Assembly: GCA_003224235.1 (NCBI GenBank)
Contig: QHYU01000183.1
Coordinates: 1-42,044 of the forward strand
DNA: 42,044 bases
Direction: 5' to 3'
Source: Acidobacteriota bacterium
GTDB lineage: Bacteria > Acidobacteriota > Terriglobia > Acidiferrales > UBA7541
The position numbers and the translations under genes are program-made. How positions within the stretch are numbered: the first letter of the stretch is position 1; each line of letters begins with the position of its first letter. Of this stretch, positions 1-42,044 are shown one piece after another. The notes under the pieces were generated by a model. The model was not told the DNA's origin, did not search any database, and saw only the letters and a program-made list of their open reading frames with translations.

Positions 1-15
1 GTCTTGAGTCTCGGC

Positions 16-56
16 AGGAAAAACAGGAGGGGCTCCTGCTTGGGAACAGGAGCCCC
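16..56 (-). terminator. Intrinsic terminator, minus strand
   Basis: Arms GGGGCTCCTG (29-38) and CAGGAGCCCC (47-56) form a perfect 10-bp stem with an 8-nt loop. Read on the minus strand, the hairpin is followed by TCCTGTTTTTCC, a U-tract typical of Rho-independent termination. On the plus strand no T-run follows, so a minus-strand transcript should end here. Confidence 0.65.
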
Positions 57-200
57 GTGGAGCGCGCTCCGTTTCCCGGCCTTTTATGTGGCCGGGGCGT
101 GGGGTCATCCATCCTAGCTTCCCTCTCAGAGGCAGGTGGGAACGACCAGCGCCAGCCAGCTTGCAAGCCCCTTCCCCCTCGCTCGCTGATTAGTGTAGGT
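57..200 (-). ncRNA. Candidate structured small RNA upstream of the terminator
   Basis: On the minus strand, just before the terminator, two further compact structures are visible: a GGAGCGCGCTCC palindrome near 59-70 and a CCCCGGCC/GGCCGGGA hairpin near 72-97 with loop ACATAAAA. No convincing protein is encoded here. The setting (structured, about 150-200 nt, strong terminator) suits a small RNA; a 6S-like RNA is possible, but I could not match its central bubble. The 5' end is a guess. The rest of the stretch to about 740 shows nothing I can support. Confidence 0.25.
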
Positions 201-742
201 CGTCATTCGGAGTGCGCCCCTCTTTGTTCTCTTGCAAGCGGCTCGCCAGTTCCTTCAGAGGAATGGCCTCCGCCAATCCTTTGCTTCCGTTTAAGTTGGC
301 AGCGACAAAAAATTTTGCGCTCGTTGCTCGCCCCAGGGGCCGACCGATTCGGGAGATTCCTTCCCGGTCCGGGAATCCTCTCCCGCACCACCGAAACCGC
401 GCTCACTACATTCTTCAACTGACTCCCGGCCTTCAGCATTCAGTATTCGCGATTCCAATTTCGAAGAATGTCCACACATTTGAGCTTGTTCGCGTTTGAC
501 GAAACTCCAGCAGCAAGTTTTCCGGCGCTGGGTTGAGGCGCGCCACACCCGGCAACACCTTTCCGTGTGCCTCTTCGCTTCCAACTCTGAAACACACCCT
601 CGACTCAGAGTCCGTTCTGAATCTGCAAACACAATCAGATCAAAAGCTTTAGCAGTCGCGGCAACCTCCGATTTGGCAAGTGGCGTGCGCGGCACACTCT
701 CCGAGTAGCAGCGAACTTTGCGGTAGGCGGAGGAGCAAGCGC

Positions 743-1981
743 ATGGCCACACTTAGAATTCCAAGCCCGCAAAGCGCGGCTGGCGCGCCCCCGACCCCCG
801 CACCCAGCGCCGCGCAGGTGATTCCCACTCCCGCTCTCATCTTGTCCATGCTGAAGTCGAAAGGAGTGAGCGATCTGATTTTCTCTCCGGGACGCGCGCC
901 TCAGATCGAGTTGAGCGGGCAACTCGTCGAGGTGAAAATCGCTGGACTTCCCGCACTATCGCCCGAAGACACGCGCCGCATCGCCGCTGACCTGATCGGC
1001 CGAAACGAACATGCCTTGCGCACACTCGAACAGGAGGGGGCCACCGACGTTTCCTACAGCCTGCCTGGGCTGTCGCGTTTCCGCGTGAATGTCTTCCGCC
1101 AGCGAGGGACTTACGCCATCGTGATGCGCGTGATCCCCACGACGATTCCTGATTTCGAGAGCCTGAAGCTGCCCGCCCACCTAGGCGAGATCGCAAACCT
1201 CCGCAACGGCATCGTGCTGGTGACCGGTCCGACGGGCTCCGGCAAGTCCTCGACGCTCGCGGCAATCCTGAACAAAATCAACGAAGAAAAGGCCTACCAC
1301 ATCCTCACTATAGAAGACCCGGTGGAATTCCTGCACAACCACAAGAGGTCCACCATCCATCAGCGTGAATTGCACAGCGATACGCCGACCTTTGCGCTCG
1401 CCCTGCGCGCTGCGCTCCGCCAGGCTCCCAAGGTCATCCTGGTCGGCGAGATGCGCGACAAAGAAACGATCGAAATCGCCCTGGAAGCGGCGGAGACCGG
1501 TCACCTGGTCTTCTCGACCCTGCACACCATCGACGCCTCGAAGACCGTCGAGCGTATTATCGGTGCCTTCCCCCTCGGCGATCAGCAAGTCATTCGCAGC
1601 CGACTGGCCAAGGCCTTTCGCTACATCATTTCGCAACGGCTGCTTCCGCGAAAAGACGGCAGCGGCCGAGCGGCCGCTATCGAGGTCCTGAAGTCTACCC
1701 TGCGCACGCGCGAGTACGTCGAAAAGGGGGAAGGCGAAGGCAAGACCCTGGTGGACGCCATGCGCGACGGCTCGACCGAAGGCATGCAGCACTTTGATGG
1801 CGAACTCGATAAGTTGTTCCGCGCGGGCATCATTGATCTGGAGACTTGCATGGCCTTTGCCACAAATCCCGGCAACCTCCGCCTGGAACTCGCGGATGTA
1901 ATTGAACAGAAGGCGGAGGCCCTGGCCCCTGCCCCAGTGGAGAAGCCCGCTGGCGAATCCGAGGTCGAAATTGTCCGCTAA
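743..1981 (+). CDS. pilT: PilT-family type IV pilus retraction ATPase
   Basis: A cytoplasmic hexameric secretion/pilus motor ATPase, about 412 aa, that would power type IV pilus retraction (twitching, DNA uptake). The N-terminal sensing domain (about residues 30-140) precedes a RecA-like core: Walker A GPTGSGKSS near residue 162, the Asp box LTIEDPVEF near 188, Walker B around VILVGEMRD near 230-237, and the His box HLVFSTLHT near 254-261. The start ATG at 743 has AGGAG seven bases upstream; an in-frame start at 680 would add 21 residues without a clear RBS. The Pro/Ala-rich N-terminus (residues 8-24) and acidic tail are longer than in classical PilT. No other pilus genes lie in the window, so PilT versus a PilU-like paralogue cannot be settled. 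The 300 bases after the gene show nothing I recognise. Confidence 0.93.
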   Translation: MATLRIPSPQSAAGAPPTPAPSAAQVIPTPALILSMLKSKGVSDLIFSPGRAPQIELSGQLVEVKIAGLPALSPEDTRRIAADLIGRNEHALRTLEQEGATDVSYSLPGLSRFRVNVFRQRGTYAIVMRVIPTTIPDFESLKLPAHLGEIANLRNGIVLVTGPTGSGKSSTLAAILNKINEEKAYHILTIEDPVEFLHNHKRSTIHQRELHSDTPTFALALRAALRQAPKVILVGEMRDKETIEIALEAAETGHLVFSTLHTIDASKTVERIIGAFPLGDQQVIRSRLAKAFRYIISQRLLPRKDGSGRAAAIEVLKSTLRTREYVEKGEGEGKTLVDAMRDGSTEGMQHFDGELDKLFRAGIIDLETCMAFATNPGNLRLELADVIEQKAEALAPAPVEKPAGESEVEIVR

Positions 1982-2304
1982 GAACTTCGGCCTCGGGCAA
2001 CTCTGCAACCTTCGGAACGCCGAAAACTATGCAATGGCTTCGGCTACCCCTTCTCGGCCGCGCGGCGACGCCGCCATTGACTGCTGGAGCTATCTCCAGC
2101 ATGCTGGCTTCAAGCGCCGCAACATGCCGGCAAGCCGTTACATTTCAATCAGTTAGGATAGCCTCTGACCCACGGCTGGATGGCCACGCGCCTGACAAGC
2201 AGGTTCTATTACCCGTGTACCAAAGCGAAGGACTTACCGGTGTACCTAGTGAACCACACCCCTGCGCTATGGTCGCCGGCTAGGGCTTCGAGCCAGAATC
2301 TCGC

Positions 2305-2610
2305 ATGGTTGCTACGATAAAGCGAGTTATTGGAATCATTCTTTTGGCGGGGATGACTATACCCGTATCCGTCGCGCACGCGGACCAGCCCACACCCTCT
2401 CCGTCCAACCGGCCCGTGAATCTCTGCTATTGCCGGTGCAACACCGCGCACAGCAAGCAGGCTTGCACAAAAATGTGCGAACTGCCGAAGTATGAATCAC
2501 GCTGGTGGGCCAGCTCCTGCCACAAACGCACCCCGCCCCCTGCGAAGAAGAGCCCCGAGTCGCGCCCACATCCCCCGAAACATAGTGGCGCCGAAACTGC
2601 CCGTCGCTAG
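2305..2610 (+). CDS. Small secreted cysteine-rich protein
   Basis: A 101-aa protein with a clear Sec signal peptide: basic start MVATIKR, hydrophobic IGIILLAGMTIPV, likely cleavage after AHA. The mature part has six cysteines within about 37 residues (LCYCRC, QAC, KMC, SSC), enough for three disulfides or a metal site, followed by a Pro/Lys/His-rich basic tail (PPPAKKSPESRPHPPK). This suggests a small exported, disulfide-bonded protein. I do not recognise the family and assign no function. It stands alone, transcribed in the same direction as its neighbours. Confidence 0.55.
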   Translation: MVATIKRVIGIILLAGMTIPVSVAHADQPTPSPSNRPVNLCYCRCNTAHSKQACTKMCELPKYESRWWASSCHKRTPPPAKKSPESRPHPPKHSGAETARR

Positions 2611-3036
2611 CGTATCCCTCTCCCCAGCCAAGGCACGGCGGGCGTAAACCCTATTGGGCTGACGCCCGCCGCCAACTACTTCGCCCCAAGAATTAGAAGT
2701 TCTGGTTGTCTCACGCCTCGAACGATGAGGCGCCTGCGCGCGGCGGTGGATTTAGCCCGGGTCTTTAGCCCCGGAGCTTTCTCCACCAAAGGCCCGGCCG
2801 CCAATGAGAATGGCGGGCTACAGTGCCGCGGGCCGCACGGGCTGCCTAGTCCACCGAAGTCCTGTCACCGGTGAGCGCTCTTGTCAGTGCGAGATTGCAG
2901 ATTCCGATTGAGAGGACTCGAAATTCGAAGGCGCCACGCTTTTGTATGGAGATGAATCCTGGGGCGGTTTCGCTTAGAATTGGCGCGCCACCGGCTGACT
3001 CCAATGTCTGTTCTCTAGTTTAGCTAAAGAGACTCG
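2611..3036. other. Intergenic region with REP-like repeat
   Basis: No gene is visible. A GC-rich hairpin-forming stretch at about 2752-2783 (AGCCCGGGTCTTTAGCCCCG) closely resembles the one at about 12491-12516, so it looks like a dispersed palindromic repeat. The remaining sequence holds short GC-rich inverted repeats but no obvious RNA gene. Confidence 0.4.
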
Positions 3037-3669
3037 ATGTCTTCTGCTTCCTTCTCGGCGTGGATACGGTGGGGTGGTGTGCTGTGGCTGGCTGTCTGGG
3101 TGCCGACTTACTGGATTGTGTGGGGCTGGCCGAGCTTCCTTCGCTTGTGCAACATCGCGGTGCTTCTGACGTGCATCGGCCTCTGGCGCAGCAACACGCT
3201 TCTGCTTTCCTCCCAGGCCGTCAGCTCAATTGTCGCGGACGCTGCTTGGTGCGTGGATGTGGCCTGGAGGCTGTTCCTGGGCCGTCACCTGTTTGGGGGC
3301 ACCGAGTATATGTGGGATAAGCATTTCCCGCTCTGGGTGCGCCTGCTCTCGCTCTACCACGTCGTCCTGCCTGCGCTGCTGATCTGGTCGCTGCGTCGCG
3401 TCGGCTATGACCGGCGTGGGTGGAAGCTGCAAGCGGGCATCGCTGCTGTCTTGTTCGCGCTTTCCCGCTTCCTTGACCCGGCCGTGAACATCAACTTTGC
3501 ATTTCGTGATCCGATTTTCCATCGCGCCTGGGGACCCGCGCCGGTGCATCTCTTGGTCATGTGGCTCGGTCTAAACGCAGTTTTCTACTGGCCCATCCAC
3601 TTCGTTTTTGCTCGGTATCTGGGACAGCCAAAGCGTCTCCCGCTTCAGGGCGCCGGAACTTTCCAGTAG
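3037..3669 (+). CDS. Integral membrane protein, unknown function
   Basis: A 210-aa protein with about six hydrophobic segments: near residues 12-30, 35-52, 106-122, 135-150, 170-185 and a short one between. The ends are short and there is no signal-peptide cleavage site, so it should sit in the inner membrane. Aromatic residues are abundant (W/Y), including WVPTYWIVWGW near the N-terminus. The layout resembles six-helix 'YpdA/TIGR02206-like' conserved membrane proteins, but no diagnostic motif was found. The gene stands alone upstream of the polyphosphate kinases. Confidence 0.7.
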   Translation: MSSASFSAWIRWGGVLWLAVWVPTYWIVWGWPSFLRLCNIAVLLTCIGLWRSNTLLLSSQAVSSIVADAAWCVDVAWRLFLGRHLFGGTEYMWDKHFPLWVRLLSLYHVVLPALLIWSLRRVGYDRRGWKLQAGIAAVLFALSRFLDPAVNINFAFRDPIFHRAWGPAPVHLLVMWLGLNAVFYWPIHFVFARYLGQPKRLPLQGAGTFQ

Positions 3670-3836
3670 CGCGGCCGGTGAGAATGCCGATGAGCCCTGC
3701 AACGAAACTAAAGTTCTTCGCGGTGATGTAATTCACCCCGGCCTCATGATAGAAAACTCGCAGGCCCGAGCGGGCCCGCAGTGATGGCCGGCTTTCCCTA
3801 AGGCGCGGCTCTCAGCGGGCCTCAGTGGGAGGTGTC
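3670..3836. other. Short gap before the PPK2 pair
   Basis: No plus-strand gene is visible. On the minus strand, about 3687-3770 can be read without stops as a hydrophobic peptide containing ITAKNFSFVAGLIGILTG, possibly a remnant of a membrane-protein gene; support is weak. A GGCCCGAGCGGGCCC palindrome lies near 3763-3777. Confidence 0.2.
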
Positions 3837-4676
3837 ATGCTGGAAAAGATTGACCTGAAGAAAAAGCTCTCCAAGGCTGCCTACGCAAAGGCCATGCCGG
3901 AGCTGCAGGAGAAGCTGCGCGGGCTGCAGTATGCTGCGCGGGAGGCAGGAGTCGCGATCGTGATTTGCCTGGAGGGCTGGGACACCGCCGGCAAAGGGGA
4001 CGTCATCAAGAAACTCACGGAAAAGCTCGATCCGCGGCTGCTCCGGGCCTATCCCGGCCGCCCGCCGACACCACTCGAGCAGCGATATCACTTTCTGTGG
4101 CGCTATCAGGTGGTGTTGCCAGACTACGGCGAGATGGCAGTTTTCGATCACTCTTGGTACGGCCGCGTGCTGGTCGAGCGGTGCGACAAGCTCGTGAAGA
4201 AAAAAGTCTGGCGTCAAGCCTACCCGCAGATCAACGAATTCGAGCGCTGGCTGGCGGACGACGGCCAGGTGCTGATCAAGTTCTGGCTGCATATCTCTAA
4301 AAAGGAACAGAAGAAGCGCTTCCGCGCCTTCCTGCGCGATCCCCTGCTGCGATGGAAGATCACACGGGAGTACAAGCGGCATCATCGTCAGTACCGGAAA
4401 TGGCGGGTCGCTGTCGAAGATATGCTCGCCAAGACGAGCACAGCCTACGCGCCCTGGACCGTGATTGAAGCGAACGACCTGCGCTGGGCGCGGGTGCGCG
4501 TTTTCCAGACCCTGGTGGGGCGCATCGAGGCGGAGCTGGCCCGCCGCAAGGGAGCTGCTGCTCCAGCTCGACGTGCCGCTGGGGAAACTGCAACTCTGCC
4601 TGCGAAAAAACTGGCCCGGCGAGCTCTGGCCGCTGAAGAGAAACCCCAGGTAGTTGCGGCGGCCGCCAGTGGGTAG
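3837..4676 (+). CDS. PPK2-family polyphosphate kinase (first of tandem pair)
   Basis: Family 2 polyphosphate kinases transfer phosphate between inorganic polyphosphate and nucleotides. This 279-aa protein has the PPK2 Walker A motif EGWDTAGKGD near residues 46-55 and a Walker B/lid region DHSWYGRVLVER near 104-115, where most PPK2 enzymes have DRSWYGR; here Arg is replaced by His. The fold is single-domain, with an extra Ala/Arg/Lys-rich tail of about 45 residues. The ATG at 3837 is preferred because GGGAGG lies just upstream and because MLEKIDLKKKL matches the next gene's N-terminus; GTG at 3825 is an alternative. It is followed 31 bp later by a paralogue, so the two are probably co-transcribed. 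Class (ADP versus AMP acceptor) cannot be read from sequence alone. Confidence 0.88.
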   Translation: MLEKIDLKKKLSKAAYAKAMPELQEKLRGLQYAAREAGVAIVICLEGWDTAGKGDVIKKLTEKLDPRLLRAYPGRPPTPLEQRYHFLWRYQVVLPDYGEMAVFDHSWYGRVLVERCDKLVKKKVWRQAYPQINEFERWLADDGQVLIKFWLHISKKEQKKRFRAFLRDPLLRWKITREYKRHHRQYRKWRVAVEDMLAKTSTAYAPWTVIEANDLRWARVRVFQTLVGRIEAELARRKGAAAPARRAAGETATLPAKKLARRALAAEEKPQVVAAAASG

Positions 4677-4707
4677 TCCGGTTGAGGGAGGGAAACGGAG
4701 GACAGCC

Positions 4708-5415
4708 GTGCTGGAAAAGGTTGATCTGACAAAGAAGCTCGCCAAGACAGAGTACGAAAAGCAGATCTCCAAGCTCCAGGTCCGCCTGCGCGAGCTCGAG
4801 TTTCAGCTTTTCAACGCGCGGGTGCCTGCTTTGTGTCTTTTCGAGGGCTGGGACGCCGCCGGCAAGGGTGGGGCCATCAAGCGCGTGACCCAGATGCTGG
4901 ACCCGCGGGGTTACAGCGTCTTCAGCTACGCCGCTCCCCAGGGCAAGGAAAAGACTCACCACTACCTTTGGCGCTTCTGGAGAGACCTGCCGCGCACCGG
5001 ACACCTGACCATCTTCGACCGGAGCTACTATGGGCGCGTTCTGGTCGAGCGCGTCGAAGGCTTCTGCGCTGTCGAGCAGTGGCGCCGCGCCTATCGGGAG
5101 ATCAACGAATTCGAGTCGCACCAGAGCTGTTTCGGGATGGTCCTTTGCAAGTTCTGGCTGCAGATCAGCAAGGAAGAGCAGTGGCGGCGATTCAAAGGGC
5201 GCAAACTCGATCCCTATCGGTCCTACAAACTGACCGAGGAAGACTGGCGCAACCGCGCCAAATGGGATCAATACTTCGCGGCCGCCGAGGAGATGCTCGA
5301 GCTCACCAGCACTCCGCACGCGCCATGGACTGTCGTGGAAGCCAACGACAAATACTACGCGCGCGTCAAAGTGCTACGCACCCTCGTCGCCGCCATCGAG
5401 AATCAAGTGAATTGA
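4708..5415 (+). CDS. PPK2-family polyphosphate kinase (second of tandem pair)
   Basis: A 235-aa single-domain PPK2 paralogue of the preceding gene, with the same N-terminal motif (LEKVDLTKKLAK). It carries Walker A EGWDAAGKGG near residues 47-56 and the canonical DRSYYGRVLVER Walker B/lid. It is compact, without the basic tail of its partner, as in catalytically active one-domain PPK2s. The GTG start at 4708 has GGAGGA five bases upstream and aligns with the first gene's start. The pair resembles a two-domain polyphosphate:AMP phosphotransferase split into separate genes; a functional division (one AMP-, one ADP-directed, or a heteromer) is inference. Confidence 0.9.
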   Translation: MLEKVDLTKKLAKTEYEKQISKLQVRLRELEFQLFNARVPALCLFEGWDAAGKGGAIKRVTQMLDPRGYSVFSYAAPQGKEKTHHYLWRFWRDLPRTGHLTIFDRSYYGRVLVERVEGFCAVEQWRRAYREINEFESHQSCFGMVLCKFWLQISKEEQWRRFKGRKLDPYRSYKLTEEDWRNRAKWDQYFAAAEEMLELTSTPHAPWTVVEANDKYYARVKVLRTLVAAIENQVN

Positions 5416-5482
5416 GCTGCGCGACTGACGACAGCTCCTCCCCGGGACCTTCCTCGGCCTCGCCGCAAGAAAAAAGCGCTGG

Positions 5483-6370
5483 TCAGTCCTCCGGGCGCTG
5501 CGGGGGCCTAGCGGTGTCGGGATCGACCTGCTTGGGATCGAGGATCCGCACCGTGGACTTGAACTGTTTGTAGTCGGAATAGCGGACAACCATGCGAATG
5601 CGAATGTCGTCGTTTTTGAAGTGAAGGATGTCGTCGGCTCGCGTGTAAGTCGGGAACCAGTATTTCCCGTCGATGTTCTCCCGGTAGGTCTCAAACCTCG
5701 GAAACAGATTCTCCTCATTACGCCTGCGGTAATCGGGCACTGCTTTGCCGTAGGTCTTCACGATTTGCAGGTCCTGGTCGTCCACCCAAATCGTCCCCTC
5801 GAAGTAGCGTTGACCCGGCTCGATCCGCCGGGGCCGCACCCGAAAGACGTAGGTCCCGATTTCGTCCACGCGCTCGCGTCCCTGGTAGTCGAGGATGTAT
5901 TTCCCGAGATCGTCGCTCGTCAGCACAAACGGCTGGATGCTGGAAAGGTCCTCCAAATCCTCGCGCGAGAGCGACACCCTTCGGAGGGTCGAAGGCGGCT
6001 CCCAGGTGATGCGTTCGTACCGTTTGCCCTCGGGAGTGAAAATCACCTCGCTGGTCCGGTGGAATTCCCCTCCTCGCCGGCCGTCCAGGTCGTATTCCTG
6101 GATGCGCACCAACTGCGTGTAGGTGTAGTTGTCGCGCGCCTTCTTGAACTCGGCTTCTTTGGCCGCAAACTGGCGAATGATTTCGTCCACCGGAATGGCG
6201 GGCGCATTGGATGGCGGTTCAGTCTTGGAGCCTTGTAGCTCATGCCCGGCAGAAAACTGCTTCGCTTCCTTCTGGGGCACCTGCGGCATCCCCTGCTCCA
6301 GCCCGGCGCTCGCCAGCAGCAAGACTGAAAGCGCCCTTCCGGCCCGGGGCATTAGCTTCCTCTGCATCAT
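5483..6370 (-). CDS. Exported envelope protein, LolA/LppX-like fold suspected
   Basis: A 295-aa protein with an N-terminal signal sequence (basic start, ALSVLLLASAGL core). After a low-complexity linker (about 30-60) comes a beta-rich domain with alternating strands: NYTYTQLVRIQEYD, GEFHRTSEVIF, GTYVFRVRPRRIEP, FEGTIWVDDQDLQIVKTYG, KYWFPTYTRADDILHF. That pattern (outer-membrane-lipoprotein-sorting-like half barrel with a conserved 'G.IWVD..dLqIVk..G' turn) is typical of acidobacterial periplasmic proteins of unknown role. It lies convergent to the PPK2 pair, 67 bp away. No lipobox Cys was seen. Confidence 0.7.
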   Translation of the reverse strand: MMQRKLMPRAGRALSVLLLASAGLEQGMPQVPQKEAKQFSAGHELQGSKTEPPSNAPAIPVDEIIRQFAAKEAEFKKARDNYTYTQLVRIQEYDLDGRRGGEFHRTSEVIFTPEGKRYERITWEPPSTLRRVSLSREDLEDLSSIQPFVLTSDDLGKYILDYQGRERVDEIGTYVFRVRPRRIEPGQRYFEGTIWVDDQDLQIVKTYGKAVPDYRRRNEENLFPRFETYRENIDGKYWFPTYTRADDILHFKNDDIRIRMVVRYSDYKQFKSTVRILDPKQVDPDTARPPQRPED

Positions 6371-6413
6371 AACACCGTACTCGACAACTTAGATGCGGCC
6401 AATCGGAAATTCG

Positions 6414-7778
6414 CTAAAGCATACCGGTGTGGCCCTCTCCTGGTAATGGTCTTGGCTTCGCTCTCGCTCGCAAGTGCAGAAGCAGGCCGGCGAGAGCCCA
6501 CAGGGTGAGCGCAAAGTACTCGTATACGCTGAAGTGGCCGGGAACAAACGGCACAATCTTCATCAGCACCAACAACGCTGCCACCAGAGCGCCCGCAACC
6601 GCCGCCGCGCGTTTCCCCGAGCTGGGATTCATGCGCAGGTAAGCAAGGCAGGCCGCCAGCCAGCCGGCAGCGGAGGCGAGTGAGCCGACTTCGGTGATGG
6701 GCACCAGAATCGCGCTACCCAGCAGCGCCGCCGCCGCTGTAACCAACCCCACCCAAATCACTGCCACCCCGGGCGTGCGGTTCACAGGATGTACCCAGCC
6801 TAGCCGGCTGTCCACCAAGCCGCGGCGTCCCAGCGCGAACAGCAGCCGGCTAGCCGCGACAAAGTTTCCGTTGAAGACCCGCAACAGCGACAGCAGCGCT
6901 GCCGCCAGGATCAGGCTGACCACCCAACGCGAACGCAGGGCGCTTTCAAAGGCTACCGCGGTTGCAAACTTTTGGTGGCTGAGCTCCGGCCAGGGCGAGA
7001 CATACGCCACCACCGCGATCGCGATCACATAAAACAAGATCGCTAGAACAATTGCCATCACGATCGCGCGAAAAAAGCCCCGCTCCCGGAATTCCGGGTT
7101 GGCTTCTTCGGCGCATTTCGCTACCGACTCGAAACCGGTCATGAAATAGGGAACGATTTGCATCACCAGCAGGACCGACACCAAACCACCCCGCCCGCTG
7201 AACAGCGGCGAGAAATTCTGCGGCGAACCCTTCGCCACACCGCATGCGACCAGTGCCGCAAACAGCCCCAGCGCCCCAAACGTGGTCCAGTTCTGGAACG
7301 TGGCGCTGCCGCGGATACCGTGGTAATTCAGCCACACCAAAATCCCCGTCAACCCCAACCCCACGACTACGTGCGGTAGGTACACCGGCTTGTCCGCCAG
7401 ACGGTAGAGTTCTACCCAATCCAGCGCCGGAAACAGATAGCCCGCGATTCGGCCAATGGCCACCGCTTCCCACGGGCAGACAACTAAATACGCCAGCAGC
7501 ATCAGCCAGCCCGTGACAAAGCTGATCGGCTGGGGAAAAACCTTAGCGGTGTAGGCGACCTCGCCGGCAGCATCCGGAATGGCCATCACGAGTTGGCCGT
7601 ACACGTAGCCGATCGGCAACAGGATGGCCCCGCCGATAGCGAATCCCAGAATGCCACCCAGCGGCCCGCCGCGCTCGAGCCAGTCGTCCATCACCACCAG
7701 CCAGCCAACACCTACCATCGTGCCAAAAGCGAGCGTGAAATAGTCGGTTAGCCGCAGCTTGCGTGCGAGGCGGGCCAT
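6414..7778 (-). CDS. APC-superfamily amino-acid/polyamine permease
   Basis: A 454-aa inner-membrane transporter with about twelve hydrophobic segments. The first half begins with the APC signature (LTDYFTLAFGTMVGVGWLV, an unwound TM1 with GxxVGxG), followed by LAYLVVCPWEAVAIGRIAGY and VPYFMTGFESVAKCAEEANPEF, the amphipathic E..NP motif after TM6. The substrate, probably an amino acid or amine taken up with a cation, cannot be assigned. ATG at 7778 is chosen over the TTG at 7784. It sits 43 bp from the preceding minus-strand gene but has no obvious functional link to it. Confidence 0.85.
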   Translation of the reverse strand: MARLARKLRLTDYFTLAFGTMVGVGWLVVMDDWLERGGPLGGILGFAIGGAILLPIGYVYGQLVMAIPDAAGEVAYTAKVFPQPISFVTGWLMLLAYLVVCPWEAVAIGRIAGYLFPALDWVELYRLADKPVYLPHVVVGLGLTGILVWLNYHGIRGSATFQNWTTFGALGLFAALVACGVAKGSPQNFSPLFSGRGGLVSVLLVMQIVPYFMTGFESVAKCAEEANPEFRERGFFRAIVMAIVLAILFYVIAIAVVAYVSPWPELSHQKFATAVAFESALRSRWVVSLILAAALLSLLRVFNGNFVAASRLLFALGRRGLVDSRLGWVHPVNRTPGVAVIWVGLVTAAAALLGSAILVPITEVGSLASAAGWLAACLAYLRMNPSSGKRAAAVAGALVAALLVLMKIVPFVPGHFSVYEYFALTLWALAGLLLHLRARAKPRPLPGEGHTGML

Positions 7779-7922
7779 GATCAAGAGAGGCAGAGTATCC
7801 CAAGTGAGCAGTGTTCGAGAAGAGCGTCATCGCGGCCTGCAAGACGCGGTTGGCGGAGCTGTGGCGCGGCCAGCCTATTGTGGCCGCTACTCCAGACGTG
7901 GCGCGGTTCGATGGTATCCTGG

Positions 7923-8129
7923 CTATCCGAGCTTGGGACGAGTGGCGGCCGCTCTCAAGCAACCCTCGCAAATGCAGTCCCGGTATTCGCTTTGGATTCT
8001 CTGCCGCACAGCGGAATCTACTTCCACCGCACTGCACCAGCATCCCTCTTCTTGATGGCAGAGGAAAATCTTGCCGCAGGATTCGCAGGTTTTCTGTTTG
8101 ACGACCGGCACCATCGTCCCTCCATCCAT
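7923..8129 (-). CDS. Cysteine-rich CWC-family small protein
   Basis: A protein of about 68 aa matching the Cys-rich CWC pattern: [11 protein letters not shown] near the start, GCWCSAVEV in the middle, and [10 protein letters not shown] near the end, that is CxxCGxxFxC...CWC...CxCxxC. The seven cysteines probably bind zinc. The role of the family is unknown. The start is uncertain: ATG at 8129, 8135, or 8114 (GGAGGG just upstream of the last). It lies divergently next to msrB; such proteins are often found near stress or repair genes, but no functional link is proven here. Confidence 0.7.
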
Positions 8130-8246
8130 GCGCAAGCCAATTGAACCGATAGTCCGTTCTCAGGTGCTGAACTGTCCCCGCCGGCTTGAAATCCTGGGAA
8201 GCCGCCGGATGCAAGCAAAAATTCGAGTGGCGGGCTCCGCTGCAGG

Positions 8247-8252
8247 TAGAAT
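8247..8252 (+). promoter_or_regulatory. Possible -10 box for msrB
   Basis: TAGAAT occurs just upstream of msrB. The same TAGAAT hexamer recurs upstream of the amidohydrolase (about 10229) and of the 31110 gene (about 31084). No equally clear -35 hexamer was found. Confidence 0.3.
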
Positions 8253-8289
8253 ACCCTTGGACGGACCCTCACAGAACGGAGTTGCGCCG

Positions 8290-8700
8290 ATGGCCAATAA
8301 GACCCCCAAGACCGACGCGGAGTGGCGCGCCAAGCTCACTGCCGAACAATACTACGTGACGCGCCAGAAAGGCACTGAGCCCGCGTTTTCCGGCGAGTAT
8401 GCGGACACCGAAACCCCGGGCATCTATCACTGCGTGTGCTGCGGCCAGCCACTGTTCAGCTCCCAGGCGAAATTTCACTCTGGCACGGGCTGGCCGAGCT
8501 TCTGGCAGCCACTGGATAAGAACAACATCGCTCTTGAGAGCGATACCGGCTACGGGATGACTCGCACAGAGGTCACCTGCAGCAGTTGTGATGCCCACCT
8601 GGGCCACGTGTTTCCCGACGGCCCTCCCCCGACCGGCCTGCGCTACTGCATCAACTCTGCCGCGCTCAGTTTGGACGAGGCAAACGAGAAGAACAAATAG
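8290..8700 (+). CDS. msrB: Peptide methionine (R)-S-oxide reductase
   Basis: Reduces the R-epimer of methionine sulfoxide in proteins with thioredoxin-type reductant, in the cytoplasm. The 136-aa protein has the complete MsrB layout: structural zinc pairs at about Cys48/Cys51 and Cys97/Cys100, the [10 protein letters not shown] motif around residues 60-69, and the RYCINSAAL active site with catalytic Cys near 120. The length is normal for stand-alone MsrB. The ATG at 8290 has GGAG nine bases upstream; longer in-frame starts lack a good RBS. A TAGAAT -10-like box lies about 40 bp upstream (8247). Confidence 0.95.
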
Positions 8701-8993
8701 GCAGCCCACCCAGTCTCCTCGCCCGACGGTGCCCTTCGTCGTTGGCTGCGCCTCCATCGGCCCCGCAGGGCGCGGCATGTCGTGCCCTAGCGCGCTTCCG
8801 CGGCCCCGCCGCTCTCCCGGTGCAGCATTGTCCCGTCCGTGAACGAGGACCCCATCGCCGCCACTCCACTGGTGCCAAATGGAGCAATTCTGCACCATTT
8901 TGCGCTTGCCTCTGCTTGGGCCACAAACCTAGAGTGGGTGTAGGCCCAGTGCTGGCAACGAGTTCGCGCCGGCTCGCGAACCAAGGAGGCGGT
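8701..8993. other. Intergenic region with palindromic repeat
   Basis: No gene is seen. It contains a copy of a dispersed palindrome, GCGCGGCATGTCGTGCCCTA at 8771-8790, related to copies at 12457-12480 and 18600-18620. Confidence 0.4.
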
Positions 8994-9494
8994 ATGTGGG
9001 GCAACAAGGAGACAGAACCAGGTACGCCAGGAGCCTCTCCGGCACCTGGCCCAGGAATTCAGAGCACGCCCAAGAACGTGATCGAAGCCGCCCGGCCACT
9101 CGTTACTCCTGCGCGGCCCACAGCTTGGCTAACCGCGGGCCTGAAAGTTAAAGGCGAAATCTCCGGCAACGAAGACCTGTACATCGACTGCACAGTTGAA
9201 GGGCCAATCTCGCTCGGGGGGCACCGCCTGACGGTAGGCCGCACCGCCGAGACTACGGAACAAATCGTGGCGCGCGAAATCGTTGTCTACGGCAAGGTGA
9301 ACGGCGACCTCCGGGCGCGGGACCGCATCGAGATCAAGAAAGACGGCTCGGTGACCGGGGACCTCGTCACGGCTCGGATCATCATCGAAGACGGCGCCTA
9401 TTTCAAAGGCCACATCGAGATTGACCGTAGCAACACGCAGGTCGGCACAGACCTGGATAGCCTTTTCTCTCGCACCATCAGCAAATCGGATTAG
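8994..9494 (+). CDS. Bactofilin (DUF583) cytoskeletal protein
   Basis: Bactofilins polymerise without nucleotide into membrane-associated filaments that organise wall synthesis, pili or chromosome segregation. This 166-aa protein has a disordered Pro/Gly-rich N-terminus (about 1-45), then the right-handed beta-helix core with regular repeats: GLKVKGEISGNEDLYIDC, GPISLGGHRLTVG, AREIVVYGKVNGDLRARDR, IEIKKDGSVTGDLVTAR, IIIEDGAYFKGHIEID. A short polar tail follows. The ATG at 8994 has a near-perfect AAGGAGG five to six bases upstream. Confidence 0.9.
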   Translation: MWGNKETEPGTPGASPAPGPGIQSTPKNVIEAARPLVTPARPTAWLTAGLKVKGEISGNEDLYIDCTVEGPISLGGHRLTVGRTAETTEQIVAREIVVYGKVNGDLRARDRIEIKKDGSVTGDLVTARIIIEDGAYFKGHIEIDRSNTQVGTDLDSLFSRTISKSD

Positions 9495-9675
9495 CTCCAC
9501 CTCGGCACCCGGCAAGAGAAAGTTTCCGAATACCTTACGCCCATAACTCAGACCCCTTGCCACACGTGTGTGGCCGGAGGGAGTCTCGCACCGCGCGAGA
9601 CGAAGTCCATAAATCGTCACCGGCCGGGCACAGCTCCCCCAGCGTCCCGGAATTGCATGCACGGATCGTCGCCCG

Positions 9676-9987
9676 TTACCTCATTGGCGCGATGGTGGTC
9701 AGGAACCGCACACCCACACCGCGCCGAAGTCCACTGAGCGAGTCGACGCTCACCACTTCCCCGAAGAACTCAGGATTGCTCATCTCCGAGGAGTACGGGA
9801 ACGTGATAAGGAGCCGCATGCCCTGGTAGTAGGCGTCGCGCCAGGTGGTGAAGTACAAACCGTCCGGCGAGGCGCTCACGGTAGCCCGAACCTCCTCGAA
9901 ATGCTTGTCAACGGGGCTGGAAGGGCGCACGCGCACCTGTCGGGCCATCTTGACGCGCCGCCTGCGGCGTTCATATTGGACGTCCAT
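9676..9987 (-). CDS. PilZ-like domain protein
   Basis: A 103-aa single-domain protein. It begins with an Arg cluster (YERRRRRVKMARQVRVRP) like the RxxxR c-di-GMP-binding switch. A beta-barrel pattern follows: ATVSASPDGLYFTTWRDAYYQGMRLLITFPY (the [D/N]xSxxG-type position is SPDGLYF), then GEVVSVDSLSGLRRGVGVRFL. It would bind c-di-GMP or a partner protein. The ATG at 9987 is supported by GGGAGGA seven bases upstream. The same domain opens the 22963 gene in this window. Confidence 0.72.
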   Translation of the reverse strand: MDVQYERRRRRVKMARQVRVRPSSPVDKHFEEVRATVSASPDGLYFTTWRDAYYQGMRLLITFPYSSEMSNPEFFGEVVSVDSLSGLRRGVGVRFLTTIAPMR

Positions 9988-10102
9988 AAGCCGATCCTCC
10001 CCTCTTACCATTATCTCCAACCGGAGCGGGCTCTGTCCCCTCATGCCACGGATCAGATACTAGTGCCGTTCCACCTATTTGAGCCCTCCGCCGCCTGAAT
10101 CC

Positions 10103-10164
10103 TCGATCACCTGGCTGCATCGCTCCGTCATCTTCGATCACGTGGCTGCATCGCTCCGTCATTC
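10103..10164. repeat. Two-copy tandem repeat, 31-bp period
   Basis: TCGATCACCTGGCTGCATCG at 10103 recurs as TCGATCACGTGGCTGCATCG at 10134, with following CTCCGTCAT in both copies. The second copy runs directly into the REP-like element at 10158. Confidence 0.7.
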
Positions 10165-10211
10165 CGAGGCCCGACGTTTTCTGTCGGGCCGCGCGACGGG
10201 CTCGGGATGAC
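10158..10211. repeat. REP-like palindromic element, copy 1
   Basis: Bounded by GTCATTCCGAG and CTCGGGATGAC, with an inner CCCGACGTTTTCTGTCGGG hairpin. It is a shortened version (54 nt) of the elements at 11741-11824 and 12304-12387; the middle AATCTCTCAGAGAGATCCCT segment is missing. Confidence 0.7.
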
Positions 10212-10272
10212 ACCCGTGCGCTGGTGGTAGAATCTGCCCCGCTTTCCCCATCCCAGTTTCAAGGAGCGTCTT

Positions 10273-11625
10273 ATGCGGCAGCGATTCGCGCGGTTGGGAA
10301 TTCTTTTCTTGATGTTGGCTGGAACCTGGCTGGCTGACGGTTCCGCCGCGGCTCAGCAGTCTCGCTCGGATAGTGTGCTGGCGCTGGTGGGCGGACGACT
10401 CATTGACGGTTTTGGCGGGCCGCCGCTGGAGAACTCGGTGATTGTAGTGCGCGGAAATCGCGTCGAAGCCGTGGGCCGCCAGGGCGAGGTCGCAATCCCG
10501 CCCAGCGCGCGCGTGATCTCCACGGAAGGTTATACAGTGCTGCCCGGGCTGATGGACATGCATGTTCATCTGATGCTGCTGGGCCACGGCGACTACGATC
10601 ACTGGGATCGAACGTACCGCAGCAAATGGCGCGACGTCATCATGCCCATCGCCGCCCGCCAACTCCTCCTTGCAGGAGTCACCACCGTGCGCGACGTCGG
10701 GGCGCCGCTGGAGGATATCCTCGCGGTGCGCGACCGCATCAACCGCGGGCAAATCCCCGGGCCACGCGTCTTCGCCAGCGGGCCATTCCTGCAGAAGACG
10801 GTGCCTCCGCTGGAAGCAGACTTCCGCTGGGCGATCAGCGGCCCCGAAGACGCTCGCGCCAAGACCAAGCGGTTGATCGATGCCGGAGTGGACTTGATCA
10901 AGGTGATTGACCAGGACCAGATGACGCTCGAGGAGCTGAAAGCCATCGTGGAGACAGCGCATGCCGCCGGCAAGCACACTGTCCTGCACGCCCACCGCGC
11001 GGAGGAAATCCGGCAGGGGATCCGCGCCGGGGCAGACTGCTTTGAGCACACCGGGTTGGCTACCCAACCTGGCTATCCCGACGATGTCCTGGCCATGCTG
11101 CGCGAGCGCAACGCCACACTCTACTGGTGTCCCACCATCGAAGGCCTGTATCTCTACCCGTACACGGTGGACCAGTTCCCCGCACGACTCGATGACCAGC
11201 GCCTGAAAGCCGATCTCCCGCCCGATATCTACGAAGACGTGCGGCGCTCGCTCGATCACCCCGAACGGTTGCCTTACTTCCAACTCATCCGCCGCCGCGT
11301 GCCCACCCTGGCGAATAAGTTCGCCCAGTTGCGCACCACCGGCGTCACGCTGATCACCGGAACCGACTCCGGCATCCCCATGAACTTCCACTTCGACTCC
11401 ACTTGGCGGGAACTGGACACCTTTGTCCGTCTGGGAATGGACCCCATGGACGCCATCCGCGCGGCCACTTTCTGGCCGGCGAAGCTGCTCAAGCGCGACG
11501 ACTTGGGCACGATTGCTCCCGGGAAGGCTGCGGACATCATTGTGGTGGATGGCGACCCGCTGCGCGCGATGGAGTCTTTGCGCCACCTCGTGCATGTGGT
11601 GAAAGACGGCGTCGTTTACAAATAG
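10273..11625 (+). CDS. Exported metal-dependent amidohydrolase
   Basis: A 450-aa amidohydrolase-superfamily enzyme with a signal peptide (FARLGILFLMLAGTWLA, cleavage near AAAQQ), so it should act in the periplasm or outside. Metal ligands visible in order are HVHL near residues 97-99, a Lys candidate for carboxylation in DLIKVID near 211, His in LHAHRAEE near 240, His in DCFEHTG near 261, and the catalytic Asp in ITGTDSG near 362. The C-terminal beta-sandwich strand (PGKAADIIVVDGDPL) is typical of imidazolonepropionase/prolidase-like members. The substrate, an amide, peptide or lactam, cannot be assigned. The gene stands alone with a TAGAAT box at about 10229. Confidence 0.88.
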   Translation: MRQRFARLGILFLMLAGTWLADGSAAAQQSRSDSVLALVGGRLIDGFGGPPLENSVIVVRGNRVEAVGRQGEVAIPPSARVISTEGYTVLPGLMDMHVHLMLLGHGDYDHWDRTYRSKWRDVIMPIAARQLLLAGVTTVRDVGAPLEDILAVRDRINRGQIPGPRVFASGPFLQKTVPPLEADFRWAISGPEDARAKTKRLIDAGVDLIKVIDQDQMTLEELKAIVETAHAAGKHTVLHAHRAEEIRQGIRAGADCFEHTGLATQPGYPDDVLAMLRERNATLYWCPTIEGLYLYPYTVDQFPARLDDQRLKADLPPDIYEDVRRSLDHPERLPYFQLIRRRVPTLANKFAQLRTTGVTLITGTDSGIPMNFHFDSTWRELDTFVRLGMDPMDAIRAATFWPAKLLKRDDLGTIAPGKAADIIVVDGDPLRAMESLRHLVHVVKDGVVYK

Positions 11626-11740
11626 CCCGCCAGCCATTACCTGCGTGGACGAAATCTTCCACGAGTTGGTATCGCCTAACGCGAGGGCCGACCGCATAAA
11701 AGCTGTGGCTTGCCAACGGAAGGCCATTTTTTTCTGGCCC

Positions 11741-11824
11741 GTCATCCCGAGCCGAACGCGGCGGGCGAGGGATCTCTCTGAGAGATTCCTGGGTCCGACA
11801 GAAAACGTCGGGCCTCGGAATGAC
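11741..11824. repeat. REP-like palindromic element, copy 2 (inverted)
   Basis: This 84-nt imperfect palindrome is the reverse complement of copy 3 (12304-12387). It runs from GTCATCCCGAGC to CTCGGAATGAC with inner complementary CTCTCTGAGAGA. It is preceded by a T-run and GGCC that match the GGCC plus A-run after copy 3, so homology extends past the palindrome. Confidence 0.75.
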
Positions 11825-11841
11825 AAGCGAGGGGGAGACAC

Positions 11842-12441
11842 CGCGGTTGTCAACTCCGTTGAATCTCGGGGAGGCAGAAGGCAAACGGTAAGAGGCAAAA
11901 GGTGAAAAGGAGGGGGGAAACTTTTCGTAGCGCCGGCATCCCTGCCGGCAAGGATGCCCCACCCTTTTTTGTAAGTGTTGATTCCAGGGAACTTTAAGTC
12001 CAATGATTTTGTAACTGCGTATTCCAAAGGGGTTGCGGGCGCATTTTTCGTAACTGCGCATTCCAAAGGGCTTGCGAGCGCGGGCGTGGGCCAGAGCGTC
12101 ACGGGTAAGAGTAAGTCGCTCCTGCAAAGCTCTTGGCGGGCTTTGCAATTCATGTTACCTCGCCGGTAATTGCGGTCAACGGGAAAATTGCGGTATGACG
12201 AAGAAAATGCGCAAAACGCGCATTCGAAACCGGTGTGCGACCTCGCGGGTTTCGAATCGAAGTACCGCCGGCATCCTGCCGGCTCCCGGCCCTACCCAGA
12301 CCTGTCATTCCGAGGCCCGACGTTTTTTGTCGGGCCGAGGAATCTCTCAGAGAGATCCCTCACCCGCCGCGGCCGGCTCGGGATGACGGGCCAAAAAAAA
12401 TAGCCTCGGGTTAGGATTTGGCGCCGGAGTTGACAACCGCG
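11842..12441. repeat. Interval bounded by 17-bp perfect inverted repeats
   Basis: CGCGGTTGTCAACTCCG (11842-11858) and its exact complement CGGAGTTGACAACCGCG (12425-12441) bound about 600 bp without a convincing gene. Inside are a 39-bp tandem duplication (GTAACTGCG.ATTCCAAAGG at 12011 and 12050), two GCCGGCATCC(C)TGCCGGC hairpins (about 11934 and 12267) and REP copy 3. It may be a composite of repeats or a non-autonomous element. Confidence 0.55.
12304..12387. repeat. REP-like palindromic element, copy 3
   Basis: An 84-nt palindrome: GTCATTCCGAGGCCCGACG at one end, CTCGGGATGAC at the other, and AATCTCTCAGAGAGATCCCT in the middle. It is inverted relative to copy 2, which lies 480 bp upstream. 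Confidence 0.75.
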
Positions 12442-12456
12442 CTGTGTCCCGTGCGC

Positions 12457-12516
12457 GGGCACGGCGTGCCGTGCCCCTACGCGGGGCCTGTAGCCCGGGT
12501 CTTCAGACCCGGGGCT
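12457..12516. repeat. Two adjacent palindromic repeats
   Basis: GGGCACGGCGTGCCGTGCCC belongs to the same family as GCACGACATGTCGTGC at 18600. The neighbouring AGCCCGGGTCTTCAGACCCG resembles the repeat at about 2752. Both can form strong hairpins. Confidence 0.55.
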
Positions 12517-12622
12517 TTTCGCCCCCTGCGACTCAGTCACTGAGACGCGTGTTCTGCGCGCCGAGGCTGCGGCCGGGAACGCCACGCTTGTGCCGCAGAA
12601 AAAGCAATCGACCAATTGGCTT

Positions 12623-12641
12623 GTACGGCAAATTGCCGTAC
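12623..12641. promoter_or_regulatory. Operator-like palindrome of the toxin-antitoxin pair
   Basis: GTACGGCAAATTGCCGTAC is a perfect palindrome with 9-bp arms around one central base, 18 bp before the antitoxin start and overlapping the expected promoter-leader. TA antitoxins with ribbon-helix-helix N-termini autoregulate through such sites, so this is the likely operator. A smaller palindrome CCAATTGG lies at 12612-12619. Confidence 0.65.
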
Positions 12642-12659
12642 GCTTCGCTGGGAGGCTCT

Positions 12660-12965
12660 ATGGCACGACAGCAGGCAGTTAAGGCTCGGAAAAATGCAAG
12701 GAAGCTGGAGCGTCTGGAAGCCAGGGTTACTCAGGAACAGAAACGCATCATCGAGCGTGCCGCGGAGCTGCGTGGAACCTCAGTGACGGAGTTTGTGGTG
12801 GTCAGCGCCCAGCAGGCCGCGACGAAAACCATTAAAGACTTTGAAACACTGAGCCTGCGCGGTGAAGCACGCAAAGTGTTCGTGAATGCCCTGTTGAATC
12901 CTCCAGCTCCCAACGCCGCGGTGAAGGCGGCGGCACGGCGATACAAACAGCGCCTGGGGCGATAA
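12660..12965 (+). CDS. DUF1778/TacA-like antitoxin
   Basis: A 101-aa antitoxin of the DUF1778 family. The N-terminal part (about 18-60: KLERLEARVTQEQKRIIERAAELRGTSVTEFVVVSA) fits a ribbon-helix-helix DNA-binding domain; the C-terminal segment, with LSLRGEARKVFVNALLNPPAPN, is the toxin-neutralising tail. The ATG at 12660 has GGGAGG five bases upstream. It ends exactly where the acetyltransferase begins, a classic antitoxin-first TA operon, and should repress its own promoter through the 12623-12641 palindrome. Confidence 0.88.
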   Translation: MARQQAVKARKNARKLERLEARVTQEQKRIIERAAELRGTSVTEFVVVSAQQAATKTIKDFETLSLRGEARKVFVNALLNPPAPNAAVKAAARRYKQRLGR

Positions 12966-13493
12966 GTGCCCGAGCAGGCGCAGGCTCCGGAGTTCCGATT
13001 CCAGCCTCTCGGACCGCAGCACGACCGCGCAGGTTTCTCCTGCGGGATCGAAGCTCCGGACCACTACCTTCAGAAGCAAGCAAGCCAGGACATCAAGAAG
13101 CATGTCGCCGTGGCGTTGGTGCTCACGCCCGATGGCAAGACGATCGCCGGCTACTACACCTTATCGCAGTATTCCGTGGAGCTGGGCGTCGTCCCACAAG
13201 AGGCCGCGAAAAAGCTTCCGAAATACCCGGTAGTGCCGGCAACCTTGATCGGTCGTCTTGCGGTGAGCCGCGCATTCCGTGGGAGAGGGCTGGGGGAGCT
13301 GTTGCTGATGGACGCGCTGCACCGATGCCTGATGGGAACCAGGCAAGTTGCGTCGGCTGCCGTCATTGTGGATGCTAAGGACGCGCAAGCAGTGGGTTTT
13401 TACAAGAAGTACGAGTTTATGGAACTGCCGAAGATCCCCAAGCGACTGTTCCTGCCCATGGCCACGATCGTGAAACTGTTGTCTTTTTTCTAA
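12966..13493 (+). CDS. GNAT-family toxin (TacT-like)
   Basis: A 175-aa GCN5-type acetyltransferase. TacT-like toxins acetylate the amino group of charged tRNAs and stop translation. The acetyl-CoA loop RGRGLG is at about residues 105-110 after LIGRLAVSRAF, and the general-acid Tyr in FYKKYEF is near 149. The N-terminal part has the toxin-type pattern FSCGIEAPDHYLQKQASQDIKK. The GTG start at 12966 immediately follows the antitoxin stop, giving zero spacing and translational coupling. The length and motif order are normal, so the toxin looks intact. Confidence 0.88.
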   Translation: MPEQAQAPEFRFQPLGPQHDRAGFSCGIEAPDHYLQKQASQDIKKHVAVALVLTPDGKTIAGYYTLSQYSVELGVVPQEAAKKLPKYPVVPATLIGRLAVSRAFRGRGLGELLLMDALHRCLMGTRQVASAAVIVDAKDAQAVGFYKKYEFMELPKIPKRLFLPMATIVKLLSFF

Positions 13494-14004
13494 CAGCTAA
13501 AAGATAGATCCGGGGTTCGTTTCCGTTAAGTCCCGCAACTAATCTTTTTTCGAAGCATGCTGTCGATCAATAGGCTAGTCTGGTTGCCGAGGCACAGGGG
13601 TATAGGAGCCAATGAGAACATGACCTTCTCGCATTTTTTGCAATTCATTCCTGGCCGTAATCCTGAAACCACCAAGATCTTCCGCTACGCTCTGCCGCCG
13701 GATGTGGCCCAACCGACATGAAATCCAGGTAGCGAATCTCGTTGAGCTTATTGTATAATTACGGTATAAAAGAAGGTTTTGATATCGAACAAGATAAAAA
13801 TGAGTTGAGCCAGCCGCGTCTCTGCCGAGTGAAGGGTTGGCGCCGTGAAATTTGCGGCGAATACCCAAAATGCGGCAAGCCGTGGGATAATAATGTCTAC
13901 TCGAATTGCAGCGGAGTGGATCGAGGCGCATAAAAACTTAAAAACACGCTTCGGACCCCCATCTCTGCTTTCGCGCCTGCAAGGGCGCGTACCCGGTGCG
14001 TCAT
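13494..14004. other. AT-richer intergenic region
   Basis: No convincing gene. The composition is visibly AT-richer around 13740-13800, with a TATAAT at 13754-13759 and a nearby GGTATAAAAG. An open minus-strand stretch (13575-13931) has no recognisable protein features. Confidence 0.35.
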
Positions 14005-17000
14005 ATGAGTTCAGTTTCGTGGCTGCACTTGACCGATCTGCACGTTGGCATGCACGGCCAAGATTGGCTCCTGCCGAACCTCAAGGAGCTCCTTTTTGAA
14101 GATCTTCGCAGGCTGCACGATCACGCGGGACCGTGGGACTTTGTTGTCTTTTCCGGCGATGTCGCCCAGACCGGTGCCCACCAGGAGTTCGACAAAGCAA
14201 CTGAAGTGCTTCGAGACCTTTGGGCACATCTAAAAATTTTGGGTTCGACTCCGTGCTTGATCGTGACACCTGGCAATCATGATCTCGTAAGACCACTCAC
14301 CAAGGACCCGGCTCTGCGTGCTATGCTTCACTGGCATGAGGATTCACAGGTGCGGGAAGAGTTCTGGTCGTCAGCAGGCAACCCGTATCGTCAGCTCATT
14401 GCCGGCGCATTTGAGAACTTTGGTCGTTGGCATGATGCTCTTGCTATTCCAAAGCCGTCCGGCTTCTCTGCGGGCATCCTGCCTGGTGATTCTTCTTGCC
14501 TGATTGAGAAGAATGGAATTCGGGTTGGTCTGGTCTCGCTGAACTCCTCATTTCTCCAGCTGACCGAAGGGCAGTACGAAGAGAGGCTTGAGTTAGATGT
14601 TCGTCAATTGGTCTCGGCCTGCGGGGGGGACCATGTGAAATGGGCCTCGGGACTTGATGCGGTGCTGCTTGTGACGCATCATCCCCGAGAATGGCTGCAT
14701 CCTTCAGCCCAAGCCCGCTTCGACTCGGATGTGTATCCTCCGAGGCGTTTTTTTGTCCATTTCTGCGGCCACCTGCACGAAGCTGCTGCCCTAAACCTGA
14801 GCACCGGTGGGGCAGGCTTGAGGAGATTGCGTCAGGGCCCTTCGCTGTTTGGTTTGAAGTACTGGGGTGACAAGCAAGAGCGCATTCACGGGTACTCCGC
14901 TGGGCAACTGAGCCTTACGCCCAGTGAAATCGCAGAAACGATTTGGCCCAGACTGGCCCGCTTGGGATACGCCGGACACCTGCGGCTGGTCGCGGACCAA
15001 GGTTACGACCTAAATCAAAATGATGCCGTCATTTGGACCTATCCCCGCAGATCCGGGTCCGATGTCGAGCAGGGCATCCCAGATGAAGATCCTAACGTTA
15101 ATGTTTTGAGTCGTACGGACTCCGACAGCCAAAGCGCCGGCGTTTCCTTGCTCGAGGAGGTATCGGAGCACAACGCGCGAGCCGCCCTTGACCGCGTTCC
15201 CAGGATGCAGCTCGAGGTTGAACCTCATCACCGACGGATCCGCAGATTGGAGCAGGCAACGTGCGAAGAGCATCTGGAAGGGGGACGATGTGTATGGGTC
15301 CTATCGGATTGGGGCCTCGGGACAGACTCTTTTGTCGCGTCCGTCATCCTGTCTCTTGCTGAGCGAAACCGACTCAGAGACTTGGATGCGTTCGCGATCC
15401 AGTGCGATGATGCTTCGACCATTGAGAGTTTTCGTGGCCAAGTTCATCGACAGCTAGGATTGCCTCTGCAGCAGTTACTGAGCTTTGCTGTCTCCCTTTC
15501 TCAGTGTGTTCTGGTCCTTGAAAACGTTACGACAGATCTTCTCAGCGACAAACTGCCTGATAGCGGCACTACGTTCGATGATGTAATTCGGTCCATTTTG
15601 GATTACTGTCCGCAGATACGTATCATTCTCACCGCGAGATCGGTTCCCGTGAGCCGGTTCCCATATGTCACGCTCAAGGCGCTTGAACTTCCAGACGTCA
15701 GGACCTACGTACTTCACCATCGACAGGGCGGAGAGAAGCTAGCTGGTGCCGACGCCGTTGACACTCTGTACCGGCGTTCCACCGGTCTTCCGCCTCATCT
15801 CGATCGACTTCTCGAGTCTCTCAGATATGTCAACATAAGTGAACTTGCAGATTCGGAGTTTGAGGACGCTTTGGAATCTGGCCCGGTTGAAGAGGTTCCG
15901 CGGGCACTAGAGCGTGCGGTCACTGGCTTAGCGAAATCGCAGGACAGGTATACTCGGCGCAGCTTCAAACTTCTGAAGGTCCTTACCGTGCTGGCCGAGG
16001 GAGAGACTCTTCAACGGCTAAAGTATTTTGATCAGACCGATCCCTTCTACTCAAAGAACGCAAGTGAACTGGAAGCTCTACAACTGGTTCAGATCGTTCA
16101 GTTGGCCGACGCAAATCCCACTTCAACTCAAGACAATGTTGGGCCGCTGGTGAGCCGCCCGGAATCACTGCTGGTAGCACCTCGCCAGGTCAGAGACTAT
16201 GTCAGACCTTCGATCCATCCGAGGGAGTACAGCGAGATCGTAAAGCGGGGGGCAGACCTCCTCTTTGGCGTTGAATGGCGCGAAGGGAGGCTGAAAAACG
16301 CATATTTTAGGACGGCGGCCGCTGGTCAGCGAAATGAAAGAATCATTCTCAAGCACCTGTTGTCGGATGCAATTACTCGTGCGGACTCAAGTGCGCTTCA
16401 GAGGGCGGGGCAGTTGGCGGCTTGCGTGTGCGAAGGCTTGAACCGAAAAGATCGTTTCAGAGAGACCATAGTCATTGCGGAAGCAGTCCTGCCTTTATTG
16501 GAGGAATCGTCATCGATGCAAAGCAAGCTTGATGTCGCCAGCGTCCATGGTAAGGCCCTGAGGATGCTTGGTCGCCGGGAAGAGGCGATCGAAATACTAC
16601 AGCGCACATTGGACGAAGGCGGTACCCATTTGTCAAAACGCGCGAAGTCAAGCCTCTTCCTAAATCTGGCACTAGCGCATCAGGCAAACGGCGATTCTGA
16701 GGAGGCGGTTGCGGCCGCCAAGCAAGTGCATCAGTTCGGACGACCAGGATCAGGCAGTTATCTGCAGGCAGAGGCGATCATCGCCGAGGAAACCCTGAGT
16801 GAGCAAGAGTTGATCACCGAGTGGACCAAGTTAGAAAGAGTCGCCAGAGCCGGTAATCACATGACTGTTGCAAACAATATCGCCCTTGATTTGGCCAAGA
16901 GTGTCGGCACCGATGAGGCTGCGCGGCTTCGGGAGCGAGTCATCAAGTCGCCAGAAGACGGCTACAACCACATTCGAGCAGTGGTCGCAAAGGCGAAATC

Positions 17001-17352
17001 ACAACTTGCGATAGAGGCTGCCGGGACTGTCTCTTCTCACGAGAAGGCGTTGTTGGTCCAAGCGTATTCGTACCTGCACGGTCAGCGAATGCAGTCCTTA
17101 TTTGATACCTGCCACGAAGTGTTGTGGCAGTTGCTGCGATCGGAAGGCCGTTGGAATGCAGTGTTGCGCTTATTTAGGCACAGCTCATTCGTCTGGCGGA
17201 TCTACGGCAAGCTGGTTAATGAAAAGAGGTATGTCGAGGAGTTGTCTACCGCCAATTTGGATGTGCTACGACAGAGTGGTGGCTTCGCCGCCGCGGATAT
17301 AGACTACTTTGAAGGGCGTCGGTTGGAAGCCTCCGAAGTCGTTTCAGGTTGA
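14005..17352 (+). CDS. Metallophosphoesterase-STAND NTPase-helical repeat protein
   Basis: A 1115-aa multidomain protein. Residues 1-290 form a calcineurin-like phosphoesterase with all metal motifs: D11-x-H13 (LTDLHVG), SGD with D52, GNHD at 90-93, a His in LLVTHHP near 235, and GHLHE near 265. Residues about 400-640 resemble a STAND NTPase: after an R-rich linker comes VWVLSDWGLGTDSF near 430-443, at the Walker A place but lacking the GKS/T lysine, then a Walker B-like CVLVLENVTT near 500 and a sensor-like RIILTARSVP near 540. A winged-helix-like part follows, then about 300 residues of TPR-like helices. This matches effector-switch-sensor conflict proteins in which the phosphoesterase would be the effector. 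GC content looks lower than in neighbouring genes. No partner gene is adjacent. Defence is inferred from architecture only. Confidence 0.75.
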   Translation: MSSVSWLHLTDLHVGMHGQDWLLPNLKELLFEDLRRLHDHAGPWDFVVFSGDVAQTGAHQEFDKATEVLRDLWAHLKILGSTPCLIVTPGNHDLVRPLTKDPALRAMLHWHEDSQVREEFWSSAGNPYRQLIAGAFENFGRWHDALAIPKPSGFSAGILPGDSSCLIEKNGIRVGLVSLNSSFLQLTEGQYEERLELDVRQLVSACGGDHVKWASGLDAVLLVTHHPREWLHPSAQARFDSDVYPPRRFFVHFCGHLHEAAALNLSTGGAGLRRLRQGPSLFGLKYWGDKQERIHGYSAGQLSLTPSEIAETIWPRLARLGYAGHLRLVADQGYDLNQNDAVIWTYPRRSGSDVEQGIPDEDPNVNVLSRTDSDSQSAGVSLLEEVSEHNARAALDRVPRMQLEVEPHHRRIRRLEQATCEEHLEGGRCVWVLSDWGLGTDSFVASVILSLAERNRLRDLDAFAIQCDDASTIESFRGQVHRQLGLPLQQLLSFAVSLSQCVLVLENVTTDLLSDKLPDSGTTFDDVIRSILDYCPQIRIILTARSVPVSRFPYVTLKALELPDVRTYVLHHRQGGEKLAGADAVDTLYRRSTGLPPHLDRLLESLRYVNISELADSEFEDALESGPVEEVPRALERAVTGLAKSQDRYTRRSFKLLKVLTVLAEGETLQRLKYFDQTDPFYSKNASELEALQLVQIVQLADANPTSTQDNVGPLVSRPESLLVAPRQVRDYVRPSIHPREYSEIVKRGADLLFGVEWREGRLKNAYFRTAAAGQRNERIILKHLLSDAITRADSSALQRAGQLAACVCEGLNRKDRFRETIVIAEAVLPLLEESSSMQSKLDVASVHGKALRMLGRREEAIEILQRTLDEGGTHLSKRAKSSLFLNLALAHQANGDSEEAVAAAKQVHQFGRPGSGSYLQAEAIIAEETLSEQELITEWTKLERVARAGNHMTVANNIALDLAKSVGTDEAARLRERVIKSPEDGYNHIRAVVAKAKSQLAIEAAGTVSSHEKALLVQAYSYLHGQRMQSLFDTCHEVLWQLLRSEGRWNAVLRLFRHSSFVWRIYGKLVNEKRYVEELSTANLDVLRQSGGFAAADIDYFEGRRLEASEVVSG

Positions 17353-17705
17353 GGTTATCGGAATTTCTCTCGCCGGAAGACAGAACGCCTTTAAAGCATC
17401 AGCAGCCGGGGCACAACGGCCACCGCGACAATTTTGTGTCGGTGCAGCTCGCGGGCCATGCCTTGCAAGCCAAAGTTCCCGGCGAGGACACCTCGCATAA
17501 AACGCAAAGAGACTAAGAACTCGTTGGAGCGAATTCTCGGCTCATATCCAGAGCCCGTAATGTATGCAACACTGGAAACACCGATTAGAAATCGCAATTG
17601 AACGTAAAACTCTTCTGCCCTTTAGGCGCGTAATGCCCGTCTCGGCAGAGAGTTTTTGAGGCCATCTATCTAGGGCCATGTTCGTGCCCACTTAGGGTCC
17701 GTTCT
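17353..17705. other. Intergenic region, no gene supported
   Basis: Short open frames exist on the minus strand, but none shows conserved features. No RNA gene was recognised. Confidence 0.3.
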
Positions 17706-18308
17706 CTATGCCTTCACCTCTTGTTCTTGCGCCGGGCGAAGGGGGAGCGCGCAATAATTTGCTTCGCTGAAGCCTTCGGTGTCTATCCCAAAAGCGTGGT
17801 CGAACCGCGCGCGGTAGTTTTCCCAGGCAATGGCTGCCGTCAACTCGACCAGTTGCGCCTCGGAGAACTCTTCTGTGAGACGCGAGAAGAGCTGCTCAGG
17901 CACATCTACCGGGGTTTGGGTCATATGGTCCGTATATTCCAAGACAAGCCGCTCGGTCGGCGTGAACAGCGGGCTCGTCTGGTAGCTCGGGAGCGCCTGG
18001 AGCTTCTCAGCGGAAACGCCGGTTTGTCTGCTGACCGCAGACCCGATGTCGATTCAAAAAGGGCAGCCAATGAGAGTCGCGGCCCTCAATTGGACCAGAT
18101 TTTTGAGAGAAGTCTCCACCAAGCGGCTGCCGAGGAAAGCCTGTTCCATCTGTCCATATCCCCAGAGAATCCTGGGGTGATGAGAAGTAATCTGAACGGG
18201 CATCACGACCTTTCCCAGCTTCCGCTTCGTAAGCCAATAGAAAAGCCTAACCAGAAGCCCGCTGAGTAAACCTTTCTTGCGGGGATCAGCTCCGGAGATT
18301 CGCGCCAT
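17706..18308 (-). CDS. CMD/AhpD-like selenoprotein with CxxU centre (TGA read through)
   Basis: This would be a peroxidase-type redox protein of the carboxymuconolactone decarboxylase/AhpD superfamily, 200 aa if the in-frame TGA at 18056-18054 is read as selenocysteine. Around it the translation is LVQLRAATLIGCPF-U-IDIGSAVSRQTG; in Cys homologues the motif is GCPFC with the same flanks, so Sec replaces the second catalytic Cys. The frame stays open for 115 codons after the TGA and keeps the family pattern (SPLFTPTERLVLEYTDHMTQTPVDVP, FSEAQLVELTAAIAWENYRARF). A hairpin with GGUCA loop follows at the expected distance. ATG 18308 has AAGGAG seven bases upstream. The N-terminus has a short hydrophobic/basic stretch (LLVRLFYWLTKRKL). 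A conventional call would give two truncated ORFs. No selA/B/C/D is in the window. Confidence 0.82.
18019..18056 (-). promoter_or_regulatory. Bacterial SECIS-like hairpin after the UGA codon
   Basis: On the minus strand, 17 nt after UGA, a perfect 6-bp stem GUCUGC/GCAGAC closes the 5-nt loop GGUCA. A lower CGG/CCG stem is separated by an AAA bulge. Bacterial SECIS elements have a small apical loop with G at the first positions about 16-37 nt from UGA, and the E. coli fdhF loop likewise carries GGUC. The element would recruit SelB. Confidence 0.75.
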
Positions 18309-18599
18309 GACGGTCTCCTTGCCACACTGCTCTCGGGTACCAGCGTGGACCTCGATTCTAAGATACTCCACGGAGGGAACAAAGGCAGGAGTCTGGCTTT
18401 ACGGCACGGCTGTAAAGGCGTGCCCTGACGAAGAACTTGAGTTCTCGCACAGGCTCTGAAAGCCGTGCTCTGACGAGAAGCGCGCCACCCTCGCCTGCGG
18501 CGGGCTTGGGAGGGCAACATCTCGCGCGCAGACAGGCAGGAATGATGTCCTACCCCATTGTTGCTCGGGGAGAGGACCGGCAAGAGTGCCGGTCCCACT

Positions 18600-18620
18600 G
18601 CACGACATGTCGTGCCCTAC
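18600..18620. repeat. Dispersed palindromic repeat
   Basis: GCACGACATGTCGTGC followed by CCTAC is a perfect 16-bp palindrome, related to 8771-8790 and 12457-12480. It lies just past the end of the TPR gene, with another inverted repeat (GGACCGGCA/TGCCGGTCC) beside it at about 18575-18595. Confidence 0.6.
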
Positions 18621-18623
18621 GGA

Positions 18624-19649
18624 TCAGGGCTTGGGTGGTTGTGCTGGCGGGGCGTTTGGGGGATTAGCCAGGGCCCGCCGCACTCTCTCGCGCATCTGGC
18701 GAGCCTGTTCACTCGCTGGGCTCTTTGGCTCGAGCTTCAGGTAGGTGTCGAGGTCCACCAACAGGGCTGGATAGTTGCCCTTCCGGATATGGATGTTGGC
18801 CAGCACCAGATGAAGCGGGGGGAAGTCGCGCTTGCGGGCGCGAGCTTCGTGGGCGCTTTTCTCCGCAGCGTCCACTTGGTTCAGCCCCATCAAGGCACGC
18901 GCCAGCTCGAACTGGCCGTACCAGGAGGTGCAATCCAGCTCGAGTCCTCGGCGCGCGAGGGGTTCGGCTTCGGAGAAGCGGTTGTTCTCTGAGAGAAGCG
19001 AGGCTAGGCCAAAGAGGGCCAGGGGATAGCGGCTCTGGCTGAGGTCGATGGCTTTCTGGAAGGCTTCCTCGGACTCCGCCGCTCGTCCCAGGCGCATGTA
19101 GACCAAGCCCATCTGGTAGTAGGCCTCGTAGTAGGAGGGGAGTTCAGCCACGGCACGCTGGAAGTGGGCCAAGGTTCCGGCGGGGTCCCTTTTCGCCCAA
19201 CGCTCGATTCCCTTTTGGAACGCTTTACGGGCCTTGGGGGGGATGCTCAGCTCCCGCACGGAAACTACGTAACCCGGCTGGCCCGAAAGCGCTGAGTTGG
19301 CCTTCTTCAGGTATAGCAAGAGGGACGGTCGGGCACTGACGTCCATCTGCACGGCCTCGCGAATCGGCTCATAGCCCGGTTCATCTACGACGATGATGTA
19401 GATGGAAGAAGAAAGCCCAGGAACCTCAAAGAGCCCGTTTGCACCCGTGAAAACCGTGGCGACCAGCGGGCCGGTGGAAAGGCTCAGAGTCACCTTGACC
19501 CCTTCGGCCGCACGGCTGTCCGCTTCGAACAGCACCCTTCCGGAAAGCGACCCGCGTAGATAATCGGAGTCAGTGGTTTGAGCCCGGGCTGCCAAGGGAC
19601 AAACCAGGAGTGCGGCCGACAACCACTTTGCCCAGAGACGCGCGTTCAT
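18624..19649 (-). CDS. Secreted carboxypeptidase-regulatory-like plus TPR protein
   Basis: A 341-aa envelope protein. The signal peptide (WAKWLSAALLVCPLAARA) is followed at about 25-110 by a carboxypeptidase-regulatory-like Ig-type domain (LSGRVLFEADSRAAEGVKVTL...GANGLFEVPGL). Residues about 130-330 are TPR helices, including SYYEAYYQMGLVYMRLGRAA and ASLLSENNRFSEAEPLARRG. The C-terminus is Pro-rich. TPRs bind protein partners; the Ig-like domain suits a periplasmic or outer-membrane scaffold. The TPR half, starting at IPPKARKAFQKG, is closely similar to the second half of the 22963 gene, where it follows a PilZ-like domain. ATG 19649 is chosen because it starts the signal peptide. Confidence 0.8.
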   Translation of the reverse strand: MNARLWAKWLSAALLVCPLAARAQTTDSDYLRGSLSGRVLFEADSRAAEGVKVTLSLSTGPLVATVFTGANGLFEVPGLSSSIYIIVVDEPGYEPIREAVQMDVSARPSLLLYLKKANSALSGQPGYVVSVRELSIPPKARKAFQKGIERWAKRDPAGTLAHFQRAVAELPSYYEAYYQMGLVYMRLGRAAESEEAFQKAIDLSQSRYPLALFGLASLLSENNRFSEAEPLARRGLELDCTSWYGQFELARALMGLNQVDAAEKSAHEARARKRDFPPLHLVLANIHIRKGNYPALLVDLDTYLKLEPKSPASEQARQMRERVRRALANPPNAPPAQPPKP

Positions 19650-19840
19650 AGACTTACTTCCCCCCAGAAGACGCTCAAGCAAACTAATTGTCTGGATGTC
19701 CTTTGTGTTGGGGGAAGTGGCGGTTACGCTTCATGTGCGGGCTTGTGTACCTGTCCTTCGGTACAGGCCTCGCGACTATGCCGGGCAAGCGCGCAAAGAC
19801 GTCTGCTCAACCCGCCGCGTATCGGGTTATCTCCTGTAGA

Positions 19841-20190
19841 GCCGATACTAAAACCCGGGTACTGAAAAAATTGAAGCCTTCGGCCCATTGAGCTATTTTG
19901 GCATAGGCTTTATTCTCCTGAGCGATGGGTTGGGGGCTGCGCTGCGGGGACGACGATCCTTCGGGATCGTAGGCGAGTTACCCAACCCACGCTTAACCCA
20001 CCTGCTAAGCCAAGCCGATACTAAAACCCCGGTACTGAAAAAATTGAAGCCTTCGGCCCATTGAGCTATTTTGGCATTGCCTTTATTCTCCTGAGCGATG
20101 GGTTGGGGGCTGCGCTGCGGGGACGACGATCCCGATTCGTCGGGATCGTAGGCGAGTTACCCAACCCACACTTAAACCCACCGGCTGAGC
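19841..20190. repeat. Two tandem copies of a 173-bp repeat
   Basis: Copy 1 (19841-20013) and copy 2 (20014 to about 20190) share GCCGATACTAAAAC, GAAAAAATTGAAGCCTTCGG, the TGGGTTGGGGGCTGCGCTGC segment and CGAGTTACCCAACCCA. TGGGTTG and CAACCCA can pair, and an inner hairpin lies between them. That inner hairpin is ACGATCC-TTC-GGGATCGT in copy 1 but ACGATCCCGA-TTCG-TCGGGATCGT in copy 2, so the arms lengthen symmetrically. No coding signal is visible. Confidence 0.8.
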
Positions 20191-20290
20191 CCCACGCTTT
20201 CTCCTTCCTAGCACCTCTGAGCGTAACGTCTACGGTCAAGCGGTCCAACTGTGCTTACGACCTCTCTTCTGTTCCCGAATATCATATTGA

Positions 20291-20476
20291 GTCGAAGGCG
20301 CCGGGCATCTTGCCTGGACCAACTTGGTGAAAAATTATCAGCGCATGATCGACGCTTATGGTGTGGCGTTTCCCAATCACTACCGCAAAGAGACGACTGG
20401 CCCGGATCCTCTGACTCTCTTGGCCGGAAACCCATCGCCCAACGGTGTCAGGCTTCTGAAAATTGATGTGAGCTAG
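20291..20476 (+). pseudogene. C-terminal remnant of an alpha/beta hydrolase-like gene
   Basis: A stop-bounded 61-residue frame begins right after a TGA and has no start codon or RBS. It reads VEGAGHLAWTNLV..., then YQRMIDAYGVAFPNHY and ends at TAG 20474-20476. VEGAGH resembles the catalytic-His loop near the end of alpha/beta hydrolases such as the dienelactone/chlorophyllase type. It is probably a truncated tail left in a rearranged region; the family call is tentative. Confidence 0.4.
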
Positions 20477-20538
20477 GCAAGCGGTTCTGGATCAGAGCGG
20501 AGTGAGGGTTAGGGATTCTACCTTGCGGAAGAGAAAAG

Positions 20539-20632
20539 TGGCGCGCCCGGAGAGATTCGAACTCCCGACCTTCTGGTTCGTAGCCAGACGCTCCACAGCA
20601 TAAGCTACGCAAACTGAGCGAGATCCAAGCGC
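20539..20632 (-). tRNA. tRNA-Arg(ACG), abnormal D-arm (possible relic)
   Basis: The 3' two-thirds is canonical: anticodon arm TCTGG-CTACGAA-CCAGA with anticodon ACG, variable AGGTC, T-arm GGGAG-TTCGAAT-CTCTC, acceptor CGGGCGC, discriminator G and encoded CCA. A matching 5' acceptor GCGCTTG exists (with G-U pairs), and GCTC/GAGC can form the D-stem. However, the segment between acceptor and D-stem is GATCTC (6 nt rather than 2), and the D-loop is 22 nt long without the GG pair. Total length is 94 nt instead of about 77. A functional gene is doubtful; an integration or recombination scar is plausible. Confidence 0.6.
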
Positions 20633-21252
20633 CACTGTTGGACTGCTTTAGGAACTGCAATAGGTGAGACGCTCATCTAATAGGGCTTGCCGAGACCGGC
20701 GGGGCAATCAGGCGCGCACAGCCGAGGGTTTTGATGGGGGGGGGTCCACCCCCTGAGAACATTGTCCCCGAGAGTTGTGCGGGGATCGAATGCGGGTAGG
20801 GGTGAAAAAAGCTACCGGGGATGCCGAGGAGACCGGCGGGGCAGGCTTTCGTGTGCAGCCGAAACAAATGCAACAGGAGTCAAAACCCTGAAAAGGGAGA
20901 TCCGGATGGAAAAAAACGAAGGAGATCCGGTTAAAACCGAAGTGGATCCGGTTTGTAGAGGCGCCAAAGGGAGAAAGGGCGACGCAGTGCTGGGATGTGA
21001 TCTCGGTCTTCGAGCGACATCAAGTAGCGAGATCAACCGCATTGAGGCGGGCTTTAACGGCGGGGGTCCAGATCATGGGGCTGTTGGATCGCATCGCCGA
21101 TTACAAGGCGATTGAGATGAGTCCCCAGTACTTCGGCCTCCAGCAGAACCGCTGGCCGCCCACGCTGATCGCAGAGCGAAAGCCTTCTGTTTGGCAGAGG
21201 CTTCGGAATCACTTCAGACATTCAGACCGGCCTGCGGATTCCAGACGATGGC

Positions 21253-21311
21253 GATCACCATTCCGGGCTGATGCCTATCAGCATTCCATTTTGATCCCGA
21301 TCACGATTCCG
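21253..21311. repeat. IS21-type end repeats (transposase-binding sites)
   Basis: Three related 13-mers with regular spacing: GATCACCATTCCG (21253), TATCAGCATTCCA (21276) and GATCACGATTCCG (21299). They lie upstream of the istA relic. IS21 elements carry such multiple internal repeats near their left end, so these mark the remaining left terminus. Confidence 0.6.
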
Positions 21312-21402
21312 GTGTGATGCCGGAACGTTTTCCACAGGGGCGAGGTGGCGCTGGATTCACAGAGGGCAAGCTGTTCTCCAAAACCAACTTAGGAGAGACA
21401 GC

Positions 21403-22817
21403 GTGCCGACCAGGAGATTGTCCATGCGCAAGATCAAGGAAGTCCTTCGTCTGAAGTTTGAATTAGGCCTAGGGCAACGGCAGATCGCCCGCAGTTGCTC
21501 GATCAGCCAGAGCACGGTGCATAACTATCTGAAGCGGGCAGCAGCGGCAGGCCTGGGGAAGATAGACCAGCCGAGCGGAAATCCCAACGTCCCCTCCCCG
21601 AGTTTCGTTCTTTACAGGATCAACTGCAGCGGCATCCCCATCTGACCTTACAACTGGCGTGGGAAGAGTACCGGCAGGCGAACCCGGAGGGCTATCGCTA
21701 TAGCTGGTTTTGCGAGCGGTATCGGAAGTGGCTGCGAAAACAGGATGTGGTCCTGCGCCAGGAGCACAAGGCCGGCGAGAAGGGGTTTGTCGACTGGGCC
21801 GGAGCGACGATCCCGGTGCAGGATCCTGTCACCGGAGCGATCTGGCAGGCGCCGCTGTTCGTGATGGTGCTGGGCGCGAGTTCCTACACTTACGCCGAAG
21901 CCACACGCGATCAGCAGTTAACCTCGTGGATCAGCGCGCACATCCACGCCTTCGAATATTTTGGCGGAGTGCCGCGCCTTCTGGTCCCGGATAATCCACG
22001 AACCAGTGTGAGCCGAGCTTGCCGCTATGATCCGGATTTGAACCCCACCTACCAGGAGATGGCCATGCACTACGGCGTCGGGGTCGTGCCGGCGCGTCCC
22101 TATCGCCCCCGGGACAAGGCGAAGGCCGAAGTCGGCGTGCAAGTCGTCCAACGCTGGATCGTCGCGGCGCTGCGTCATCGGCAGTTTTTCTCACTCGAAG
22201 ATCTGAACCGGGTGATCCGAGAACTTCTGGACAAGTTGAACCACCGCCCCTTCAAGAAGCGTGCGGGATCGCGTGCCAGCCTGTTCGAGTCCGTAGAACG
22301 CAGCGCGCTGCGGGCGCTGCCGACCGAGCGGTACGACCTGAGCCAGTGGTCGCGCACCCGTGTGAACATCGACTACCACATCGCGTTCGAGGCCAACCTC
22401 CACAGCGTGCCCTACACCCTGGTTCACGAACTGGTGGAAGTCCGGGCCACACCGGCGACGGTCGAGATCTTCCACAAGGGACAACGCGTGGCGTCCCATC
22501 TCCGCGGGCGTGGACGAGGACAGGTGTTCACTCAGAGAGAGCACCGGCCGAAGAGTCACCAAGCGCATCTCGAGTGGACTCCCTCGCGCATGGTGAACTG
22601 GGCGCAGCACATCGGACCGCACACGGCACGCTTGTTCGAGCGCATCCTGGAAGAGAAGCCGCATCCGGAGATGGGCTACCGATCGTGTCTCGGGATCATC
22701 CGGCTCGCCGAACAATCTACCAACGCGGCGACTAAAGATGCGCAACTTCATGTGCGACTGCCCCACCGAGGGGGGTGCCTTCTCCCGAAGATGTCACCAT
22801 TTGTTACGCGAAGCTGA
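21403..22817 (+). pseudogene. istA: IS21-family transposase IstA, frameshifted and 3'-truncated
   Basis: The first frame (21403-21645) encodes the helix-turn-helix part ([34 protein letters not shown]). It then shifts: from about 21627 the sequence continues in another frame as [24 protein letters not shown]. The DDE core follows: Asp in [10 protein letters not shown], Asp in [11 protein letters not shown] and Glu in [14 protein letters not shown]. The normal spacer between the HTH and core is partly deleted. IstA-like sequence stops near [12 protein letters not shown] (about 22715), and the last residues to 22817 are unrelated. The C-terminus and the istB helper ATPase gene are missing, so the element cannot move by itself. 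The 650 bp before it (20650-21250) hold an imperfect repeat (GACCGGCGGGGCA at about 20692 and 20831) but no supported gene. Confidence 0.85.
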
Positions 22818-22962
22818 GAAATCCCGCTGCGATAGTAAAGGCAGACTTGATAAGCTATTCCTTTGCAAAGCATTACAGAGTGAGGGGAAGTGGAATTGCG
22901 ACTGCACATCGGATTGGGTTCCTCCACTGGGCTGAATTGGTGCGATTAAAGGGCTATTCCTT

Positions 22963-23919
22963 ATGAGCGAGCCTGAAGGACCTCCACCGACTGTAACCGC
23001 CGTAGTCAAGTTGCTTCGCTTGAGCGAACGCCGGCGCCGGCTTCGCCTCAAGTTCTCAAGGCCAGCGCGCGTGGGCTCGGCCGCTAAATACGACCGTGTG
23101 GAGGAAGTGCAAACCACGGTGAACGTGTCAGGCGACGGGCTCTACTTCCTCACCTCACTCGACCACTATCGCGTTGGAATGTTGACGGCGGTGACCTTTC
23201 CCTATTCACCGACCGACCCCGTCAAAACGGAAGAAATCGGCGAGGTCGTACGCGTGGAACAACTGGCGGATGGCCAGATGGGGATTGCGATTAAATTTCG
23301 CATCCCGCCTAGAGCCCGCAAAGCGTTCCAAAAGGGACTCGAGCGTCGGTCGAAAGAGGACCCCGCGGGGAGCCTGGTTCACTTCCAGCGTGCCGTGGCT
23401 GAATTCCCCTCCTACTACGAGGCCTACCACCAGATGGGCTTAGCCTACATGCACCTGGGACAGACAGCCCAGGCTGAGCAAGCTTTCCAGAAAGCCATCG
23501 ACCTCAGCCAGAGCCGCCATGAGGCGCTCTTCAGCCTGGCCTCGCTCCTTTCTAACAACCAGCGCTTCTCTGAAGCCGAACCCCTCGCCCGCCGAGGACT
23601 TGAGCTGGATGGCAACTCCTGGTACGGCCAATTCGAGTTGGCCCGCGCCTTGATGGGGCTCAACCGGGTGGACACTGCCCAGAAAATTGCTGAAGAAGCC
23701 CGCAAGCGCAATCCCGATTACCCTCAGCTCCATCTGCTCCTGGCCAACATCCACATCCGGAAGCACGACTACCCGGCGCTATTGGAGGATCTTGACAGCT
23801 ACCTCAAGCTCGCGCCGGACAGTCCAACGAGCGACCAAGCTCGCCAGAGGCGCGAGGAGGTGCAGCGCACCCTAGCCAACAACCGGAATGTCCCGGCCGC
23901 AGAGGCATCCAAGCCCTGA
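22963..23919 (+). CDS. PilZ-like domain fused to TPR repeats
   Basis: A 318-aa cytoplasmic protein. Residues about 15-113 are PilZ-like: Arg cluster SERRRRLRLKFSRPARVG, then VQTTVNVSGDGLYFLTSLDHYRVGMLTAVTFPYSP and GEVVRVEQLADGQMGIAIKFR, close in pattern to the 9676-9987 gene. At residue 114 it switches directly into IPPRARKAFQKGLERRSKEDPAG and continues as TPR helices to the end, nearly paralleling the 18624 gene from its IPPKARKAFQKG onwards. No signal peptide is present, so the same TPR module is used on the other side of the membrane. c-di-GMP-gated scaffolding is a reasonable inference. The first seven residues are MSEPEGP; the RBS is weak. It lies directly downstream of the IS21 relic. 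Confidence 0.8.
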   Translation: MSEPEGPPPTVTAVVKLLRLSERRRRLRLKFSRPARVGSAAKYDRVEEVQTTVNVSGDGLYFLTSLDHYRVGMLTAVTFPYSPTDPVKTEEIGEVVRVEQLADGQMGIAIKFRIPPRARKAFQKGLERRSKEDPAGSLVHFQRAVAEFPSYYEAYHQMGLAYMHLGQTAQAEQAFQKAIDLSQSRHEALFSLASLLSNNQRFSEAEPLARRGLELDGNSWYGQFELARALMGLNRVDTAQKIAEEARKRNPDYPQLHLLLANIHIRKHDYPALLEDLDSYLKLAPDSPTSDQARQRREEVQRTLANNRNVPAAEASKP

Positions 23920-24163
23920 TCAGATCGCGAAGACAGTCCGCCAGAAACTTGTGCTTTCGGCTCGCCTGACTGACTTAATTCACCACAGACGCCCTAGGCG
24001 CGCGGCCTTGGCTACGGGTGGTGGAAGCGGTGGAGAGTGGTGGAGAAGTGGTGGAGCGATAGTGGGCCACCATCCTCTCCACCATGGCGCTTGCCTTTGC
24101 TCTTTGGCCTGGGCGATTTTGCCGGGCGAGCCTCGATGGAAAGATAGCTACCGATCTGATTGA

Positions 24164-24277
24164 GCCCTGACCGATTTTCGTGACATCGTTTCGGGCGCCG
24201 CGGGAAGCTTCAATGCAACGCCAGGTTGGGACTTCGTCACCGGCGCGGGCAGCAATCAAGGGCTGAATGGGAAATAG
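24164..24277 (+). pseudogene. C-terminal remnant of a sedolisin/subtilase-type peptidase
   Basis: A frame without start reads ALTDFRDIVSGAAGSFNATP, then GWDFVTGAGSNQG and ends at TAG 24275-24277. DFxDIxxGxxG...A.pGWDxvTGxG is the calcium-binding C-terminal signature of S53 sedolisins and related subtilases. Nothing upstream matches the catalytic domain, so only the tail survives. The region 23920-24568 otherwise shows no gene; it has GGTGGA-rich repeats at about 24015-24060. Confidence 0.55.
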
Positions 24278-24568
24278 CCTGTACAAGAGTTCCCAATGTT
24301 TCCGAAACAAAGCTGCTGACTCCCCCCAACTCCCCCACTACTACGGGTCCAGGGAGCCCTTGGAGGGAACGAATCGGGGGTCATATTGTCGAAACCATTC
24401 CCTTTTGGTCGGGTGTCTCGAAACCGCATGATTTCGAACTGGGCACGTCCCAGTTTCCGGAACGCGCGTGAGAACGAAGCCGCCCGGCGGCGGACGCTTC
24501 GCGTGAGGTGAACGGAGCGGTGATTGCCTAAGGGATGAGATAGGTTTGGGTCACAAGGAGGTGTCCCT

Positions 24569-24844
24569 GTGACCCATCTACGAAAAAGGATGCTGGAGGA
24601 ACTCCAGCGTCGTAATTACTCTGAAAATACCACACGCTTCTACATCGCATAGTCGAAGATTTCTCTCGACGATTCAATCGTCCGCGGATCGCTTTGGCCC
24701 GCAGCACATTCGTGAATACCAAGCCGAGTTGTTTCAGAAGCGGAAGTTATCACCGGCACTGTTGCGCACCACCTGGCGGCCCTGCGTTCTTTTTACGCCG
24801 CAAAAACGCTCGCACGTGAGCTTCCCTTCGATCAGCAGCAGTAG
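24569..24844 (+). pseudogene. Tyrosine recombinase/integrase, N-terminal relic with frameshifts
   Basis: From GTG 24569 (AAGGAGGTG upstream) the sequence reads VTHLRKRMLEELQRRNYSEN, then TTRFYI before a stop. It resumes in a second frame as VEDFSRRFNRP, in a third as DRFGPQHIREYQAELFQKRK-LSP, and again shifted as TVAHHLAALRSFYAAKTLAR, ending at TAG 24842-24844. This is the SAM-like N-terminal DNA-binding domain of phage-integrase-type recombinases common in soil bacteria. The catalytic domain with R-H-R-Y is absent. It contains the hairpin GCTGGAG-GAA-CTCCAGC, which is part of the coding sequence. Confidence 0.75.
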
Positions 24845-24967
24845 CCTGTTAACCAAATATTTGTGATACAACGTAAATATCAGTTCTCAATTTTCTTCGG
24901 CAACGCTAACCGTCGCCACAGGCTCCCCGAGTTATAGGCAATCACGCTGGAGATTCGCATGCTATAG

Positions 24968-25261
24968 GTGGCAGCAAACGAAGACCCGCCGGGAAGAAGG
25001 GTTCGCAGCTCGGAACAAGCTCAACCGGCGCTCGAAGGCTGGCGGAAGAAGCTCACGAACTTGGAGGTTGAACTGAAGCGACCCCGAGTCATTGACGTAG
25101 TGCCGGTGGAGTTCCTGCGTGACGAATCGCCTGAACGCGAAGGCCAGCCGACACAGAAGGACGATGTGACCATCCGGCGCCCTTCGGGAGCGATCCTGAT
25201 CATCGACAACTATGAGATCGCCGCGATTTCGGACAGCAAGACCCGCCTTGAGGCCGAATAG
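24968..25261 (+). CDS. Hypothetical small protein
   Basis: A 97-aa frame starting at GTG 24968. The N-terminus is polar; a possible strand-rich end (SGAILIIDNYEIAAIS, residues about 75-90) is the only ordered-looking part. No family is recognised and no strong RBS is visible. It lies in the accessory zone and may be a genuine small gene or a remnant. Confidence 0.3.
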   Translation: MAANEDPPGRRVRSSEQAQPALEGWRKKLTNLEVELKRPRVIDVVPVEFLRDESPEREGQPTQKDDVTIRRPSGAILIIDNYEIAAISDSKTRLEAE

Positions 25262-25280
25262 TAGGCTTTCTGGTCAGTGT

Positions 25281-25623
25281 TCAGGCGTGTTCTTGCTCCT
25301 TGCAGTCGCGGCAGTGGCGTGTCCACGGCACCGCTTCCAGGCGCGCTTTCGAGATCGCTCGCTTGCAGGACTCACACACGCCGAAGGTGCCCCAGTTGAT
25401 CCGAGCCAAGGCATCTTCAATCGCGCGCGAAAGGCGACTGTCGGTTTGGTACAGGTGGATCTGAAGCTCCACTTCGGTCTGCACTGCCGCCTGGTCAATC
25501 AAGTCTCCCCGTGGCCCTCGTGCTCCCCATCACCGGAGCCAGAGCTTCGGCCCTAGTGGCCGACAACTCGTCCAGCTTTGTGAGTAACAACTGCTTGTAC
25601 CGCTGTAATTCCCTTGCGTCCAC
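25281..25623 (-). pseudogene. TraR/DksA-family zinc-finger protein, frameshifted
   Basis: Family members bind RNA polymerase through its secondary channel. From GTG 25623 (AGGAGG upstream) the protein reads VDARELQRYKQLLLTKLDEL, then SATRAEALAPVMGSTRATG. The frame must change near 25500-25515 to continue as GDLIDQAAVQTEVELQIHLYQ..., which carries the C4 zinc finger CESC...CRDC (GTFGVCESCKRAISKARLEA). The total span of 343 nt is one more than a multiple of three. Apart from this single shift both halves look intact, so it is either a recent pseudogene or a one-base sequence error. Confidence 0.75.
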
Positions 25624-25640
25624 GATTGGCCCTCCTACCA

Positions 25641-26168
25641 TCAGGCAGAGGCGGCCTTAGCGAAGACGGGAATCTTCTTGCCCGTCCCAAACTTCGACAT
25701 TTTGATTTCAAGTATGCTGCCGCTGAGTGTTGCGTTCACGCTGTCCGGGTCGATTTGCGAGGGCAGAGGCAACACACGGAAAATCTGACCGGAGTACCGT
25801 TCCGAGTAGACGGTCTTTCCTCCCCTCTGCTCCTCTGCCTCGTGGCGCTTGCCGGTGATGCAGAGGGAGCGAGGTGCAGCTTGTACCCCTAGGTCCTTCT
25901 CGCTGAACCCGGGCACCTCGGCGTGAATGGTGACTTCGGTTTCCGTTTCCGTGATATCTACCGGAACGTTGAGTAGGATTTCCGATTCAGCGTGGAGCCA
26001 GTCCTCCAGGTCATGGCCGTGCGCGAATCCCCTGGCCTCAAACAACTCGTAGGCGCGACGGGCAATCAGGTCATTGATCTCCTGGGTGCGCTTGAAGGTC
26101 GGATCGCCAACGAACCCCTCAGGTGTTTGTGGTGTTTGAACAAGTTCCGTTGCAGTTTGATCTTCCAT
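25641..26168 (-). CDS. DUF2934-Hsp20 small heat-shock protein
   Basis: A 175-aa ATP-independent holdase-type chaperone. Residues about 27-60 are a DUF2934 motif (RRAYELFEARGFAHGHDLEDW), and residues about 68-165 are an alpha-crystallin domain: VDITETETEVTIHAEVPGFS, CITGKRHEAEE, IFRVLPLPSQIDPDSVNATL, GSILEIKMSK. The usual A-x-x-x-n-G-v-L motif appears as ATLSGSILEI. Fusion of DUF2934 to Hsp20 is unusual but seen in Acidobacteriota-like genomes. ATG 26168 has GAGGAG about nine bases upstream. It ends just 18 bp before the TraR/DksA-like gene start, so co-transcription is likely. Confidence 0.85.
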   Translation of the reverse strand: MEDQTATELVQTPQTPEGFVGDPTFKRTQEINDLIARRAYELFEARGFAHGHDLEDWLHAESEILLNVPVDITETETEVTIHAEVPGFSEKDLGVQAAPRSLCITGKRHEAEEQRGGKTVYSERYSGQIFRVLPLPSQIDPDSVNATLSGSILEIKMSKFGTGKKIPVFAKAASA

Positions 26169-26238
26169 GCTGGTTTTCTCCTCTCAAGAGAATTGTCCTC
26201 TGAAAACTGCGGTGTCCTCGCGCTTTTGCGAACCAGCC

Positions 26239-26463
26239 CTATGCGGCCACGAGCTTTTTCAGTTCGGCTTGTCGTCGCCTCAGCATTTTCATGTCGTCCA
26301 GCAGGAACATCAGGCACTGGGGTTCGATGGCACACCCCCACGGCTCTCCTTTGAGCTGCTTGCCTAGTTCAATCAGGCGCTCGCCTATTCGCTCCGCTTC
26401 TGTCAATTTTTGGGCAAGCTCCTTTTGTACCTGTACACATTGCTCTGAGACGTGGCGGTTCAT
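26239..26463 (-). CDS. Hypothetical small helical protein
   Basis: A 74-aa protein predicted to be mostly alpha-helical (CVQVQKELAQKLTEAERIGE, MLRRRQAELKKLVAA), with a central GEPWGCAIEPQCL turn holding two of its three Cys. The coiled-coil-like heptads suggest a dimer. No family recognised. It lies 70 bp upstream of the Hsp20 gene, same strand, and may belong to that unit. Confidence 0.5.
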   Translation of the reverse strand: MNRHVSEQCVQVQKELAQKLTEAERIGERLIELGKQLKGEPWGCAIEPQCLMFLLDDMKMLRRRQAELKKLVAA

Positions 26464-26650
26464 CTTGATCCCACTAATTCAACGGGAGGCTGGCGGGATT
26501 GTAGGACGCGCGCACCGGCAGTCAAATAAAAAGAATTCCACAGGCTGTGGAAAAGTAGCGGGCTGCGGGAAACACGATGTTGTCCTAAGCAAAACGAGAG
26601 GGCAACTGCGATGCCCAGGGGTGCCCGACCCTCAGCTGGAGAGCGTGGTG

Positions 26651-26826
26651 CTAATCCTGCTCAATCGTAATCTTGATTGGGTGCAGCAGTAATAACGGTC
26701 GGCAATCGGAGTCTTGCCCGAGGGTTCTCTTTCCAGCGAAACTTGAATCATGCATTGGCCTTTCTTACCCCAATGCCGAGTGCCGACCAACTCGGTTAGC
26801 TTGCCGCTTAATGTAACCCTGGCCAT
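26651..26826 (-). pseudogene. Small conserved protein, frameshifted near its end
   Basis: From ATG 26826 (AGGAG upstream) the frame reads MARVTLSGKLTELVGTRHWG, then CMIQVSLEREPSGKTPIADR and YYCC. The coherent C-terminus PIKITIEQD plus stop (26651) lies in another frame, so one indel is needed. The ending resembles that of the next gene (KKIRVTIEPGD), which suggests related beta-rich small proteins. Function unknown. Read without a shift, the frame runs on to 26632. Confidence 0.45.
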
Positions 26827-27022
26827 GGACTTAGTTCTCCTGAAAGCCACCCCCACCGGTGAGAGTGACCCTAATCTGGCAGTCGAGAGGAGTCAAGGGG
26901 AGAGTGCTGCGAATCTCTCAGCGGGGAGTCCTGCCTATAGCTAATAGGCAAGACCGGGAAAAGGTCCTTTTGCGAAAGTCATAGCCTCCACAGACTGGTG
27001 CGCTTTTTTTACCTCCGTCACA

Positions 27023-27203
27023 TTAGTCCCCCGGCTCAATCGTAACGCGAATCTTTTTAGAAACGGCTTCGCCAGATCATACTGTCCACGTACACCGTGC
27101 CCACTACGGGCCGCCGATTCTCCGCCTCCTCCGCGTAACGCACTGTGTTTCTGGTCCCCTTGTCCAGTTTGAACGTCCCCGAAAAGGGTTGCTCCTTTGT
27201 CAT
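27023..27203 (-). pseudogene. Small conserved protein, frameshifted
   Basis: ATG 27203 opens MTKEQPFSGTFKLDKGTRNT, then VRYAEEAENRRPVVGTVYVD. The following SMIWRSRF-stop is out of step, while GEAVSKKIRVTIEPGD-stop in the +1 frame completes a plausible beta-rich protein of about 60 aa. The total span of 181 nt is one over a multiple of three. The motif order (TFKL.K.T.NTVRYAEE...PVVGTVYV...KI.VTIE) looks like a small conserved family of unknown role. Confidence 0.5.
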
Positions 27204-27455
27204 CTCTGAACCTCACACATAGCCCTGGGTCTTGGGAAGAGCAAGCGCCCCCCCAAGCCTGTTCACCCGCGGCCTTTTTGTTTTCTCATCAGAACAAGGA
27301 GCGTCAACTTCGTCCGCGTTTGCCGCGAGTCAAACTTGGCGTTTAGCAATTAGGAACTGAAACTGTTCCGCTCCTGTCGCAAAGCCCTTCTTGTGCTAGG
27401 TTGAATCTACGGTCACAGAACACGGACCCTTTGTGGTCTACACGGAGCGGTAGAT

Positions 27456-28514
27456 ATGAAAAGAATCCTAGCGGCCTTTTCTTTGGCGGTGGTGCTATTC
27501 TTATGCGGCCTGGCCGGAAGCCCGGCGGCGCAAACGCGTGCCACGGTCTCCGTTCGGCTGGTTGATACACTGAGCAGCGAAAGCAGCCAGCCTGGCGATA
27601 CCTTCTCGGCCACGCTGGCCGAGCCGCTGATCGTGGGGGACCGAATCGTGGCACAAAAGGGTGCGCGCGTTTCGGGCCAGGTGCGCGAGGTGGTCAGCTC
27701 CGGTCGGCTGAGCCGCCCGGCGTTGCTGACCATGAGTCTGGACAAGGTCCAGTCACAGTCGAGCCGGTACCCCATAGAGACGGGTGACCTGACCATCAAG
27801 GCGAGCTCGCATGCCACGCGGAACCTCCTGATCATCGGTGGCTCCGCGGGTGCGGGCGCTGTGATTGGCGGCGCGGCGGGTGGCGGCAAAGGAGCGGCTA
27901 TTGGTGCGGCGGCCGGTGCCGGCGCAGGCACCGTGGGCGCGTATCTCACCGGGAAACGCGAAATCGTGCTGCCCTCGGAAACGCTTCTGACGTTTCATGT
28001 CACCTCAGTCAAGATCAGCCCGAAAGAACTCTCACGGCTCCAGCGCGCTGGACAAGGAGCAGGTAGCGCGCAGGAGAGCGACACGTATGGAGCGCGCGAC
28101 TCGCATTCGACCGTGGCGCGTCGGCGGCATCACCGTGATGACGAAGACGAAGGCGAGGACGAGGATGAAGCGCGCGAGAGGGTTCGTGAGGGTTCGCCCG
28201 AGTCCGAAATAATTATATTCACCAGGCAGGAACGCGTTATCGTAACCGACTGGTTCCGCACAGGCCGCGGCGACCTGCCGCCTGGCCTAGCCAAGCGCGA
28301 TCGCTTGCCCCCAGGGCTCGAGAAACACTTGCGCGAACGCGGCTCACTCCCACCGGGGCTGCAAAAGCGAATGCAGCCGCTGCCGTTCGAGCTTGAGCGG
28401 CAGTTGCACCGGCTGCCGACCGGCTACCGCCGAGTAGTCATCGGCGGCAACGTTATCCTGATGAACGAAGAGACGTCAGTCGTCTACGACATCATTCGAG
28501 ACGCGATCCCATAG
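27456..28514 (+). CDS. Exported glycine-zipper protein with PPGL repeats
   Basis: A 352-aa protein. The signal peptide (RILAAFSLAVVLFLCGLAGSPAAQ) is followed by a beta-rich domain (about 28-120: VSVRLVDTLSSESSQPGDTF...VSGQVREVVSSGRLSRPA). At about 125-165 comes a Gly/Ala-zipper (GGSAGAGAVIGGAAGGGKGA) that could insert in membrane. Residues about 215-240 are strongly charged (RRRHHRDDEDEGEDEDEARE). The C-terminus has three spaced DLPPGL/RLPPGL/SLPPGL units, then LPTGYRRVVIGGNVILMNEE, a hinge common in exported acidobacterial proteins. Probably periplasmic or outer-membrane associated; function unknown. It has no operon partner. Confidence 0.75.
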   Translation: MKRILAAFSLAVVLFLCGLAGSPAAQTRATVSVRLVDTLSSESSQPGDTFSATLAEPLIVGDRIVAQKGARVSGQVREVVSSGRLSRPALLTMSLDKVQSQSSRYPIETGDLTIKASSHATRNLLIIGGSAGAGAVIGGAAGGGKGAAIGAAAGAGAGTVGAYLTGKREIVLPSETLLTFHVTSVKISPKELSRLQRAGQGAGSAQESDTYGARDSHSTVARRRHHRDDEDEGEDEDEARERVREGSPESEIIIFTRQERVIVTDWFRTGRGDLPPGLAKRDRLPPGLEKHLRERGSLPPGLQKRMQPLPFELERQLHRLPTGYRRVVIGGNVILMNEETSVVYDIIRDAIP

Positions 28515-28781
28515 TTGCCAACAGGAAGCGAGTCTAGCCCCGCACCTTCTCACACCCCTAAGGCCGCCCACCCATGGCCTCTTTTTGTTTCCCCAAGATC
28601 TATTCCTCCCCCACCCCTCCATCAAATCCTCCTTCCCCAAGCCAAACTCGCGCCCTCATCCTGCCATTTTCCGCGTCCCACCTCTCCGCCAAAATCCGGG
28701 ACCTACGTCCCGCCGCAATTCGAGTCCTTTTCCTATCAGATCGGCCCCAAGGCCGTGTGGTAGGATTCCTCGCGATCACGC
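28515..28781. other. C-rich intergenic stretch
   Basis: No gene is seen. The plus strand is markedly pyrimidine-rich from about 28590 to 28690, but no hairpin or repeat is obvious. Confidence 0.3.
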
Positions 28782-29106
28782 ATGATCAATGTGCGGTTTG
28801 AATCCGACGTAGTTGGCAGCCTGATTCGCCCGCCCGAGTTGCTCGCTGCGCAGAAGCAACTCGCCTACGGCGCAATCACCGCTGCGGAGTTCAAAAGATC
28901 GAAGACAAAGCAGTGGACCGAGCGATCGCGCTGCAAGAGAAAGCCGAACTGGAAGTCGTCACTGACGGCGAGATGCGCCGGCAATCGTTCCAGAGCCAGA
29001 TGACGGCGGCGGTCGAAGGCTTTGGAGAGCACAGCCTGGATGCGTTCTTATGGGGCGACTGGCATGCAGACCCCCAGATAGGGAATTGGGTTCTCGAGCG
29101 CCCATC
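28782..29106 (+). pseudogene. MetE-like methionine synthase II, truncated and frameshifted
   Basis: Begins MINVRFESDVVGSLIRPPEL, then LLAAQKQLAYGAITAAEFK. At about 28893 the frame slips (AAAAG run) and continues as KIEDKAVDRAIALQEKAELE, VVTDGEMRRQSFQSQM, GFGEHSLDAFLWGDWH. This is the N-terminal part of cobalamin-independent methionine synthase-like (UROD/MetE) proteins; GSLxRP and TDGExxR are typical. The rest of the roughly 370-aa protein is missing. The sequence breaks about 40 bp before the tRNA 3'-end fragment, suggesting a deletion or integration junction. Confidence 0.75.
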
Positions 29107-29146
29107 GGCGGAAGACCGTACCCGACTGTCACCGCGCGCGGCGTCG

Positions 29147-29176
29147 TGGTGCGGCTGGGGGGACTCGAACCCCTGA
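29147..29176 (-). pseudogene. Isolated tRNA 3' end (T-arm, acceptor, CCA)
   Basis: On the minus strand, AGGGG-TTCGAGT-CCCCC forms a T-arm (one A-C mismatch), followed by CAGCCGC, A and CCA. No matching 5' acceptor (GCGGCTG) or anticodon arm exists within the next 150 bases upstream on that strand. Integrases commonly recombine in tRNA 3' ends, so this may be one half of an attachment site. Specificity cannot be determined. Confidence 0.6.
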
Positions 29177-29329
29177 CCGGGCGTGGAAGAATCCTTCAGT
29201 GTTCGGCAGAGACTCCGCAAAGTCACGCGACCGTTTTCGTTCGGCGGGACGCCGAAAAATAGGGGTTAGGAAGCCCGTAGGCGAAACGGACGGACAAAGG
29301 TATGCATTGGGGTACAGGCAAAACAAAGC

Positions 29330-29450
29330 CCCGTCGTGAGTCGGACCGGACCTCTGACCGCAAGGGTACGACGGGTTGTTTTCTTCGGTAAGTGGCGGTA
29401 GGGTAAAAAAAGCGGGACGCGCTGGTGAGTGAACACCAACGCGCCCCTAA
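29330..29450. other. Structured non-coding segment beside the IS
   Basis: CCCGTCGT (29330-29337) pairs with ACGACGGG (29368-29375) around a 30-nt loop, followed by TTGTTTTCTT. At about 29416-29445 GCGCTGGTG and CACCAACGCG form a second hairpin. GCGGGACGCGC at 29412-29422 is the exact complement of GCGCGTCCCGC at 30771-30781 on the far side of the IS. These may be the ends of an older element into which the IS inserted. Confidence 0.45.
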
Positions 29451-30715
29451 CAGCTTGTTGGAAAATTTGATCCGGAATGGTTTTTCAGCATCATTTTGTG
29501 ATTTTCCATCAGCGAGAGGTCATTTCCGGAGGCAACTTCAGCTGTGGGAGGGCTCGCGCCTGCCGGATCACCGCCGTTCCGGGCCGACGCATCACCCTAC
29601 CGCCTGCACTTGGAGATTTCTCAGCCGACAGAGATTATAAGCGGCACCGGTGAAGGCAAACAGCCACCCGACTTTCTCGAGCCCTCGCAACTTCACCTTC
29701 TTCAGCATGCCGATGACCTTCATCCATCCGAACGACTGCTCCACTCGCTTTCGTTTCTGCTGGCTCAGTTCGTAACCGATATGCCGGGTGGTCCGTCGGT
29801 CGATCGCACTGATCCGGTTCGTGTGGTTCTGCGCCACATGCGGCGTGATGTGCATCCGTCGGAGTTCTTGTCCCCGCCCAGGGTCACGTGCTTAACACCT
29901 GGAATCTTCTCCGCCAGGAGCAACCCTGCATCTCGTTCCGCTCTGCCGTTGGCCTGCGTCAGCATCGTCTGGACCAACAGTCCGTGGCGATTCTCGATCA
30001 GGACGTGGCCCAGGTAGCTCAGCTTGGCCTCACTGCCCTTCGACTTCTTATATAACCGCGCCTCGGGATCGGTCGTGGATTGATGGGTTTCGTTGCCGCG
30101 CTTCTCTCCGTGAAGGGTCTACCTCGCCGCTCGCACTGGGCTGGTCACCCGGGTCGTCCTTCCGCCGAAAACTCTTGTGGCTCGCCCACGCTTCGATCAA
30201 CGTTCCGTCCACCATGAAATGCTCGTCCGACAAATACGGCTGCGCCTGTGCGAGCACCCGCTGGAAAAACGCCTCGGCGATCTTCTCGTTCAGCAGCCGC
30301 TCCCGATTCTTGCTGAACACCGCGTGGTTCCACACCTCCTCGTCCATCTCCATCCCCACAAACCAGCGAAACAGCAAGTTGTACTGCAGCTGTTCCATCA
30401 GCAGCCGTTCGCTCCTCACCGAATAGAAAATCTGCAGGAGCAGCACCCGCAACAGCCGCTCCGGAGCAATCGACGGACGCCCCACATCCGAATACCGCTT
30501 CGCAAATTGCGGCGACATCTCTTTCAGAATGCTGTCCACCATCGCCCGGATCGGCCGCAACGGATGATCGGTCGGCACGCGCTTCTCCGGCGATACATAA
30601 CTGAACATCGCTTGCTGCTTGTTGTCTTCTCCGCGCATTCATTCGCCTCCTGATTCACTCATGAGACGAACCTCAGTCACAAAAGTTTCAGGAAATCCAG
30701 TTTTTCAACAAGCTG
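29451..30715. mobile_element. IS5-type insertion sequence, 1265 bp
   Basis: The terminal inverted repeats are CAGCTTGTTGGAAAA at the left and, read inward, CAGCTTGTTGAAAAACTGG at the right. CTAA is duplicated on both sides (29447-29450 and 30716-30719), matching the 4-bp YTAR-type target of IS5-group elements. The ends are intact, but the transposase is broken, so movement would need a trans-acting enzyme. Confidence 0.88.
29592..30638 (-). pseudogene. IS5-family transposase, multiply frameshifted
   Basis: ATG 30638 opens MRGEDNKQQAMFSYVSPEKR, then LRPIRAMVDSILKEMSPQFA and LLMEQLQYNLLFRWFVGM, ending the first frame with HFMVDGTLIEAWASHKSFRR (first DDE Asp in MVDGT). Middle parts appear in other frames (LVQTMLTQANGRAERDAGLL, KIPGVKHVTLGGDKN), then a small deletion. 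The C-terminus (HVAQNHTNRISAIDRRTTRH, QQKRKRVEQSFGWMK with the Glu) runs to 29592. At least two frame changes and one deletion make it inactive. Confidence 0.85.
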
Positions 30716-30795
30716 CTAACCGCCGCTCCGCTTTTGACGGGTGCGACAGCTAAAGCGCATTACTCCACTGGCGCGTCCCGCAAGATAGGGATGCG

Positions 30796-30978
30796 ATGCA
30801 ATTCGTTCCGCCACTCCCGCCAGAGTTTGAACCCCTACCGCCACCCGCCCATGCGTGGCAGTTTATTGCTTGCGTGCTGTTCGTGCTGCTCACCGTCGAA
30901 CTACTGCTGTGGGCTTTACCTGACGAGTTGCAGCGAAGGGTCAACAAACTTCGATTCGGTTCGCGATGGAAAGGCTAG
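30796..30978 (+). CDS. Small single-pass membrane protein
   Basis: A 60-aa frame from ATG 30796: a Pro-rich start (FVPPLPPEFEPLPPPAHA), one hydrophobic helix (WQFIACVLFVLLTVELLLWAL) and a basic tail. An in-membrane small protein is plausible. No family recognised, and the RBS is weak. Confidence 0.4.
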   Translation: MQFVPPLPPEFEPLPPPAHAWQFIACVLFVLLTVELLLWALPDELQRRVNKLRFGSRWKG

Positions 30979-31109
30979 GGGCTGCCGGGCGCGCCGCTGG
31001 CCGAGAGATTCCTTGCTCACGTTTGCGCGAGGGTACCCGAATTGCCTTTACCACACGATACCCTACCAGTTACCGGCGCGTGGTAGAATCCCCCGCAGGG
31101 GGAAGAAGG

Positions 31110-31568
31110 ATGACACCGCGTGAGTTCCTTGACCAGGTGGTTCGCCCGAACGTTGCGGACTTCCATGCCAATTATGGTAGCCTGCGGCACGGCTACAACG
31201 CGGTCGCAGCCGTAGATGCTCTTGTAGCACACATCTTTTGGTACATCAGAAACGCTCCCGCCCAAGGTGACGACACGGCCTATCGGGCCACACTAGCCAG
31301 TCAGAATCACGATTTTCGCCTACTGCGTGACATTGCTAAGGCCCAGAAGCATGTTCGTCTCACCAAGGGAGTACCCCAAGTTGTCCGCGCCGAACAGGTG
31401 AGTGCACGACCTATCGGCTATGGTGAGGGGCAATACGGTGCCGGGCGGTATGGCGGTCCACCTCAGCTTGTCGTCGATATTAACCCAGGGGATTTTCGCT
31501 ATGTCGAGTCAGTGGTGGATGCAGCTCTCACGTTTCTCGAAGGCGAAATGCAGCGTTTAGGTATCTGA
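31110..31568 (+). CDS. Hypothetical protein, helical
   Basis: A 152-aa protein starting at ATG 31110 (GGAAGAAGG directly upstream; TAGAAT at about 31084). The N-terminal half is helical (FLDQVVRPNVADFHANYGSL, YNAVAAVDALVAHIFWYIRN) with a conserved-looking NHDFRLLRDIAKAQKHVRL core. The C-terminal part has a Gly/Tyr-rich loop (YGEGQYGAGRYGGPP) followed by a strand and a final helix. It has the look of a small stand-alone accessory protein. Family and function unknown. Confidence 0.65.
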   Translation: MTPREFLDQVVRPNVADFHANYGSLRHGYNAVAAVDALVAHIFWYIRNAPAQGDDTAYRATLASQNHDFRLLRDIAKAQKHVRLTKGVPQVVRAEQVSARPIGYGEGQYGAGRYGGPPQLVVDINPGDFRYVESVVDAALTFLEGEMQRLGI

Positions 31569-31782
31569 GATGGTGCGCCGCTCCAGTTAGCCTCGATTTC
31601 CAATTTTGGTGCGGCTGCTCTGGACACTAAGAGTATACAGCGCACGGAAATCGGCTGCTCTGCTTCGCCGACCTTTTTAGGGCTCACGTCGCTCGTTTTT
31701 CGAAACCAAGAAGGCATTCTTCAAGGAAGTAAGACTATTGCCGGTGTGTGACGTGTCAGCCTTTGAAGGCCGGAGCTGAATC

Positions 31783-31940
31783 ATGCCTTCTCTCATCAGC
31801 ACCGCCTCCGCCTCCGCTCCCGCCTCCTCAAACGCCCGCCGCAGCCCAAACACCCCTTCGCTATTCTGCACCTGCCCCAGACCCATCTCGCGTGCGTTCA
31901 CCAACACCTCTGGCTGCAGATTTCCACAGGATTTCCTCAA
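31783..31940 (-). pseudogene. CHAT-domain (caspase-like) remnant
   Basis: The minus strand reads VLVNAREMGLGQVQNSEGVF, then GLRRAFEEAGAEAEAVLM. CHAT proteases have the pattern vLSACeTGlGevxnGEGvfGLrRAfxxAGa; here the catalytic Cys position (SACxTG) is replaced by NAREMG. Only this block survives, without the upstream His motif or any full-length frame, so it is a decayed fragment. Confidence 0.6.
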
Positions 31941-31949
31941 TTTTAACAA

Positions 31950-32154
31950 GAATTTAACCGGCGGGACTGCTTTACTGTGTCAGACTGGGCGCGTTGGACA
32001 TTTTTGACCAACAAGTGTCGCTTCAAATATCGAAAAGATATGAGGTGGCTCGGTTCCCTGCCCGGATTAGCGTTCACCTACCGAGCAGAGATTCTCGTTC
32101 GACCCAACGATTGGTTCCACGTAAACAATTCTCATTCATAGCGAAAGGCTAGGG
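31950..32154. other. Leader region of the glycan cluster
   Basis: AT-richer than the surroundings, consistent with a promoter region. GTTGGACATTTTTGACCAAC near 31991-32010 is an imperfect inverted repeat. No clear -35/-10 pair could be chosen. Confidence 0.3.
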
Positions 32155-34764
32155 GTGCCTATTCTAGATCAATTCTTCAGTACGGCCGATTTTAATCTCA
32201 GCCGTTCAATTGCACAGGTTCCGGAAGCTTTTGACCAAAAGCTTCACCCCATGAATGCCCCAGCCCTTGCTCGTGTATCGGCATCTTCTGGGACCGATTC
32301 CCGCCCGCATGTAAAAGGCAAATTCATTTTTCTCGGCGACGACAAATTCTATGTTCGCGGTGTGACTTATGGGCCATTCTGCCCCAATAAAGACGGCAGC
32401 GAGTACCCACATCCGGACGTTGTTGAGCGAGACTTTGCCCAGATCATCGGAAACGGCATGAACGCTATCCGCACTTACAGTGTGCCGCCGCGCTGGCTGC
32501 TGGATGCTGCGCAGAAGCAGGGTCTCCGCGTCATGGTAGGTCTGCCGTGGGAGCAGCATGTCACCATCCTCGACGACAAAGAACTTTGTCGCGCTATCAA
32601 GGAACGTGTGCGCGCCGGAGTGCGAGCCTGTGCTGGCCATCCGGCGATCCTTTGCTATGCGATCGGCAACGAAATCCCTGCTCCAATCGTGCGCTGGCAC
32701 GCCCGCTGGCGCGTGGAACGCTTCCTGGAAGAACTTTATTGGGCTGCGAAAGCCGAGGAGGCCGCTGGCCTTTTCACCTATGTGAACTATCCCACCACCG
32801 AGTATTTACAGCTCCCATTCCTAGACCTTGTTTGTTTCAACGTGTACCTCGAATCACCCGCCAGCTTTGAAGCTTATCTCGCGCGCTTGCAGAACATCGC
32901 CGGTGACCGACCGCTGGTCATGGCTGAGATCGGCCTAGACAGCCGTAGACAGGGTGAGAGCGCGCAGGCTGACACGCTTGCCTGGCAGATTCGAACGGCG
33001 TTCGCGGCTGGCTGCGCAGGTGCCTTTGTGTTTTCGTGGACCGATGAGTGGCACAGAGGGGGTCATGACATTGCAGACTGGGATTTCGGCGTTACGAGCC
33101 GAGATCGGCATCCGAAGCCGGCACTAGCGACCATACGGAAAGCTTTCACTGAAGTCCCATTTGCAACGGACGTGCACCGCCCTCGAATCAGCGTCGTCGT
33201 GTGCACTCACAACGGTGAACGTACAATCGGTCGATGTCTCGAAGGCCTCCTGAAGCTCAACTATCCTAACTTTGAAGTAATCGTAGTTGATGACGGATCA
33301 ACTGATAAGACACCGGCGATTGCACATGAGTACGGTTTCCGGCTCATTAGCACCGAGAATCGTGGCCTTGGCGCTGCCCGCAATCTCGGTCTGGAGGCCG
33401 CCACGGGCGAAATCATTGCCTACATCGACGACGATACTTATCCCGACCCGGACTGGCTGATGTATCTTTCCGACGCATTCGTGACTACGGACTACTCCGG
33501 CGTGGGCGGCCCGAACATTCCGCCGCTCAGCGATGGGCTCATCGCTCAATGTGTTGCTAACTCGCCCGGCGCCCCGGTCCACGTTCTACTTTCTGACCGT
33601 GAGGCAGAGCACATCCCTGGTTGCAACATGGCATTTCGCAAATCCTGTCTTGAGGCCATTGGTGGGTTTGATCCCCAGTTCCGTGCGGCGGGCGATGATG
33701 TCGATGTCTGTTGGCGTCTGCAGGAAAGAGGCTGGACGCTGGGCTTCAATCCAGCCGCCGTAGTCTGGCATCACCGGCGCAATTCGGTCCGTGCATTTTG
33801 GAAGCAGCAAAAGAATTACGGCAAGGCTGAGGGCCTGCTGAAGAGGAAGTGGCCGGAGAAGTACAACGCTACTGGCCATGTCACTTGGGCCGGCCGAATT
33901 TATAACAACGGTTTTGATCCGGCGCTCAGCTGGAGTCGAGGTCGAATTTATCAGGGCACCTGGGGTAGCGCAGCCTATCAGCGCCTCTATCATCCGCGGC
34001 CAGCAACATGGGAGGCCTTACTTTTGATGCCCGAATGGTATTTGGTTTGTCTCACGCTCGGCGCGCTTTGCGCCATTGGGGTCCTTTGGACGCCGCTGCT
34101 TTTTGTTGCTTTGCCGCTGCTTGGCCTCGCACTTGGTTTGCCACTGCTTATAATTGCAGAAAACGTCTGCCGAGCTCGCTTTCCCAGCGCTCCGCGAGGG
34201 GGGCTTCCTCTGCGTACCTCACAGCTCCTGACCACATTCCTACACATTCTGCAGCCTTTAGCCCGCCTGGTGGGGCGTCTCTGTTGTGGACGCAGCCGCT
34301 GGCGGGGACGAGGCCTTCCTGGTTTCTCGTTTGCTCGACCCAGAACATTCCGTCTCTGGAGCGAGTGTTGGCAGGCCTCCACCGAGAGACTCCGATCCCT
34401 TGAAGCGGCCCTCAGAGCAGACGGGATGATTGTGCGGCGGGGAGGCGACTACAATGATTGGGACTTGGAACTGCAGGGCGGAATGCTGGGTCATGTCCGC
34501 CTACGCATGGCCATCGAAGAACATGGGGCTGGCAAACAGCTCGTACGCATCCGTTCCTGGTCGAAGTATTTTACGCTAGGCTTCGTGCTCACTGCCGTCT
34601 TTGCCGCTCTTTCCAGCGCAGCGGCAGTCGACCTGTCTTGGGCGGCTTGCGCAATTCTTGGCATAATCGCCGCGCTGCTCGCGTTATTTTCCCTCCTTGA
34701 CACCTCTGCCGCCACAGCCGCGGTATGTCGCATACTCAAGGAGTCAGGGTTCGGAGAAACGTGA
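32155..34764 (+). CDS. Glycoside hydrolase (GH5/GH2-like)-GT2 fusion membrane protein
   Basis: An 869-aa two-enzyme fusion. Residues about 55-335 are a clan-A TIM-barrel glycosidase: GKFIFLGDDKFYVRGVTYGP, acid/base Glu173 in AIGNEIPAP and nucleophile Glu258 in VMAEIGLDS, both present. Residues about 343-600 are a family 2 glycosyltransferase: ISVVVCTHNGERT, VVDDGSTD near 376-383, YIDDDTYPDPD with the DxD at 425-427, and GDDVDVCWRLQERGW near 512. Hydrophobic segments follow at about 625-675 and 810-860. It could trim and extend the same glycan at the membrane; the substrate is unknown. GTG 32155 is taken; ATG 32251 is an alternative start. Its stop overlaps the exporter start (TGATG), giving translational coupling. 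Confidence 0.85.
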   Translation: MPILDQFFSTADFNLSRSIAQVPEAFDQKLHPMNAPALARVSASSGTDSRPHVKGKFIFLGDDKFYVRGVTYGPFCPNKDGSEYPHPDVVERDFAQIIGNGMNAIRTYSVPPRWLLDAAQKQGLRVMVGLPWEQHVTILDDKELCRAIKERVRAGVRACAGHPAILCYAIGNEIPAPIVRWHARWRVERFLEELYWAAKAEEAAGLFTYVNYPTTEYLQLPFLDLVCFNVYLESPASFEAYLARLQNIAGDRPLVMAEIGLDSRRQGESAQADTLAWQIRTAFAAGCAGAFVFSWTDEWHRGGHDIADWDFGVTSRDRHPKPALATIRKAFTEVPFATDVHRPRISVVVCTHNGERTIGRCLEGLLKLNYPNFEVIVVDDGSTDKTPAIAHEYGFRLISTENRGLGAARNLGLEAATGEIIAYIDDDTYPDPDWLMYLSDAFVTTDYSGVGGPNIPPLSDGLIAQCVANSPGAPVHVLLSDREAEHIPGCNMAFRKSCLEAIGGFDPQFRAAGDDVDVCWRLQERGWTLGFNPAAVVWHHRRNSVRAFWKQQKNYGKAEGLLKRKWPEKYNATGHVTWAGRIYNNGFDPALSWSRGRIYQGTWGSAAYQRLYHPRPATWEALLLMPEWYLVCLTLGALCAIGVLWTPLLFVALPLLGLALGLPLLIIAENVCRARFPSAPRGGLPLRTSQLLTTFLHILQPLARLVGRLCCGRSRWRGRGLPGFSFARPRTFRLWSECWQASTERLRSLEAALRADGMIVRRGGDYNDWDLELQGGMLGHVRLRMAIEEHGAGKQLVRIRSWSKYFTLGFVLTAVFAALSSAAAVDLSWAACAILGIIAALLALFSLLDTSAATAAVCRILKESGFGET

Positions 34765-36526
34765 TGGCAGGCACATACGGCGGACTCATTCTCTACCGAC
34801 GGCTGCTGCGCCAGGCTCGCCCTTATTGGCTCCACATTGCAGGCGTACTGCTATTGGACCTTCTGGCCACGCCGCTCGTCCTGCTCACGCCGTTGCCGTT
34901 AAAGATTGCGGTCGACACTGTGCTGGGATCTCGGCCTCTACCTCGATTTCTCGACTCAGTGGTCCCCGACTACGTAAAGCACTCCAGCTTCAGGCTGCTG
35001 GTCTTGGTGGCCATCCTGCAAGTGCTGATTGTCATCGCGATCCGGCTCCAAGAACTATGTGGATACATGCTGCGCACGCAGGTCGGTGAAGGATTAACCC
35101 TTAGCTTCCGCGCTCCAAGGGCACCGCGGATTCTATCTATCGGATCCAGTACGACGCTCCCTCCATCCAGTGGTTAGTCATGGATGGCCTCGTCGCCCTC
35201 GGTTCTGCTGGTCTGATGTTCCTGGCCATGGTGTACGTGATCGCTCGTATCAACCTGCCGCTCGCGCTGATTGCCTTGGCTGTCTCGCCGTTTGTGTTTG
35301 TGTTGGGACACACTTACGACAGGCGCATGGGCCAAACCTATGTTCGCGCCAAGGAACTGGAAAGCGGGGCAATGAAGGTAGTCCACGAGGTATTAGGCGC
35401 GGTTCGCGTCGTGAAAGCATTTGGGCGGGAGGAGAGCGAGGAGCGGCGCTTTACCCAGCGCTCGGGCGAAAGCGCACAAGCGCATGTGCGCATCGCGGCT
35501 GCTGAAGGTGTCATCGTCCTGGCCGTGAACGTGACCACGACGGTGGGCACGGCCCTGGTCCTGTTTATCGGCATCCGCAACGTGCAATCGGGGGCTCTGT
35601 CACTGGGCCAATTGCTTGTGGTATTGGCCTACCTAACGCAGCTCTATCGGCCTCTTGAGACAGTCGGCGGCCTGTTTGCGGGCCTGCAATCTTCGTTCGC
35701 CAGCGCCCGACGAGCCTTGGAGCTACTAGATGAGGTACCTGAGGTGGCAGAGCGGTCGGCAGCCAGGCCCCTCAAACGTGCGGCCGGCACGATTGAGTTC
35801 CGCAATGTCTCCTTCTCCTATAACACCGATGGCCCGGTGTTGCGCGACATTTCCTTCTCGATACCGCCCAAAACGCGGGTCGGCATTGTTGGCGCCACGG
35901 GCGCTGGCAAGACCACCATCGCAAGCCTGTTGACCCGATTCTACGATCCGGTTTCGGGCCAGATCTTGCTCGATGGCATCGATGTTCGCGACTACAAGCT
36001 GGCGGACCTGCGCAACCAATTCTCTATCGTGCAACAGGAGACGGTGCTGTTTTCCACCAGCATTGGGGAGAACATCGCTTATGCCCGCCCGGACGCGACG
36101 CAAGCCCTGATCGTGGAGGCCGCCAGGCTAGCCAACGCCCATGATTTCATCAGCCGCTTGCCGCAGGGATACCGCACCGAAGTGGGCGAACGCGGCATGA
36201 CCCTGTCCGGCGGGGAACGCCAGCGCATCGCCTTGGCCCGTGCTTTTCTCAAGGACGCGCCGATCCTCATCCTCGACGAACCCACCAGCTCCGTGGACGT
36301 GGCCACCGAAGCGGCCATCATTGAGGCTATGGAAAGGCTGATGCGAGAGCGCACCACTTTCATAATCGCCCACCGGCTGACAACGCTCGAGCATTGCGAG
36401 ATCTTTCTGTCGATCGAAGATGGCCGACTGGTTTCTGTGCGATCGGACGTTTCGTTAGCCATGAGGGATGCGTTGCTGCTCGCCGCAGGCGAGGTGCCCA
36501 TCCAAAGGGGTAAAGCAGATGACTAA
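34764..36526 (+). pseudogene. ABC exporter (MsbA-like), internal deletion/frameshift
   Basis: A type I ABC half-exporter. The first frame (ATG 34764, overlapping the upstream stop) encodes TM helices 1-2 (YWLHIAGVLLLDLLATPLVL, SFRLLVLVAILQVLIVIAI) and ends abnormally after GEGLTLSFRA. The second frame resumes KGTADSIYRIQYDAPSIQWL and continues through the remaining TMs to the ATPase domain: Walker A GATGAGKTT near 35894-35920, LSGGERQRIALARAF, Walker B ILILDEPTSSVD and the His switch IIAHRL. About 16 residues normally between these parts are missing, together with a frame change (roughly 46 nt). Either the exporter is broken or this is a local sequence error; all other motifs are intact. It would export the cluster's product or lipid-linked glycan. 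Confidence 0.85.
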
Positions 36527-36538
36527 GGATGGTGAATA

Positions 36539-37669
36539 GTGCAGAGTCCTACGGTTTGCCTAGCCGCGAACACCCTCTACGATCTAGAGTTCGGCGGCCA
36601 TTTCTGGGTCTATCTCAACTGGGCGTTGGGGCTGCGGGCATTGGGCTGTCGCGTTATTTGGCTGGAGGGGATCGCCCCGAGTGTCCCTCTACACGAGGCG
36701 CAGACGAAGGTTGCTGCTCTGCAGAGTCTGCTCCAGCGATACGGCCTTGCGCAATCCGTGGCACTTTGTTCCTGGAACAGCAAGCCCCTAACTGCGGCTC
36801 CGACGGAAGGATGCCTCGACATTGAAGCGGCAGCCGAAGCGGATCTTCTCTTGAATCTGGCTTACTCGATCCCCCCTGAGATGGTAAAGCGCTTCAAGCG
36901 GTCCGCTCTAGTTGATATCGATCCAGGTCGGCTGCAAATCTGGATGAGTGAAGGTCAGATTGGGGTTGCGCCTCACGACCTGTACTTCACTATCGGCGAG
37001 ACGGTGGGCCAGCCAGACGCGAAATTTCCGGACTTAGGCTTGAAATGGGAATACACGCCGCCATGCGTGTCATTGGATCGGTGGGCACCATCTCGGGCCA
37101 GAGAAGATGCGCCGTTCACCACTCTGACGAACTGGTACGATGGATGGATGGAATACGATGACCAGTCTTATGCTGACGACAAAAGGACCGGCTTCCTGCC
37201 ATTCCTTTGTCTGCCAAGGCTCACAGGCCAGACACTGGAGCTCGTAGTCGGCCTGGGAGACGATGAAGACGAACGTCTGATGCTGCGGAAAAACGGTTGG
37301 CACCTGCGCGAGCCGCAGGAGGTGGCGGGCACTCCTTGGGATTACCAGCGCTACATCCAAGACTCCCTGGGCGAGTTTTCGTGTGTCAGGCCGTCGTGTG
37401 TACGCCTGCAGAATGCTTGGATCAGCGACCGCACACTATGCTACCTAGCCAGTGGTAAACCTGCCGTAGTCCAGCATACCGGTCCTAGCCGATTCCTCCC
37501 GGAAGGTGCCGGCCTGTTTCGATTTCGTGATCTGCCCCAGGCCGTGCGGTACTTGAACCGCGTTGTGGAGGGCTACGAGCACCAGTGCCGATTGGCCCGC
37601 ATGCTGACGGAGGAATATTTTGATGCGAGAAAGGTTGCTGCAGCAGTCTTGGATAGAGCACTGGCGTAG
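36539..37669 (+). CDS. CgeB/GT-B-like glycosyltransferase, paralogue A
   Basis: A 376-aa protein, one of three divergent paralogues here. The N-terminal Rossmann-like half starts VCLAANTLYDLEFGGHFWVY and includes ADLLLNLAYS and ALVDIDPGRLQIW. The C-terminal half has the shared signature EFSCVRPSCVRLQNAWISDR, then CYLASGKPAVVQHTG, EGAGLFRF and the end motif EEYFDARKV, like the second domain of GT-B enzymes of the Glyco_trans_1_2/CgeB type. It would use a nucleotide sugar in the cytoplasm. The GTG start at 36539 follows the exporter stop by 12 bp. Donor and acceptor are unknown. Confidence 0.7.
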   Translation: MQSPTVCLAANTLYDLEFGGHFWVYLNWALGLRALGCRVIWLEGIAPSVPLHEAQTKVAALQSLLQRYGLAQSVALCSWNSKPLTAAPTEGCLDIEAAAEADLLLNLAYSIPPEMVKRFKRSALVDIDPGRLQIWMSEGQIGVAPHDLYFTIGETVGQPDAKFPDLGLKWEYTPPCVSLDRWAPSRAREDAPFTTLTNWYDGWMEYDDQSYADDKRTGFLPFLCLPRLTGQTLELVVGLGDDEDERLMLRKNGWHLREPQEVAGTPWDYQRYIQDSLGEFSCVRPSCVRLQNAWISDRTLCYLASGKPAVVQHTGPSRFLPEGAGLFRFRDLPQAVRYLNRVVEGYEHQCRLARMLTEEYFDARKVAAAVLDRALA

Positions 37670-37725
37670 ACTACGCGGCTCAGAGGCGCAGAGAATGATG
37701 CGCATTCGGAATGAGAGACGAATAG

Positions 37726-38451
37726 ATGAACTCTCAACTCAACGGTCGAAGGCTGGCGATTCTGGGCTTCCATAAGATTGGCGAACCTCCGCCCGGCGGT
37801 TGGGCTAGCTGGTTTTATGTTCCGGAAACCGTTTTTGCCTCGCAACTTCGCTATTTGCACGAGAATGGATGGCAACTGATCGATATCGGCCGTTTCCTCA
37901 AAGGGCTTCTGGATCCGGAGAGTTTGCCGAGCCGGGGCGCATTGCTGACCTTCGACGACGGCTATCGGTCGAACCTCCAGGTCGCCATTCCCTGGTTGCA
38001 ACGGTTTGGATATCCCTCGGTGATGTTCGTACCTACTCAGTTTATTGGCGGTCACAACGTTTTTGATGATGGCTCTGAGCCTTGGGAAGCGATGTGCGAT
38101 TGGGACGATTTGCGAGAACTTGAGCGCCTCGCATGTTCGATTCAATCTCACGGCGTGTCTCATAAGGGTCTTTCCTGGCTGAGTCCGGCGGAACTAGACC
38201 AGGAACTTCGTGAGTCGAAGATTGTGCTGGAGGCTGGGTTAGGAAAGCCCGTCGAGGTTTTGGCTTATCCCTACGGCGATGAGGGAGCGGACCGCGCACT
38301 GACGACTGCGGCGCTTAAGCGGGCGGGATACCGGGCAGCCTGCCTGTACGGAGGGGGGCCTAACCCCGTTCCGGTGGCCGATTCCTATCGCTTGATGCGT
38401 GTGGCGATGGGTCCCGATACGGACTTATGTTCGGCGCTGGGCCAGCAGTAG
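37726..38451 (+). CDS. NodB-type polysaccharide deacetylase
   Basis: A 241-aa carbohydrate esterase family 4-like protein that would remove N- or O-acetyl groups from sugars. The metal motifs are TFDDGY (about 75-80) and SHGVSH (about 141-146, H-xxx-H), with the later strand YPYGDEG. There is no signal peptide, so it probably works in the cytoplasm on a precursor. It follows paralogue A by 56 bp. The 269 bp after it hold an open but unconvincing frame. Confidence 0.85.
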   Translation: MNSQLNGRRLAILGFHKIGEPPPGGWASWFYVPETVFASQLRYLHENGWQLIDIGRFLKGLLDPESLPSRGALLTFDDGYRSNLQVAIPWLQRFGYPSVMFVPTQFIGGHNVFDDGSEPWEAMCDWDDLRELERLACSIQSHGVSHKGLSWLSPAELDQELRESKIVLEAGLGKPVEVLAYPYGDEGADRALTTAALKRAGYRAACLYGGGPNPVPVADSYRLMRVAMGPDTDLCSALGQQ

Positions 38452-38720
38452 CTTGCGAAGCTGTGGCTGAGCTGGAGGGTGAGAAGCAGCGTCCTCACAG
38501 CGAGGGGCGAGACTACAGCGTTCGGATTCTGGCTCAAACGAGGGCCCAAGCCACTCCGGTGCTTAGCAAGGAACAGATTCTGGAAGCTTACGAAGCCCCT
38601 ATCTGCCAGACGTCGATGGATAGCCGGCGCCGCTTTGCTAGAGGGAGGGAGCGAACTCAGCAGCCGATGCTTTCGCGTTGAAATGCGTTGCTGGTTAAGA
38701 GAGCTGAGCACATTGAGCTC

Positions 38721-39899
38721 ATGAGAAAGAGACTCCAGTTAGTTGTTCTAGGCATCGTGGGCCGAATGCCGTTTGCCGGCGTAGCTTGGCAGGCGTTGCA
38801 GTACCTTGAGGGGTTCCGCCGACTGGGTCACGACGTGTATTACATCGAGGATACTTGGGACTGGCCATTCGACCCCGAGCGGAATTGCATCACTAATGAC
38901 AACCGCTACACCCTCAAGTACCTCGCTCGGCTGATGGACTGGTGCGGCATGCGCGATCGTTGGGCCTACCGGGCCGTTGAGGAGCACGAACGCATATGCG
39001 GTCTCTCGGAGTCTCAATTCAAGCGCGCGTTCGAGCAGGCTGACGCTGTCATCAACGTGACCGGCGCGACGGAGCTGCACGAGGAACACCTGGACGTGCC
39101 GGTGCGCGTCTATGTCGAGACAGACCCGGTCCTGCCTCAGATCAAAGTCGCACAAGGTGATCCGCTATGGCTCGGCCTGCTGAGTGCTCACACGCATCAT
39201 TTCAGCTACGGCGAAAACCTAGGTGCGCCAAGTTGCGGCGTGCCCTTGGGACCGTTTCGCTACCAGCCGACCCGGCAGCCGATCGTTTTGGATTGGTGGT
39301 CCAACGAGGCGCACCCGGCCGAAGGAGGGAACGGCTGCCGGTTCACCACGGTGGCGAATTGGCAACAATCCGGCAAGGATGTGGAATGGAACGGGGAGAT
39401 TTACAACTGGAGCAAGCACCACGAGTTCCTGAAATTCGTGGACTTGCCCCGGCGAGCCGCGCAGCCGCTGGAGTTAGCCTTGTCCAACGTCAGCGCTGAA
39501 TGCATCGGGCTGCTACGCTCATACGGTTGGCGGGTCGTCGATTCGATCGCTTTGTCGAAGGATATGTTGTCTTACCGCGATTACATCCTCGGCTCGCAGG
39601 GCGAATTCACTGTCGCCAAGGATCAAAACATTCGCCTCCGCAGTGGCTGGTTCAGCGATCGCAGCGCCTGCTATCTGGCTGCCGGCCTGCCCGTAATTAC
39701 CCAAGACACAGGCTTTGGGAGGGTACTTCACACCGGGGAGGGCTTGTTTGCGTTCAGCACCATGGAAGAGATTCTGGCGGCTTTCGATGCCATACATTCC
39801 GACTACAAAAGGCATCGCCGTGCCGCCCGGGCGATCGCCGAGGAATACTTCCGGGCGGAAAAAGTGCTGGCTAAGGTGCTTCGAGGTCTGGGGCTCTAG
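38721..39899 (+). CDS. CgeB/GT-B-like glycosyltransferase, paralogue B
   Basis: A 392-aa member of the same family as 36539 and 40663. The N-terminus LQLVVLGIVGRMPFAGVAWQ is followed by ALQYLEGFRRLGHDVYYIED and VRVYVETDPVLPQIKVA. The C-terminal signature is QGEFTVAKDQNIRLRSGWFS, then DRSACYLAAGLPVITQDTGF, EGLFAF and EEYFRAEKV. ATG 38721 starts directly at the first strand. It is closer to paralogue C than to A (shared QYLxGFxRLGHDV and ETDPVLxQI). Confidence 0.72.
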   Translation: MRKRLQLVVLGIVGRMPFAGVAWQALQYLEGFRRLGHDVYYIEDTWDWPFDPERNCITNDNRYTLKYLARLMDWCGMRDRWAYRAVEEHERICGLSESQFKRAFEQADAVINVTGATELHEEHLDVPVRVYVETDPVLPQIKVAQGDPLWLGLLSAHTHHFSYGENLGAPSCGVPLGPFRYQPTRQPIVLDWWSNEAHPAEGGNGCRFTTVANWQQSGKDVEWNGEIYNWSKHHEFLKFVDLPRRAAQPLELALSNVSAECIGLLRSYGWRVVDSIALSKDMLSYRDYILGSQGEFTVAKDQNIRLRSGWFSDRSACYLAAGLPVITQDTGFGRVLHTGEGLFAFSTMEEILAAFDAIHSDYKRHRRAARAIAEEYFRAEKVLAKVLRGLGL

Positions 39900-39900
39900 C

Positions 39901-40620
39901 ATGGCTGGGAATAGATTCCTCATCGTTAACGCCGACGACTTCGGTCAGAGCCTTGGAGTCAATCGCGGGATCGTCGAGGCCCACGAGCACGGCATTGTGA
40001 CCAGCGCGAGCTTGATGGTGCGCTGGCCGGCAGCCGCCGAGGCTGCCGCCTATGCCCAGGTACACCTGGACCTCAGCCTTGGCCTCCATTTCGAGGTTGG
40101 CGAATGGGTTTTTAGGGACGGTGCGTGGGCGCGTCTCTACGAGGTCGTGCCTGCAGATGACCGCTCTGCCGTGGAAGAAGAAGTCGCTCGGCAGCTTGCC
40201 GCCTTTCGTGGCCTTGTCGGCAAGGATCCTACTCACATCGATTCGCACCAACACGTGCATCTACGCGAGCCGGTTCGTTCCGTTGTGATCGAAACCGCTT
40301 GCAAGCTCGGAGTTCCGCTGCGAAGTTGCACTCCGGCAATCAGTTATTGCGGCTGCTTCTACGGCCAGACTGCGGAAGGCTCATGCTATCCTGATGGCAT
40401 AGGGGTGGCCCGGCTGGTCAAAATTCTGGCGGGATTGCCGCCTGGCTGGACAGAACTCGGTTGTCATCCGGGAGACGCAACGGACCTGGACACCATGTAT
40501 CGAGCTGAGCGCGAGCAAGAAGTTAAAGCCTTGTGTGATTGCCGAGTCCGACAGGCCATAGTAGAGATGGGTATAGAGCTTCGCTCGTTCGACGCCATCG
40601 CCGCGGTTCGCGGCTTGTGA
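39901..40620 (+). CDS. ChbG/YdjC-type carbohydrate deacetylase
   Basis: A 239-aa protein of the YdjC/ChbG family, which removes acetyl groups from chito-oligosaccharide-like or acetylated hopanoid-glycan substrates. Motifs are NADDFG (9-14), the first metal Asp pair; HIDSHQHVH (about 112-120), the metal His cluster; and GCHPG (about 187-191). It starts one base after the stop of paralogue B. With the NodB-type gene it gives the cluster two unrelated deacetylases, implying an N-acetylated sugar that is deacetylated at two positions or stages. Confidence 0.9.
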   Translation: MAGNRFLIVNADDFGQSLGVNRGIVEAHEHGIVTSASLMVRWPAAAEAAAYAQVHLDLSLGLHFEVGEWVFRDGAWARLYEVVPADDRSAVEEEVARQLAAFRGLVGKDPTHIDSHQHVHLREPVRSVVIETACKLGVPLRSCTPAISYCGCFYGQTAEGSCYPDGIGVARLVKILAGLPPGWTELGCHPGDATDLDTMYRAEREQEVKALCDCRVRQAIVEMGIELRSFDAIAAVRGL

Positions 40621-40662
40621 GGGTTGTCTGGCGCCTGGACTTCGGCAGACGCGGGACACAAG

Positions 40663-41817
40663 ATGCATCTCAACATCCTCTGCTCGGGCTACTTGGTTCG
40701 CTATCCACTGGGTGGGCAGAGCTGGCACCACCTCCAGTACCTAGTGGGTTTCAAGCGCTTGGGTCATGACGTGACCTTTTTCGAGCATTACGGTTGGCCC
40801 GAATCGTGTTTTGACCCCGCTCGCAATATCATGACTTCCGATCCCAGTTATGGGGTCGCTTACCTGCAGAGGATACTTCGTGCCTATGGCCTGAATGACC
40901 GGTGGTGTTATCTGGCGGAGGACGGAACCGCGTACGGAATGCCGCGTAAGCGGCTGGCAAAGATCTGTCGCGAGTGCGATGTTTACTTTAATCTGAGCAA
41001 CATAAACTGGATTCCAGAATTGGAGTACTGCCCACGTCGCGTCCTTGTGGACACGGATCCGGTTTTGACTCAGATTGGTGGATTTGGCTTAGGAGGACCA
41101 TTCTCCCGATATCACGCCTTGTTCACCTACGGGGCCAACGTACACCAGCCTGGTTGCGAGATGCCAACGGGCGGATTTCGCTGGCTGCCGACCAGGCAGC
41201 CCGTGGTGCTGGATTTGTGGCCCACCGCGGCGGCTGACCGATTTGCGCCGTTTACGACGGTCATGAATTTGACGGCCTATCACGACGTGGAGCACGAGGG
41301 GCGCGTGTACGGGCAGAAGGACCGCGAGTTCGAGCCATTTTTTTCGTTCCCGCTCCACACCGGGCAGCCGATGGAATTGGCTGTCAACACTTCAGCGCCA
41401 GTGCGGCAGCGCTTGCTAGCAGGGGGCTGGAGGTTGACTGATCCTTTGGAAATCACTCGAGATCCGTGGACCTATCAGCGTTATATACAGGCCTCGCGCG
41501 CGGAGTTTTCCGTCGCTGCACACGCGTACGTAAGCACGCGGTGCGGATGGTTCAGTGACCGCAGTGCCGGATATCTAGCAAGCGGCCGTCCTGTCCTCCT
41601 CCAGGATACCGGCTTCTCTGAGTGGCTACGGACAGGCTGCGGAGTAATTTCATTCAGGGCATGCGAAGATGCCACTGCAGGAATCGAGGAAATTAACAGC
41701 CGGTACGAGTTCCACTGCCGGGCCGCAAGGGCAGTCGCCGACGAATACTTCGACGCTCGTAAGGTGCTCTCTTGTCTCGTTGAATTTGCAATGGATAGGA
41801 AGTATCTGACGGCCTAG
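40663..41817 (+). CDS. CgeB/GT-B-like glycosyltransferase, paralogue C
   Basis: A 384-aa protein, third paralogue. It reads LNILCSGYLVRYPLGGQSWH, then HLQYLVGFKRLGHDVTFFEH and RVLVDTDPVLTQIGGFGLGG in the N-terminal half; RAEFSVAAHAYVSTRCGWFS, then DRSAGYLASGRPVLLQDTGF and DEYFDARKVLS in the C-terminal half. ATG 40663 is preferred over 40624 because the shared N-terminal strand begins there. Three differing copies in one cluster suggest three successive sugar additions or acceptors. Confidence 0.72.
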   Translation: MHLNILCSGYLVRYPLGGQSWHHLQYLVGFKRLGHDVTFFEHYGWPESCFDPARNIMTSDPSYGVAYLQRILRAYGLNDRWCYLAEDGTAYGMPRKRLAKICRECDVYFNLSNINWIPELEYCPRRVLVDTDPVLTQIGGFGLGGPFSRYHALFTYGANVHQPGCEMPTGGFRWLPTRQPVVLDLWPTAAADRFAPFTTVMNLTAYHDVEHEGRVYGQKDREFEPFFSFPLHTGQPMELAVNTSAPVRQRLLAGGWRLTDPLEITRDPWTYQRYIQASRAEFSVAAHAYVSTRCGWFSDRSAGYLASGRPVLLQDTGFSEWLRTGCGVISFRACEDATAGIEEINSRYEFHCRAARAVADEYFDARKVLSCLVEFAMDRKYLTA

Positions 41818-41878
41818 GTGTCACATCCTGATCTACGGTATGGGCCTGGAGATTCCCGCCCATGGGGACCAAGCGGGC

Positions 41879-42037
41879 ATGGGGCTTTACACGAAACAAT
41901 ACTACGAAAGAAAGAACTCGCGGCGATCGGCTCAGGAGATTATTCCCATCGTTCTAGAGTTGGTGCAACCTCCGCAGGTGATTGATGTCGGCTACCGCCC
42001 AGCCGTTTCGGAACATAGATTGGGGGATAGGCGTTAG
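41879..42037 (+). pseudogene. Class I SAM methyltransferase, N-terminal part only
   Basis: Reads MGLYTKQYYERKNSRRSAQE, then IIPIVLELVQPPQVIDVG. This is the N-terminus and first motif strand of class I methyltransferases, where DVGCGxGTW is expected. Here it becomes DVGYRPAVSEH and stops at 42037, so the SAM-binding loop is lost by frameshift or local rearrangement. ATG 41840 is an alternative start. It would methylate the cluster's glycan product. Confidence 0.55.
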
Positions 42038-42044
42038 CGCGGCC

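Follow-up and report, generated by a model that had tools for sequence, protein, structure and literature searches.

The locus at positions 17706–18308 (minus strand) of the window, by which we mean the whole 42,044-nucleotide stretch of DNA analyzed, almost certainly encodes one redox selenoprotein that belongs to a known type and comes from a soil acidobacterium. In the reading that we hold with high confidence, SelB carrying Sec-tRNA-Sec (anticodon UCA) binds a hairpin at 18026–18042, and the in-frame UGA at 18056–18054 (minus strand) is decoded as selenocysteine (Sec85) in a 200-residue redox protein with a CMD fold and a C82-P-F-U85 motif. The frame runs from 18308 to 17706 through 84 codons, the TGA, and a further 115 codons to a TAG (200 codons in total); the fused product begins MARISGADP, reads LIGCPF-TGA-IDIGSAVSRQ around the UGA, and ends EVKA-TAG. 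A ribosome-binding site, AAGGAG (18315–18320, minus strand), can be read directly from the sequence 6 nt before the ATG at 18308. The coordinates and sequence of the gene and its TGA are as an earlier note on this DNA had them, and, as that note predicted, ORF calling with table 11 breaks the gene, into ORFs at 18054–18371 and 17706–17942.

The fused product matches Pfam CMD (PF02627; E 6.6e-8, 32.9 bits against a curated cut-off of 23) over residues 51–126, a match that spans the UGA; the earlier note had described family-typical sequence on both sides of it. The AlphaFold model (pLDDT 86, 22-row alignment) is all-helical and matches AhpD-like peroxidase-related structures over its full length (6k40, Z 22.2, 2.2 Å, 180 residues; 2oyo, Z 21.7). 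Sec85 would take the place of the second, peroxidatic cysteine of AhpD, and Cys82 that of the other AhpD cysteine. The Sec85 selenolate would attack an electrophile such as a peroxide or disulfide, after which Cys82 would resolve the product as a selenenylsulfide and a cellular dithiol would reduce the selenenylsulfide. Judged from fold and motif, Sec85 and Cys82 probably pass through this redox cycle, and the protein is likely to reduce peroxides or disulfides.

The debrominase Bmp8 is also among the best full-length matches of the window protein (sequence E 6.6e-9, profile E 6e-12, fold Z 20.0 over 184 residues), and deiodinases use Sec for dehalogenation, which by analogy would allow a Sec protein whose chemistry is reductive dehalogenation rather than peroxide or disulfide reduction. 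We consider this chemistry unlikely: identity to Bmp8 is only 18–19%, the AhpD-like peroxidase-related structures score equally well or better, and no halogen-related neighbors were noticed. The resemblance to Bmp8-type debrominases is one of sequence and fold. Among the neighbors of 34 loci no conserved partner gene was found outside very close relatives, and the neighbors give no hint of a substrate. A literature search on the mechanism of Bmp8 and the function of YnjA, a Cys-containing relative from E. coli, returned nothing usable.

The length of the open frame, to which the earlier note had drawn attention, is as described, but the window holds 11 TGAs preceded by 80 or more open codons and followed by 100 or more; openness alone is thus not evidence, and the argument has to draw on homology, covariation, and machinery instead. 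The same 11 open-flanked TGAs, together with the two ORFs that standard calling yields, would suit an ordinary stop codon in a pseudogene or between two short genes. We regard that reading as very improbable. Across 84,980 species genomes, a homologue search returned 25 related loci, 24 of them readable at the UGA site, and the same codon is TGA in 23 of these and TGC in one. The TGA-containing homologues span three phyla, most belonging to Acidobacteriota, two to Actinomycetota, and one to Myxococcota. Substitutions relative to close homologues fall mostly at third codon positions both before and after the UGA, a selection pattern that argues, as does the covarying hairpin described below, against a stop. 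The Cys homologues (n = 49), when aligned as had been suggested, carry TGC or TGT at the UGA site.

The bSECIS hairpin (18026–18042, minus strand) consists of a 6-bp stem (GUCUGC/GCAGAC, 18042–18037 paired with 18031–18026) and a 5-nt GGUCA loop (18036–18032). The hairpin that the earlier note saw 11 nt after the UGA is real, with the qualification that this distance applies to the stem, the loop starting at 17 nt. Published constraints on bacterial SECIS elements comprise a loop of 3–9 nt, a stem of 4–16 bp, a G among the first two loop bases, and a UGA-to-loop distance of 16–37 nt (PMC13188914); the comparison with a bSECIS model that had been proposed shows that the hairpin lies within all of these (5-nt loop, 6-bp stem, GG, 17 nt), and the second loop base, G, is invariant across the family. 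Across 31 homologues, 96.2% of cells in the six pairs remain paired, and five of the six show double changes (25 in all, counted over related sequences and hence not independent events), values that none of 500 shuffles matched; registers slid along the alignment are only 31–52% paired. When synonymous codons were re-drawn for the same proteins, 3.23 ± 0.19 of the six pairs were expected versus 5.81 observed, and full 6/6 pairing fell to 2.7% versus 81% observed. Given its protein, the window sequence taken by itself would have a perfect stem by chance in 0.9% of cases. Covariation in the hairpin thus exceeds what codon choice permits. Pairing at this position averages 2.3 of 6 in Cys homologues versus 5.0 in all Sec forms, and synonymous change in the SECIS codons is marginally reduced among close homologues (p 0.03, 7 codons), a difference on which we place no weight.

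The host genome (4.57 Mb, 99.4% complete) contains the machinery that the earlier note had proposed to look for: a tRNA-Sec with anticodon UCA (selC; C24:11254–11348, 67.8 bits) and matches to selA (E 4e-160), selB (E 2.5e-109), and selD (E 8.7e-109). The other candidate above the tRNA-Sec cut-off is a tRNA-Ser. The selD gene (G000:C159:44109–45047, L043) has one in-frame TGA near its N-terminus, so SelD is itself probably a selenoprotein. Of 396 genomes surveyed in the host phylum, 94 contained a match and 33 of these at least one TGA form; selB was present in 32 of the 33, versus 28 of the 61 in which every form was non-TGA (Fisher p 2e-7). The remaining TGA-bearing genome (G110) has no selB at the threshold used.

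Presence of Cys at this site in homologues would also fit a suppressor tRNA reading the UGA as Cys or Trp and not Sec, and opal-reading tRNA-Cys occurs in some bacteria; we give this very little credence in view of the complete Sec pathway, including tRNA-Sec (UCA), the conserved SECIS, and the tracking of selB by TGA forms. Regulatory termination at the UGA, by which low selenium would yield an 84-residue product acting as a sensor or decoy, has in its favor only that Sec insertion competes with termination in general, and is highly unlikely given that a product this short would be missing roughly half of the helical fold (helices 83–172 in the model). The locus thus has a UGA within a continuous homologous protein, sel genes in the same genome, a bSECIS element, and aligned Cys homologues, the features tested for in bacterial selenoproteins, and decoding of the UGA at 18056–18054 as selenocysteine in the cell is well supported on this comparative evidence, much of which counts related sequences rather than independent events.

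CxxU selenoproteins of the CMD and AhpD-like kind have been on record since 2005, from the Sargasso Sea (PMC1088965), in keeping with the earlier note's assignment of the gene to an established family, and they appear in later surveys (PMC13188914) and current reviews. They share with the window protein the CMD superfamily and a Sec in CxxU; the kind is therefore not new, and the difference lies in the subgroup. The nearest NCBIfam model, NF053654 (GroundWater_YciW, YciW-related (seleno)protein), matches the window protein over its full length at 131.5 bits, short of the 310-bit cut-off; TIGR01926 (peroxidase-related enzyme) gives 23.5 bits against 81.8, and the window protein is below the cut-off of every NCBIfam model matched. 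The related QDIN group has CxxU and a hairpin at the same place, with a CxFU-QDIN motif where the window protein has CPFU-IDIG. One of its members (L054) passes NF053654 with 311.8 bits and the window protein does not, which places the window gene in a sister subgroup, of known kind, without an NCBIfam model.

The assignment to the CMD superfamily with a CxxU motif made in the earlier note stands, but the protein falls outside AhpD proper and belongs instead to a relay-less, YnjA-like branch. The AhpD proton relay, defined for PA0269 and M. tuberculosis AhpD, comprises five residues: a Glu 12 residues before the first Cys (C-12), that Cys, a Tyr/His, the second Cys, and a His at +4 (PMC3141380). 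The window protein shares the CMD fold and the C-x-x-C position with these two proteins but lacks their relay Glu, Tyr/His, and His. The five positions are occupied by Asn70, Cys82, Phe84, Sec85, and Gly89, so that only Cys82 and Sec85 are retained, and a strict test for AhpD (Glu at C-12, Tyr/His before the second Cys, His at +4) excludes it. Among 115 homologues (66 Sec and 49 Cys), Asp at +2 occurs in 42 Sec forms, of which 40 have no relay Glu and 37 no relay His, and the relay His is present in 44 of the 49 Cys forms. As an observation apart, CMD homologues from several acidobacterial genomes (L092, L094, L097, L117, L119, L123, and L127) carry Thr or Ser in place of Sec/Cys (CKYT, CQYT, and CPYS).

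The relay-poor sequences form one branch of 47 rows (42 Sec and 5 Cys, support 0.84) in a tree whose sequences were collected together with the window's own family, which favors Sec forms; a smaller, more careful tree requires a minimum of five Sec/Cys changes over all its rows. The branch includes E. coli YnjA and its Aeromonas and Klebsiella homologues, which group with the window protein, read CxFC-xDI with Cys in place of Sec, and likewise lack the relay Glu and His. The E. coli and Klebsiella copies adjoin genes for TVP38 and ABC transporters, an arrangement that the window does not show. Relay loss is thus a property of the branch, with Sec in most sampled members. The relay is also lost in Cys proteins of the branch (YnjA and relatives), so its loss is not strictly tied to selenium, and the idea that relay loss followed the gain of Sec is weakened by the Cys proteins lacking it (L033, L055, and YnjA).

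A selenolate would already be ionized at neutral pH, making a general base unnecessary, and the site of the window protein would be expected to work without the relay. We tentatively put forward, while thinking it rather doubtful as a whole, a Sec-dominated relay-less CMD branch, patchy in acidobacteria and sporadic elsewhere; in such a branch, Sec might make up for the missing AhpD relay through its low pKa, and the substrate might not be a classical alkyl hydroperoxide.

The distribution of the gene is patchy, only 11 of 61 relatives, many of the same family, having a match, with TGA in all 11. A 697-bp unit (17701–18397, minus strand), comprising the gene plus 89 nt upstream and 5 nt downstream, recurs at 96.8% identity in a genome from a different genus in the same family (G424; L009/L078, 204–900), where the flanks are unrelated on both sides; other homologues in relatives show about 36–47% protein identity. 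A dispersed repeat (18399–18479) stops within 2 bases of one edge of this unit, as do many of the dozen or so copies of it that the host genome contains. The near-identical copy suggests that a single gene was recently transferred or rearranged, or the short G424 contig may be misassigned to that genome. Among viral contigs no relative was confirmed, and plasmid matches were all below 60% identity, the five examined in detail having no TGA at the site. Elsewhere in the window, Rfam reports a tRNA at 20542–20614 (minus strand; 42 bits) that is absent from ARAGORN output and may be degenerate, and by eye adjacent ORFs at 12444–13493 (plus strand) resemble a DUF1778/GNAT toxin-antitoxin pair and ORFs at 21403–22817 (plus strand) an apparently split IS21-type transposase.

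The gene is a well-supported case in which ordinary gene calling splits a gene whose product scores below the cut-off in every NCBIfam model that it matches. The host has a second CMD selenoprotein (G000:C175:3119–3571, L047), a CxxU protein of the same superfamily 28% identical to the window protein. Unlike the window protein, it keeps the full Glu-Cys-Tyr-Sec-His relay (GCEYU-TRAH), and its hairpin (GCUUC-GGC-GAAGC) lies in another register. The host genome thus offers a natural pair, one CMD selenoprotein with the AhpD proton relay and one without it, which makes whether Sec can replace a general base directly testable within one fold.
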